A DNA stretch of 64,000 nt from Symbiodinium natans (Eukaryota; Sar; Dinophyceae; Suessiales; Symbiodiniaceae), in the NCBI GenBank assembly GCA_905221605.1, contig CAJNDS010000003.1:874246-938245 (forward strand), given 5' to 3'. A model generated the notes under the pieces. It did no database searches. It was not told the DNA's origin and saw only the letters and a program-made list of their open reading frames with translations. Each line of letters opens with the position of its first letter. Position 1 is the first letter of the stretch. Shown one piece after another: positions 1-64,000 of the stretch. Made by a program: the position numbers and the translations under genes.

Positions 1-307
1 CCGTGTGCCTCTCTTGCTGAGCTCGGGGCGGCCTCTACTTCTTGTGGGTCGAGAGCATGGGCAGCTAGCCGATCAAACCTGGTACGCTGACAAAATCAAA
101 CCTTGGGAGCATTACATCCCCGTGGCTCACGACTTATCTGACCTCAATGCTAAGGCCGCCTTCGTGCTCGGCCCAGGGCGTGAGCAAGCCAGAGACATTG
201 CCAAGAGAGCCAAGCAGTTTGCCGCCGAGCATCTGACGTACAATGCCGCAGTGGCACAGCTGGCCGAAGCTTTGCTGTTGCCGCTCCCAGTCTTGAGCCA
301 CGGATGA
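1..307 (+). CDS. GT90 (CAP10/POGLUT-like) glycosyltransferase, C-terminal exon (partial)
   Basis: This is the final coding exon of a gene that enters from the left edge; it ends at the TGA at 305-307. The frame reads WYADKIKPWEHYIPV, then a DLSDL segment and a helical stretch with REQARDIAKRAKQFA and LTYNAAV. This is the signature of the Glyco_transf_90 family (CAP10, KDELC/POGLUT): the KPW.HY.PV motif, then DLSDL, then a helix before the end. Family members transfer sugars onto proteins or polysaccharides in the secretory pathway. The true exon start cannot be seen. Residues before about position 70 do not match the family and may be intron, with a splice acceptor somewhere before the WYADK segment. 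Family assignment is good; the substrate cannot be inferred. Confidence 0.75.
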   Translation, partial: RVPLLLSSGRPLLLVGREHGQLADQTWYADKIKPWEHYIPVAHDLSDLNAKAAFVLGPGREQARDIAKRAKQFAAEHLTYNAAVAQLAEALLLPLPVLSHG

Positions 308-1231
308 AAGTTAACCGCAGCTTCACCGGCGCAAAAGCAGACGTGGGTTGCTTCTTGTCCTGAGTGCCATTTGCTGGACACACAAGTTCTGTGCAATCTT
401 GGCTCTTTTTCTTTCTTTCTGTTTGGCTGCCATCTTCAAGTAGTTTGGTCCTGGATTTTAAGCAATTTTTGTTGCATGCGAAGTCTCTATTGTTTTGTTG
501 CGGCTGTGTCTGGATTTCGCTTGGGGACGGAAATTTGGAGCCAAATTGTGTGATGGGACTTAGCTGACATGTGGATTTCGTGTGCTGTGTTGGCGCGAGC
601 CACTAGCAAGCGCCATCGCGCCATATGGGAATTCATTTGATCGTTCCAAGGCATTGCGGTGATCACCTAGCAGTATGTGTGCAAAACGCATGCGTTTTTT
701 GTGTAACCCTACTTTTTGTTCTGTAACATTCTGTATGTTGTCAAGCGGGGGGGTCTTCAGGTGCAGTGCAGTCGGATGTGTGAAACGAGTGGCACGTTGA
801 TGCATCTGGTTCTGCATTCGCCGAGTTAACACTATGCATACACACATTGGAATGGGTTGCAGATACCATAAGTGCTTTGGAAAGGGTCAACGCGCCGCAT
901 TTAGTGTGTGCCCCAGGGATTGGTTCCAATCGTGTCGGCGACGAGTAAGCCTTTAAACTTGGCCATCACTGGTGGCGCGGAGTTCTGAAAATCTCACGGC
1001 CGTGGTCATTTGTCGACTTAGTCTCCCCAACTTGTACGCTTTGCTCGATGTCTAATGTGAATTCAAAACTACTCGGCTTACAGACACAGAAGACATGTTT
1101 CATCTCCCACACATGGCGCTGGCCTCCTGCCGTTCTCGGTCCGGTGACTCAGACACTGTCAGGCATCGCAGGCATCGCAGGCATCGTAGTTGGAAGATGC
1201 TGGAAAGTGATCCCCCAAGGCCACAGGCTCG
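308..1231. other. Intergenic stretch between the GT90 and DDX1 genes
   Basis: I recognise no coding segment. It holds T-rich tracts after the GT90 stop, a 9-bp tandem (GGCATCGCA, about three copies, 1160-1187), and a CCACAG at 1221-1226 just ahead of the helicase ATG. That AG is a plausible spliced-leader or splice acceptor. Confidence 0.5.
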
Positions 1232-1694
1232 ATGAGCGCTTTTGAAGAGCTGGGCATCTGCCCTGAAATCATTCAAGCCGTTGAAGAGGTTCGACGCGCA
1301 TCAATTCAAAGATGCAATGGGGCTCAAGGGGTTCCACGGGGCATCTTCTCAGAACATTTTGCAACCTCAGGATGACTGGTTGCTTCCGACACCCGTGCAG
1401 CAGGAGGCAACACAAGGGACGACGCAACTTTGAGGTATGGCGCCAGCATATAAAGCTAAGCAAGCTCGCGTACATTCATATTCGAAAGAAACCCTCCCAG
1501 TATGCCATCTTGGTGAAGGCTATTCCCCTGATTCTTGGTGGAGGCTGCTGCCAGGGGTGTCGGCATTCAACATCGTGATTTTCATTTTGGGCGCGTTTGG
1601 TCACATGCAGACTGCACGATGCAACCTGCAGTAGCATGAAAAGGTGACGTTCTGGTTGCAGCAGAGACCGGAAGCGGAAAGACCGGTGCCTTTG
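1232..1694 (+). CDS. DDX1: DDX1 exons 1-4: N-terminus, Q-motif region and Walker A
   Basis: Exon 1 (1232-1288) starts at an ATG and reads [17 protein letters not shown], the DDX1 N-terminus. Exon 2 (1371-1406) reads [12 protein letters not shown]. Exon 3 (1519-1543) gives AIPLILGG. Exon 4 (1644-1694) gives [17 protein letters not shown] with the P-loop lysine. Reading phase holds across all three introns: donor GT at 1289, GC at 1407, GC at 1544 and GT at 1695, each with an AG acceptor. The first AUG fits the family start exactly, so the start call is strong. Confidence 0.9.
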
Positions 1695-4600
1695 GTCCGG
1701 ATCTCAGATACTGGTGTTTCTTGACCGGAAATCAACATCGACAGCTTGGAATTTGGTCTGTTGCCGCAACTTGATTAGACAAATGTCCACAGCTGATGAC
1801 CAGATAAGGCTTGCCCTGCCTCCAGATTGTGCATGAGACTTTGCGGGGGAAGTGCAGCACTAGGTGACGTGAGAAGGGTTGTGAGCACGAATTTGAGCCA
1901 TTTGAGCCTTTGTTCACAACGTTGCAAGGTGTTGTACTGGTAGTTCAACCGTCGTAAACAAAACTGTTGTTGGGTTGCTGTGCAGGAAGACACATGCATC
2001 GAATCTCAAGTGCGAGCTCAATTTGAATGACAAGGCCCCAGTGCTGTCAGATTTCCACGAAGTTCACGCACCTACTTCCGTGATGGAGTATTGTAGGCAG
2101 TGACTGGTGTGTTTCGGGGAAGGACATGTTCGTGCTCGTGACGGAGGATGGAATGGAATGCAAAAGCGAAGATGACAAGCGATGGAATGGGATCCTCACA
2201 TCAAAATTTAATCTGTGCTCGTTTTTTCAACTTCAGTTTATCCAGCTCTACATTCTCTACATAGACACAATCTTTGAAAATTTTCTTTCTGGAAGGTGCA
2301 ACACTTTGCAGAGCTGAATTTGAAACGGCAATCGCCAAGGATTCGTGCCACCATCGAGGTTATGCAGGGCTGCTACATGTTCGAAGTAGAGGTTGGGCTA
2401 GGAACAGGATGTGGATGCTGACATTAGTCTTCGTTGGAGTTGAATGCCTGTGCTTCCAGTAGCGCTTGGTGGAGGTCGTGGAAGGCTTGCTGAGAGTAGG
2501 CCGGGGGCCGAGGATGGTTATGCTATGTTATGCTTTTGCATGTTCTGGAACAGCTCGCTTCTCGTACATTATCGCGCATGCGCATCATCAGTTTGTTCGT
2601 ACTTGGGCAGCAAGGTTGCTGAACAAAAGCCCTCATTAGGCTCATAATATACATGTCAGTGGAAATCTCTTGTTCTCAACTGGGCCAAACTTATACAAAC
2701 TCTCTTCAGCTTTGTCAGGTTGGAGCGCTGGCTTCGCCAAATTGGAGCTTGGAATTGATGACAAGAGTCCCTAAGCTTAATGCTCCAGGGACGTTCCATG
2801 CCATGGTTGCCCTGGGCAAAATATTTAAACATCCAAAAGCGGAACATCCCTAGCGGAGTTCGGCAAACTCTGTAGCGAACAGATTCCTTTGTCCAAGTGG
2901 AAATGCTGATGTTGCAGGGTTGATGTGCGCCTGGAAGGCATCCTTTCTCCACGCTGTGTCTTGCTTTCAGGTCCCACACAGCTTTTACAACTCTTTGTGG
3001 TGTTTGCGTATCTCGAGCCGAGGCTTTGGCTTTGGCTCCACCGGCAAGAAGAGCTGGAACCGTAAGTTCGAGGACTTCCCGTCTGAAGCGTATTTGCATC
3101 CCGCCCTTTTGGGGTTCGTGAGGACTATGGAGAAGCTTTCGAAGAAGGTGACATCATCGGCCAGCTGCTCAGACTCCCTCCACTTCAAAAGGGAAAGAAG
3201 GGAAAGTCCTGAAAGCCATGAGGCTGCCTGCTCGATCGCGAGAAGCAGACCATCTCCTTCACCAAGAACGGCAGAGACCTGGGAGTAGCCTACAAGCCGC
3301 TTGCTCCGGGACAGTCTTTTTTTAAATAAGAGTTGCCAGGCTGGCGCGAGAGCTCAGCCCCCAACTGCAAGCTGCTGTAGGCTGCCCCCAGACATGCAGC
3401 GCATCGGCCTCAAGCCCCACATCTGTGGCAAGGCGCCTTTCTCTCCCATTCTTTAAGCGCAGATTTCGGCACTTTGTCAGTTCGGCGTGCTGAAAGGGAC
3501 CTTGGCAGCTCAGGGGTCGTCGTGTTGCTGTGCGGCGTGGTTTCACGAGTACCTTGTGTGCTTGACCGCTGAAGTGTCGGCAGCTGTGCCACGACCCTCG
3601 GCCCCTGAAATTCTTGCCAGGGCTTCATGGCTGCGGCGAAGTTCGATGGCCCCATGGAGTATCCGGTGGAAGGCTATACCCCTGTAGGCGGGCAGGTTGT
3701 CTGCAACGTGCTCGACAAGTGCTTTAGGTTGCAGTCGACGGTAACAAAGCACAGGTCAAAAGTGTTCGGAAAGAGTTCAAATCCATTCCCCGACCCGGAG
3801 TCGAAAAAATGTGTGATTCGCCACAAACTTCCTGGAGCTTGAAGCAGGGTTAAGGCCGCCATGCCTGAGCCAACGATAGGCAAGTGCTAAGTTTCAGTAT
3901 ATCCAAGCTTGATTGCGGCCGTATCATGACTTCGTTCTGAACAGACTTCATGGTCGAGAAAAGTGTCGCACGGACGACGGTGGCAGTTTGTGGATAAGCG
4001 GTGCCTGGTAGTTTCTGCAGATTGTCCCCGTGGCGTCGGCAGGCGAAATCGACCCTACACATACTCCACAGGGCACTTCGCAGGCCAAAGGTGAAAGCCT
4101 GAGGCTTTGTGTGTTCCATGTGTGCCAAGATGCAACAACAAATTGACCAAGGTAAGCGGCCACCCCTCTGCATGATCCTGGAGCCCACAAGGCGTGACCC
4201 TGGGATTGGCATCCCTTGGACATGGTGACATGGTTTCAATGGTTTGCTGGCGGCTTCAAGTGCTCAAGTGTGCACTTGACCCTGGCAAGGGACCTGGCTG
4301 AGCAGACCTACAAATGCCAGCCGGCTGCAGATGCGGAGGAAAGCACCTAAACATACCTACTCGTAGTATGTTCGCAGCTTCTTGGAGGAAGATGCAACCT
4401 TGCACCTGTTGTAGTGAGGACGATCCACTGATCTTTGCTGGTCTTAGCCAGACTTCAGACAAATGTGTCTCGGCTAAGGCATGACCACTTTCAACAAGCA
4501 CCTGGACAACCCCACCGTCCGGATCACTTTATTTGTCGGGGGCATCGATGAGAAGGTGCTGTAGAACCGGTAACGCTCAAACACGCAAGCCTTCCGTAAC

Positions 4601-7600
4601 TGCCTGAGACATAAGTCTAGTCAAAACAGACGAGTTTTTCAGGAGCAGTTCCGTGCGCTGGAAGAAGGCGTGGACATTGTTGCCAGGGCCTGAGCAGAAT
4701 CAGCAGGTTCGTCACCGAAGCTTCCAATCAAAGACATTTGGGTCTTAATAGCAACGACTCTGAATTTTCAGGCTTTGAGGTTTGCACCACAAAGTTGCAA
4801 CATGCTCCTTTAACAACTTTTAAAATCAACGCAAACTCTTACACCCAGAGCATTCAAAAAAGACCCTGGAGCCTACAGGCCCTACACCCTAGCAACCCAA
4901 CCTAAAACCGTCAACGCTGTAAACCCCGAATTAGTGCCAAAAGGCTCTCCCAAACGCCAAACTCAAGCCTTCATAAGCGCGCGAGCCCAAGCCTCGGCGG
5001 AGGAGAGAAGAGCCAAAAATGTGGAAAAGCAAGAAACATGACGAACTCAACCAAATGGGTAGTTACTTTTTTTGTCGTCTTGAGCGTCTTTAGGGTTTAG
5101 TGACTGATGTCTTCTGGGAGAACCGGAGAACCCAGAAGCCAACAACACCACCCCAACTTGTCAAGCAGCTGTTCACAACCGACTACACAAGATGCGAAGT
5201 GCCAGTGGCAAAAGACCAGGGCTCAACCAACACCCGAGCGATTCGCTTGCTCCCCTGCATCACTTGACAAAAATCGGGCTACCGTGGCTGATTCCCTAAC
5301 ATAGAACCATCATGCCAACAACAGAAATCTTAAGAACCCCAATCCCAAAGAAACAGAACCCACCTCCCTCAAACGGTCAAACCCCCAAACACTCCCTGAA
5401 CTGTAAACACCTCTTCATCCCAACCCCAGACCTGCAAACCCCAAGAAGATCTATACCGGCTACCCTGAAAGCCTTGAACCTTGAAAGAATCGAACCCCTA
5501 AAGGCCTACACCGAAGACCACCCTAAACCCTCACAATCTCTGCGCACTCCTGTAGAGACTGAGAGCCAGAACAGTCGCAAGCAAGAACCCGGAAGCAAAC
5601 AAGCGCAACAGCCACAACTCAAAACATGAAAAACAATAAAAAACGCAGTCGGTCGCAGGCTAAGCGGGCTTCCTTTAGAAGCATCAGAGGTCGGCACGCT
5701 GCAGAAGCTCATGGATTACGTTCGGCGGGGGAAGTTAGCCCCTTGGCCTGCGAAGCTACGGTGCCCCGAAACGGCGCATGCGCCGTTTCCTGTTCAAACT
5801 ATCCACGGTCTGAGTGTGTGTGTGTGCCGAGTTATGATAAGGCGCCTCCTGGCATCACATGGAACCCACCCTGAAGAGTCTGTTGTGGGATATCTTTTAT
5901 TTCCGGGGTTGAACCTCAAGACAGGACGTCACCCATCTCAAGTTCTTGGTGCTGGATGAAGCAGATGATCTGCAGAAGAAAGATGACAGAAAGGTGGGGG
6001 GATTGACTCGGAGTCTACGTCACTTGAAGTATGCATCTTGCCCGTAGTCTTTCAGGGCAAGGGTCCCCTTGATCTGGCTGTCAGGAAATCCCGCGCCTGA
6101 ATGCGCAGATCAAGCGTGGCCGTCGAGACCGGGCACCTTCGATGGCAAAATTTGCTTGATTGCAATGTCCAGCCGGTTACCTAGAAGCCTTGGGCTGTGT
6201 GACAGTACAGGTCCAGACTCTCTTCTTCAGCGCCACTCTTCATACGCCAGAGGCAAGTCACTGATTTTTGTTTAGTTCTCAGCTCCTGCCTTTCCTTGCA
6301 CGCTTTCCAGGTGGTGCAAATGATTGATGAGATCACATCCCGACCCATTTGGGTGGATCTCAAGGGCAAGGCTCTCCACTGTGCACGATGCGACTGACTC
6401 AATTCACCACGCCCTTTCTGGATTGGACAGGACTCCGTGCCAGAGACGGTGCACCACGTAGCGCTCTACATTGATCCGTGTGGTGCTGAGGGCCTGAGAT
6501 TGCGATTTGTTCTGTCGAAGCTCTGACTGGGGAAGGTGTAGTGCACAGATGCCATGGCTATCGTTCCGCTCAGGTACCAAGATCTGCAGTGGAGTGATGC
6601 TGAGATCGCTGTGCGTGCCAAAGCCCCGAAGGAGAAATTGAAACAGCTTAGGGTGCTGAGTCAAGCTGCAGCATTGAGTCAAAAGCTTGGAGTACGCTTT
6701 GCTGGGATTTGTCGCGGTTGGGTCTGAATTGTGAGACGCGTGTCGCTTGCAAGTGCCTGGTGCTTGGCTTGGCTTTTGCCCTGACTCGGGTCTGTTCCAG
6801 AGTTGTTTAGGGGCTGCCGGAAGGGCGGCTGAACATGTGCTGGTCCGCAACATGGGGTGTGGAAGGTTCGAAGTCGGTTAAAGAGGTAGTGTTCATCTTT
6901 TGAGCCGTCGGCATGTCCGATGGTTTCGCAAAGAGTTGGATCGTGCTTCATGCTTTTCTTCTGTCAGAGCAGGAGCAACCAGAGCTTGACGGCGTGCATG
7001 CCAAACCCACGATGTCGAAAATTGACAGGCCAGAGACCAACTCGAGTGCCACTGATTCCGGGGTTCCTCACCCTGACACCCTGACACCCTAAGGAACCAT
7101 CCAGATGCGCTGAAGATGTCCGAGAAGATCAAGATGATGAAGCCGAAGATGGTGGGGAACCGAGCTATTTGTGTGCACTGCATCCCAGAGCATGTGAGCA
7201 TCAGGTGGTCAAACTTGCCGATGCGTTCAACATGCTTCAGACTTAGCTGGCTGAATCATTGAAAGCACGTTGTCGCATGGCCGCTCTCTTCATTTGTCAA
7301 GGGCACAGTGCCTGGTGTTCTGCCGCACGAATGTCGATTGCGCCTTGGCAAGATACTCCAAGCCCTCTGGACTTTATAGCACTGAGGGGGAAGATAAAGA
7401 GATTCTCAGATGTGGCCCGTAAGCCTGCCGTGACGGAAGTCCCAAGAGGACTTCTTCAGAATAGAGGCATAAGGAGAGTCTGGTCTTTGTACCAAGCAGG
7501 CGTGACCACTGCCCCTAAACTCACAGACCTAGCAGCCAAGCTAGCTGACTGGTTGGAACTGCAGAGAGGGCATTCAGTTGACCTTCAAGAATCTCTTCTG

Positions 7601-9339
7601 CCTTCTCTTATCACGATAGCCACCCCAATAAGTTGACACTGGACAGTGCTCAAATGTTTTCAGTGGGTGCAATGTTGCAACCGGCCACGTTGGGCCTTTT
7701 TTGTCACATGATCAGCGGGGCATCGCTTCAGTTGCTAGGCGGTTCGGCTGAGCAGGGCCCCAACTAGTACTGTAAGTCTGTGTGAGGCAACAACCTGGAA
7801 GACTACTTGAACCGCTTGGGCGGAACCAAGGTGCGCTTTTGAGCGCAAGAAGGAGAGTCTTAGAGTCTTGGAGCTCAAGTTTCCCAGGCTTATGGAGGCA
7901 AGATGGAGACTGGCAAGGAGAATCCCTACAGCTGTGTGGTCCTGGCAGGGATGCGCAACCAGGAGCCCGAGTCGCTTAAATGGTTTCGAGATGTGGTCCA
8001 AAATTGGGGGGCCAACTGCGGAAGTGTCAGGACGAGCGCCGGTCCAACCTAGAGTCCTTCAAGGAAGGTGACGCCACGAGCTTAATTACAGCTGTTTGGA
8101 GAACACTGTTACAAAACAAAGTACTGCTGTGTGCCATCTGTGATCTGCGCAGAGGTCCGCTTCCTGATTTGCACAGATGTCGCAGCAAGAGGCATTGATA
8201 TTGCGGGATTGCCCTTTGTGATCCAGCGTGAGGCTCAGTGGGTTTCAACAAGACCTCAAGCCACAAAGACTTCCCCACTCGCAGTAAAAATGCTGAAGGA
8301 CTACGCTTCCTGATGACATCGAGAACTACATTCATCGAATAGGTGCTTGACTTGGCAAAGTCTGGGGAGCACACGGCATGCAGGTGTGAATTGTGCTGGT
8401 TGACTCGCGGCCTGCTCTTGTCATTCCCGGTTGCAATGTGCCAAGGTCGATGTGGTCGTGCAGAGCGTATGGGATTGGCCATTTCAATAGCCGGCACCTC
8501 AACTGGCATTGATGGCTCCTTGGAAGCGCCAGACATTCCTTGAAGCTCGTGGATGGTTCATTCCTCCAAGGTGGCGACCGAGAAGGAGAAGGTCTGGTAC
8601 CACAAGTGCCCTTCCCGGGGCAAGGACCTCTTGGCAGCTCCGGGTATCGGCAAATTGGGATGTAGAGGGGCACGAATGCGTTTGCCCCAGTGCTTGAGCC
8701 TGTCAGAAGGTTCAGAAGATGCATGTGGAGAGGACTGCAAGCCGTGGCCTGGAAACACGTGTCTGACGATCCCGTTTGGAACTGATGGCAAATTAAGGCC
8801 CGCAGCGCCTCGGAGTTGCGGAAGCTCAATGTTTTTCATGTGCTCTTTCCATGTGTGTGGGGTCAGAGGCCACGAGACGACGCGAACTGGATCATCGACG
8901 AGGGCGGTTGCTCCATCTGGTACGACGAGCCTGACCTCATCAAGAAGGCGCCATGTGCTCTTTGCTTAGCAGCACAAAGCCTTTGTTCAGGCTGATCACT
9001 TCTGAGCTCTCACAGGTGGAGACTCGCATTGGCATGCCGATGAAGGTCATGGACGCAGAGGCCTTGCCTGCGTTAACTGTTTCCTGGCCTTTTGCCGTGT
9101 GAGCTTGTGTGAGGACTTCAGTGTCACTGGGGTGTTGGAGAGCCCCTTCGGCGAGGCGGGGAAGAAGAGGTTGAAGAAGGCCCGGGGACTCTTCTCCATT
9201 TGTGTGTGCCATCTGGTGTACATTAAGGGTACTGGCCTGCAGAGGAGGCAACCGTCAAAGAGCCTCCGAGTCGACGTGCGCAGATGAGAAAGAAGGAGGC
9301 ACAGAGGGCAGAGCTGTCGGTTCCCCATCTGCGCTGTAC

Positions 9340-9373
<34 letters not shown>

Positions 9374-10769
9374 CTAAAAGGATAAGAGCTGCAGGTGGAG
9401 GACGGTCATGTTCTCGCAATGTCCCTGACAATCAATACAATGCCTTTCCGGAGGAAGCTGCTGTGGTCGTCTACGGCGCCAAGCTACTTTGGCTTGATTC
9501 TTCTGCTATGCGGTACGGATGCCCATGCAAAGTTCAGATTTGCCCTGCAAGCCTTCAACCCTCCTACAGAAAAGAGGCAGCAACCTCATGTTCATGAGCC
9601 CAAACTGTGCTTCAGGAAGGGCGACAAGACAATAGCAATGACAGCGAAGCATACCAGCGTCCGCTGCCAAGACATCTGATCGAAGTGGGGTCGGCAGAAC
9701 GCAACGTGTGCTTCAGTTGCTTCCGCGGGACCACATGTTCATTGTTTAGTGGCTAGTGATCGCCCGTGATGAGCCTCGCAGTGTCGCATGCTCAGCCTTT
9801 ATGAAGACGGTGCTCTCCAGATCGCTAAAGTGTGCTCCTCTCTCGTGCTCGACAGGGACCATGTTGTGAAAGTAGAGATCGTTGAGCTCCTGCAGTGCCA
9901 AGGCAGTGCGCCACTTCGTGTTTCTTTCAGTGCATCACCAGCTTCCCAGAATGAACAGAACCTTCGATTGAGTTTCTATTTCATCGACCGCGCAAAGAGA
10001 CCAGAGCAGTAGCCAGATCTGCAGCCGTAGAAGTCTTGGGATTTCTGGTTTGTGGCCTTAGAAACACATCTAATCGCCCTGTCGCACACTGCATCACACG
10101 GGAGTCCGCCTCCGGCTTTGTGAGCCTGCCGGAACCAGCGCTTGGAGTCAGTCTCTGGAATGCCTAAGGGCCGATTTTCGGCTTCACCCTGCAGCTCGCA
10201 ACTTCTGCTTTCCACGCATCTCCGTCAGAGAGCACACCTCCTCCACAAGCCTGCGAAGTCCAATCCAGTCAAGTTCCGCCCCACACCAAGGTCACAAAAG
10301 GGCTACAGGGTTTGCAGTCCAAACCCCTGAAGATAGACCAGCTTTTGGTGTTGCAAGTGCACCTGGGAAGCTGGGATGAAGAAATAGCAGCAGACGTGTC
10401 TCAATTGTGCTCTTTCTGTGCTCCCAGACATGCTTCTTGCAGTCGTTCGCGTTAATTGGAGCCCCGCGAACAATCCGAAGGCTGATCCACCAAATGGCTC
10501 TTTGGTGTTTCACCCCACAACAAGTCGTGATAGCGTCTCCCTGTAAAAGACACATCTACAGTGTAATCAGCTGGTACAGGTGCCAGCCCGGAGGTGACTG
10601 GAATGTGAACGTCCGATGTGTAAGTGTAAGAAGCTCGCAGAAGGAGCTTGCCGTTGCCATCAGGAACAGTTCTTGATGAAACCACCACCCAACGATGCAT
10701 ACTGGCCCAGGCTCTTGCCCCTGTCGTGAGCGAGCTCGCTTCGCTTGAGAAAGAGATTCAGACCACCCG
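1232..10769 (+). CDS. DDX1: DDX1-type ATP-dependent RNA helicase (DEAD box with SPRY insert), more than 30 exons
   Basis: Reading exons in order gives a protein that follows animal and plant DDX1 from end to end. The order is an N-terminal Q-motif region, Walker A (AETGSGKT), a SPRY domain inserted in RecA1, motif Ia (LAEQT), DEAD box (VLDEADDL), motif III (SATLH), motif IV region (VFCRTN), motif V (TDVAARGID), motif VI ([13 protein letters not shown]), the IWY segment and the C-terminal [12 protein letters not shown] helix. DDX1 unwinds RNA and RNA/DNA hybrids and belongs to the tRNA-ligase complex and RNA granules. Best-placed exons: 1232-1288, 1371-1406, 1519-1543, 1644-1694, 2123-2190, 2340-2391, 2408-2432, 2719-2764, 3018-3072, 3123-3159, 3223-3298, 3381-3432, 4290-4315, 4479-4555, 4643-4678, 5690-5737, 5925-5993, 6085-6153, 6211-6252, 6311-6370, 6431-6477, 7094-7151, 8031-8072, 8155-8225, 8299-8342, 8446-8489, 8571-8624 and 10711-10769. 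The last coding exon and the stop are not located. Confidence 0.9.
1809..3680 (+). CDS. DDX1: DDX1 exons encoding the end of the ATP-site loop and the SPRY domain
   Basis: The exon from 1809 reads [17 protein letters not shown] domain is then split over small exons. 2123-2190 carries [16 protein letters not shown]. 2340-2391 carries [17 protein letters not shown]. 2408-2432 carries DVDADISL. 2719-2764 carries [14 protein letters not shown]. 3018-3072 carries [18 protein letters not shown]. 3123-3159 carries [12 protein letters not shown]. 3223-3298 carries [18 protein letters not shown]. 3381-3432 carries [17 protein letters not shown], and about 3621-3680 carries [16 protein letters not shown]. 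Order and content match the SPRY insert of DDX1, which is a protein-interaction module. An exon near 2013-2050 ([12 protein letters not shown]) is likely but unproven. Donors here include GA at 2191, 2765 and 3073. Confidence 0.82.
3855..6477 (+). CDS. DDX1: DDX1 exons: motif Ia through DEAD box and motif III
   Basis: The exon near 3857-3880 (AAMPEPT) joins 4290-4315 (DLAEQTYK) to give motif Ia. 4479-4555 reads [18 protein letters not shown] then VGGIDEK. 4643-4678 reads [12 protein letters not shown]. 5690-5737 reads [16 protein letters not shown]. 5925-5993 reads [16 protein letters not shown] and holds the catalytic DEAD box. 6085-6153 reads [16 protein letters not shown]. 6211-6252 reads [14 protein letters not shown] with motif III. 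6311-6370 reads [20 protein letters not shown]. 6431-6477 reads [16 protein letters not shown]. The usual GTPGRL of motif Ib is not complete: GT is followed directly by LQKL, so either PG is lost or a micro-exon was missed in the 1-kb intron 4679-5689. Confidence 0.85.
4840..5640. other. A/C-rich, T- and G-poor intronic segment with degenerate CCCTAA-like motifs
   Basis: It lies inside the long DDX1 intron 4679-5689. For about 800 bp the + strand is dominated by A and C, with repeated short words such as ACCCTAG, AACCCC and CCCTAAACCC (5522-5531), and TTTAGGGTTTAG at 5090-5101. It is open in one frame (5312-5629) only because stop codons are scarce in such sequence; I do not call a gene. Confidence 0.55.
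6574..8489 (+). CDS. DDX1: DDX1 exons: RecA2 domain (motifs IV, V, VI)
   Basis: The exon from 6574 reads [12 protein letters not shown]. 7094-7151 reads [18 protein letters not shown]. An exon from 7205 reads [11 protein letters not shown]. An exon from 7309 reads [12 protein letters not shown], equivalent to the IFCRT segment. About 7918-7958 reads [11 protein letters not shown]. 8031-8072 reads [14 protein letters not shown]. 8155-8225 reads [18 protein letters not shown] and carries motif V. 8299-8342 reads [15 protein letters not shown]. 8446-8489 reads [13 protein letters not shown]. The two arginines of motif VI are present. Several junctions (7240, 7345, 7958) could not be put in phase by eye, and a small exon for the HGDR segment may be missing from the reading. 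Confidence 0.82.
8571..10769 (+). CDS. DDX1: DDX1 C-terminal exons
   Basis: 8571-8624 reads [18 protein letters not shown] and continues the family sequence after motif VI. About 8876-8947 reads [19 protein letters not shown]. About 8991-9057 reads [20 protein letters not shown] likely exon near 9450-9482 reads [10 protein letters not shown]. 10711-10769 reads [19 protein letters not shown], the conserved C-terminal helix of DDX1. A further short exon with the stop must lie beyond 10770 but was not recognised. The segment 9242-9341, ending in a stop after a Lys/Arg/Glu-rich stretch, could be an alternative 3' end but lies before the conserved helix. Confidence 0.75.
9342..9371. repeat. (GA)n microsatellite
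   Basis: About 15 uninterrupted GA dinucleotides in a DDX1 intron or 3' region. Confidence 0.95.
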
Positions 10770-12640
10770 GCATGCTTTTTTGGCTTTCTTTGCCTTCTAT
10801 GTCCCTACTATGGACACCAAAATGAAATCCTGGGAGGGCTGTTGTCGTTGATTGAGGCAGCAGGCTTGCAACGGAGGAAGGGCAGGGTCGAACATGCCAG
10901 AAGCAGGATTGAGGAAGAATCCCACAAAGTGCCTGCAAACCTTCGGAGCTCTTAGGGGCTTTCCGTGTGCACAGACGGAACAACCGGGTGTAGTGCCTTG
11001 GACAACTACATTCTGCAGGCAAATTTTTGCAAAAGTTATGTGCGGGGCCCCAGTTGCAACCGTGGTGCAACAATGGCATAATTTGTCCCGTCTTCAGGAC
11101 TGTCGCCCAAAAGCTGTGCTTCAAAATTGTTTTGTCTTTCGCAAGGTGTCAAAGACGTGCGAATGTTCCGCAGCGTTTAGCAATTTGTAATAAGAAAGCT
11201 CCGGCCTGCCGCCAGCTCGCCTTTTTAAGGCTTGCGCATCTTGGCCAGATCTGCGCTTTCAGCATGTCATTAGTTGCCTACTTGCATGGCATGGGTCTGC
11301 AGAGTGTGTGCATGTGTAGCTGAAGGACTTCATCAAGAAGACACAAGGGTCAACAATGGCGATGACCATCGACTGCGACAAGCTGGTTTCGATGTCTGGG
11401 TGGCCTTGGCAAAGTGGTGCGATGTTTTCAGTTGTGCCAAGTTGTGCCAAGTTGTTCCACTGCCGATCGGATTTTGAGGTGCGTGACCCCCCCTCCGCCC
11501 GCTGTCAACTTCATTGAAGCGGCAGCTGGACCTCATGAGGAGACCTGCACAGGAGCTGTCCATGGCACATCCTTCGTCTGTGGCTCCCTCCAGGAGGAAG
11601 TGGCCACGCCCAAGTTGGTGGCAGGCCGCGGATGCAAGTTGTACCTTGCGAGCTCAGCTCATGCTAGATGCAAGGCACAGCTTGACTGATCAAACCATAT
11701 CGAACCTTTCACGGAAAGGTGCAGGGCAGATGGATGGAATCATGGCTGACGTGGGAGTCTGAGTCAAGAAACATTCCCGTGCTGTGCTTCCGCACTTTTT
11801 GTCAGTGGAAGCTTCTTGAGGCCCTGAACAGCAAGCTTCAGCAACTCCAGGAGCAGATCTGGAACACAGAGGCAGACTTAAAGACCACGACGCCCCAGAT
11901 GCCTTATTGATGCCCTTAAACCTGTGCTTTCAAGCCCGGAAAGGAAGCTCGCATTGTCCCCACATGCACGTCTGGCGAGAAGATCACACTGGGCAATGAC
12001 TTCGTGAAGGCCAGGAAGGTGGTTCATGAAGGGAGCACAGCCGTTTTCCATAAAAACGGCAGGGAAGGGCATCTCTTCAAAGCCGCTACTGATAGTGATG
12101 TCAGTGAGTTCGCTTCGCTCCAGGCCACCAGTCTTCAGACCAAGAGATGTTTCTGGGATTGCAGCTGTGGCCATTGCAGGTGCCATTGCCTGGACAGCAA
12201 GTACAGCAAACTTCTGTGCCGATGCAACGTTCTCAGACCTATCCAGCCCGGAGGGGGCAGCCCGACGATCCGACAAGCATCAACAACTAACCGTTACTGA
12301 CCCATAGAACTATAGTCCCAGCATCTCTCGAGGCAGATGCTGCCTCCTCCACCCATGCCACACTCCGTGCAGCGACCGCCAAAGGCTGGGTAGGGTGTGT
12401 TTTTTTGTTGCCTTCCAAGACCGCTGCTTTTGAGAAGCGCTTGTCTGAAGCCGCTTTTTTTTGAGATGCGCTTTCAGGATCCTCGCTTCCGGCCCATTCC
12501 CGACAGGGCCAATGTTGTCATCTCGAAGGGTGCCTTGGACTTCGTTTGTGTCGCCCCTTTTCGGTGGCAGATGAAAGGGTGCGTTTTTAAGAAGGGCTGC
12601 GTTAGGCCTGGCATTTGTAGCGGCCTGAAACCTCTGCTCC
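10770..12640. other. No gene recognised; a few suggestive short frames
   Basis: The end of DDX1 and the start of the next gene must lie here. 11800-11880 holds a leucine/glutamine-rich helical frame (KLLEALNSKLQQLQEQIW). 12130-12300 holds a frame with a possible membrane helix (GIAAVAIAGAIAW). About 11935-12020 reads ARIVPTCTSGEKITLG. None is recognisable as a family. Confidence 0.3.
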
Positions 12641-12643
12641 AAG

Positions 12644-12699
12644 GATCCGTGGGCCACCCCATGAACTGTGCAGCCGCATGCAAGTATGTGAAGCGCAAG
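12644..12699 (+). CDS. Exon with the first half of the dinoflagellate Cys/His (HP..C...CKY) motif
   Basis: The frame reads SVGHPMNCAAACKYVKRK and then meets a GC donor (GCCGAG at 12700). HP, CxxxC, KY and a basic tail is the first half of a Cys/His cluster seen in many dinoflagellate proteins; the second half is normally a GC.....C..CH.C exon. I could not find that partner nearby, unless it shares the exon at 15587. The open frame continues upstream to 12397, so the exon may be longer than given. It is probably a nucleic-acid or protein-binding zinc site; the wider protein is unidentified. Confidence 0.55.
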
Positions 12700-15104
12700 G
12701 CCGAGCCGGGAGGTTTGCTGCGATTTCGGGGGGTCAAGCCCACACAGAGACGAGTGACACGTAGGGTGGCTGCCGAGATGGTGCCGACTGCCTGCTCTGC
12801 ACGGGCGCCCAGGGGTGTTTGCTTCAGAGCTAGCACCGTGTCGAACAGCAACGAAATCCCTTTATAGTGATAGTCGGATCCCGAAAGCTCGCTCGGAAGT
12901 TGGTTGCTTGGGGGGTTGATTTATTAGGTTCCAGGGTTCAAGATTCAGGTTGGGGCTGCAAGGTTGTTTTGGCACCCTCACCCTCGTAGTGCCGCTTTCT
13001 GCATGTTCGCCTGGCCCCACAGCATGATGTGAGAAACGAGGCACGAGCCCTTGAGGCAGTTTGGAAGATGTGTGCACGAATTCTGTGATGGTTCTGGGTG
13101 TGCTTCGTGCAGTTTGCGGAAAACGATGCTGCTGAAAGTGTTGCCCCAGGCCACGAATGCTTCTGGTCAAAGTCATCTTCGAAAGAAGTAGAGACGAGGA
13201 CAAGATGTGATGACCGTTGTCTAAGTCCGCCAACACCGCCTATGCCTCATCAAGTTGCCAAGTGAAACACGGGTAGGGTGGTTCGAGCTGCTAAGAAGCT
13301 AAGGCTGCAGCGAAGAGAGTTGTTGCTGCGAGAAGCTTGTGCAGGGAGCAGCACCTCCCCGGGCTTCCACGGGGGTCTCAATGGGGTTTCAAGGTGTTTG
13401 TCACGGGGGTTCCCAGAGGTCCGAAGGGCGAAAGGGCTCACGCAAAGCCATGTTTTTGCTGTGCCCCTCAAAGGAGGGCCTATGGCATCGGATTGAAGAC
13501 ATGTGGGGGGCAAGGGTTGGGAAGGGCGAGCTTGCCAGCCGTGTCTGCTTGTTCCAGACGCCGGTCTGCGCGAATTTCTGCCTTTGTTTCGGAAGCGTGG
13601 ATGTTTTTGCGATCCTGCAGTCCACTTGCAGAGCGTTGCAAGCGGAATGTTTGAGTTTCACTGACTCAACTCAAGCAGCGTCTCAGCCAGGAAGGACGGC
13701 AAGGCCGCCAAAGTTGCTGCCAAGATGGTTAAGATATATGTAAAGATTTTCCTGTGCTCAGTGATGGGTCGCTGGTGAGTGAAGCTTTGCTGGTGTTGTT
13801 GGCTTCAGACTGTTTGACGGCCTGCAGGCCGAAGCGGAAGCGGCGATGCGAACAAGGCGCCGTGGGTCGCAAGTGCGTGTGTGAGACTCTGGTGGTTCAC
13901 AGAGACATGGCCGCATGTCACCTCGGGGTTGCCAGTTGCTGACTTGTTGCTTAGACGTCGAGCCGCTCGAGGCAAATCACAACGGAAGAGGATAGCTTGA
14001 CGGACAAGTTTGCGCGACTTCTTGCGACCCAGGTGCGGATTGCATTTGCCAATGCTCCAGCTGTTTGTTGTGAGACCTGCAAGATGCAATCTGCACGGGG
14101 GGATGTCCTTTTTCGCAAGCTGACAAGGGCTGCAGTGTTGCAAGTTCGTGCGAAGTGTACGCGAGACACGCGAGACATTGTGTTGCCTGGAGGAGCACAT
14201 GGCCCTAGCACCTCAGATGCCTCTCCGGCAGGACAGCACAGAAGTGGAAGGTGCACCGTTGTGGTGTTTGCGGCGGCTTGACCTGAGACACCCTCAATTT
14301 AAAGCTCGGATCTCTCTTCGAAGTGGTGCCGTTCATTGCATGTGGAGCCTGGTGGCAGCATGTGTCTTACATTCGTTTCCCTTCTCTCTGCATACCCGTG
14401 TAGGACATCTATCCAGCTGACCTCGGTGTCTTTTCTCTGGGCCCCTCGGCAGAAGTGAGGGTCAGTGAACGCGCAGGCGTCGCTCCTATGGCTACGACAC
14501 CTAGCGCCGCATCGGACATGTCTTCCCAGTCTCGACTGAACAGTACTGTACAGTGTGAGGGCCAAAACATTCATGGATTCCGTTCAGGGACTTCTTAGTT
14601 AAACAACAGTTGATTGCGATAGTAGCCGGACCAGCACCCTGGGCTGTGTACTCTGTTTGTTGCAGAAGTGGTGCATGCAAGGAGCTCTGGGACACCCGCT
14701 TGCCAGCAGCATCCAGAGCACACCCGAGGGTGGCTCGGCCGACAGGAGCATCAGTTGGTTCCCAAGGCCGTGCGTTTCTGCTGTACAGGGAGGTTCACCC
14801 GATTCCGTCATTTGTCGTTGCTTTTCAGAAAGAGTCCCTTCGCCCATCTTTGAGTTCTACATCAGACTGCGGACACACCCCCACGGCTCCAAACATTTTG
14901 GCGTCTTTGTAAGCAGATTTGCAGAAGGACCTTGCAGGAAGGTTTGCAGGATATGCAGGATACACGTGTCCATGAGATGCATGTTGATAGGTGGGGTTTA
15001 GTTTTTAGGTGGGTCTTTGACGGGTTTGCCTTTGTGACCAAGGATCCATCGCCGGCGTGGAAGGACGGCTTCGTGCCCCCCCCTTGGGGTCCTGGCCGAC
15101 TACG

Positions 15105-15140
15105 TAGCACTACGTACAGCACTACGTACAGCACTACGCA
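15105..15140. repeat. Short tandem repeat (AGCACTACGTAC-like)
   Basis: Three imperfect copies of a 12-13-bp unit, AGCACTACGTAC, GCACTACGTACA and GCACTACGCA. Confidence 0.8.
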
Positions 15141-15326
15141 GCAATGCGCAGCATGTAGCAATAGCCGTGACATCGATGGAGACATCGGTGGCCGTCAGGA
15201 GTCCCACCTCCAGGGTTAGAGTTCCCTGCGATGCCCATGCCCGGGACCTGACCGTGCAACGGTTTATGCTCCGGGAGTTTCGCGGAGTTCTCACAGAGTT
15301 TACAGTGACTTGCAGGTCATCTCTGA

Positions 15327-15637
15327 TGAACCCCGGTTCCCTGGGCCACCCCTTCAGTCCAGAGCTGAGTACAGGAAGCAGGAAGGGAAGAGTTCCCGAC
15401 AGATCTGAAAGATTTCTTGAGAGATGATTGTAAGAACAGTAGTAAGATGTGTAAGATGTGTAAGATGTGTATGTCACATTCTTGCGAGGCTGTGGGCCCG
15501 CCTGCAAATATGCCACTTGGCGAAAGGCAGAGAACGTTTGCCCTTCACTTCCAGTTCTGAAACTTTCCCTCTCTGAGGTGCTGAAGACCAGGGGTTGCAA
15601 GGATGGAGACGCATGCAACCACTGCCACCTCTGCCGC
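15327..15637 (+). CDS. Three exons reconstructing a dinoflagellate-type CxxxC...CxxCHxC motif
   Basis: The exon ending at 15356 reads NPGSLGHPF and has a GT donor (GTCCAG). Exon 15489-15526 reads SCGPACKYATWRK after joining and has a GC donor (GCAGAG). Exon 15587-15637 reads TRGCKDGDACNHCHLCR and has a GC donor (GCTTTG). The phases join without a shift into HPF-SCGPACKY-ATWRK-TRGCKDGDAC-NHCHLCR. The seven cysteines and the histidines form one compact zinc-binding unit. From memory this composite is common in dinoflagellate proteins and rare elsewhere. The rest of the protein is not recognised, and the start of the first exon is approximate. Confidence 0.65.
15442..15471. repeat. Tandem 10-mer GTAAGATGTG
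   Basis: Three tandem copies lie in the intron just upstream of the zinc-motif exon at 15489. Tandem copies of a donor-like GTAAG word close to exons recur in this window. Confidence 0.85.
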
Positions 15638-15639
15638 GC

Positions 15640-18600
15640 TTTGACTGCACTCACCTGCACTCAAGATTCTTAAAGTCGGCTTCGAGGGTGTTTAATGTAT
15701 TTCGCAATGTGAACTTTCGGCCATGTTCCTCAAAGCTCGAGGGACCGCAGTCGATCTGAGCCTAGCTGTTGACTTTATCACGTGCTGCCAATTTGTCTGC
15801 CTGAAGGCTTGAAAATAGCCCTGAATGGCACACAAAAGCATACTGCTGCATGCAGGCTGGACTCGCTACTCCTCAAAAACCATGCGGCTCTAAAGCTCCC
15901 TGGTGGCAAAAAGCTTTACTTGGCTTTCAAGCGTAGCTTCACGTAAGTTGAGAATGTCTCTTAAGACTTGACTGGAGCACCCTATTGCATAATCTTCAGC
16001 ATATGTTGGGCGGTTCCCGAATCTGGGGAAGAGGCCATAACATGGCACCGACCTGATCAGCATCTTTGAGAGCTGGGCAGAACTTCTTGCAAGCTGACAG
16101 TGTGTGACAGTGTGACATGAACCAGGCATTTCGCTCCAGTTTGCTGAGGCTGGTGATGGCCTCCGAAGCCAGAGACGCTGGCAAAAGGTGGTTGTCAGCT
16201 TTTCTAGGTGCTTGTGGAACTGAGTGCCCCTGCATTCGTTCCGCGAGCGCAACCGTAAGCATTGTTTCTAACATGATGCGGTGCCTCCAGCCGCGTGGGA
16301 CAGGCGGAGCCTTCCTAGATATCTGCTGAACTTTTGAAACTCATTCCAATTGAATCTCAAGCTCTTTTGCTGCATGCATTGCCGCCAGAACGCCGTGGGT
16401 TGTAGAGTTACTGTGGAGGACAAGTTTGCGGACACTTTTGGGGAGACTTTTTGCAAGGCAATCACTTTCTTCAGGCTTGCCTGGGAATGCCGATGTATCT
16501 TAGACTTGGGGCCATGTAGAAGTCTGTGTTGTGGGGTGTGAAGATTGTTTTGAGCACGGTGTGGGACCAGAGCTAGTCCACATTCTCGATGCCTGTCTGG
16601 GTTCAGTAGGGTCATATCAGTGCTTGGAATGTACGGGTTTTTGGCTTTTAGCTATCTTTAGCTGCTCGAGAGATGCAACGGCCTGCGGTTCCGCATGGGA
16701 CGTGGCGGAAGAAGCCTCCGGTGTGCACCATGTACGCCCTCTTGACCGGCAGGCCATGACACCTGGAGGGTGTCAGGATCCGCCGTAGTTTCGCCGAGTT
16801 TCTTCAGAACTCGTGCTCTATGCCGCCTATGCCGCCCGTGGGTTGCCAATGATATGGGACCAAGCAGAATGCCAGGCTGTGCCTACTTGGGGCCAAACTA
16901 AAGCGGAGCACAACGAGTTACTCGTACTGCCTTTAAACAACACACTGCCAGTGCTAGAGGTCCATGGCATTCTGCAAGGTTGCTGCTCCGCCCGTTCCGA
17001 CTCAGTGTTGCATAGCCCAGATAGCCGATGTTAGCTTGCGTGGGATCTTTCTGTTTGACAAGGGTCTTGAAGGAGCAAAAGCCAAGGTACGTTCCTGTCT
17101 CAGCGGTACAGCCAGCAATGCGAAAGCTGGATAGGTACGCAAGGCTACTTGCACTGCCTTCGTGCTCGTGTGCGCATTTGATTTGTCTTTTCAGCCAGAC
17201 GATTGTTAATCAAACTCAGTTTCAATCGGGCATTGCCGCATGGATCTCCGGGGAAGTATCATGTTACGTTGGTTTCTCCCTGCTTCTAACCCGGGGGTCC
17301 AGCCGCAATACCATTCTTTGCAGGACCCTGAACAGTCGCACAAAGGGCAGCCGAGCGCCTGAGTTCCTGCTGAATTTTTGCACGCATGGGGGTGGCCCGG
17401 GAACCAAAAGGATGGTCGCGTGGCCGAGCAAAAACGCCAGCCCACGTGGGGTTGCCTCCCCGTGCAGGTTTGAAAGCGGGTCTGAGCATGGTCTCAAAGT
17501 GTGCAACACTTGTAGATCTGCGCATCCAATATCGGAGTAGTAGTTTTGTGTTCACCGACGATGCTCCCCTTGGACATTGCTGCTTCCGAATGTCGGATCT
17601 CTCAGGCTCAGTGGTCCGGAGCGGGGAGCAGAAACCTGACGGAAGCCCTTCATGTACAGGCGCTGTGCAAACTCTTCGACATGTGGAAAGCGCCTTGAGA
17701 AGCTTCTAAATGCTTCGAGGGCATAGTCGGCATAGCCAAAGAGGATTGAAGCTGTACGGAGTCAGAAGGGAGCGGACTCGTGCTTGTCCTCGTCAGGGCG
17801 ACTCAACTGTTTTGGTGCGCTTGGAGAGCCTTGGTTGGCTGCAGGCATCATCAGTTCATCTTCCACGACTCTCAATTCTTTGTTCATCTCTGCTCCAAGC
17901 CCGCAGCACTCACCTACCTCTCACAGAAGAGGGAGGCGTGACCCCAGCCCCTTTGCTTGGCTGTGCGCATTTTGAAGACCGCACGCACGAGCAAATGGTG
18001 CCTAAAACCACTCCTTGCCTGGAACAGCAAGGAAAACAGTGCAAGCCTTGCGCAGGTCTTGTGGGGCTCCTGCAATGTGATCGAGAACCCACGAATCCAT
18101 CAACTCAGGCCAAACGAAATGACGACAAAAACCTCAGTTTTTGGTTTGCCTTGTTGGCATTCTAGGCTCCAACAGGGCAGAAGGGCATAAGCCTTCTAAG
18201 GACTGCTTGCATGCAGAAAGGCTTGAGCCACTTTTGACCGGCGAACCCCCCGGCATGCAAACCTCCAAGACGTCTTCGGTTCCATGCTGTGTTGCTTACC
18301 TCTGAGGTGGGGCAACGCGGCTGGGACAGGCTTGAGCCGGACAAGAGCTGGAGTTTTTTCCTCGTGCATTGTGTCATCTGAGTCCATCGCCAGGCGGCAC
18401 CGTGCCCTCGCAAGCAACGAGACCAAGTGACCCTGCTCAGTGCGCAAAATTTCACGCAGTGTGATGTGACAATCACCGCTACGTGTTCCTCCATGCTGGG
18501 CACGACCTTTAGTTTCGCTCACAGAGCCATGCATTCGAGGCTCGAAATGGCTCGGGCGTTGAGGTGTTTCGGTTGTTTTGTCTCCACAAAGGGCTTGGCT

Positions 18601-18965
18601 CGGGCTTTGTGGGCATGCGGCTGCGGGCGGAAATTCCGTCGGAAAGCCAATGGCCGCTGCTCCGTGTCGGCTTAGCCTCTGGACTCCTCCACCGGCTTCG
18701 TATTTAAACGGTAATTGGGGCCCGGGGCCACTACTTCCAAGTTCCGGACCAGAACCTTTGTATCAGACCCAAGCAGATGTTTGGTGTGACTACGGGAGGT
18801 CACAAGTTTGGGTGGATGAAGCCTCATTGCCGTGCTCAAAGCTCTATGAGACTCTCCTGCCCTTCCCTATACCTTTCGGAATTGCGTGGCTCATGCTGCT
18901 GAATTCTAAAGTCGTTCTGCACAGAGACTGCAACCTCGGTGCAACCGCGTGTTTCCTGCGTTTTC
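15640..18965. other. No gene recognised
   Basis: Probably introns of the gene or genes around the zinc-motif and basic-tail exons. A short frame near 16680-16757 (PPVCTMYALLTGRP) looks protein-like but matches nothing I know. Open frames up to 151 codons (17710-18165) show no conserved pattern. Confidence 0.3.
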
Positions 18966-18967
18966 CA

Positions 18968-19424
18968 GGTGCCAACCTCCAAGCCACGCCAAAGCCGGCA
19001 GCACCGGCAGCGCCGGCCGCGCCGGCCGCGCCGGCTGCACCGGCGCCGAAGGCCGAGGCCGACCTGCCCAGTTAGCCCAGTTCGCCGAAGGAGGCAAATT
19101 TCGAGCCTTGGGAGCGTAGGCGCTGTCAGAAGGGCACCAGATTCACCAGACAGAATCTGAAAATGTGACATGTCCATCATGTCTGATGTTCGAAGATCAG
19201 CCTGGTGTGAAGGGCCCCGTGGACATGGAGGTGGACGGCGACACCCCGGCCAAGCGCGTGGCCACAGGTCTTGCTGGCATGCTTTTGTTGCTGGCTCTAG
19301 TATCTCAACTTGCCCGTTAACCACGGTAGGCCTTGGAGTGTTCGAGCTTCTCTGCTGCGCCCCGCTTTCTAAGTCAGGATGGGCGTCTGGAGGCGGCAAG
19401 CCGAAGCGTAAAGCCCGATGGTAA
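18968..19424 (+). CDS. 3' exons of an unidentified protein: Ala/Pro linker, acidic patch and basic tail
   Basis: After a CAG acceptor the frame reads ANLQATPKP, then repeated PAAPA units built from GCCGGC-type tandem DNA, then KAEADLP. A second exon near 19188-19270 reads EDQPGVKGPVDMEVDGDT then PAKRVA. A last exon near 19377-19424 reads ASGGGKPKRKARW and a TAA stop. The KPKRKAR tail looks like a nuclear localisation signal. I do not recognise the protein. The alternation of a low-complexity linker, an acidic patch and a basic terminus fits a nuclear or RNA-associated protein, but that is inference. Confidence 0.4.
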
Positions 19425-20445
19425 AGTCTGCACAAGGAGAGGGCTTGTGTGCACACATCCAGTCGCATGTCGTTCCTTCACACTTTGCTTCTTGCCGGGT
19501 TGAGATGCATTAGTCGAATGCGTCCGGTCCACTCAATAATCAACATGACATGAGTGTCTTCACCATTATCAGATGTCAGTCTTGTTTCCTGTGAACATGG
19601 TAGTGGAACCTCGGATTCAGAATGGTCTTGTTGATGCGCTGGTTTTATAGTTAGTTTCTTGTTGCCGTTTCGCAGGAGCCATCTCCGCAAGCCCCACTTG
19701 CATGGAGACAGGCGCAGAGACCAGGCGGGTGCAGGCAGGATGGAGTGGGGACTGAGTGGTGTGTGTCTGTCTCTGTCTCTGTGTGTGTGTGTGGTAAGGG
19801 AACATATCCAGATTCGTGGCCCGAGTCCCTGCTTGCAGGGGCGCTCCAAATTCGCCGTGCGTCTTCTGGTGACCATGAGAGTGCAGTAGATATTGTAGCC
19901 AACCGTGAAACTTTCTTTCCAGTCTGATGCTTTGCACTTCCTTAATGCCTAGTCATTCTTTGCCAGCATAAGCTTCAACTGCCTCCTCAATGCAAACAGC
20001 CATGCCCATTAACCCAGTCGCTGCAAGATGTTATGGAGCGACGGGTTGCATAAGATTGCAAACCTTGTGGATCTTGCGCATGACGTGAACGCTGCGTGAT
20101 GGGACCGCTCATCATGCCATCACTCTGCGTGTAGCATCGCTTCACAGACTGCGATCACGTTTCCGGAGCTGCCAGGCTCAGGTTTTCGGTGACACGGGCA
20201 ACCAGAGACAGCCATTGGCAGATTTGACAGCGCCTGGATTTGTCCATTGCACTGAGCGTCAGTCCTCATGGCAATCAGCCATTCCTATAGTTTGACAAGC
20301 CAAGCCAACTCAAGGTATTACTCTAGCGCTAGCTTCCACTGAGTCACTAAGCTAGACGAGGCTTCAGCCCAAGCTTGTGCCTCCAGACGCGCGCGCCTCG
20401 TCCAGTCAGCGCTGGCTGGGACGGGCGGGCCTATGCCATGGGAAC

Positions 20446-21180
20446 ATGAGCAGACGAGTATGGAAGCTCCAAGACTTCGTAGCGCACACAGGCAGGTGGC
20501 CAGAAAGCTCATAGAGGTAGCAAGCGCGATTAGATTCCCGAGCGCAAGTCTTCCAGGTCGAGTACAATGTGCTCGACTTGGCGAGAAGTCTGGTCAAGTC
20601 GCCTGGCACATGTTTTGCTTGCATACACCTGCACGGCAACGGTGGTTTCGAGCTGCCGTGTCAGGTTCATGGGTGCTTTCTAAGGTTCTTGCGACCGGGG
20701 GAGATGACAAGCGGGTGAACATTTGGAAGGCCTCCATTCCGCTAAACGTTTCAGGCTTTTCGGGCAGCGCTCTCTGTGGCAGCGAAGGCATCGCGGAAGC
20801 CCAGTTGTGCTGTGCTATGCCGTGCGAGGTGGGCAAACCCAATGCCATGATGAGCCTAACTGGCCATACCAGCTCCGTGGAGTTCTCAGGGAAAAATTCC
20901 CAGTTTTGAATCCGAGTGAAGGCTGTCCTGTTGGTGTCTCTGTGCACATTGGTTCAGAATACGGTCATGGCGTCGAGGTCGAGTGCTTGGTTTTTGACAA
21001 GCAAGAGGAGGTCTTGATTGTCGGCTGTGCTGGTGGCTCGATGCAGTGCTGGAACCTGGAATACAGGACGCCCCCCCCCCCCATGTGTCACTACCATCCG
21101 CATCACTTCCCGTGATTGACAGGAAGATGGCAGGCTCGTTGGCCGGGCATCGGACGGCCTGTACGTGTGTGGAGTGCAGG
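20446..21180 (+). CDS. KATNB1: Katanin p80 exons 1-6 (WD40 blades 1-3)
   Basis: The ATG at 20446 gives MSRRVWKLQDFVAHT with a GC donor at 20492. 20557-20600 reads RVQCARLGEKSGQV (GC donor). 20685-20729 reads VLATGGDDKRVNIWK (GC donor). 20829-20876 reads VGKPNAMMSLTGHTSS (GT donor). 20978-21066 reads VECLVFDKQEEVLIVG.. CWNLEY with a GA donor at 21067. 21123 onward reads KMAGSLAGHRTACTC. Every junction keeps phase, and the first blade follows katanin p80 nearly residue by residue. The end of the last exon is uncertain within about 10 bp. A C-run of 12 at 21071-21082 follows the GA donor. Confidence 0.88.
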
Positions 21181-24100
21181 TCCCAGCACTGCTAGGTGCT
21201 TCAAAGGTCTCTAGGAAAGCTGGTGTGAGAAAGCACAAAACACGTGTGCAGAGCTGACAGAGGGGTAGCGAGGTTCCACCCCTATGGCGAGTTCTTCGCA
21301 TCGGGTTCGAATGACACGAACTTGCTCCTTAGCCACATAGAGAGAGGGGAGGAGAGAAAGAGAGAGAGAGAGAGAGAGCGACTTCAGACCTGACGGAGAA
21401 AGAAAAGCACACGGAAGAACGGGGCGAGACGGAAGAGGAGGAACCGAACCACGAGGGCGACAACGTGAAGACCCAGATGAGTAAGAATGGAGTAAGACGG
21501 AGTGAAAAGCTCAAGATGCTTTCGGGGCAACAAACAGTCTCCGTAAGGAGAAGTCAAGAGAACCAAGGGCCACGGTTGTCGGGGGATTGTGGACGTTTCG
21601 GCAGGTTTGGAGAAGGGCTTTGTGGAAGACCTGGCAAACCCCCCTAAGAACGGGCACTTGTAGGGGACACTTAAGTTTGTGTAACGGGGGGTACACCGGG
21701 GGTCACGAGGTGCAACACTCAACAGTGTTTGTTTCAGCTCTCAGGGTGCTTGCTGTGGTGGGGTGAGGCCATGTCGGGAAAATAGCGACCCCTGGGAAAG
21801 AGTTTCAAATAACAATGGATTCGGGCGCGCCCCGCGTGCGGAGCGGCCCAGTAGGGTTCAGCTCAGCAGCAGAAGAAGAGAGCGAGAGAGCGGGAGAAAA
21901 AGAGAGACAGAGAGAGGGAGATCGGTGGTGTGTCAGCCGAGCTTTCAACCCTCGTTGCACCTAGCTGGGGGTTTCACACGAGACCGGAACTTCGGGCGCG
22001 CTAGCGCGCGGGGGCCCGCGGGCCCTCAAGCCCAGCAGAAGAAGAAGAAGAAGAAGAAGAAGAGGGAGAGAGAGAAGGCGTCCCTCTCCAAATGGAGGGG
22101 GTTAGGCGCGCAGAAAGAAAGATGGGGTGAGTGGTTGATCCGTCGGGCGTGTGCATGTAAACCGCACGTGTAGCTTAGGAAGTCAGCCTTCTCTGTCCCG
22201 TCTACCCTGCGGGTGGTGGTCGATTGGAACCGAAGAAGAAGAAGCAGAGCCGTAGCCATTTTGGCTCAAGTTTTCGGCCCAAGGAGTAGCCTGAGGGAAG
22301 TTTCGGAGGTCTCAGCCTTCCTAGCCTGGTAGCCAGCCTAGGACAGTTTGCCCAGAGGTGCCTTCCTCTTAGCCATGGCCCCCCGCGAGTACATCTGTTG
22401 CAGTGGTACAAGCTGCACAGGATGGATTTGGGCGGACAAGGCTAAGCAGAACCAGCTCTGCAAGAAGTGCAGAACACCATGGGCAAACAGCATTCGCAAG
22501 GCGAGACAGAACTGGAGCCAGTGGAAGCCACAGTGGCCTACGGTCGCTGAGGCAGCTTACTGGCAGCCACCGAAGAAGCCCAAGACTCCGAAAGCACCAC
22601 TGCCGAACAAGGTCCTGCAAGCCCTTGGAGTGGCGTGGGACAGTGTGCCTGAAGAGGTGCAAAAGAACCTCAGGGAGGCAGGGTACAAACCACCCAAGGC
22701 ACAGGTCAAGGAAGAGGTGGACGATCTCACAGACCTGTGCCAGAAGCACGAAGCCGCCCTGCCGGAGGAGGTCAAAGCCTACCTGAAGGGCCTCAAGGCC
22801 AGCCAGGAGGTGACGCCCTCCCAAGCTGCAAGCCAGGCCAGCCAGAGCTGGCAAAGCGCAGCTGGCAAGCTCAAGCACATTGCTGATCAGAAGATTGGCC
22901 TGCAGAAGCGCATTGACATGGCGAAGGAGTCATTAAGGCAGCTTCTACAAGAAATGATCGTGCTGAATGAGCAGGCCGAGAGGGCACAGAAGGCAGTCGA
23001 AGCAAGCTCAGGCCTGCTCAAGGAGAAAGTCTTCTGCGAATCCGCTGCGGACATGGAGGTCGACAGCATCCTCCATGAATTGGGGGTCAGCCTCAACGAG
23101 GAGCAAGAAAAGAAACTCCATGAAATTAAAGCGGAGAGAGAAGCAAAGAGGCGTCGCACACAGGAGGTCCCCACCCCTCCAGGCCTTGAGGAGCGGTGGC
23201 CGAGGGACTCGGCGTGTGGGGCCTGGAGCCCCAAAGCAAGGGCCCCGCAGAGCCAATGTGCGACCCCAGCCCAGGGCTGGAACACATGCTGCGAACTGCC
23301 CAGCAGTTCCTAGTTGCGTGTGCTGAATATTACGAGCAAGGTGCTCACATCAATCTACATGGGAAAAGATTGAGGGAGGCCTTGGGGAAGCAACTTACTG
23401 CAAACAGCAGTGGTTGTGAACAAGGCTGGCAGAAGCCCAGCTACTTTTGTCGGCCTAGAAAGGAGTCGCCAGAAAGCGTTCCGATCACAGGGCCAAAGTT
23501 TTTTAAGCTGGACCTCACAGATGATGAGGCACCAGCAGAAGGCGAACAAATGAAGCCATCGTGGGAGGTGAACCCTGATGGGCACCCTCTGGTTACCCAA
23601 GGCGCCTCCCCGACACTATGCAATGATTCAGCCCAGAAGGTGACACCTTCCCTCTGCAGCCCAGATGACTTGGGTTCGGAGATGACATGGCAGGAGGTGG
23701 TCAACCTCCTGGAAGATCCAGCGAGCCCCTTCCAGGCGAAGGAAGCCACCCTTTTAAGCTTCATCGAAGCCCAAGAAGAGGTGATGGCGGAGGACTCCCT
23801 GGCCTGGGGTTGGTGCAGGATGGTCCTGCACGCCTTAGAACAAGGAGAGGATGTCACCGGGAAAGCTATTCAACAAGCAAAGGAGGTGATAGCCTCTGAG
23901 ATCCCAAAGAAGGAAGAGTCCCTGACACCAGAACAGGTGCTGGGTCAGCAGGAACGAGAGGAAGACCCTACCCGAAGAGCCCAGCCAGGAGAAGGTTGAA
24001 CCTTCCGCCTCGCCTGACCAGTATCTAGGTATCATGAGTGCCAATGTCACCAGTTTCAACAGCGGGGCACTGGAGTGGGTGACCTCCTCCAAAGCCAAGG

Positions 24101-27100
24101 TGGTGTGTCTGCAGGAAACCCACCTCACACCGGAAATGCTGCATGGCAGGAGAGCCACACTGCAAGCCCTAGGATGGGATCTCTATGCTGAGCCGGCCTC
24201 CTTGTCGGACAAGGGCACAAGGTTGGGGGGCACTGCTTGTGCATTTCCCAAAAATAGCGGAGTGTGGCAAAAAGCCACCTACCAATGCAAAGGGGCAGGC
24301 TACACAGCTGTGGGTCTGAGACAAAGACGATGGGACTACACGATCGTGTCCCTGTACCTGAGGGACACGGAAGGCCTAAATGGTCCCACGAATGCAGAGG
24401 TGCTATCCTCTCTGGTGGCTTTCGTAAGAACCCTCCCGGAACCCTGGATCATCCTGGGAGATTGGAACCTGGACCCGACCGAAGTTCAGGACACAGCACT
24501 GATTCAGGTGATGAGGGGGAGGATGGTAGCCACTGGAGGCTACATGCAACCATGGGGCGGAGCTGGATTTTGGGGTTGTGAGTCGGAGCCTGGAAGCCCT
24601 GATGGATCTGTCTGTGACCTGGGCAGTCCCGTGGAAACCACATGCAGCCTTGCACCTCAAAGTCCAGGACGGTGCCAGCGAATGGAAGTCCTGGAAGCTT
24701 CCCCAGTTCCCGAAGCTCACGGCAGACCTCAAAAACCAAGAATGGCGAGAGGCAACCCTCCCACTTCGCCATAATGGACAGGACCTGTGCCCAAGAGGAC
24801 CAGAGCACCTGGCAACTGGCAACCTGGGCGGCCAGCCCCCCAAAGGCTCTGAAGTGGGCTGGTGGGCACGAATGGCCAGAATCCTGGAGGAAGTGCCCGC
24901 CTCCCAGCAGCACCTACCGGACCTAGGCCCCCTCCAAACCTGTCAAGACATTGCTGAAGGAACTGACTTCCTCACAGAACTTTACAAGCAATGTTCAGCA
25001 AAAGAACCACAGTGGCGGTCTTTGAGTGTCGCTGCCAGGCACAAGGAGGCGGCCCTCCAGATGCAGAGAGCCAAGGAGCAGCAGGCCCAGTACAAGGACT
25101 GGCTCCAAGCGGGATTGGCGAAAGGGATGAGACCTCTCTATAGTTTCTCTCAAGAAGAGTGAGAGAGTCCTAGATCGGCCCTTCCAAAACCTCCCAGGCG
25201 AAGAGCGCCCAGGGGCCAGGAGGAAGCAGTGGGTCGCAATTTGGGGAGAGGTAGAATGCTCCCCCCCGATCGGCCAGACCCTGCTGGATGCAGCCAAAGC
25301 CTCCCCGCTGTTCAAAATAACAGCAGAGGTGCTCGAGGCCATCCTCAAGAATGTCACCGACAAGGCAGGAGGTCTTGATGGGCTCACCTATGCTGCCCTC
25401 AAAAACCTCCCTGGGCCGGCCTATGAGCAGTTCACCCAAGTCCTGAACTTGGCTGAAACCACAGGAGTGGCACCACAGCACTGGCAGGCGCACCATGTGG
25501 CACTCCTGCCCAAAAATGCTGACATAGAAAGGCCCATAACCCTCACATCCATCACCTACCGGCTTTGGTGCTTCTGCAGAGCACAGGTCGTCAAGAAATG
25601 GATGCGAGAAACTGCAGAGAGGTTCCCATGGGATAAAGCCTCCCCGGGTAACACTTGTCTAGAAACAGGCATGCAGCGACTCCTGAGAGGAGAGGTTAGC
25701 CGCGCAGCCAACAAACATGCCTGTGCGGTCCTGTTGGACCTGCAGACTTTCTATGACAGTGTTAATTGGACCAAATTGGAGGAGAGGATAGTGGCGACCG
25801 GCTTCCCGCCAGCTATAGCCCTCCTGGTCATGCAAGTATACCGGGGAACGAGATATCTCGTGGCAGAGGATCTCCTTTCGGAGGGGATCCTCCCTGCGAG
25901 GGGCATCCTCGCAGGGTGCCCGTTCGCAACAATGATGGCAAGGGTTTACCTCCAACCCATAATGCAAGAAGCCGCTCAGCTCCGAAATATCACCGCCTTA
26001 GACACCTGGGTGGACGATATCGGAGCGGATTTCGAGGCACGATATCCTGAGCAGGCAGCTTTTGCGGTTTATGAAGGTTACAAAACCCTTCGCCGGCTTC
26101 TGGAAGGTAGCGACCTCCGTCTGTCCCTTAAGAAAACAGGCTTCCTGTGCACCACTGCAGAAGCTAGAAGGGAGCTACAGAAGCTGCGCAAAGATGGGGA
26201 CCCGGCTATCTGTGATAGCATGAAGGATTTAGGCCTGGACTGTGCCCTGGGTCGGGTCCGAAGGGTCAAGGTGCAAAGAGCCCGAAGGCACAAAGCGGGC
26301 AAAAGACAGAAGAAGTTAAAACAACTGAGAGTCCCGAGTGTGCCGGCCAAGGTCCGCCTCTTCAGAGGAGGGGTTGCCTCCGTCCTTACTTGGGGCCACC
26401 AAGCCCAGGGAATGCCACCCACCCGGAGACAGAAGCTCCGGACTGCCCTGGCTGAACAGTGTGGCAGACAGAAAATGGGCAACCTAGAGGTGGCTCTGTC
26501 CTCTGTAGGAGACAGGTACCAGGATCCGGGTCGCACCATGATGGTCCAGCAAGTTGAAGCCTGGTTCCAGCTCAAGAAGAGGTGGGCCGGCAAGGAAGAC
26601 CTGCTGGAAAGAACCTGGGGCCTCACAGTCCAAAAGCTGGAAGAAGCCGGCAGCAGGTGGCAAATGGTAAGGGGCCCTCTGGCAGCCACAGTTGCATACC
26701 TGCTTGACCTGGGTTGGCAGCCTAGAGGCAGTGATGAGTGGCTGGACACCCAGGGCACCAGACACACCATGCACACCCCACAGCAGGAGTGTCGTGTCCT
26801 AGACCTCCTCCAGCAAACATATCAGAAAGACGTGGATCGCCGCATCGCCACCGGCCTCGCTGCCCCTGAGCTAAAGGAGGGAGTCGACTGGACGGTAGGG
26901 AGGAAACTGCTGGGGGGTTTTAAGAAAGAAGGGCGAACCACGAAAGCAGCTGCCCTGAGGTGCGTCTGGCAGGGTGCCTTGGTTTGCAGCCAAAACTCTG
27001 CTGTCAAAGTGTGCCCCCGATGCCACGAGGAAGCAGATTGGGAGCATGTCCTCCTGGATTGTGCCTGGTGGGAGGCCCAAAACTGGGAGTTGCCAACATG

Positions 27101-29065
27101 GTTCCAAGAAGGCAGGGCCCAAGGCCCGAGATCACTGTGGACCAGGGGCCTCCCGCCCAAACCCAAATGGGAGGTACAGCCTCCACAGGAGGACAATCCC
27201 ATCTTTCTGGGTATATGGGCAAACAAAGAGGCCCTCAATGACCCGGAGCTTGTGTATGGCACTGATGCTAGCGGGGGGCCCTATACGGCGGACCCGAGAC
27301 TCCGGCAGGTGGCATATGCAGTAGTAGCCTGCAAGAAACAGGGCCAAGAATACGTCCAGGTAGGAGCAATCGTAGGCCAAGTCCCTGGACCACAGACGGT
27401 TTTTCGGGGGGAGCTGTATGCCGTTTTGCAGCTGGCCCGTTATACCGAAGGCCCTATTGACACGACACTAGACTGCCTTGGTGTCCCGAAACGAGTCCGC
27501 AGCCCAAAGCCGGGCAAGACCCACGGTGACATCTGGTGGGAGCTGCAAACCACAGATGTCAACCGCCTCAAAATGAAATGGGTTCCATCCCATGTTTCAG
27601 AGGAGGAGTTCCTCCGGAAGGTGGGTGCGGAAAACTCGTGGAGACAGCAGGTCAATGACCTGGTGGACAAGCTGTGTGGGGAAAAAGCGGCCGAGCTGGC
27701 CCACCCTGCTGTCCGGGCAGCCAGTCAGTACCAGGACCATTGCAGCAAAAAAGCACAAGAATTCCTGGCGAGCAGGGCGGAAAAGATCCTTACTGCCATT
27801 GGGGAAAATCAGCACCCCGTGTATAAGGTCTTCCTGCAGGAAAAGCAGGCTCGCAAGAGCAACGAGGCCACCTCCAGGCCCTGCAAAAAGCGCATTGGCT
27901 CCAACATAGGGAGAGGCCACATCACCACCCAACAGGAATGGTTCCAGGAGCTGGTCCGGACCAAACCTGTGCATGCGTGGGAATGGGAAGGTCTCAACCT
28001 CCGGTGTGCTCAGTGTCAACTTAAACTCCTGCACACAAAGAACCGCAAAACCTTGGAAGCACTGGCAGCGCACCAATGCACACACCAAGGCAGAGTGACG
28101 GTTGAAGGGGTACATGTTACACATGTTTTAAAGCTGCTAGGGGACAGACAACTGTGGGTCTGCGAAGGTTGTGGTGGACAGTTGTCCTTGAAGACTAAAA
28201 ATGTTTCGCAAAAACTTTCAGTTGCATGCAGTTTTAAAAAGGACCCCAGGTGCAAGGCGCAGTTTAAGCCCGAGCCAACCAATGCCATCCGCAGCCTCTT
28301 TCAGCAGGTGCAAGGGACAGCCCAAGTTGCAGCAGACCCCCTGTGCAAGATCCCTGAAGGCACCGGCAGCTGAAGCAACCTAGGAGGTTGCATCCTCCCA
28401 GTGAGGATAAAGTGAAAGTCATCCTCGCTACCAGAGAAACCACCCCTGACCGATCCCCTCTAACAGCCTGCGCCAGGTGCACCAGCGGCCTTGAGGGAAC
28501 TTTTTGTCAGGAGGTTTAATCCTCTCATGAGGTATCACCCTCTGGTAGCATCCCAAACGAGGATGATGGAGTCGAGGTTCATCCTCGCTGCCAGAGAACA
28601 CACCCCTGGCCGATTTCCTCTCACAGTTTGCACACAGTGCACCAGAAACCTTGAAAAATGTTTTGCCAGGAGGTTCAATCCTCTCATGAGGTATCAACCT
28701 CTGGTAGCATCCCAAAGAGGATGATAGCTTAGGAGGAGGTGATATCCCTCCCCTGTACCATAGGGCCAAGAGGGCCATCAGATGTGCCAGTACAGAGGCA
28801 CGGTTTTCACAACCCAAACACCAAGGAGGTGGTTCGCACTAGTTCGCTCAACTCGGAAAAAAAAAGAAGAAGCAGAGGAAGAAAAAGAAGAGAAAGAAGA
28901 CAAACACGGGTCGTAATTTTATGGGCAGGCTCCCGAGAACCGCGCTTTTTTTCCCCCCCCCCAGTGCTGTCGTAGTTTTGTTTTCCGCTTTGATAGCTGC
29001 CCGGATCGGATGGGGAGGCGTGCTCTGGCATGAACGGGGGACGAGGGTGATGTCGGGAGCCCCCT

Positions 29066-29133
<68 letters not shown>

Positions 29134-32100
29134 GGTAGGGGGAGTGTAGGAGGGGGTGCAAATCCGCGGAGTATAGAGTACAGAGCTTCCACATGTGCCG
29201 CAGAGCCAGGGGATAAGGTTTGAAGGGAAGGGGGAGGGGAGGTTGCTTTCGGACGGTAGTCGGGGTTGCTGGGGGACTTGGGGCGTTCAGGGTGAGGGTT
29301 GCGGGTCGAATTGCGGATGGGGTAGGGGGCCGGTGTTGACTGGATACGGGCGCTTAGGCGACGATGGGGGATTGGCCCGACAAGGAATGGAGAAGGGCAC
29401 TAAGGAGGCGCCGCGGAGCCGCCAACAGGGCGGCGGCATGTTGTGACAGAAGTGGTTCGCGAGACGCGGGATCGGGGCGCGCCTAGGCGCAGGGTCCGTC
29501 CCTATACCCCAAAGAAAGAAAGAGAGAGAGGGAGAGAGCCGGTTGTCCTGCACATGTGCTTCTCCAAGCCCCATTGCCCAGGAAGATCTGGGATTTACGG
29601 CGCAAGTCTTGCATCCAGACTTATCCAGGCACCTGCTAAGCAACAAGCAGCACAGATGGGCCGTGTAAGAATGTGGGCTTGCCAGGTCACTCGGCCCCAG
29701 TGAGTGCAATCCGTTTCTCACCGCATGGTCGATGGGTAGCGACCGGTGGCCTGGACAACCAGGCTCCTTCCACAGAGCCCGCAGAGTCGTGAAGAGTCAT
29801 GAACAAATACGACTGAGTTATTCGGCTGTGAAACGCTTGCCGGTCTGTGAGCAAAAACTGGTGTCTGCTTGGCAGGTAAAAATATGGGATCTCACAGCTG
29901 GCAAGCAGATGAAGGACTGAGCCGAAGCCATAGAAGGAATCAAGAGCCGAAGCTGTGAGACCAAGGAATGGGCATGCATACATACATTGACCTTAAGGAG
30001 TGGGCATGGACAGGGGGGGGGGCTACCTTTGAGGTACCAATGAAGGGAGCGTCGGGAAGCGGGAGAGCACTCGAGAGTCTTCAGGAACAAGAGCCCTCTT
30101 CCGTAGGTTCATATGACCTCATTCCGAGCAATGTGCTTTACCCCAAAAGTCGGTGTGTCAAGCTCAGGTCTGTTTTTAGGGCCTGGATCCCCTATTGCGA
30201 GTCTAGAGTCTAGACTCGGTCGAGTTTGAGAGCACGCTTCAGGACCTGGATCTGCACAAGGTCCGCAGCGAAGAAGCTTGTTCGACTCGTCTGCTTCTTT
30301 CACGTCTCTTCTGCTTCGTCGCTGGATTTCTGACGGGTTCGATTCGCAGGGAGCTGTGACCTCGTTGAGCTTCCACCCCAAGGAGTACCTGCTTGTCTCC
30401 GGCTTTTGGCTAAGCCGCGCACGACATGGACGAACGAAAGTGAAATTGTGATTCTTGAGAATCATTGAGAGTAGATCGCAGGGTGACACCTGGCGCCGAG
30501 GCTCTGCGGACCGGACGGTAATCCTCTGGAGCCTTGAAAGCTTTCTCAGCGTTGGCTTGGCCTGGTGTTCGGAAGCGAGACGGGCCCCCAACGTTGCTTC
30601 AATTGATCCCATTGTGGTCTTTCCGCCAGGTTGGTGTGTCCTCCATTGGTGCCACCCCTGTACAGGCCAGATCTTTAGATCTTTAGATCTTTAGGCAGTA
30701 CCGGTTTGCACTTGTTGCTTTTCCGGCGTCGGCAACTTTCGTGCTTCATGTGGAAGCCCGTGAAAGCTGCTCGCAGGCAGTCAAGTTCTACCCCGAGGAA
30801 CAGGCGTGGCTGTGAATCCGATGTTTCCTGTGCTAGGCTTCCTGAGGCAGCCATGTTCTCAAAAAGATATCAAGATGGGCAACTCGACGCACAAACGTCT
30901 CAGCTCAATTTCGTTTTTTTGATATGGCCTGGCTTCGTAGTTCGTAGTTTGCATGAGCTGGTAGATCTAGACGCGTGTTTTGTTTGAGAAAGCCAGTAAG
31001 CCATTCTCGCAAGTAACCCAGCAACCTTGAGGAAGAGAGGGTTTTGTCAGGCTGTATCCTGTAAGAAAAAGTTTTGGGTGGGGCCTTCGGAGCGGTGTCG
31101 AAGAATGCCACGGATGTTGCAGGCCGGGGCCAGAAATCCCAAGCTCTTTGCAATCCGCAAATGCAGGAAGCCGGAAGGTTTGATGGGAAAGCACTTGAGC
31201 ACTTGACATTGCGCCCAAAGAGCAAATTCAAACACGGAGCTCTGAAGGCTGTAACCCCTGCAGTCTTATCAGCACTAGCCTTGTTTTCGGCCAGGCCTTG
31301 CAATACAATCGTAGCAAAGAGCATCTCTACCGGCAGCATAAGGCTACGGAGGCTTCAATCCCAACTCGCGAGATCAGTACCGATAGAGACAGGTGCAAGG
31401 CGCAGTTGGATCAGGCAGCATTGGAACAGAGGGCCGCTAGAATTGTGGAAGCAATTCAGCCTACCAGCACAAGGTTGAAGGCAAGAAAACATGTGTTTTG
31501 AAAGCATAGGTACCGCGCATAGATTGCTATATACTATTTGGCCTCATCACGCCGGCACGACGCCTGATGAGCCAGGCTGTGCTCAGCGCCTCGCACGACT
31601 TGTTGCGTCTGCATCCTTGCAGCGTCGGGCGCTGAGTTACAGAGGGCGAGTAGCTTCCAACAGCCCAGCAGGCCCAGCAGGCCCGCCCCGCGAATGCTCT
31701 GTGGAGGCAGTGTCAAACGTTTCTGATGCCATGGATGTGGACTGGAAAGGCTTGCAGGCCAAATGCTTGCTTGATGACAGCCATGTGAGTCTTCTGGTAA
31801 AGCAAAATCGGGTTGCAGGACATCCGACTTTGCTACCCGGAAGAGAAGCTCCTGGCCTTGCAGACATGATTTCTAGGTTCCGGACTTCCGGACGTGACTG
31901 AGGATTCAGGTCACGCGAGACACGTGATGATGGAATCATGGTGGAGTGTTGTGGTGCTTTGCAATGCATCCCCCGCGGCCAGAGCCGCCAGGCCGTATCT
32001 GCGGACGGGTCCCAGCTTGGCTTGTGGGTGGCCATTGCCTTAAGTAGTGTATCCTAGCCGGCCTAGCCGTTCACAACTCAAGCTCCTGTCGACCTTTAGA

Positions 32101-35100
32101 CAAGAAGTCAAAGTCAATGCGAGTTTGAGGCGGACCTTCGCAGCAGAGATGCTTCCAGGGTGCTGCGCCGAGATTTCGAGGACAGTCAGAGTGCGGCCCG
32201 TGGACTTGCCATTCTTCCAGGTGCAGCCAGCCCGCCGGCCCGTCACTGGAGGCTGCGAGACATTGGCATGAACGGCATGTAAATTAGGACTCAAATGGAG
32301 AAGCCCAGTGCGGCCAAACTTCGGGGAGTTGTTAATATGCACTTTAAACCCCCCGAAGCTCATGCGTGGTGTGCAATGTGTGCATTCTCACGGTCTGAGA
32401 GGCAACTCGGGGAGAGGGTCGCCAACGCAGGCCTGCGCACGGGAGACGGCAGGAGTGTGGAATATTGTTGGATGGTGCTTGGTGTGTGTGTGTGTGTGGG
32501 CAACCTTTCTCATTCTGCCCCTCGTTGAGCATGTGTCCAGTGGAGGCTCCACCCAGACCGTTTCACCTGGAGCCGGAGGAAGAGCGGGTGCGCAGCTGAC
32601 TCCGCTTCGTCCATGTGAACACCACGTGCAAAGGGCTTGCAACGCAGAAACACCAGGCTCCGGCGGCACCGGCAGGACCGCCAGCACCGGCGCCGCCCGC
32701 ACCGCCTCCGGCCCCTCCGCAGAACTCGCAGAGCACCCCGAGCCCCTCAGAGGTCGCGGCCGGGTGCCCAGTCGCAGGCGGCATCGCAGGTGCACCGCAA
32801 ACAATTTGCCCATGTCCGGGCAAAATGCTTCTTCAAAAGGCATTAAATTTAATTAAAGATCACATGATGCTTTTCTCTCTCTTCTTTTTTCCTTTGTTGT
32901 TTCGTTCTTGTTTTCTTGTTTTTTTTGTCCGAGGCAGAAGCCAAGGCTGCGGCCTTTGCTGCGGTGGAGCGCTTGGAGCGGTTCGGCAGACCTCCTGGGC
33001 CTCCGCCTTCTGGGCCTCCCGTCGAAGGCGCTGTGGAATGTTGTGGAGATCTGTGGAGCATGGGAGTACGCTGTGGCCTAGTCTCCAAAGCTCTTTTAGC
33101 TTTGGTCAGCGCCTTGCGATGCTGTCGTGCCTTGTTTCCACCGGGCACCTGCCAGGGGAGGCCCCCGCTCCTGAGCCGCCGAGACGGCCTGTGGAGCGCA
33201 GGCCAAACGTGAAGTTAAGAAGGCAACATACAAGACGATAAATTGCAAACGAAGAGAATAGAGTAGAATAGGGAACCATGGACTGTCACAGCCGCGATGT
33301 GGCCTGTGACATCCTGCGACATGGCGGTGACATGATGCTTAGTGAAAGCAGCGCAGCTCGCTGAGGGATGAGAGACAAAGCTGTGGCTGTTGTGAACTTT
33401 CGTGAACTTTCAGAGGCCGCTGAGCCCCGGAGCCTCCGGAGCCTCCGGAGCCCTTGGAGCCTGCGGAGCCGGCGGAGCCGGCGGAGCGCAGGCCCTGGGA
33501 TGAAGCGTCTAAGCGAGGGTACCTGCGGCCTTTGTTGGGCATCCCAGGCGTAGGACATGGGGTGTGCTGAGTCTTGAGTGTGGGGCGTGATATGAGGTTT
33601 TTTTTTTCCATTGGCTCTTCGCAGGTGCAGCCAGCGCCCGCCAGCTGCGCCCAGTACAACGGGGGGCCTCGCCACGTTCCCGACAGCTGCCCGTCCGATC
33701 TCGTGAATGTAGAGCTGTAGCACCTTCGAAGGGAACCTCACACACTAGACAGCACCATTGTTTTGTGCTTGTGCTGCCATGAAGTAGGGGATCCTTTTGT
33801 AGCTTCCCTTGTACTTGCCTCGTTGTTATTCAAAGTTACCGTTCCCAGGTGTGCGCACACCACCAGCTTCAACCCTGCCTCCTACCAGGACAGCTTTGCT
33901 CGAGGGCAGAGGCGACGCCGCACGTGTGCTCAATGGTGCTCATGTGTTCAGGTTGGACATGGAAACGGTGTCTGCGCAACACCCGCAGATGCTTGGGGTC
34001 CTGAAGCGCAGGTTAGTCGGAGACTCAGCCAGACTCGGGATCCGCAGGTGAGCAACATTGAGCAACAGCAAAACACGTCGGTGCCCCCAAAACAGCGAAA
34101 CGTTGAGAAACTTTGACTGAGGACCAGTCCAAGAGGCTCTCAGAACTGTGGGCCGGGTCCTCTGGGGGGAGCCCAAATCTCCTACGCTCTCTCCTTTCTT
34201 GCTCAACATGATGGCCATGACCATGAGCCGTACCTCGACTGTGCCTCCAACTCTGAGGTGAAGGGCAACATCACGGCCATTGACACGGTTCTCACTCTGC
34301 CGCAGGACTGGGCTTTAGGGTCGTTGCTGCTATGACAGAGAACAGCCGACTGGAACTGGTACCAGGTGCGTGGTGTCGGTGGATGAAGGGCTTTGCATGA
34401 AGCACAACGTCTAAAACTCTGGGTCGGTGGTCATCTGTGGCCATTTCTCATATGATTGAGCAGATGCTTCTTTCATGGCAGGACCAAGACGTGCTGTGCG
34501 ACTTCTGCAGATCCTTGATGCAGCACCTTTCTCCAACAGAATAAGTACATGAACTTATTAGGTGCAGAGTATGGGGCTGCATTCCTCACTGCTGCACAGG
34601 TTTGCCCGCAGAGCTGTCTTCTTTGAGACTGAGATAGTTGTCGCTTCTGCGGCTTGAGATGGAAGCATACGGAATCTACACATCAACATAGTGATGCCGG
34701 TCTCGATGACTACGCGTGTCGCTGTCGCGATATTGGATACACGGTTCTGGGTGTTGGAGCTACGCCTTCGAGACTCGGGTGCCGATTTTGCAGGTTCGGA
34801 TCGCTGTAGTCCTTCTCGCTCTGGCGCTTTGCGGATCTTGAAGTCTCAATGCCTCAGTCTCATGCTGGAATTATGTTGGAGACAGCCGAAGTCAGGCAAG
34901 ACCTGGGCAGCGTGCTGAACCTAGATGCAACTTGTCATGAAAAGGCTGAAGGCTTCAAGAATGCTTTGGTCCCTTGCAGGTTGTGGAGCAGTATTGCAGA
35001 CGGTGCGGTGGCTGATGGTTTTGACTGTGTTGTCTCAGGCATGCGCCGCGTTTCTTCCCTTGCTGAAGGTCCGGAACACTGTCAAGAAGTTCTGCTATTG

Positions 35101-36110
35101 CTCTTTTGGCCTGAGCAGTCACGTTTGGGAAAGAGGCGGCCCTACTCAGCTTGGCAGGAGTTGTTAATGACATGCAAGTACGAGGACTTCATTGCGTGCC
35201 TCCAAGTCTTGAGGTAAGCAAAGTCTGTAGATTCTGTGATCCACGTGCGCATGCTCCTATGGTTCTCTGTCGATTCAGTTGATTCCCAGGCCATTGCGCT
35301 GGAGTTCACGGCTTTGCTGCTTGACCGCTTTGGCGGCCTGATCAGTGAGTTGGGCTTCCCAGATGCCGTGCACAGCTGCTTTTGGGTCCTGGAGCAGCAG
35401 ACGAACCCGAAATTGCCCACAGCCCTCAGCCCTACTGTGGCGCGAGCATGCTAAAAGTCTTCTGGCAGTGCTTCTGGGCCAGGACACGCGAGAGCTGTGC
35501 CAAAATCCCTGAGCCGGGAACTGACGAATTAATGAATCATTGTGAGCTCCACGTGCCATTGGCAAAAGCCCCCTGCTAGGATCATGTAGGATTTAGATTG
35601 GGTTCCTACTTTATCGCGTGTGTCGAGAAATTGTCCAAAGTGTGTAAAAGCCTAGGGCTCATGTCTTGGCCAGATGCCTCCCTATCTGAATCTGTCCGCG
35701 GGCGAGGGAAGTGTGGCTGAAGGCGTCAGCTCGATCTGGCCAGGGAAGGCCGCTATCGCAAGTGCAGTGCGCCGAGCCCTCAAAGGGGCCCAGACTTAAA
35801 AGTATGCCTGGCTGCACGGCTTTGCATGCGGCTGTTGTCGCGCCCAGGTGTTACGATCAATTCAAGGAGATCCACAAGCTGCTGGGCTCAGGCGTTGCCT
35901 TGCCATGTTGGGGGGTAGTAGAATGGCGGAGATGCAGGGGAGGTTCAGATCACTGGCACTGGAAGATCGAGAAGCTCACGGGTCTGAACCAGACCTTGAG
36001 CCTTAAGCTCCTCCCGGTTCAGGTTCGTTTTGGTCGAGCCCCTCTGCTTCTTGTGTGCAGGCCACAACGGCACAACCAAGCGAAGCGCCAAGCTGAACAG
36101 CAGCTTGCAG
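20446..36110 (+). CDS. KATNB1: Katanin p80 (WD40-repeat regulatory subunit), split by a LINE insertion
   Basis: Conserved exons in order give an N-terminal WKLQDFVAH, LATGGDDKRVNIWK, MSLTGHTSSVECLVF, KIWDLRRKSCIQTYPGH, IRFSPHGRWVATGGLDNQ, VKIWDLTAGKQM, LSFHPKEYLLVSG, SADRTVILWSLE and KFYPEEQAW. A Pro/Ala-rich linker follows, then con80 segments (FLPLLK, KYEDFIACL, CYDQFKEIHKLL). This is the architecture of the katanin p80 subunit, which targets the p60 AAA severing enzyme to microtubules and centrosomes. The sequence of the blades is closer to p80 than to generic WD40 proteins. Exons: 20446-20491, 20557-20600, 20685-20729, 20829-20876, 20978-21066, 21123-about 21175, 29582-29628, 29686-29762, 29876-about 29920, 30350-30401, 30501-about 30551, 30630-30665, 30777-about 30815, then con80 exons from 34980 on. 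The exon for the middle of the third blade and the stop were not found. Confidence 0.88.
21358..21378. repeat. (GA)n microsatellite
   Basis: Short GA run in the katanin intron that also received the LINE. Confidence 0.85.
22236..22249 (+). repeat. 5' target-site duplication of the LINE
   Basis: AAGAAGAAGCAGAG, identical to 28864-28877 and ending at the base before the spliced-leader relic. Part of it is a GAA run, but the GCAGAG end is not repetitive. Confidence 0.8.
22250..22270 (+). promoter_or_regulatory. Dinoflagellate spliced-leader (DinoSL) relic at the LINE 5' end
   Basis: The 21 bases start CCGTAGCC and end GGCTCAAG, with ATTTT between; they equal the conserved part of the 22-nt dinoflagellate spliced leader, which is added to nuclear mRNAs by trans-splicing. 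The preceding G at 22249 could be the variable first leader base or the last base of the target-site duplication. The relic lies 105 bp upstream of the ORF1 ATG. It marks the 5' end of a processed, trans-spliced RNA that was copied into DNA. Its AAG end could act again as a trans-splice acceptor. Confidence 0.93.
22375..23999 (+). CDS. LINE ORF1 protein (cysteine cluster plus coiled coil), one frameshift
   Basis: The ATG at 22375 opens a frame starting MAPREYICC. A cysteine cluster follows (C8, C9, C14, C29, C32 in a CC....C and CKKC pattern), then a Lys/Pro/Trp-rich basic region. A coiled coil lies at about residues 170-245 (IGLQKRIDMAKESLRQLL, LNEQAERAQKAVEAS), ahead of a basic KRRR segment near 260. 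The frame is lost near 23200 but continues in another frame (PSPGLEHMLRTAQQFL onward) to the TGA at 23997-23999. With the shift repaired it would be about 540 residues. LINE ORF1 proteins bind the element RNA and trimerise through such coils; the N-terminal cluster is presumably nucleic-acid binding. I do not recognise a closer family. Confidence 0.75.
24034..28373 (+). CDS. LINE ORF2 polyprotein: EEP endonuclease, reverse transcriptase, RNase H, zinc-finger tail
   Basis: The ATG at 24034 starts MSANVTSFNSG. The endonuclease shows LQETHL, an ILGDWNLDP core and, after a frameshift near 24555, VVSRSLEAL with PWKPHAAL. After a second shift near 25140 one uninterrupted frame runs to the TGA at 28371-28373. 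The reverse transcriptase has motif A LLDLQTFYDSV (about 25732), motif B ILAGCPFA (about 25905), motif C TWVDDIGAD (about 26004) and LRLSLKKTGFL. All three catalytic aspartates are present. A CPRCHEEADWEHVLLDC knuckle follows (about 27010). RNase H has YGTDASGG (about 27256), FRGELYAVLQ and VPSHVS..NDLVDKL. The tail has CAQC, CEGC and related cysteine pairs, a likely nucleic-acid-binding end. Ignoring the two shifts the product is about 1,446 residues. Confidence 0.9.
28374..28856 (+). other. LINE 3' UTR
   Basis: Non-coding tail between the ORF2 stop and the A-tail. It contains the two 160-bp units and ends in AACTCGG before the A-run. It is probably the recognition region for the element's reverse transcriptase, by analogy with other LINEs. 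Confidence 0.7.
28421..28736 (+). repeat. Two 160-bp tandem repeats in the LINE 3' UTR
   Basis: The word ATCCTCGCT.CCAGAGAA at 28421 recurs at 28581, and AGGAGGTT.AATCCTCTCA at 28509 recurs at 28669, a period of 159-160 bp. Each unit holds complementary GAGGAT and ATCCTC boxes that could pair into stem-loops. Confidence 0.8.
28864..28877 (+). repeat. 3' target-site duplication of the LINE
   Basis: Second copy of AAGAAGAAGCAGAG, directly following the A-tail. The A-rich start of the duplication makes the tail/duplication border ambiguous by a few bases. Confidence 0.8.
29069..29130. repeat. (GA)n microsatellite, about 62 bp
   Basis: Perfect GA run in the katanin intron downstream of the LINE; the longest perfect dinucleotide array in the window. 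Confidence 0.95.
29582..30815 (+). CDS. KATNB1: Katanin p80 exons after the LINE (WD40 blades 3-6)
   Basis: 29582-29628 reads KIWDLRRKSCIQTYP (GC donor at 29629). 29686-29762 reads HSAPVSAIRFSPHGRWVATG then GLDNQ (GC donor). 29876-about 29915 reads VKIWDLTAGKQMK. 30350-30401 reads GAVTSLSFHPKEYLLVS (GC donor). 30501-about 30551 reads SADRTVILWSLESF. 30630-30665 reads VGVSSIGATPVQ (GC donor). 30777-about 30812 reads AVKFYPEEQAWL. These continue the propeller interrupted at 21180, so the LINE lies inside a single intron of about 8.4 kb. Three tandem AGATCTTT units (30669-30692) start four bases after the donor at 30666. Confidence 0.86.
30816..34979 (+). CDS. KATNB1: Katanin p80 linker region (exons poorly defined)
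   Basis: Between the propeller and con80 the family has a variable, low-complexity linker. Candidate exons on the + strand are 31330-31490 (a charged helical frame with DRCKAQLDQAALEQRAARIV), 31720-31800 (DVDWKGLQAKCLLDD then SHVSLLVKQ), and 32650-32800 (Pro/Ala-rich, PAPAPPAPPPAPP, then SQSTPSPSEVAAG). No border is certain. The stretch also holds CGGAGC tandem repeats (33429-33487) and T-rich intron sequence at 32875-32930. Confidence 0.35.
34980..36110 (+). CDS. KATNB1: Katanin p80 con80 domain exons
   Basis: About 34980-35038 reads IADGAVADGFDCVV, matching the segment where family members have a small-residue helix ending in VLVDVL. 35039-35068 reads ACAAFLPLLK (GT donor). From 35158 the frame reads ELLMTCKYEDFIACL, the con80 SKYE..Y signature, ending at a GT donor at 35214 or slightly earlier. 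About 35290-35345 reads EFTALLLDRFGGLI. From 35848 it reads CYDQFKEIHKLL. 36061-36110 reads HNGTTKRSAKLNSSLQ. The con80 domain binds the p60 catalytic subunit. Phase between the KYED and EFTALL exons was not resolved, and the last coding exon is not identified. Confidence 0.72.
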
Positions 36111-37610
36111 GTGTCGAGTCCTCCTCCCCCCTTCTTTTTTCTTCTATTTCTATTGTATATATACATCACCTCCCGCTGTCTCCCTCCCTCTCTCTCGCTC
36201 TCTCTCCGTCTCTTCGTTCCATAGAGCGTAAGGAGCCTTTAAAGCTGAGTTGGTTCAGTGTTTCTGTTGCAAGGCAGCAGTTCTCATGAAAATGTCTGTC
36301 ACGCACACGTGAATGAGCTCTGCTGACCATGCTCCAGGCGTTCCTGCTCCGTGGGGAGCGAATACATGGCTGAAGAAGAGTTCGCGTGAAAGTATGCCCT
36401 AGAACAATTGAAGCAACGAGGTTGCTTCGTTCCAAGTACATGGCGATATGTTAAAGGCAGCTCATTACTTTCCAGGTGTGTGCAGAGCAGTCTTACGTTA
36501 GTTCCTGGCAAAAGCCAAAGTGCCTTGCAGCGAACGCTTGAAAGCCATGTGCAAAGAGAGTGAGGCATGTCAGGTGAGTCACATGACCTAAGAAGCATCG
36601 GTTGGCACTGCTCGTGTCAATGTCTAGCCGAGAACTGATGCAGGGGCGCATCCGCTGGGTCAAAGCCTTCTGAGCCTGAGCCACACCATACTGCAGCGTG
36701 CTATGCTGTACTGTGTACCGTATGGCCAAGCCATGTGAAGACTGGACATGCACTGCAAACAGCTGAATTGGAAGGCAGCTTGCTCAGCACAGCCCACTGA
36801 CGAACCTTCCGAAGAGCATCGCAGTACACGGGATTGTTCCAGATCAGCCGATGCTAGTTGACAATGGCATGCGGTTGCAGCCTCAGCTCCAGATCTCTGG
36901 GCCTGACGAGCGGCTCTAGTCAAGGCCAAAGACCACCCCAGTCTGTTCGATGGAACTCGTCCGCCTGTCAAAAGTCTGTTTTGGATGAGAACAAAGTTTC
37001 TGTTTGCGTCCGAAACCGCAGCCCAACACTTTCTTCGCGCTAAATGCTCATCTCATGGCATCTATTTCTGACATGAGCGGACATGGAACGATCATGACTG
37101 GGCCTTTGTCCCGAGCACCGAGAAGTCATGGGGATGTCCATGTTGCATTTTGCTTCACGAAGGGCGGTATACTCCCTATCGCCTCGGTGAAGCTTCTTTC
37201 AGGCTGTCCCGCTGCCCCGTGTCACACGGTGCCTGTGAGGCAAGCTTCCCAGCACTGCTTCCTGTGAATGTCTTGGGGGCCTCGATTTGTCTTTAAGGCT
37301 AGTGTAGCGGAGCGTAGCGTGCACTCATGCGGAGTCGGCCTTGAACCTAGGGCCCCAAGAGCACCATGCCTTGTGCAAAGCCACTGCACTGCGACCACAT
37401 GAGCTCCCTTACATTGTCTTACCACAGTTCAATGTGGTCGGCTGTGTTGTAATTCTTTCATCAGCTTTCATCATGGGCCAGTGCCCATATGCAACCCTAA
37501 GGCCCTAAGGCTTAGATCGGTAGCTGCCCACCGATTGCAAGTTTTTGTGGCAAAGTGCTCACCGCACCTGACACCAGGCTCCCTTCCCACGCTGCTCATG
37601 CGAATGGCAG
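36111..37610. other. No gene recognised; CT-rich tract
   Basis: It contains the unlocated 3' end of katanin p80 and a pyrimidine tract (36119-36211) of CT and TTC runs. No conserved peptide was seen on either strand. Confidence 0.4.
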
Positions 37611-39468
37611 GCCAAGGACCTTCAAGCCATCACAAGGCAGTTGCAAGCTGCCAGCCTAGCTCCGGTTTTGCTCCCCCAGTCTGGTCTACCACTCGCCGGC
37701 AGTCGCCCTTGCGCCTCTCAGCCTGCACTTCGACCGGATGTTGGCGGTCCGTTGTGTCCGTTGTGTCCGTTGTCGGTGCAAATCATTGTCAAGTGCCTGA
37801 CGTGGTGCGGCCAGATGTGTCATCAAATCGAAGGCCATTTCCAGCAGCGTGCAAAGTTGCTGCTCCGGCACTTGAGGCTGCGGGCTCGAACCAGCTGCAA
37901 CAGTTCTCACATATGGAGGTGATCCCGTAAACTCTGTTGCAGGCTGTGCCGCGGGTGTGCCAGGGACTCCAGTTCCACAGCATCTTAAGGTTTCGAAGGT
38001 TGTTTTGCTTGTGGGTTCAAGTCGAGACAGACTGGCTGATGGCGGTTCGGAGCAGCATTGGCACCTGAGGTCAGCAGCTGATGATGTCTGGATGCCAGGC
38101 TGGATGCCAGGCTGGAAGCTTGTGGTGGCTTGGCTCAGTTTGGAGATGCACCGGATAGTCGGAAGGTGCAGCTGCCCTTGCGCCAGTCCTCGGCCGCATC
38201 ATCTGTCAGCAAGGTGCACGGGTGGATCCAAAATCGTGATTGCAAGCGCTTGCGCGCGCCGCGTGGGCAGCCGGGGGTAGGGCCCTGGGTCCCAGGACGG
38301 TGTCTGGGTTCCCGAGAATCTTCGAAGCTTGGGTCTTTTGTGCAGCTTCAAGCAGCGCCACACACATCATGAGTTCAAGAAGGTCCGGGAGGCAGGTCGG
38401 CTTTAGGAAGTTTAGGCTGTTCCAAGGAGGGTCGCTGGGAATGGGGGTGTGAGGGGGGGTGTCAAACTTTCTGGCTGCCTGCTTCTTCCGGGCAGTCCTT
38501 TTGGTGGCATGTTACTTTGGGGTCACGTTTGCTGCCTGCTCAGCTCACAGGCAGTGGTTCCTGTTTCTCTCTTTTTAAGCTTCGGACCACTCTTCCCTGC
38601 CTCTCCGGTTTCGTACCACCCTTCCTGTAGAGGGTTCGCCTGGGCTTCTTGCTGTTAAGCCCCCTGTGAGGTTGGCCGCCTCAGGCCCTAGGCGTTTTTT
38701 TCGTGTGTTTTGGCGTGCCCTCTGTTTCAGCGCCTTACGACTGACGGCCGAGGCGAATGATTTTTTGCCAGGTGTGCAAGAGAGACTACATCCGAACGCC
38801 TTCTTGTGCCGTTTATGGCTCCGGTAGCACTGCACACATGGGATCATCGACTTGAGCCAGGGCAGAAGTTTCCATGTGGATGCGTGACAGGCCGGCCATC
38901 AGACGCCAGCCAGCACCGCCCGCGTTTCAACGATGGCCAGCAGAGCTGCTAGACACTGGCGACTGTAGCAACAGCTGTAGCATGTGTAGCATGTGTAGCA
39001 TGTGTGCAGCTGTAGCAGCTGTAGCAACATTAGCAACTGCTGCTGCTTGTTGCCTGCACTTCTTTTTGGGGGTCTGTGGAGTTCATCGACATAGCTGTTT
39101 TTTCCGCACGACGCAGACAGGAAATGTAGGCACACATAGGCACGGCAAAGGAGACCCAGGCACAGCATTTTGCCTGCTGCAGGCATCCTTCGCTCCGCCA
39201 GAAGGTTGGGCTCAGGCTTGGGATCTCCGTGAGATGACAAGAACCTTGTTCGCCCATTGTGGCCTTGAATATGAAGTTGTGACACGTTCAGTGTTTTGTG
39301 GGCATCCGTTGCAAGCTCCGCTACCATCAGGCCCAGCAACAAGAGATTGACCAGTTGCGCGAACAAATACAGGCCGGTTCTTCGCCGTCTGCCGAGCAAG
39401 CGCCAGTTTTGCATGTTTCCCCTGTGAAATCCCCTTGTGAACTGCTGACCATTTGCGACGCCCAGTGA
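37611..39468 (+). CDS. Coiled-coil protein exons (unidentified), ending at a stop
   Basis: After a GGCAG acceptor, 37611-37653 reads AKDLQAITRQLQAA, a heptad-like helix with a GC donor. After a GCAAG acceptor, 39316-39468 reads LRYHQAQQQEIDQLREQIQ, then a Ser/Pro tail SSPSAEQAPVLHVSPVKSP and the TGA at 39466-39468. Both lie on the + strand in a consistent exon style. The DNA between holds a GTAGCATGT tandem (38974-39003) and looks intronic. I do not recognise the protein. Coiled coils following katanin p80 might suggest a cytoskeletal role, but gene order in dinoflagellates is weak evidence. Confidence 0.45.
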
Positions 39469-39890
39469 CCTAATCGGAGACTCTGGCAAGCATCAAACAG
39501 TATTCTAATGCTCGCCACAGAAACTAATCACTCGAGGGGCAAGTAAATGTCAGATCTGTTCGTTTCAACTTTAGTTGTGTGTGGGTTCTGGGCATCGGCT
39601 ACGGGCAACAGACGAGTTTGGTGCATGTTGCCTCGGATGGTTGTTGCTTTGCTATTGGGTTTTGGTTTAGCATTCGTCCTTGCATCTCACGTGCCGGCAT
39701 GAGCCATGATTGCGTTTTGAGTTGCAAGTCGAAACGAAAGCCAAAACTTTTGCTTGAGGAGCCACGGCCGAGCCAAGGTCAAAGCAAATTAAACTAAAGC
39801 GGCACGAGACCATTCAAGAGGGCAACCTCGAAATTTCAACGATTGCGTTGCTTGTTTCGTTATGGAGAAGTCGTGCTTCCGGGTTCCCAG

Positions 39891-40413
39891 GTTTACAAAG
39901 CCAACGAGGCACGCTTGCAAGCGGAGTTGCAGGCACGACAGGGAGCATCAGGGAATTGCCCGTGGCACGGCACATCAAGGCATGCCAAGACATGGGACTT
40001 GCTGTGGCTTCATACAATCCTCGCTTCATCTTGCTTCTGCTTCGCCAGGCTGCAAGAGAACAGATCGATGGCTTGACAGTGGAACTGGCGGAGGAAAGAA
40101 GTGGAAAGTTTGGCGGTGTAGTTACGGTAGTAGTTGGTGTGTTCTTGGGGACTGAGACCGTCAAGGCAGAAACGGCTGCACTTCTTGTGCGGTACGCGAC
40201 AATGCTTGCGTGCTCTGAGGAGAAGCGCGCCCGGGCACAGGCTGTACTCGCCCTTCCAGCGGAGAAGGAGACAGCAGAACTCCCAATGCGAGTAGCGCTG
40301 AATTCAGCCGTTTGCGGTCCATTTCTGGCCAACGCTGTGAGATGCTGTGAGGCACCTCGGACACCAAAGAGCCCGAAGAGCCCGCAGCGTGGGACGCGAT
40401 CGCCACGTTCCTA
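39891..40413 (+). CDS. Further coiled-coil exons (unidentified)
   Basis: 39891-39941 follows a CCCAG acceptor and reads VYKANEARLQAELQARQ. About 40048-40110 reads AAREQIDGLTVELAEER. About 40155-40280 reads ETVKAETAALLVRY and EEKRARAQAVLALPAEKE; the frame then continues to a TAA at 40412-40414 through a Lys/Ser/Pro-rich tail (TPKSPKSPQR). Charged, leucine-spaced helices make coding likely. Whether these belong with the exons at 37.6-39.5 kb is unclear, because that set ends in a stop. Confidence 0.42.
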
Positions 40414-40414
40414 A

Positions 40415-42786
40415 CGTTCCTAGAGCAGCCTGAATGTGCCCTTCAAGGGTAGCAAGATGTAGAAAGTTCACGCCGCTAAATGAACTCAACTATCTGTATC
40501 CTCAACACCTGAGCATCGATTTGCCCACAGCACGTTGCTCCGAGATGACACCGGAAGAAGCAAGCGCAAACAAACTGTGACAACTCCAACTTCCCCACCT
40601 CATCCCCACTTCTTCACCCAGACCCGCTTCAGCGCGTGCTGCTGGAGCCTGAGCCTCATGGATCTGCGGGCGGTGCTGCTGTGCCGAATGTAGATGCAAG
40701 CAGTCTGCTGGGCTCAGTCCCCGACCCTACAATGTCGTCCTCCAAAGATCTCCAGCTCCCAGCGGTGTCTTTCATGGTTGTGGCTGCTGGAGCTCCGATA
40801 TGCCTTCTTGTGCAGGACCGTAGCCGAGCAGCGGAGCCGGACTGTCGGCGGCCCAAGATGCCAAGGGGAGCATGACAAGTCGTGAATGCCCTGAGCCCGG
40901 CTGAGCCCTGAGCAGGGCTGAGCCTGAGCAGTTGTGCAAACTCTGATCAAGAGCACAGGTGCCAGCACCAGCGGCACTGGCACCGGCACCGGTGGCACTG
41001 GCACCAACATCGGTGGCGGGGACGTGGCACCTTTCGCAAGGCCGCGATTTGCCGGTGTCTGCGAAAGTGACTCTGAGTCGTGTACAGCATGGAATGTTAC
41101 AGCGTGTGGCTGGGCATCGCGTCATGTCGCGACATGTCGTGTCTGACAGGCCACTGAGCGAACGCCCACGGGTCACAAGAAGAGGTGCGGCAATGGATGA
41201 TACGAGCTTAAGACTTGAAGGCTTGAGTCGGGCATATGTGTAAAGGGGAAGAGTTGCCAAGACTTTGAGAAGGCAACGCCGCTACTGCCGCTACTTGAAG
41301 TGATCAATAAAAATCCAATATAGCTGCATGTAGTCCTGCATCAGCCCATCAAGCCTCCGGTGTGGCTACCGCAAGCTTGCTTTGCTTTTCCTCAGGGCAC
41401 ACGCACGCACACGCTTATGCTCGAAAAAGGTATGCTCCTCGACCCTTGTCGCATGAGGCTGCTCACAGCCTGTTTCAAACCAAACCTGGTGATCTCACTT
41501 CTTGTGTCGTTCGGTCGTAGCGTGCTGAACCCTGATCGGATTTCCTTTGGCAACGGTCGTGAGCTTGAAGGCGCTAAGTTGAAAGCATCTAATCGGCTTG
41601 GGTCCAGATCCGCGTTGAGGCTCCTCTCCTGCAGCCCTGCGGCGGATTGCGAAGGACGAGGCAGCATAGGTGAACACACCGACATGAATTCAATGACAGG
41701 TGAGGTATCCATGCCGGTCATGCGAAGGAAACCATGACTGTATTGCAATCTTTCAGGGAAGATCAGGGTACGGTAAGCTTGTGGCCCGGGCCATGTTGCA
41801 ATCTGACGGATTCAGGTGGACACCAAGCTAACCGAGTACCTGACTTCATCTCCGCACTGCAAGCTCGAGTTCTGCAGGCAAAAGGGGCAAAGGGCGGAGG
41901 GAACTTCTTGTTTGCGCGCTATCACGGCCCCTGTGAGAGACCTCCAGGTTGAACCAGGGCTGGCTGCGCTGCCACGATTTTGAGACGTGGCGATTCAGTT
42001 GGGGTCTTCGCTAGTGGATGTGGCGTGTATGAAGAGCGTTTGTCATATGGCAGGTACCAGTTCCGCCACGCGGACATTGCCATGGAAACAAAGTGCCTGG
42101 AGGTGTGACATGGTGTGACTTTTGCAAGCTTGTAAGCAGCAGCTGCTATGTGGCTAGGGCGGTCACAGTCCCAGCTTGCGATCAGAATCCTTGCCTGACG
42201 TGCAGCAGTGCAGAGTGATGCGGAAAAATGAGCTTGGGGCAGATGTCCATCGTCAACGGCAAGCTCATGGTGAAGCTTGAGCCCACTTCGCACGACCGTG
42301 GATGGCTCCGCTCTCGGGTATTAAGCCTTATTAAGCGGCTCTGGCAGCGGCTAGAAAGCTCTAAGCATTGTCTATATAACCCTGGTGATCTGAGAGCCCA
42401 GCAGAGCTTGCAGCGGCCGTATCTGAATGGCAGCAATGGCTCATCCATGCACTCAGATGTTTGTTAATGCCATGTTTCGTCAGTACTACCGCTGGTCCAG
42501 TGCCTATGTGCTTTGCCTCACATTGCCTCAGAACGATTCTTCCTGACATCTTGTTAGTCATCTTGCCGGTCGGAGTCGTCCACATGCGTTCCAATGGAGC
42601 TTTGCCTCCTTTCTCGTGCGGAGCGCCATGGTGGCTCTGACCTTCGATGATGATGGCGAATACGGGTGGACAGCTGAGTTTGCTCAGTCGTCGCGGCAGC
42701 GCCAAACTCCAAACATGTTCGGACAAAACACGAGGTTCGAGAACGTGTAGGAGTCAGCAGTTGTCGAGGGTGGCATGTGTCCCAAG
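40415..42786. other. Two or three possible exons; no gene recognised
   Basis: About 41816-41885 after TTCAG reads VDTKLTEYLTSSPHCKLEF. About 42053-42107 reads YQFRHADIAMETKCLE. About 42243-42300 reads MSIVNGKLMVKLEPTSHDRG. Each looks protein-like and has a good acceptor, but none matches a family I know. A GGCACC/GGCACT tandem lies at 40968-41012. Confidence 0.3.
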
Positions 42787-45412
42787 GCCCGTGTTTCAGA
42801 CGCTCAATGCAGTCTCTTCAGTTCTGTCGATCGCTGGGTCCTTGCTGGCCCCAGCCTGAGCGGCTCGAGCGAAAGAACAGAGAGCATGCAAGAACGTCGA
42901 ACACCGTGATGCACGCAGCACAAGTATGTTGGCAGTGGCTGTCATCGACTGCTTACTTCCTCCATCATCCTCCGCACACTTCCGTTCTTAAGCATCTCTA
43001 GCTCCCATCTTCTGCTGTCTTTTGATTTTTCGAGCTCGAGGTCATCGGTGTTTTCATGGCCTTTCCCCAGCTGAGGCCCCCCAAAGGGTTGAAGCTTGAA
43101 GTAAAGCCAGTGATTGTGCGACGCATCCCTTTGCCGCTTCCGACCCTTCTTCGCCTGACATGTGGTGCGTGCGATGTGCGAGAAGCTCCCATTCCAAGCG
43201 TGTGTGAATGCTGCGCACCGCCGTTCCATGGGCAGGCGGTACTTCGCCCGTCTGGTGCTGTACTTGGCTATCAGCGATCTTTGGCTCTGTACGTCCTTCT
43301 TGATGGGCCGCTCGCACAATTGGACCTGTCAGAGAGATCCGGAGCTCTGTGGTGCGTTTCTTGCTGATTCGTCAGTGGTGTGTTGTAACTGTTATGAACC
43401 CTCGGAGGCGCCTTTCAAAAGCCGCACTACACCAAATGCACCGTCCAGGCACTGCTAGGCCCATGGCTCAGCGAAGCAGGTTTTAGGAGTGGAAGTGAAG
43501 ATCTTGTGGCTTCCTGATGCTGACTTCCACCATCCAGATCCACTCCCCCTCTGAATCTGTTTTTGACTGTTTTTGTTGCATCTGTTTTTGTTCGGGAGGC
43601 GTCTTCTTTGGCTTGTCGTCCGTCCTCTGGACCGTGGCGATTGCAGACTCCATCCGTCGTGCGACCCCTACTTTGCATCTACACACACAGGAGTGCGGTC
43701 ATGATGTCTGCCTATCAAGCTACGTGCAAGGGATCGTCATGGCCCGCGACTTGACTGTAGAGAGTCGGCCGTGGCCTCAGCTGGCCCTCAGCAGTTTGTG
43801 TTTCAAGGCTTGAAACGGACCAACGCTGGGCACCCGATAACGGAAACGGACAATGCGTGCCCATTAAAGCCTCATGTCGAGCCCACCGAGCACTCAGGGG
43901 CTCGGTCATCGTCACCATCATCATTATCATCATCGGTATCGTTATCGTCATCGTCATCCTCATCGTCACCGTCATCATCATCATCAGCATCATCGCCAGC
44001 TGGAGTACGATTCAGGCTTTTTCACTTTGTTGTGGATTTTTTCATCCCCACATAGTTTGCCTAAGATCGTGCTCAAGCCCAGCATCATAGGCATACATAA
44101 TCGTCTTTGGTGCAGAACGTCTAAAGAGGGTCACAAGGCTTCGTTCGCTTTGAACAGAAAGAGTTGAAGAAAGAAAGGAAGAACTGATAAAGAAAGATTT
44201 ACAAATAAAGAGAAGAAAGAACTAACTTAATCGCAAACATGGGGGGCCTTCAGTCAAGGGGGGGGCTACTTGCCACACTGACTGAAGAAGCGGGGCTCAC
44301 TTTTGCCGACACCGTTGAGACCCACACGCCTGTGTGGGCTAGATGGAGGGAGAACGCCTGAACTCGGGGGCCAATGGGAAGTGTTTCGTGTTTCTGTTAT
44401 CTTTTGCCTAGCTTCCGCCTAACACAGGCGAATCACAAGGACTCTGGACAGAGCAGCAGGCCATCGTGGCTCGGTCCTGGGGGGTGCTTCTTCGCAAGAA
44501 GAAGACAGAGAAGATTGCGCCGGGCCTTCGGGCCTGAAGCCCTATGAACAAAGAAAGAACAAGAAAGGAACAATTATGTGAGAAAACGAGGAATAATTAG
44601 AAAAAGTTACGCCTGAATGAAAGAACGAAAGAACATTCAGAGGAGTTTGAACGAGCATTGCCATACGATGCAGATCGGTGGGTGTAGAGCGTGCCGATCA
44701 GCATCTGCCAGGGCTGGGCACGAGAAGCCAACTGAGAACATCATGACGAGTTCTTCTCTTCTGTCATGGGGGGATGATGCGGTAGTTGGAGGCACGAGAA
44801 GCGGCTCCACATTGTGGGTTGGGGTCCTCATCTCAGACACGCTTCTCGTGCTGAATGCGCAGCTCCAGCTCTTGTTCGTGACTCCAAGGGCTCCCGCTGG
44901 CCGCCCTGCTGGCGGTCCTCGGTTCTGGCTCGGCTGCGCCCAGCGGCGCCTGAACGTGCACGTAGTGCAAACATGGACGCATGACCTAAGACGCATGACC
45001 TAATACGCACCAAGCCGCACCGAGACACACCAAGACGCACCAAGCTTCACCAAGCTTCACCAAGCTTCACCAAGATGCACGACAGCCCTAGCACGTGATG
45101 CTTCCTTACGCTTGGGCATGCTTGGTTCGCAGCCTTTCCCCCCCGTCCGAGGTATGATCTGCTGGTACCAAGCTCGGTGTCCGATGGAGTGCTTTAGAGC
45201 CCACCCATAACGCGCATCATGATCAGGATAGAAAACACGACGTTTGGCACCATACTCCGTGCACCTGGCATGTGCTTGTGCTGTGTTGGGTTGTGAAAGG
45301 CTAGAAGCTGAAAGCCGCTGCGGCTGTTGTCGCTGCTGTTGACTTGTGAGCTACAACTTGTCAGGGTTTGCTACGTTCTACTTGCCGCTGTGGCTGGCCA
45401 TCGCATATTCCT
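42787..45412 (+). CDS. cAMP-receptor-like seven-helix receptor (partial exons)
   Basis: 42787-42847 reads PVFQTLNAVSSVLSIAGSLL, a first membrane helix with the AGSLL pattern, and has a GC donor. An exon ending at 43351 reads RRYFARLVLYLAISDLWLC then TSFLMGRSHNWTCQ: loop, second helix with the L.ISDL core, and the extracellular cysteine. 43599-43690 follows in phase and reads GVFFGLSSVLWTVAIADSI, a third helix of the FFGLSSFLWT type typical of Dictyostelium cAMP receptors. 45365-about 45415 reads GFATFYLPLWLAIAYSLW, like helix 5 of that family. Helices 4, 6 and 7 and both ends were not found. Family members are G-protein-coupled receptors; the ligand cannot be inferred. Confidence 0.62.
43899..43993. 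repeat. (ATC/GTC)n trinucleotide array
   Basis: About 95 bp of imperfect TCA/TCG triplets. In one frame it reads as a run of Ile and Val that mimics a membrane helix and in another as poly-Ser; neither is likely to be real. Confidence 0.9.
44160..44640. other. GC-rich 300-bp block between two A-rich GAAAGAA tracts
   Basis: A-rich tracts (44155-44230 and 44545-44640) built of GAAAGAA words bracket a block with several short palindromes (ACACGCCTGTGTG at 44326, GGGCCTTCGGGCCTGAAGCCC at 44522). It could be a small non-autonomous insertion. No coding potential was seen. Confidence 0.3.
45005..45080. repeat. Tandem 10-mer ACCAAGCTTC
   Basis: About seven copies; the left end is degenerate (ACCAAGCCGC, ACCAAGACGC) and three central copies are perfect. 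Confidence 0.9.
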
Positions 45413-45717
45413 TGTGGGTCCCTGCCCCATCCTAGCAGCTCCTAACAGTAGCAGTGTTTGTTGAGAGACGGCAACACAGTTGATTTTGCAATGGATCATT
45501 CACATTTACATTGTCTCACGCCGACGCGTTGCATCACGTTCTGTTGGTATTCCTTGGGTCCTTGAGGTTTATTGGTGTGTGTCCCAGCGACTCACGAAGC
45601 TGCTGGAGCAGGTGTCAGTAAGTGACCTGACGACAAAAATAGCCAGGCATCCGCCTTGAGGTTTTCCCCCCTGTTTCGTTAAGCATTGGGTCACACCACG
45701 CTTTCAGCGGTACCGAA

Positions 45718-45981
45718 ATGCAGCCACCGGCGGACTGCCAAGGTAATGCGGATGACTACGAGGGAAATGCTTTTGACTATCAGAAGGCCCTGCGCATGGG
45801 GGGGCTGCTCGAACTCATGGGTCTTTTTTGGGTCTTTGCTAGTGTATGTGCTTCTACTTCAAGGTGCTATGCAGGGCCCATTCAGATATTCAGATCAACC
45901 TCTGCAAAATCACCTCCAGTTGATCCTTCCAAGTTTTCACCTGAGTTCAACTTGGGCTTAGAAGGCCTCGCGCAGCTGTAG
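45718..45981 (+). CDS. Small hypothetical ORF or exon (MQPPADCQ...)
   Basis: An 87-codon frame from an ATG reads MQPPADCQGNADDYEGN, then FDYQKALRMGG, then a hydrophobic stretch LLELMGLFWVFASVCAS. A GT donor (GTGCTA) occurs at 45873, so only the first half may be exonic. No family is recognised. It might belong to the receptor gene upstream or start another gene. Confidence 0.3.
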   Translation: MQPPADCQGNADDYEGNAFDYQKALRMGGLLELMGLFWVFASVCASTSRCYAGPIQIFRSTSAKSPPVDPSKFSPEFNLGLEGLAQL

Positions 45982-47340
45982 CACAAAAAAGACAAATTCG
46001 ATCGGCACTCCCGCTCTGGTGATGAGGACATCGATCGGCAGAGGAGATCTCTGCGATTGATGATTCTTGGCTTGCTGTCAAAATGAGTTTCTAGGCTTGT
46101 GTCAGAAGACGTGGGCTAATGCATCACACGGCGCGCATGTCTCAGGATGTACCTTCCTCTGATTTTGGTCTTCTGCTGGTCTCCGAGCTCTGTGCGACGA
46201 TTGCTGGACATTTTGTTCCCGCGCATGGGCCGGTCCCTGCTGGACTATGTGTGCCCAAGAGTGCAGAAATAGCTTGTGAGCTTCAGATAAACTTTAGATC
46301 TTGCCTTTGTTAAGACCTTTGCCTGAGGTGCGTCTTTGCTGGCCCTCTGCAAGGCTTCCTGAATGCTTTAGTGCCTTGGCTGAAAACCATGCAGATTGTC
46401 TTTTCGGTGGAGTGAAGTGACGAACAAGAATCGGCACGACGAACTCGGCATCGTCATGGAAGGTGTACGGTGCGACGCCTGCTGTCAGGGATGCCATGAC
46501 AGGCCGGCACTCAGCAGAGCTTCATGAAGCGTGGTGTGTAGGAACCCAGACATACGCGGAGGTTTGTGCCTGTGCAGGGTTTTTGGAACGGAATGTGCGC
46601 TGAAGAGTAGAATTTGCTGCCAAAGGATCTGAATTGCAGTGGAAAACCCAAAGCACAGCTTTTAAGGCTCCAGAGGGCCGCGCGTAAACAATCAAACAGA
46701 AACAGGATCCAAAATTCGCCGAGCAAAGGCCATGGAGGAATCCTGAATCAGCCTTTGGGCCTCTAGAGATATATCGAGGCAGCAGCACAGAAGCACAGAA
46801 GCACTGGGCCAACGAGAAGTGCCAACAACTTGTGAGAGATGCGGCATCAATAACATGATCTTTTGTTCTGACAAAAAGTGACATAAAGATCATAAAGTGC
46901 GGCGTGTCAGAGGCCGCTTGGACAACAGCGCTGCCAAGCTCAAAAGCATCAAGGACTGCCCCCCCTAGCGAGGGCCGCGAGGGCTGTCTTGGATGGGCGA
47001 TGTCGTGGACTGCCTGAAGGCAAAGCTGCGATCGCTTCGGCCTGGAAGACGGCGTGACTTCCGACACTTCTCCGAGGCACGTGCGGCCGACGTCCCCCTC
47101 GATTTTGTTGCCAGAAATTGTCATGTTGCGCCGCATTGCCTTGCCTTGACTTGGAGGCCCCAGGCGAGAGCTCGCCTGGAGAGCCCGTGCCGACGCAGCT
47201 GCTCAGAGAGAAGACTCCAAGCGCCATAAAGACCGTGTAGCAGCAACTACAAGAGGGATAGGCATCAAAAAACATTAATTCGGGATGAAAAAACACGTAA
47301 ATAAGAATCAAAAAGAAGTAAAGAAAGATCAACAATACTT
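45982..47340. other. No gene recognised
   Basis: A 204-codon minus-strand frame (46522-47136) and an ATG-started plus-strand frame (46993-47229) overlap each other. Neither shows a recognisable pattern or the exon style of the genes around them. Confidence 0.3.
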
Positions 47341-47348
47341 GCAGTAGT

Positions 47349-47377
47349 TTAGGAAGGAAGGAAGGAAGGAAGGAAGG
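47349..47377. repeat. (GGAA)n microsatellite
   Basis: About seven GGAA units followed by more GGAA/AAGG-rich sequence to about 47415. Confidence 0.9.
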
Positions 47378-47436
47378 GAAGGAGAAAAAAAGGCAAGGAA
47401 GGAAGCGAGAGCAAGGCCGCCCCCCCTCTCTTGGGC

Positions 47437-47560
47437 AAGCTTGCTTCAAAGCATACGAGTCTTTTTCAAACCAGCTCCTCCCCCAATCTCCCAGCTGCTT
47501 TTTAAACCCCTCCGCTTTTTGGAGTCGTGCAAGCTTGCTTCAGCATACGAGTCTTTTTGA
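47437..47560. repeat. Two copies of a GCAAGCTTGCTTCA..GCATACGAG unit
   Basis: GCAAGCTTGCTTCAAAGCATACGAGTC-type sequence at 47437 recurs at 47529 (period about 92 bp) with a 2-bp difference. Each starts with the palindrome GCAAGCTTGC. Confidence 0.8.
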
Positions 47561-48394
47561 AACGTGCTGGGTTTTTTGAATCGCTCAGGTTTGTTTTCAA
47601 GCTGCAAGCTTGCCATCGTGCGAGCATTGTGTTTGCAAATCGTGAGCGTTCTGTGTTTGCAAAGGGGCCTGCGGGAGGTTGCGTAGCTTGGTTTTGCGTG
47701 TGAGCCTCTCCCACGCCCTCAAACCCCCCACGCCCCCACCCACTCCTCCCTAATGATTTTTGATCCTTGTAGCAATTTCTTCTTGATCCCTGTGGCGTAT
47801 TTTTTTTGATCCGTGTTTGATTTTCTTGATCCGTCACCCCTACAAGAGTGAAGCAACAAGCACGAGAGCAGCAGAATACCATTTACTCAAAGCCGGTTCC
47901 GACAGCCCCCAGTCAAGCCCCCAGTCAAGCCCAGGTTTGGACGCCCGCACGATGCAGTCAGCTTGGAGGATATCACTGTGAAGCCCATGGAGCTGGAGAA
48001 GGCCACATCTGACATCGCAGCTACACACGCAATCGCCGGTACCGCCAAAAAATCCCATTTCAAACTCCGGTTTCATGAGCTCTGTCCGGCTCGGCTCTTC
48101 TCTTAAACTCGGCTCAAATCACACTTCCAGCGCTGGACTTGTTTCATGTTCGTCCTGGGACTGACGAAGTCAGGAAAACTCCTCTGAGTCAGAAAGTGCC
48201 AGAAAGTCGAGAGTCAGGAATCTGAGTCGGAAGATCGCCACAGCCAATTTCAAAAAACACAAAGATAGATAGAGTCAGAAGACGTGAAGACAGAGTCAGA
48301 AAGCATGAAGCCAACCTGCGAAAGCACACCTGAAACGTCTTTGGGGTTTAGGCCTTTCAAGGTTTGAGCTTTTGGGGCTCAATTATTCATCTAT

Positions 48395-48495
48395 GTATAT
48401 ATATATATATACACATATAAGTAAATAAATATAAATAAATAAATATAAATCAGTAAATATAAATAAATAAATAAATATAAATATATAAATATAGA
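48395..48495. repeat. Left TATA / TAAATA array
   Basis: A TA run followed by imperfect AAATAAAT and ATATAAAT units, ending just before the left inverted arm. Confidence 0.9.
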
Positions 48496-48498
48496 GTC

Positions 48499-48517
48499 CG
48501 GGGGACTGTGGGAGTGC
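48499..48517 (+). repeat. Left arm of inverted pair
   Basis: CGGGGGACTGTGGGAGTGC; its reverse complement, with one change, is at 50846-50864. It sits just inside the left TAAATA array. Confidence 0.85.
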
Positions 48518-48663
48518 ACTTTTTTGTGTTTTTTTGTTTCATGAGGTTTGCCATGTTACACAACTCATTAATATAAATAAAACGCCCAACCCTAATAAAT
48601 TCTATAAGTCTACTTATCAAGTAGTGAATGTATAGAACCTAATAGACTGAGATTACCATGATT

Positions 48664-48850
48664 CCAAATCTTGCTATTAGTTGGTGAATATAGATTCCAA
48701 GTCTTGCTTATTGGGGGTGAATGCGTTATGAGGGTGGCTATTATGATTTCAAGTCTTGTATATCGGGAAGGTGAATATAGATATCAAGTCTTGCTTATTG
48801 AGGGATGAGTGTAAGTTCCAAGTCTTGTTTATCAGGAAGTGAATGAGTTA
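48664..48850 (+). repeat. Dispersed tandem CAAGTCTTG..TAT..GGG..GTGAAT repeats
   Basis: About five imperfect copies of a unit of roughly 45-55 bp, each with (C)AA(G/A)TCTTG, then a TTAT or TATC word, a G-run and GTGAAT (starts near 48664, 48697, 48751, 48788 and 48817). Spacing varies but word order is constant. Confidence 0.75.
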
Positions 48851-49205
48851 TTAGGGGAATAGTTACTTTTTATTAGTCTTGCTGATTGGTATGGGGTGAA
48901 TGCAGCTCTTCAGTATTGCTTTTTCGAGGGGGGGTTGAATACGTGACTGGTGGACGAATACCTGGGTTGCATCAATATGGCTTTTGTGATTCAAAGACTT
49001 CACAAAGAAACACGTTGCATCGGAACACCGTGTTTTGTTCACAAAAAAACAGACTTTTAAAACAGAGTTCTAACCTGCAACTCTATAAAACAACGGTTTA
49101 TCTGAGATGCATATACAAGCTATGGGAATGACCAATGAATGATTCCTGTAACTCAAAAAGCATGTAAACTTACGAAGGTCGGCAAAAATACATGTAGGTG
49201 AATCT

Positions 49206-49358
49206 ATGTCTATAGATGAAATGGCAATAAAACTCACAAACACCATGCCTATAATAAAGAGTCAACGATATTATTTAACGCCACGAACAACACGAAACAT
49301 CATTCTGGCAGCAATTTTACTGCATAGATTTCTCACAAAACCTCTAGCCAAAAAATGA
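49206..49358 (+). other. Small open frame in the AT-rich island (50 codons)
   Basis: ATG-started frame reading MSIDEMAIKLTNTMPIIK, then YYLTPRTTRNIILAA and ILLHRFLTKPLAKK before TGA. It stays open upstream to 49152. It looks protein-like with a basic amphipathic end but matches nothing I know, and a frame of this size is expected by chance in sequence of this length. Confidence 0.2.
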
Positions 49359-49790
49359 AGCTGTAGAAGCTAGGCTAGAATGGACTGGACTTTTTTTATA
49401 ACATATACATTTAACAAAGCAAGTACAAATTGTGCTTAAACTTTGAATTGATACTGAAGAATCATTTTGAAAGACTATTCCTATAGTAGACTTTTGCACA
49501 GCACTTTAGATGCGGCAAATAATCTAGAGAGCCCTCTACTGCACTATTAACAATTTCCTAATAACTTATAAATCAATCCATAGGACAAAGAGCCTTAAAC
49601 TCAGATATTATATATATATATGTATATATAGTAATAATAATCATCATTTTTGTCGATGGGAATTTGTTATCCCATCTTATCATACAAATTTATATATCTT
49701 GAATGATGAGTTTAAAAATGCTTAAAGCAAAGTACTAGAAAATCCAACAAATAACACGCTTGGAACTCTTACAGAAGCTCCTCTTAGTAA

Positions 49791-50000
49791 AGGGAACAAG
49801 ATAAATTACAAGATATTTACGTATGGGCAAACTCTGCTAGACTTGACATACAATGCAAATTACCTCAAAAAATGGGCAAGTATAGAAGATCTATATTAGA
49901 AGAAACAGCTAGAACAATAGCTAGCTTAGAAGTCATATTATTAAACCAACCCTGCATGAAGGAAAGCAAATATCAAGCCATAACGGTAGGCACCCTATGA
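49791..50000 (+). other. Small open frame in the AT-rich island (69 codons, no upstream ATG)
   Basis: The frame opens after tandem stops TAG TAA (49785-49790). It reads EQDKLQDIYVWANSARLD, then KLPQKMGKYRRSILEETA and TIASLEVILLNQP, closing with TGA at 49998-50000. The LP.K..KYR..I.E....I..LE.ILLN pattern faintly recalls small four-helix proteins of the S23/Avd type. An overlapping frame is also open, so this may be chance. Confidence 0.15.
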
Positions 50001-50316
50001 TACAAAGATTTTTCAATAAAGTCGCTTTGATTTTTATACATAGTGATTGTGGGTTTTTCATAGCGCAGATTTTTATCACACCTGTCTCACTGAAACACAC
50101 TAGTCAGCAAAAGCTTTCGCAAAATATGAGCACCGTGTGGTCTTGCTTGTGGGGGGGGGGGGGCGGGGAAATCCATCATCGGTAGGTTGTCCCAGTAGCT
50201 GTCCTTCATTTTTCCGGAAGCGGCGCGCGTGAGGTATTCTACTGGAGACTTCGGGAAGCCCCGCGCTGGAGAATCGAAAAACCAAAAAAACAAAACAACA
50301 AAAAAAAATCAAAAAT

Positions 50317-50661
50317 CCAGGACTCCTGTAGATTGGGCCCTGGATGGAAGAGTCCAGAAAACTTGTAAAAACTCAGAAAACTAGAAAAAAGGCAAAAAAA
50401 CACGAAAAAACCAAAAAAAAAAAAAAAAACAATTTTCCAGGACTCTTGCAGATTGGGCCCTGGATGGAGAGTCCCTGGAAATTGATTTTTTTGGTGTTTT
50501 CGAGTTTTTTCGAGTGTTTGCATTTTTTCTAGTTTTCCTCGAAAAAACCAAAAAAACCAAAAAACCAAAAAAACCAAAAAAACCAAAAAAACCAAAAAAA
50601 CTAAAAAAAACCAATTTTCCAGGACTCCTGCAAATTGGGCCCTGGATGGAAGAGTCCCTGG
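50317..50661. repeat. Three copies of a palindromic hairpin unit between A and T tracts
   Basis: Units at 50317-50356, 50437-50480 and 50619-50661 share TTCCAGGACTC on the left, ATTGGGCCCTGGATGGA in the middle and GAGTCCCTGGAAATT on the right. Left and right arms are near-complementary (about 15 bp). A-rich (AAAACC)n tracts precede the units and T-rich tracts follow them, which lengthens the potential stem. Confidence 0.85.
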
Positions 50662-50845
50662 AAATTGTTTTTTTTGTTTTTTTTTGTTTTTTTGTTTTTT
50701 TTTTTTGTTTTTTTTTGGTTTTTTGGGTTTTTTTCGAGTTTTTGCATTCTTTTCTAGTTTTCCGAGTTTTTGTAAAGTTTTTCTAGTTTTCTGCGTTTTT
50801 TCGTATGAAAAGCATGTATCGTGTAAGGAAAAATAGCCAAAAAGC

Positions 50846-50864
50846 GCACTCCCACGGTCCCCCG
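50846..50864 (-). repeat. Right arm of inverted pair
   Basis: GCACTCCCACGGTCCCCCG, matching the left arm in 18 of 19 positions in opposite orientation, just inside the right TAAATA array. Confidence 0.85.
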
Positions 50865-50869
50865 TTTTG

Positions 50870-51011
50870 TAAATATATAAATATATAAATATATAAATAT
50901 ATAAATATATAAATATATAAATATATAAATATAGAAATATAGAAATATATAAATATATAAATATATAAATATATAAAAATATAAATATATAAATATATAA
51001 AAATATAAATA

Positions 51012-51046
<35 letters not shown>

Positions 51047-51068
51047 ATATATACATATATATATATTT
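50870..51068. repeat. Right TAAATA / TATA array
   Basis: About 200 bp of AAATATAT units, passing into AAAT units and then a TA run. The order of sub-arrays is the mirror image of the left array. Confidence 0.95.
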
Positions 51069-51320
51069 ATGTGTGTGTGTGGGGTGGGGGAGGGGTTTGG
51101 GCTAGGGTAGCAATCCGAAACGGAGACGCGGATAGGAAACCCCGGAACAACTTGCAGCCCTTCCGCTATCCTCAACAAGCCAAGTTCTTTTGTGTTCGCC
51201 ATGTTCCTGAGTTTCGTCCATTTATTTTCTGACTCAGCTGGTTTGTTATTTGACTCGGTGGGCTTGTTTTCTGACTCGGCTGGTTCTGGGATCTGAGACT
51301 GTCTTCCTTGTTTTCTGACC

Positions 51321-52665
51321 TCGCCCCACGCTGCCTTCGGCGCGATTTCCCGACTCGCATTGCGCTCGGGTGCCTAGCCTGGACATGTTGCTCGTACCAT
51401 CTGTGCAGTGCGCAGTCAAAGTGTTGCAACATGTTCCACCGAAAAGGAGACGCTGCCAATCTGTTTGTGCAAGGGTTGGGACCTCCGAAGCACAGAACAA
51501 GAAGAGCAACACGAGAACTGAGCTCAGGCGCAAGTAACCTACAAAAAGACCGATGCGGCGGTGACACAAAGAAAGACATGGCACATTGCTCAGTAGCATG
51601 GACGAGATTGCACGTGAGTTGATGCCAGGCCATGGAGCCTCCAGCACCGGCTGGTTGAGCAGCGCTGAGCTTTGTGTACATATTTTAAGCAGCCATGTCT
51701 TTGAATGACGCCTATTGAAAAACACAACCTAGCTTTCGTATTGGTGCCAGAAGAGCTTTTGTTCTTCGGAGTGTCGTGGCGGCCTTTTGAGAGTCCATGC
51801 AGCTTGCAAACGCGAGAAAGCATGAACAGTCTCACCTGCAACGAGTTCTCAGTTGGGGTAACCAGCCTGACGACCAAGAGACAAGGATCTGCAGACATGC
51901 TTGCTGTGGGGTTCTTAACGTGCCATGAGCCGTGGGCAGTCATGAGATGTAGTTCTTCTGTCGCCCAGGAACAATGGAAAGGTTGGACCCATTGACCGCT
52001 TCGTGCGTGAGCTCTCCCGTTCTCCAAACACTGCACGTTGAAGGCAGCAGCAGCTTGGCTTTGGGTTCGAGTACCTTCAAACGCGAGCTGCTAATTTGTG
52101 AGGAACCGTTCGACAGGAATCCCTACGAATCTCTTGCGAAGCGCTGGCAAACCAATTCTTAATCCCTTGCAATCCCTTCATGGATCCATTTAAGCCATGT
52201 CTTAATCCCATCTGAGAAGGACCAACATCTCGCTCTTTTCCAACCAAGTTCACAAGAGCGCGTTTGGTCCCCAGACCCCACAGGCCCCGGAGGCTCCCCC
52301 CAGAAACCAGGCTTGCTGCTCCCAGCCCTTCCGCAGCCCAATCAGTTTTGGGACACACAGAGCACAAGCCTGGAACGTGATGAGCTTTGCTGAGCCTTGG
52401 CAGGTAGAATGCCTTCGCATTCCCGGCTTTGTGCTCTCGTGGAACACTCAGAGACCCACAGAGAGTCGCCCAGAGGTCTTGGGTGCCTAGATACGCGTTC
52501 GCTCGTTCTATCGTACACCCGCCAGTTTGGGCTTCTCGGAGTGTACACTGCAGCCAGCTGATGTGGATCACGCACGGTGGGTAAGCATGAGATTCTGCAT
52601 AATTGACCTGAGCAGACGAATCACCATCAACATTCAGAACCCCAAAAACCCTAGAGCCTATAGTC
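51321..52665. other. No gene recognised upstream of the SPFH gene
   Basis: Open frames occur on both strands (51705-51995 plus; 51590-52036 and 52077-52667 minus) but overlap and show no conserved pattern. ACCCTAGAGCC lies just before the SPFH start. Confidence 0.35.
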
Positions 52666-54705
52666 ATGTCGGCAGCACTGGCATTTTCTGGGCCGTCGCT
52701 TTGTCACCGACAAGTAGGACCGTGCCCGTCGAGAGGACATCCTCCTCGATCCTCTTCATTCCCAGCATTGGGCGGCACATCCGCCGTCCTCGCGTTCCTG
52801 GCTGGCTCTGTGGCATCCACGAGGTCTGTCCACAGTGCGCGACATGCGAAGTCAAGGGGAAGAGAACCATTTAGCAACAAAGTTCGTACGGTCTTCGGCC
52901 AGCTCTACGCACTCCTCTCGCTGCCCCTTGGGGGGTTTGGCAACTTCGTGCGAGTGGACCAAGGCTCCGTGGGTGTGGTTCTGCGATTCGGGAAGTTCGA
53001 CCGGATGCTGGATCCAGGGAGACACCAGTTCAACGTTTTCGTGGAACGCGTCATCGTGGTGCCCCTAAAGATCGCCTGCATCGACGTGAAGCCGCAGATG
53101 GTCATGACCAAGGACAACCTCACCGTCACCATTGATGCCGTGTGCTTCTACCGAGTCCTGGATGCAACGAAAGTTCTATTTGAGGTGCAGAACTACAGAC
53201 AGGCACTGTCCAACTTGGTGCAAGTTACGATGCGGACGGTGGTGGGGGAGAACGAGCTCAGTGAGATCTTTGCTCAGCGGCCCCGGCTGAATGCCCGCAT
53301 CACCGAGCTGATTGAGGCCACCACAGGGCCATGGGGCATCGAAGTGAGCCAGGCTCGACTTAAGCACCTTAAACAAAAAGAAGACCGCTGGCAGCCAGTT
53401 TGGTTGGTAGGTGTTCAGCTTTCAGTGAGGTGGTCTCCTGTGGCGAGTCTCCCCAGAAATGAGGTGGAGCTGAAGGAGGTGCAGATCCAGCAGTCCATGC
53501 AGCGTGCTTTGGCGGCCGTCGCCGAGGCGGAAGGGAAAGCAGTGGCACCCTTTCAGCCGTGTGTTTGGGAGGGCTTAGGATTTAGGGTGAAGGGCCTGGT
53601 GGAGTTTAGGATTTAGGGTTTTGGGATCCTTGGCTGCATAACACTTCTGAACTCATTTCATCTGCATAGCCTTCATGTTCGCCGCAAGTATGCAGGTGTA
53701 AGCCCTCGTAGAACCCTTGTGCGAGAGGTCAGGGTCTCCAACTACACCAACATTTGACATGTAGTCAAACACAACTGTAAGAAGCCCGTTGGTGAGAGAC
53801 TTGAAGCGTGATAACAGTGATAACATCATCAATTCCAGGGCCTGAAAGCCTCGAAGCCCTTGAAACCTTCTAGCGATCTTGAAGAGACCCTGAAAAGCAC
53901 TTTTTTCTCTCCTCCTCCCCCTTTTGTTTTTTCTCTCAGGCGCAGCAGGAGGCCGAGGCCAAGCTGATCCAGGCGCGCGCGCAGCGCGAGTCCGCGAGCA
54001 TCCTGGCGGAGGCCTCCCAGGCGATGGGCGCCTTGGGCCTCCCATTGGCTAAGAGTTTGTAGGGGCGTGTTGGACCAGGGTTTTAGGGTTTTAGGCTGTT
54101 AGAAGGCTTAGGGGCTGTTTCAGGCTAAGACGGCCTTAGGGTTTCAGGATGCGTTCAGGTTTTTAGGTCTTGTGGGGTCGAGTGAATAGAGGGTTGGGCA
54201 GCGGTGGGTTTTTGTTTGTTTGTTCTTTACTGGTGGTGGCGGCTCTGAGAACTTCCGAGATCTTCCGAGACCTCTCAGTTTTCAGGTTGCTTGGAACGAT
54301 TGCATGCCAGGCAGTTTGTTGCTTTGGGGTTTTCCAGAGATGAAAACAGCCCGCGGAAGATGCGGAGTGGGTAAGGGGAAGTGCGCTTGATGATATCAAA
54401 ACCTCCGAGCTTGGAACCTGATCCTGCCAAGAAGCTTGACATTCGCTGACAAGCATGGTGCTATTCAAATCTACAACAAGCTACGCGTGGCTCCATGTCC
54501 AAGGTGGCAAAACTGGGGGGAGTGATCCATACCTTTCGTAGCTTCACACCTGAACGTCTGCCGAGGACAAGATGCGGCCGCCCTTCAGCTGCAATGGTTC
54601 GAGACGCTTCGGATCATCGCCACGCAAGGGAAGAACGCCACCATCATCTTGCCCGACCGCATCGATCCCGAGACCGCTCTCAGGGTCAGTGGCTCCACCA
54701 CGTGA
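52666..54705 (+). CDS. SPFH/Band-7 (stomatin-prohibitin-like) protein, four exons
   Basis: Exon 1 (52666-53352) starts at ATG (MSAALAFSGPS). It has an Arg/Ser-rich leader of about 75 residues with a hydrophobic stretch (SAVLAFLAGSVAS), likely an organelle-targeting region. The SPFH domain follows: VDQGSVGVVLRFGKFDRML, DPGRHQFNVF, NLTVTIDAVCFYRVLDA, then RTVVGENELSEIFAQR and WGIEVSQ. Exon 2 (53464-53538) reads VELKEVQIQQSMQRALAAV then AEAEGK. Exon 3 (53940-54047) reads AQQEAEAKLIQARAQRES, the coiled coil. Exon 4 (54589-54705) reads LQWFETLRIIATQGKNATII then LPDR, the conserved C-terminal TI..P segment, and ends in TGA. Donors are GC at 53353, 53539 and 54048. Family members form ring-shaped membrane scaffolds. 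No second hydrophobic anchor is seen. Confidence 0.88.
53575..54170 (+). repeat. Degenerate TTTAGGG-like words in SPFH introns
   Basis: TTAGGATTTAGGGTG, GTTTAGGATTTAGGGTTTT (53575-53622) and GGGTTTTAGGGTTTTAGGC (54080-54098) occur in the introns. The words resemble the TTTAGGG repeat of plant-type and dinoflagellate telomeres but form no regular array. Confidence 0.6.
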
Positions 54706-57700
54706 CGGCCCATTTGAGGGCCCATTCTGAGGCGAGGGCCCATTTGAGGGCCCCTCTCTGAGGGCACCAGGTTCAAAGGATCAAAGCAGAATCCGACTGC
54801 AAATGTGGAAGCGAGAAGATGATCTGTGCTTGCATCTCCTCTAGACGGCATTGCTTGGCAATTGCTTGGCAATGAAGACCCAGCCCTCCGGCCCGGCCGT
54901 GAGCAGACCCCTGCGCGAAGGCACAAAGGAAAGGCACGAGAAAGTCACCTGCAAAGTTCTGAACGGTTCGGTGCCCAATAGGAAAGTCCCTCCAGCTCCT
55001 CGATATTCGTTTTTTTTTGTGTTGGCACATGCCCACACTGAGCCTGAGACTTGGGGGTGGAACCAACATCTTGCGGAAGCGAGCGTCTGTGGGAACAGCG
55101 ATGTGAGGAGGGTTTCTGTGCCGGTCTCCATGCCTAGCCGTTTTGTGTGCAGATGAGGCCTTTAGCAAGCCCCAAGAGCTGCTCTCGCCCCGCGCTCAGA
55201 TGCAGAGTTCGTGATCCGGAGAACATGCAGCGCCTGACGTGTAAGGACTTTTTGATGCCGCGGTCATTTGTAACCCCTCAGCAACTCTTGAGCACACGCT
55301 TCAGGCCAGCATCGTGCCGACAAAGGACCTCAGTTGTTTCGAGCATGATGTAATTCGGGCTGTGAGCCATACTACTTGTGTTCTGCTTCGTGCAGCATTG
55401 CGCGCAAGCACAGGCCATTCTACTAACTAGAAGCCTAACAGCGTGTATCTCCGCGGCTCACAAGCCATTAGACCCCTTTTAGCCTCTGCCGGACAGAGCT
55501 TCGGCTTGAGTGAGTTCCAGCCACAGAGCGAGGTTGCTATTGATTCAGCTGACAGAGACTCACGGGACAAGATCGCGCGCAAACAGACTTCTCGGCGATT
55601 TTTCCTTCCAGACACGTCAAGCAAGACGGGGTGGGAGCCACAGCAACCGAGCTTCGATGATCAAGACCCAATTCAGTGTCTCTGTGTGTGTGTGTGTGTT
55701 TTTCAGTCGCGAGCAGATGTTGCTTGAAAGAGGCAGGTGCTTTCGGATTTTCAGGGGCGGAGGTTCAAGGCGCATGAGCAACGGTGTCTGCAGACGAGTA
55801 CGATTCGCCTACCTACACCCCACTGTACCGATGCTACAGATCTCCTCTCCTTGTGCATTCAGACTCGCATTCAAGCTCCATTGGCATGGCTCTCGGCTTT
55901 GGGCTTAGAGTGTTCGGACCTTCATTCGCCACTGCGAAGACCAGCAATCTGGGCTTGGGCGATAGGGTTAGAGGTGAGTTTGATTTCAAGTGGCGGAAGA
56001 CGCTTGAAGTCTTTCAAGGCTTCAAGCTCTTTCTGTTCTCTCTTGAGACTGTTTTGAATGGCTTGAAGCTGGCAGCTGGAAGCCTTGAAGCAGCTTGAAA
56101 CCCTTTATGCAGTTTCCATTCAAGCCCTTCCAGGCCCTTCTAAGGCTTCGAAGCCCAAGCCTTTCAAGCTCTGCAAGAACAAGTTTTCAGAGGGAGGAGG
56201 GTGGAGGTTGGGGAGTCGAAGAGTGGAAGCTCTTGAAGTCCTTGAATGCACCCCTTGAAGCCCACGCGAGTGGGGGCATTCCTTTCTTTAGCCTCACGCA
56301 GTACAGAGGAGTCTCCTTCAAATGGAAGGGGGTTGGGAGCGCGGGAAACCAAAGCCTTCACTGGCGCCAACGGCAGGGGTAGATAGTACAACGAACTCTG
56401 TCATGTGGCTCTATGGCTTTGATTGGCAATTTTTTTCTGACCGTGAAGCAGTCCGTCAACGATTGGTGAGCACGCAGTAGCAAGGGACCTCCAAGATGTT
56501 GAGCAGCGTGCCTTGCCGCAATTCCTACATTCGGGACGCAAACACGGGCTGGAGATATGCACCAACGTAAACGCACACGAACCACACCCACCACGCCTTG
56601 AAAGCCTTGCGTGGTTCCGGCACACCCCGGCCCACCACCAAGTCCAGCTGCCTGAAGGCAAGCTGCGTGCTTGGACCCCTGAGTAGTTTGCTGCAACAGG
56701 ATTACAGGAATCCAGCAGAATCCCTTCAACGCTGTTTGCGAAATCCACTGATGGTTGGAGCGGCCACATGCAGCCACGCATGCTGGTGTTTCTGGTATAG
56801 CGCAGCACAAGTACAGTACAGTATTGTAGAGCAACGAGAACCGACACCCAGCTCCAAGTGAACACATTCCAAGTTTGACCCTGCCAACACCAACATCTCC
56901 CACAGTAGTAGGGCCATAATACGATCTATCGTAATTTATGTACATTGAACATTGAACTCATCAGCAATACTTGCGATCACTTCCAGCGTCCCGGCATACA
57001 GATGGATCCTGTCATCCTACACCTGAAGCCTGCGTGCAAACAGTGCAGGGCATGCACTCGACCGAAACCGGCAAGCGTGACGCTTGGGGTGCAGCAACCG
57101 ACTGCGAGTCCGACGGACCTACTCAACAAACCCTCGCTGATGCTCCTGGACCTTGTGCCCCAACTCCGCTTAAAGCGCCGGAGGAAGGTTGCTTCAGTTG
57201 GCTGGTTGCAAGGTCACCCGATGCTCCAAGAGTACGGTCCGAAGGTTCCGGTTTTTCATTTCTCGCGGTTCCGTGTGGTTGGTCCTGGTCGGCTCAGTTC
57301 TGGGTTCAACTCAGTCACTGCGTTGTTTTAGACTGCTTAGGGTTTTCAGGGTACAGGACCAGAATGATACAAGATGCCTGCACGCGGCTTTCATGAGCGA
57401 TGTTTCTCAACGAGGCATCTGCGGCGTTTTGGTTCAGCTCGCTTGAGGAGCCAAAGAAGAGCACCATAAACAAAAGAGCGACCAAAGTCTCGAAGGAAGA
57501 TTTCCTCCAAGCAACTCGTCAGCTTGCGCGCCCAAGACGGCCGCTGTTTTTGCAGCTTTGGCCACAAAAGTCTGGCATTTTAACGCAAAAAGGAGAGGCA
57601 AAAGGTAGGATCAGGGTAGGATCAGGGACGCTGAGAATGGTCATGGCGCCCCTCCAGGAACGGCAGCCGGAGGAGCTCGAGGCACGACGAGTGCCAAAGC

Positions 57701-58141
57701 TAGAGTCCACATCCGGGAAGCGCGTTGAGCCGAGGAAGACTTAGATCGCTCGCCGAAGAACCTGTCACCCTGGCAGTGCGCCTTGGTGGGCAACTTGTGT
57801 GGGCCACTGTCGCGTGCAGTGTCCGCCTCGATTCGCCTTGGCTGGTGTCGGGTTTTGTGCGCAAATAATGTCATATTGTCAGCTTACAGGCTTAAAGATG
57901 TTGTTGGATGTTGTGGATAACATGTCCACAGGTGAGGAGTCCACGACCTCGCCCGAGGAGGCGCTGCCGAAGTACTCACGAGGCTTGACAAAGGCTCTCT
58001 TCGGATTCGGATGAGCTGCACATCAGTTTCTTTGAATGTCTCGGAGGGCCTCCCTCTGACGAGGACGGGAGCTGCTTTCAGGTCTTGCAAACACTCCTGC
58101 CGCTCGAAGAATGATTTGTCTTGTGCTTCACCCACATGCAG
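54706..58141. other. No gene firmly recognised; possible exons
   Basis: About 57463-57540 reads STINKRATKVSKEDFLQATR, and 57647-57712 reads LQERQPEELEARRVPKLES. Both are charged and could be exons of the coiled-coil gene that follows. 55784-55836 (SADEYDSPTYTPLYRCY) is another protein-like frame. A (GT)n run lies at 55683-55699. Confidence 0.3.
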
Positions 58142-59330
58142 GGTGCGCGCGATGCTGCTGCCCTGCGTCAGCGGCTGCTGGAGGCAAATGACCCTCGGAA
58201 ACCCGCAGCTGCCGCAGCTGCCGCAGCCCCTTGATTTTTTGCTGTGGGGATTGAGCTGCAGGCCCAGGGTGAAATTGCTGGGCTTCGCCTGGCACTAGCT
58301 GCCAAGGACTTCGCCCCTGAAACATGCAGCATCGGGCAGTCTCGTTTGGCCTACAGATGTGCCTATGCGCTTGATTCACAAAATGGCACCAGGAGCGCTT
58401 ACGCAACCGTGGTGGCTCAGCAGAGGAGATGGCCAAGTGATGGAGCTTGCAAGTTCCTCCTTTGCTGTACTTTCGGGAGCAAAAGGTTTATTCAGATTGC
58501 TGGCGCAATTGCTCAGGTGATAAACTAGTCGTAGGCCATCCTGCTTTGCACCCTACTATGCTCGTGGCCAGATAGCTGAGCTTACCCAGTGCCTCCGCTT
58601 CTCTTTTACGCGCGAAAGCACCCTATGACTCAGTGCCTTTCAAGGGCACGCCGTGCTTCTATCTTACACCTGCTTGAGCAGACTGCAGGAGGGTCTGCTT
58701 ACTGAGCTGCGTGAGCTTACTGTCGAACTTCGTTCGACGATAGCATCTTCGAGGCATGTCAGCGTGCGTAAACTGCCTGAGATTGAGTTCATATGCAGCA
58801 TTGTGAAGCCCTGATGTTTCTGAGCACAGGACGCCCAATGCGCCCAAGATGGACGCCCGCAAGGAGACAGGGACGTGGCGACAAGATCAGATAAGGATAG
58901 GGACGAGGCAGCTGCGACTCCAGGTGATCTCCAGGTGATAGATCGTGTCAATCCGAGTTTCAATTTCCTTTCACAGAAGTCTTTTGAAGGAGCACCGGAC
59001 ATGCCTCAACAGGACATCAGGCTCGCAGTCGCCTCGGATTCTGATGTCATCGGTTAAGCATGGCCCGCCGATACAACCTAGTTACAGTTTCCCAGGTCAC
59101 CGGGCCGTGCCAGCCCACAGAAGGCACCGGGAGTGACTGCAGCACCTTTTGACGTGTGCAGAATTAACCGCAAGCCTGCAGGGGGCGAAGGTTGTCGAAA
59201 GACAAAGGCTTCTGGCAGAAGTGGTGCCGAGACTGCAAACTGGCAAACGTCGCTCGGACAATGTGCAGCGCACTGTTCGGCTGTGCCTTCGGAGGAAAGG
59301 AAGATCCACGATCTGCGTGGCCATCTCGGG
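58142..59330 (+). CDS. Coiled-coil protein exons (unidentified)
   Basis: 58142-58183 reads GARDAAALRQRLLE (GC donor at 58184). 58262-58306 reads AQGEIAGLRLALAAK (GA donor). 58679-58753 reads RLQEGLLTELRELTVELR then STIASS (GC donor at 58754). From about 59150 the frame reads CAELTASLQGAKVVERQRLL then AEVVPRLQTGKRRS. All have AG acceptors and leucine-spaced, charged heptads, so a long coiled-coil protein is likely. Ends are not known, and I do not recognise the family. The 59.15-kb frame stays open to 59382, but the later part lacks heptads. Confidence 0.5.
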
Positions 59331-59578
59331 CCAGGCGACGGGCTGGGGAAAGCTGCAGTGCTTGAAGACTAGCCGTGACTAGCCACGAGTGCAGGCCACC
59401 GTGGGGGAGCCTTGACTCCACAGCCCCCTCCGAGACAACGCGAAGTGTCACGTGAAGTGTCACATGATCTGAAGACACCATCCTGCAAAGCCTGGAGGCA
59501 CAGGGGTGGTCTGAATGAATCAGGTAGATTGTAAAGAACACTTCCGAATTTCATGGTGCTGATTTGCCATGCCTAGGT

Positions 59579-59668
59579 GCGCGCACGCACACGCAAACCC
59601 GCACAGACGCACACGCGCACGCACACACGCACGCACACACGCACGCACGCACGCACGCACGCACGCAC
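59579..59668. repeat. (GCAC)n-type array
   Basis: GCACGCACAC and GCAC units of about 90 bp, directly followed by the octanucleotide array. Confidence 0.9.
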
Positions 59669-60036
59669 AGAGACAGAGAGACAGAGAGACAGAGAGACAG
59701 AGAGACAGAGAGACAGAGAGACAGAGAGACAGAGAGACAGAGAGACAGAGAGACTGAGAGACAGAGAGACAGAGAGACAGAGAGACAGAGAGACAGAGAG
59801 ACTGAGAGACTGAGAGTCTGAGAGACAGGGAGACAGGGAGACAGGGAGACGGGGAGACGGGGAGACAGGGAGACGGGGAGACAGGGAGACAGGGAGACTG
59901 AGAGACGGAGACACAGAGAGACAGAGAGACAGAGACACAGAGACACAGAGAGACAGAGACACAGAGACAGAGAGACACAGAGACACAGAGACACAGAGAC
60001 ACAGAGACACAGAGACGCAGAGACGCAGAGACGCAG
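59669..60036. repeat. (AGAGACAG)n octanucleotide array with sub-variants
   Basis: About 370 bp of AGAGACAG units. These pass through AGAGACTG, ACAGGGAG, ACGGGGAG and ACACAGAG variants in blocks, which suggests repeated local expansion. Eight is not a multiple of three, so all frames stay open and read as Arg/Glu/Thr on one strand and Leu/Ser/Val/Cys on the other. Confidence 0.95.
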
Positions 60037-60844
60037 ACAGACTTGTGCCAACACACAGCAGCCGAATTTTCGCAAGAAGTGTAATCCCAATCAGTGACAG
60101 ACTTCCAGAACGGCCTAAGCAGCCTGACTGGCCTCTGGCCAGTTCAACCCTGCGATGATCCGGCCACTCAAACAGGTGCTAGTGCACAAGCGTGGTAATC
60201 CCCATGAATGGCTGCGTCTTCTTCCTGCGGAGTCCGGATTCGGCTGCGCTCGGGAACACCCGGCGTAGGGACCGGGGGCATTGACGGGTGTGGCTGCGTT
60301 TCTGTCCCGCGGTGTCCGGGGTCGCGGCCTGCCCCACGGTTTCCGGCTGGTTGGTTTGGTGGTCTTGCGCCGCCCTCAGAAGTAGGAGTGAGCGCTTGGC
60401 GCCTCTGGTGTGTGGGTGTGTTTTCACGGCATCAGCAGAAGCCTGCTGCCTCACACAGTTTCGGGCTTTGATGCTGGACTCTCTCTGGTTAAAGGCTTGG
60501 GGGGAAAATGAATGACCAAGCCACCAGGACAGCAGGCCAAGATGCAATGCACACTCAGGCCTGGGAAAGACCTGTTGACGTGAGCTCACGTGAGCTCGAG
60601 AGTGCAGACTGCAGGAATGGTGGTGACCCGGGCAGGGGCACCCGGGGGCTTTCCTTCGGGTACAGGCGGGGGGCTCTTGCATTGAGGTCAAATTCAGGTC
60701 CCACGTGCCCGATCTCGCCTCGGCATGCTGGGCTTCCCAGGCCTTCCCTATGCCACCGCTTAAACGCGCTCCGTGTCCGGTGCACATACACGCGCAAACA
60801 GCTTTATACGTCATACAAACTATCAGAACAGCAAGATGATTCAG

Positions 60845-60875
<31 letters not shown>

Positions 60876-61480
60876 GCCCAGCTCCAGACTTCCATATCTG
60901 AAGCAGTATGTTTGACGCAGGCCATCTTTCTTGAACAAGTACTTGGATGAAGTTGATCGGAAACAAAAACGGAACGCCCGGAAGCCACGCCGTTGATCTA
61001 TGGGATGGTTTTTCCCCAAGTCACTCAGCGCTGTAAGAGAGCTGTGATGAGCAGTGTCAATGGTTTCATGAAGCTCGAGAGGTCTGAGAAGAAGGAGTTG
61101 CAGCTTTGCAAAAAGCCCGAAGCGCCGCGGGCTCGCCCATCCTCTCCAGAGACGAGGACACTTGGACAACCTTTGAGATCTTTTTGTGGGCTCTATGGCC
61201 AGCATGGCGCTTGAGGATACGGGCAAGGTCTTTGTCAGAGCGAAGTCGACGAATCTCTCAGATCGCCATCCGGGGAGCGGTTTCTGTGCGCGGGGACGAA
61301 AAGCTCGATGAGAAGCAGGCTCGGCCCAACCGCTGCCTCGACTCGGTCGAATGCCTCGCAAATACAATTATCTTTCGGAAAGAAGTAGTTTCCCGGCGTA
61401 CTGTAGTGAGCAACATGCATTCGCCTTTGCAGATGCACAGCATGATCGAAGGCCGTGCGCGAGCAGAAAACAGCCGCAGC
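60037..61480. other. No gene recognised; T/G homopolymer
   Basis: A T-run followed by a G-run lies at 60846-60871. A frame near 61045-61135 (MSSVNGFMKLERSEKKELQL) could be an exon. The 269-codon minus-strand frame at 60179-60988 shows no conserved pattern. Confidence 0.3.
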
Positions 61481-61482
61481 AA

Positions 61483-61680
61483 CATCGCTAGCAGCGGGAG
61501 CTGCAGCAGTGGCGGGAGCTGCGGCAGCGACGGGAGCTGCTGGAGCAGCGGGAGCTGCGGGAGCGGCGGCAGCCGTGGCCACGGTGGTGGCGCCACCGCC
61601 AGTGGCAGCGTCACCGCAAGTGGCAGTGCCACCGCCAGTGGCAGCGCCACCGCCACTGGCAGCGCGACCGCTGAGCCCAC
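61483..61680. repeat. GC-rich minisatellite (15-bp and 18-bp units)
   Basis: The left half has AGCAGCGGGAGCTGC-type 15-mers and the right half GGCAGCGCCACCGCCAGT-type 18-mers. Units are multiples of three, so frames stay open on both strands (Gly/Ser then Ala/Thr/Ser on +; Ala/Pro then Val/Ala/Leu on -). It may be a coding linker like those at 19.0 and 32.7 kb, but no flanking domain was seen. Confidence 0.85.
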
Positions 61681-63055
61681 GGCAGTGCCGCGGGGCCAGC
61701 CCGGTCGACCAGAGCCTCGGCGAGCCAGAATGCAGAGCATGAGGATCTGAGGAAAGGCCATATCAAGTTGTCGGGTTCGAGCCCAGGCATGGCACCGAGA
61801 TTCACGGATCCTCTGTGCTGCGTGCGGCGTCAGGCTAGTTTCCGACTTGTATGATGTGATGTGTGCAAGACCGCTGGTGAACTTCCGCACCCTCCCAACC
61901 ACTGGAGGCCCGAGCTCTGATGCAGTGGCATCGGCGAGGCCTTCGCAGGCCATTGGGTCTAATGAGCCAGTGGGAAATCTTATCGTGAAGTACATCTACC
62001 CCAAATATCCAAGAGTAGCTGGGTGACGTGTGGCTGCTCCGCAAAAGCTCTATACCTTGAAGGCCAGACGGATGTCACTGCCGAGCTCGCACGAGCGAGG
62101 CGGATGCGACGCTGCTTGCAGGCCGTGCAAGCGGAAGTTTTTGAGGGTTGCAGGTCTTGCTTGTCAAGTCTCTGGACAACCAATAAGTAGTGCTCAACTT
62201 GGCATTCGCCCCTGAGTGCATGCTGATAGGTATGATAGGTTTTGTCATCCTGACATTCTTGCTCAGTTTCTCCATCGGTGCATATCGTTACTTCCATGTC
62301 TTCCCTCTGCATTACACAACTGTTGTCTTCTGGCGTTCCTTTGGTTCCAGTGTCAGCCCAAAAGGCACCTCAGTGAAAGCCAGAGAGCCACCCCTGCAGA
62401 CCTTCAGCTAGGTCTGGGCTAGTCACGCCGCGGCCAGCTGCACCGATCGTGTCTTGGCCTTTAGACGAAACACCCACATTTAGTTATCACTAGTCATCAC
62501 TAGGCATCACTGCTCACTAGTCACTCGTTCCCGAAGTCGTTGAGTCTTTGCCGCTTGTCATGCAGATTCACCGGCCTGCGGGCGTTCCTTCTCCTGTTGC
62601 AGCGACGCCCGTGCTGGTGACAGTGGCACCCTGGCAAAAGTGGGCGAGTGTCACGTGGCTTCTGTGCATGAGTGCCATGAGTGCCATGAGTGCCATGACC
62701 AGAGTTTCAGTTCCACCTCGGCCAAGGCTCGCTCGTCCCCGACATTTCTGGTGCCGTGGCAAGGAGGACACGCACAATTCACTGGTCCAATAGTTGGTCC
62801 AGTAGTACGCGCCGTCAATTCGCACAGCCAAGTGCCAATGAGATAGTCTTGAGGCATTCTGTCAAAAATGTTCCGAAATGGGCCCAACTTTCATGGTCAT
62901 TTCATGGTTGTTTCAATCAATGCGGTGCAGGCTGCCGGCTGCCACAGATGTCAAGCGATAACCCATTATCTTTACTGGACCTTCAACTTGAAGATTAGAC
63001 TCTGAAAGGTTGGTGCGCCTGGCATGCCTTGTGGTGGCATGCGCTTGTGTACCGT
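61681..63055. other. No gene recognised; possible small exons
   Basis: About 61973-62010 reads GNLIVKYIYPKYPRV. About 62058-62135 reads EGQTDVTAELARARRMRRCL then QAVQAEV. 62215-62285 holds a hydrophobic frame (MLIGMIGFVILTFLLSFSIG) that could be a membrane helix. GAGTGCCAT tandems lie at 62669-62698. Confidence 0.25.
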
Positions 63056-63125
63056 GCACATCCGTGCACATCCGTGCACTTCCGTGCACTTCCGTGCACA
63101 TTTGTGCACATCCATGCGCATCCCT
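63056..63125. repeat. Tandem 10-mer CGTGCACATC / CGTGCACTTC
   Basis: About seven imperfect 10-bp copies. Confidence 0.9.
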
Positions 63126-64000
63126 GCACCCGCTGCACGAGGCTGTGCCATTCGGCCGAACACTTGGAGAATTCAATGGGGCTGGCTAGTGAAATAAACA
63201 AGGCAGCGGCTGTAAGTGTACATTTGCCCCAACTCGCTATCCTGGTATCCTCTTAAGTGCAGCAACTCCACTGATCTGAAAGATGCCTGTATAGACAGTG
63301 CATAGCAGCCCCCATGACTGCAGTTTCATTGTGCTCACCTCCAGAGAGTCCAACAGGACGTTGAGTGCAGTACTTCTCCATGAACACTCTCTGCGCTCTA
63401 CCGAATGCTAGCGTCCTGATCCTGTCAGTGTTTTCGGCACGATGGCATGTGAGCTGGGACGCATCTTATGAGACCAGCATCTCGGGAACGTTGCAGAGAA
63501 CTTTGCCCCAGAAACATCGGGGCAGTAGACGTTGTTTCAGCCAACAGCTGCAGGTTGATCGTAGTGAACGCAGAAGGACCCAGGGTGAGGTGCCATCCAT
63601 GAAGACGAAGAAGCGTTTTGCTCGCGGTTCACGATGGGCCTGATCAACCTACGTCGATGGTTGATTGCACATAGATGCATCTGTACAGAACACGGGATGT
63701 CGCATCTGCAGCGTGGCGCGCTGTACCACTGCGGATGGTGGCGAGCCAGGGGTTTCCAGTCGCATGGCGGAATGGCACTCAGAACCAAAAAACTTGCAGG
63801 CAATCCTAGATTGGTGACCATTGAAGCCCAAGCCAAGCCCGTGACAGGAGCTTCAGCATGTCGATCTCGTGTGTGCAAGCTGCCATTTTCACAAAGCAAG
63901 CTGTGCCCCAATCCCCCTCCCACCCCCCTCCCCTTTTTAACCCTAGCCAGCAAGTCGAGAACAAGTGAGAAGAGAAGCAGCTATGACATGATGCGGCGCG
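63126..64000. other. No gene recognised to the window end
   Basis: Overlapping open frames on both strands (63365-63643 plus, 63537-63953 minus) without conserved pattern. A C-rich tract lies at 63909-63931. Confidence 0.35.

Follow-up and report, generated by a model that had tools for sequence, protein, structure and literature searches.

LINEs are inserted by target-primed reverse transcription, which leaves flanking duplications, and many of them carry a promoter or release signal of their own to survive full-length copying. An association with the spliced leader (SL) is known from SLACS, CZAR and NeSL, LINEs that target SL genes and have the SL outside the element, and the addition or multiplication of 5' sequence over successive rounds is known from the HeT-A 5' tags and the mouse L1 monomers, in which the units are tied to promoters. 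L1Md is treated in PMC6454616. The trypanosomatid elements L1Tc and ingi are LINEs in hosts with SL trans-splicing and polycistronic units and are described as having the Pr77 promoter, an HDV-like ribozyme and unspliced transcripts (PMC4035085, PMC8190864). In Hydra, about 30% of the Iso-Seq reads from transposable elements carry an SL (PMC12220107); this is RNA evidence, and the parts of that report dealing with it make no mention of leader-headed inserted copies. In dinoflagellates, relics of the SL (DinoSL) are found in retroposed host genes that arose by mRNA recycling (Slamovits and Keeling 2008, via PMC3229502 and PMC6050394). These retrogenes, which number in the thousands, begin with a whole or truncated SL and have stacks truncated at an internal AG acceptor, and the reverse transcriptase (RT) that copied them is called unknown in the review, LTR elements being favoured (PMC6050394). 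The LINEs of Symbiodiniaceae have been described as likely ancient remnants with Kimura distances of 15-40 (PMC8045281).

The LINE family analysed here resembles the DinoSL retrogenes in starting with an SL, often a truncated one (SL-derived sequence at 54/55 junctions), and in its stacks truncated at an internal AG, but here RT and endonuclease are encoded by the very RNA that is copied, and flanking sequence has been captured between SL units. Unlike L1Tc and ingi, it has an SL as its 5' end, and a search of positions 20000-31000 of the window (the whole 64-kb stretch of DNA analysed) against the families described in Rfam gave no match up to E = 0.1; an assignment to the HDV-ribozyme LINEs is therefore not supported. 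Assignment to the SL-gene-targeting LINEs was rejected, given that the SL sits inside the duplication. The successive 5' addition is similar to that of the HeT-A tags and mouse L1 monomers, although the added unit is the host leader, and the evidence comes from genomic copies, whereas that from Hydra comes from RNA. In contrast to the description as ancient remnants, the family has 99%-alike copies at different flanks. Leader relics in retroposed genes were already known; for SL-headed LINE copies no report was found in the literature searched. With a probability of about 0.88, judged from DNA sequence, we are dealing with an APE-type non-LTR retrotransposon that owes the 5' end of its RNA to SL trans-splicing by the host.

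The copy in the window

The window contains a single SL match at up to three mismatches, an exact copy of all 21 nt at 22250-22270 (+) that forms the 5' terminus of the element, and no such match was obtained in 100 shuffles of the window. The 14-bp sequence AAGAAGAAGCAGAG occurs exactly twice, at 22236-22249 (+), where it adjoins the SL, and at 28864-28877 (+), where it shares two A with the end of the A-run at 28857-28865. The preliminary description, which reported a LINE starting with a perfect 21-base leader and a 14-bp repeat adjoining leader and A-run, is confirmed at these positions. However, the left repeat is close to a GAA microsatellite (22037-22063), so that this duplication by itself is weaker than it appears and the case rests on the other copies.

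All coding parts are on the same strand as the leader (+). ORF1 (22375-23313, 312 aa), with a Cys-rich N-terminus, gave no significant Pfam match, and a second open stretch in another frame (23196-23999, 267 aa) gave no Pfam match above cut-off. An APE-type endonuclease domain (PF03372, E = 4.5e-06, above cut-off) lies at 24034-24774, upstream of an RT ORF of 1014 aa at 25329-28373 with an RVT_1 domain (E = 9e-08, above cut-off); relatives of the latter were sought in the PDB and no sequence match was found up to E = 0.1. A further, overlapping open stretch in another frame (24578-25162, +) spans position ~24837, where 11/20 long stretches of other copies have ~75-94 bp extra (L031, L034, L035, L036, L039, L041, L043, L045, L048, L049 and L050). 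Given this extra sequence in other copies and the different frames of endonuclease and RT, the window copy looks broken. The 3' UTR has a direct repeat with a period of about 160 and 84% likeness (28419-28725, +) and is followed by the conserved 3' end GTTCGCTCAACTCGG (28842-28865, +), which includes the short A-run. When the element was compared with the whole window, this 3' UTR repeat was all that appeared, and there were no long terminal repeats. The arrangement of endonuclease and RT is that of APE-type LINEs, and the target-site duplication and the 3' A-tract are those of a LINE.

Around the element, 10 of 44 open stretches were scanned and one convincing gene was found, encoding a Band 7/SPFH protein (52612-53613, +); a WD-repeat-like match at 20343-20906 (+) was weak and below cut-off. 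These orientation data are too few to say that the LINE sits in a unidirectional array.

Five-prime junctions and duplications across the family

In total 55 five-prime junctions of the LINE family, 51 of them distinct, were read by eye in the source genome. An SL suffix of at least 7 nt heads 54/55 of them, and in the sole exception (L051) the start lies one base before the relict treated below. Among the 41 places found by a pattern holding at most the last four SL bases, all of which were read, 40 had SL-derived starts. The exact full SL was present in 12/55 junctions and most copies had a 5'-truncated SL, which amends the preliminary description. Two or three SL-like units were found in 19/55 junctions, as counted from exact GCTCAAG units (the second unit is the mutated relict in L057 and the unmutated relict in L027, and L064, with one unit lacking the last G, was left out of this count). 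As 36/55 junctions have fewer than two units, stack growth is not evident in most copies. The family alignment proposed in the preliminary description, in which copies should start at the leader and some should carry it in tandem, agreed with expectation in both respects, and these counts support its suggestion that the template was a trans-spliced LINE mRNA copied to the 5' end. When 35 upstream flanks were compared, the common sequence consisted of the target repeat, upstream 3' ends of the same or related elements, dispersed repeats and segmental duplicates; no conserved element start upstream of the SL was seen in these flanks.

Both ends could be read in 14 copies. A 13-14 bp duplication adjoining the SL was found in eight of these (the window copy, L031, L032, L034, L039, L040, L048 and L050), a 7-base filler in one and no clear duplication in five (L033, L046, L049, L056 and L060). 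The least repetitive duplication, TTATATGGCCATC in L048, adjoins three SL units; many of the others sit in tandem repeats, where 14-bp matches come cheap. For six copies a search was made for a further 3' end at the distance where it should lie; this yielded one (L093 for L060), with no duplication.

Inherited and probably newly added leader units

Many stacks follow the AG rule (SL plus CCATTTTGGCTCAAG) of recycled dinoflagellate mRNAs, and an AG-bounded 15-nt unit is found in L015, L019, L025/L026, L028, L052, L056, L060, L065 and L067. The SL is joined to the body at two points 13 nt apart, seen at 59 and 12 places, respectively; among the 12, L057 really belongs with the 59, and the relict in L027 is unmutated. 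Both joining points occur, intermingled, in different parts of a tree that was built once, with the long-branch rows L014 and L015 that disturb it, and was used only for this mixing. The leader's AAG had been proposed as the acceptor for the next round, and the AG at the SL end fits this, but the stacks point to further acceptors as well, namely the AG of CCGTAG, one 13 nt on and an AG in the flanking target.

Directly after the leader, 10/12 aligned bases of TTTTCGGCCCAAG (22271-22283, +) are those of the SL end (p = 0.036 for the first 16 nt, p = 0.13 for the whole 104-nt UTR). The similarity alone is weak, and intermediates are present in L027 (TTTTGGCTCAAG) and L057 (TTTTCGGCTCAAG); the segment is probably an older, mutated SL relict. 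A search for older relicts deeper in the 5' UTR gave no signal beyond 22283 (p = 0.30).

At five places two SL pieces enclose GTTG or GTTC, the four bases with which the preferred insertion target ends (SL-GTTG-SL in C760, C1050, C1147 and C1749; SL-GTTC-SL in C1884). C760 and C1749 have an identical flank; C1147 has a relict-bearing start and the other four start directly with GAGTAGCC. Trans-splicing of a read-through RNA at the CAG in the flanking target (TTGAACCCAG followed by GTTS) would be expected to leave such scraps. Captured flank of this kind points, indirectly, to a LINE that may not depend on a promoter of its own. No known source accounts for the captured inserts of L060, L062 and L065.

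Mutated SL units can be inherited: L016 and L022, with 99.91% likeness over 1140 bp but different sequence on the 5' side, have a mutated inner SL in common, and a TTT variant of the SL recurs in L008, L017, L019 and L028. This is also what would be seen if the SL had been acquired once, by ordinary recycling of a LINE mRNA, and had been passed on from then as ordinary 5' UTR, with transcription starting at the SL in the genome and no further SL being joined, and retroposed SLs have been argued to be possible promoters (review PMC6050394). A single acquisition is nevertheless unlikely, given that unmutated units lie outside mutated ones in L016 (one additional SL outside the inner SL that it has in common with L022), L019, L028 and L057, that SL units are separated by GTTS or other scraps and that the two body joining points are scattered over the tree.

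LINE enzymes are capable of switching templates, and at insertion the RT could have jumped from the 5' end of the LINE RNA to SL RNA or another SL-capped mRNA with no trans-splicing involved. Recombination of LINE-1 with diverse RNAs is the subject of a 2026 paper (PMC13174262). After such a jump, however, sequence from the 3' portion of the second RNA should be present, whereas the 55 junctions, as read by eye, show the SL exon alone, after an AG and often as an identical 15-nt unit, which makes it very improbable. The source genome contains 205 exact SLs, which would allow for a chance adjacency of SL and LINE or for insertion into an SL RNA gene, as in SLACS, CZAR and NeSL; both were rejected as having next to no probability, given the SL within the duplication in 8/14 copies and the SL-derived sequence at the head of 54/55 junctions at many different flanks.

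A proposed cycle of leader addition and copying

If the 5' end of the LINE RNA is supplied by trans-splicing, a genomic copy would be transcribed within a longer RNA starting upstream, and an AG at the start of the element, or close to it, would receive the SL from the host. Use of the AG in the CCGTAG of a full SL would add a 15-nt unit, use of the AG at the SL end, or of the one 13 nt further along, would renew the SL, and use of an AG in the flanking target, e.g. CAG followed by GTTS, would capture flank. Starting at the 3' end of the SL-headed RNA, the LINE reverse transcriptase would then copy as far as the leader or some way into it. Target-primed insertion, an established part of LINE biology, would leave the 13-14 bp duplication adjoining the SL that is present in 8/14 copies. 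The new copy would inherit the SL plus any captured flank as its 5' sequence, a step that is seen in the copies themselves. In a tentative extension, to which we give slightly less than even odds, trans-splicing would stand in for the internal promoter as well as for the 5' ribozyme of other LINEs: read-through would come from host units or the preceding copy of an array, SL addition by the host would cut and cap the RNA, and every new copy would find a CAG acceptor immediately upstream, in the preferred target TTGAACCCAGGTTS. The SL stack would then record the rounds, and the enzyme of the LINE would also mobilise a partner that has the 3' tail in common with it; some of the SL-tagged retrogenes of dinoflagellates may stem from this enzyme.

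The family suggests a LINE copied from trans-spliced RNA round after round, in which the 5' end appears to come from the host leader and the rounds can be read in the genome from SL units and captured flank. A LINE copied through to its terminal SL is a concrete candidate for the RT source of SL-tagged retrogenes. Among 20 other tandem-SL sites that were read none was this LINE, which indicates that SL stacks are a general feature of the genome. At two RT-linked loci (C413 and C2444) unrelated leaders of ~75 nt lie between the SL stack and the common body, and these are not fully explained by the simple model. Another endonuclease-bearing element likewise starts with SLs, and the partner, a 1.7-kb, apparently non-coding element with the 3' tail of the LINE, is also SL-headed. 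In 41 distinct 3' ends of the LINE family and this partner the A-run was 5-9 long with a mode of 8, and in L101, outside this count, it was 3.

Leader-headed 5' ends of the LINE family

The window copy of the LINE (22236..28877, flanking duplication included) begins, as the preliminary description held, with a perfect copy of the 21-nt dinoflagellate spliced leader (SL), and the exact match at 22250-22270 is the only one in the window. There are exactly two occurrences of the 14-mer AAGAAGAAGCAGAG, one directly to the left of the SL and one that begins within the last bases of the A-run on the right, which bears out the claimed flanking repeat. The open stretches between the two repeat copies match PF03372, an endonuclease of the APE type (E 4.5e-06), and RVT_1, a reverse transcriptase (RT; E 9e-08). 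No terminal repeats were found in this LINE, the only direct repeat being an imperfect one of ~150-160 bp in the 3' UTR (28419-28725) that is present in other copies too. The window copy looks broken, given that 11 of 20 long stretches from other copies hold ~75-94 bp more at ~24837. Elsewhere in the window, an ORF at 52612-53613 on the plus strand carries a Band 7/SPFH domain (PF01145, E 8.1e-32).

The genome surveyed, that of the window, comprised 759 Mb in 2543 contigs, in which a 351-bp query gave at least 40 scored matches. From the scored loci and their neighbours 34 LINE 5' junctions were read as a first set, followed by 20 and then 1 more, giving 55, of which 51 are distinct (the four repeats set aside were L026 twice, L070, and L024, the counterpart of L023); L046 at C1837:311555 does not represent a 5' end and was left out. 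In 54/55 junctions the LINE is headed by an SL suffix 7 nt or longer; the sole exception (L051) begins a single base upstream of the relict, a probable older, mutated SL directly after the SL (window 22271-22283). Since the 351-bp query contained the SL, a control pattern sharing at most its last four bases was used (at most 1 mismatch); all 41 places were read and 40 carry an SL suffix, so that nearly all of the copies read do start at the leader, as had been proposed. The exact full SL is found in 12/55 junctions and, given 205 exact SLs genome-wide, the LINE family represents a small share of genomic SLs.

Flanks, target preference and a probable partner element

Conserved sequence upstream of the leader in other copies, which would have pointed to chance adjacency, was not seen in the flanks compared: no conserved element start was found in 35 first-set flanks compared pairwise up to 1500 bp or in 21 others inspected by eye over ~60-150 bp. 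What the flanks have in common is of four kinds: repeats of the target, LINE or related-element 3' ends located ahead of the SL, segmental duplications (L025/L026, L023/L024) and further dispersed repeats. Several of the dispersed repeats have one and the same palindromic target (L008/L025, L011/L028, L006/L015, L007, L017), and the SL starts at varying offsets ahead of or inside such repeats. In 12/35 first-set rows, the 100 bp upstream include a 3' end of the LINE itself on the same strand. A target-like motif was present within 45 nt upstream in 44/55 junctions, the window copy being among the 11 without it, and TTGAACCYRGGTTS occurs at 663 genomic places compared to 51 for the reversed control. 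These counts tie the LINE family strongly to a rare repeat.

Fourteen copies were two-ended, 12 within one stretch, of which some are internally deleted or rearranged (e.g. L040, L044, L046), and 2 paired by distance alone (L056, L060). The expectation that duplications abut the leader in other copies held in part. Including the window copy (AAGAAGAAGCAGAG), abutting duplications were found in 8/14: TTATATGGCCATC in L048, TTGAACCCAGGTTC in L039 and L050, TTGAACCTGGGTTG in L034, TTGAACCTGGGTT(G) in L032, TTCGAACCTGGGTT in L031 and TTCGAACCCCCCCC in L040, the last within a C-run that leaves its exact edge uncertain. In L034, L039 and L050 the longest-match script picks another repeat unit; their abutting units are visual readings. 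L044 has a filler of 7 extra bases, and no duplication was found in five copies (L033, L046, L049, L056, L060). Matches inside tandem target repeats are partly expected by chance; the L048 and window duplications are independent of the TTGAACC repeat, although the window repeat lies close to a GAA tract.

A 1.7-kb element shares arrays with the LINE and was seen in L032, L016, L022, L034, L038 and L102. No long ORF was found in it, the longest open stretch in the L032 copy being 171 codons on the minus strand. This copy (contig C1391, minus strand) runs from TTTGGCTCAAG to CTCAACTCGGAAAAAAAA with TTGAACCTGGGTTG on either side, and over its final ~53 bp matches the LINE 3' end at 81%. Five of six starts read GGCTCAAG and that in L034 reads CCAAG; SL-GCTC-SL is present in some copies. 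Its SL-headed start, the 3' tail of the LINE and the shared target make it a probable non-autonomous partner of the LINE.

Leader stacks, captured bases and a possible mechanism

Tandem leaders, anticipated for some copies, were indeed present as two or three exact GCTCAAG units in 19/55 junctions; in L057 and L027 one of two units occupies the place of the relict. A 15-nt unit, CCATTTTGGCTCAAG, recurs in many LINE SL stacks and begins directly after the AG of CCGTAG, as in the recycled dinoflagellate mRNAs described in the available part of PMC3229502. Its two-unit pattern has 72 exact genomic matches (none for the reversed control) at 56 sites, 5 of which belong to this LINE family by coordinates; of the remaining sites the first 20 were read, and the LINE is absent from them all. 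Two joinings to the LINE body were observed, the SL being followed by TTTTCGGCCCAAGGAG at 59 places (at most 2 mismatches) or by GAGTAGCC at 12 places (at most 1 mismatch; L057 among them belongs to the first joining), and in a quick tree of the body (32 rows, moderate support) the two are mixed. The relict TTTTCGGCCCAAG looks like a mutated SL: L057 and L027 carry TTTTCGGCTCAAG and TTTTGGCTCAAG at that place, although its similarity to the SL alone is weak (p = 0.036 with 16 nt, 0.13 with the entire UTR). L016 and L022, ~8 kb apart on contig C1719, have one difference in 1140 positions and unlike 5' flanks; they share a mutated SL unit with TTTCGG, outside of which L016 has an extra SL.

GTTG or GTTC separates SL units at five LINE places (C760, C1050, C1147, C1749, C1884), and GTTS (S = G or C) corresponds to the last bases of the target, which follow its CAG. 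Given that C760 and C1749 have an identical flank and that the C1147 insert precedes a relict-bearing start (a direct start in the other four), we infer at least three captures. Among 46 genome matches for 4-base inserts between SLs, five are known members of the LINE family; others include GCTC (five, all on C1719, two of which as read are the partner), GACT (one) and GCGT (one). Inserts of G (L062), CCC (L065) and CCTTGG (L060) were also seen.

The capture of GTTS argues that the RNA included flank upstream of the element. The simplest account of the SL-headed copies, judged from sequence, is that a transcript would start upstream of the LINE, be trans-spliced at a usable AG, be copied up to or into the SL and then be inserted. 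The LINE may lack an internal promoter of its own. On the 3' side, 41 distinct LINE and partner ends have an A-tract of 5-9 nt (mode 8), runs below 3 being left out (L101, with 3, is outside this set), and so short and uniform a tract points to a defined 3' end rather more than to the copying of a poly(A) tail.

Published elements and other leader-headed sequences

It is well known that SL relics occur at host retrogenes and that there can be more than one SL (PMC3229502, PMC6050394, PMC12014239, as far as their accessible text goes). The enzyme behind them is called unknown, with LTR elements favoured, in the available part of PMC6050394, and Ty1/copia is likewise pointed to in that of PMC3942190. 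Accessible passages also connect SL relics, and LINE RTs in the vicinity, with viral genes endogenised in Symbiodinium (PMC10235124), report the SL on ~30% of reads of Hydra TE transcripts (PMC12220107) and describe promoter and ribozyme use by trypanosomatid LINEs (PMC4035085). The portion of PMC8045281 at hand judges Symbiodiniaceae LINEs to be probably ancient, with a Kimura distance of 15-40; pairs in the present family with different flanks reach 99% identity (median pair 94.8%, 561 pairs). No report of SL-headed LINE copies was found in mainly open literature, including the accessible parts of PMC11453091, PMC9311404 and PMC7789003.

The 56 tandem-SL sites were compared with 150 RT places (the best 150 of 2439 candidates) and 149 endonuclease places (from the best 150 of 1079). 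Outside the LINE family at least three such places lie 2-6 kb downstream of a same-strand SL (~0.08 expected); these were picked out by reading lists and are not independent, since C413 and C2444 belong to a single family. Four SL units are present at C557, and two and a fragment at C2435, which is 85% like it; their common body begins directly after the SL, and the endonuclease domain lies at a similar distance, ~2 kb downstream. CCCTAAA-type repeats adjoin both, which together with the endonuclease suggests an SL-headed LINE preferring such repeats. SL stacks next to telomere-like CCCTAAA repeats were seen at L080/L100 (C557), L099 (C2435), L073 (C156) and L087 (C1202). C413 (L077) and C2444 (L097) share an identical 289-bp stretch with an RT 5-6 kb downstream, and the unrelated ~75-nt leaders between SL stack and common stretch may reflect captured flank, cis-splicing or other causes.

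SL pairs with no body between the repeats were observed between 26-bp direct repeats of local sequence in L089 (C1502:768320-768770) and between 23-bp local direct repeats, with 10 further bases, in L079 (C501:102730-103180). Related short sequences directly follow the SL units in L071, L072, L074 and L086, each beside a GA repeat, and are possibly an SL-headed short retroposon.
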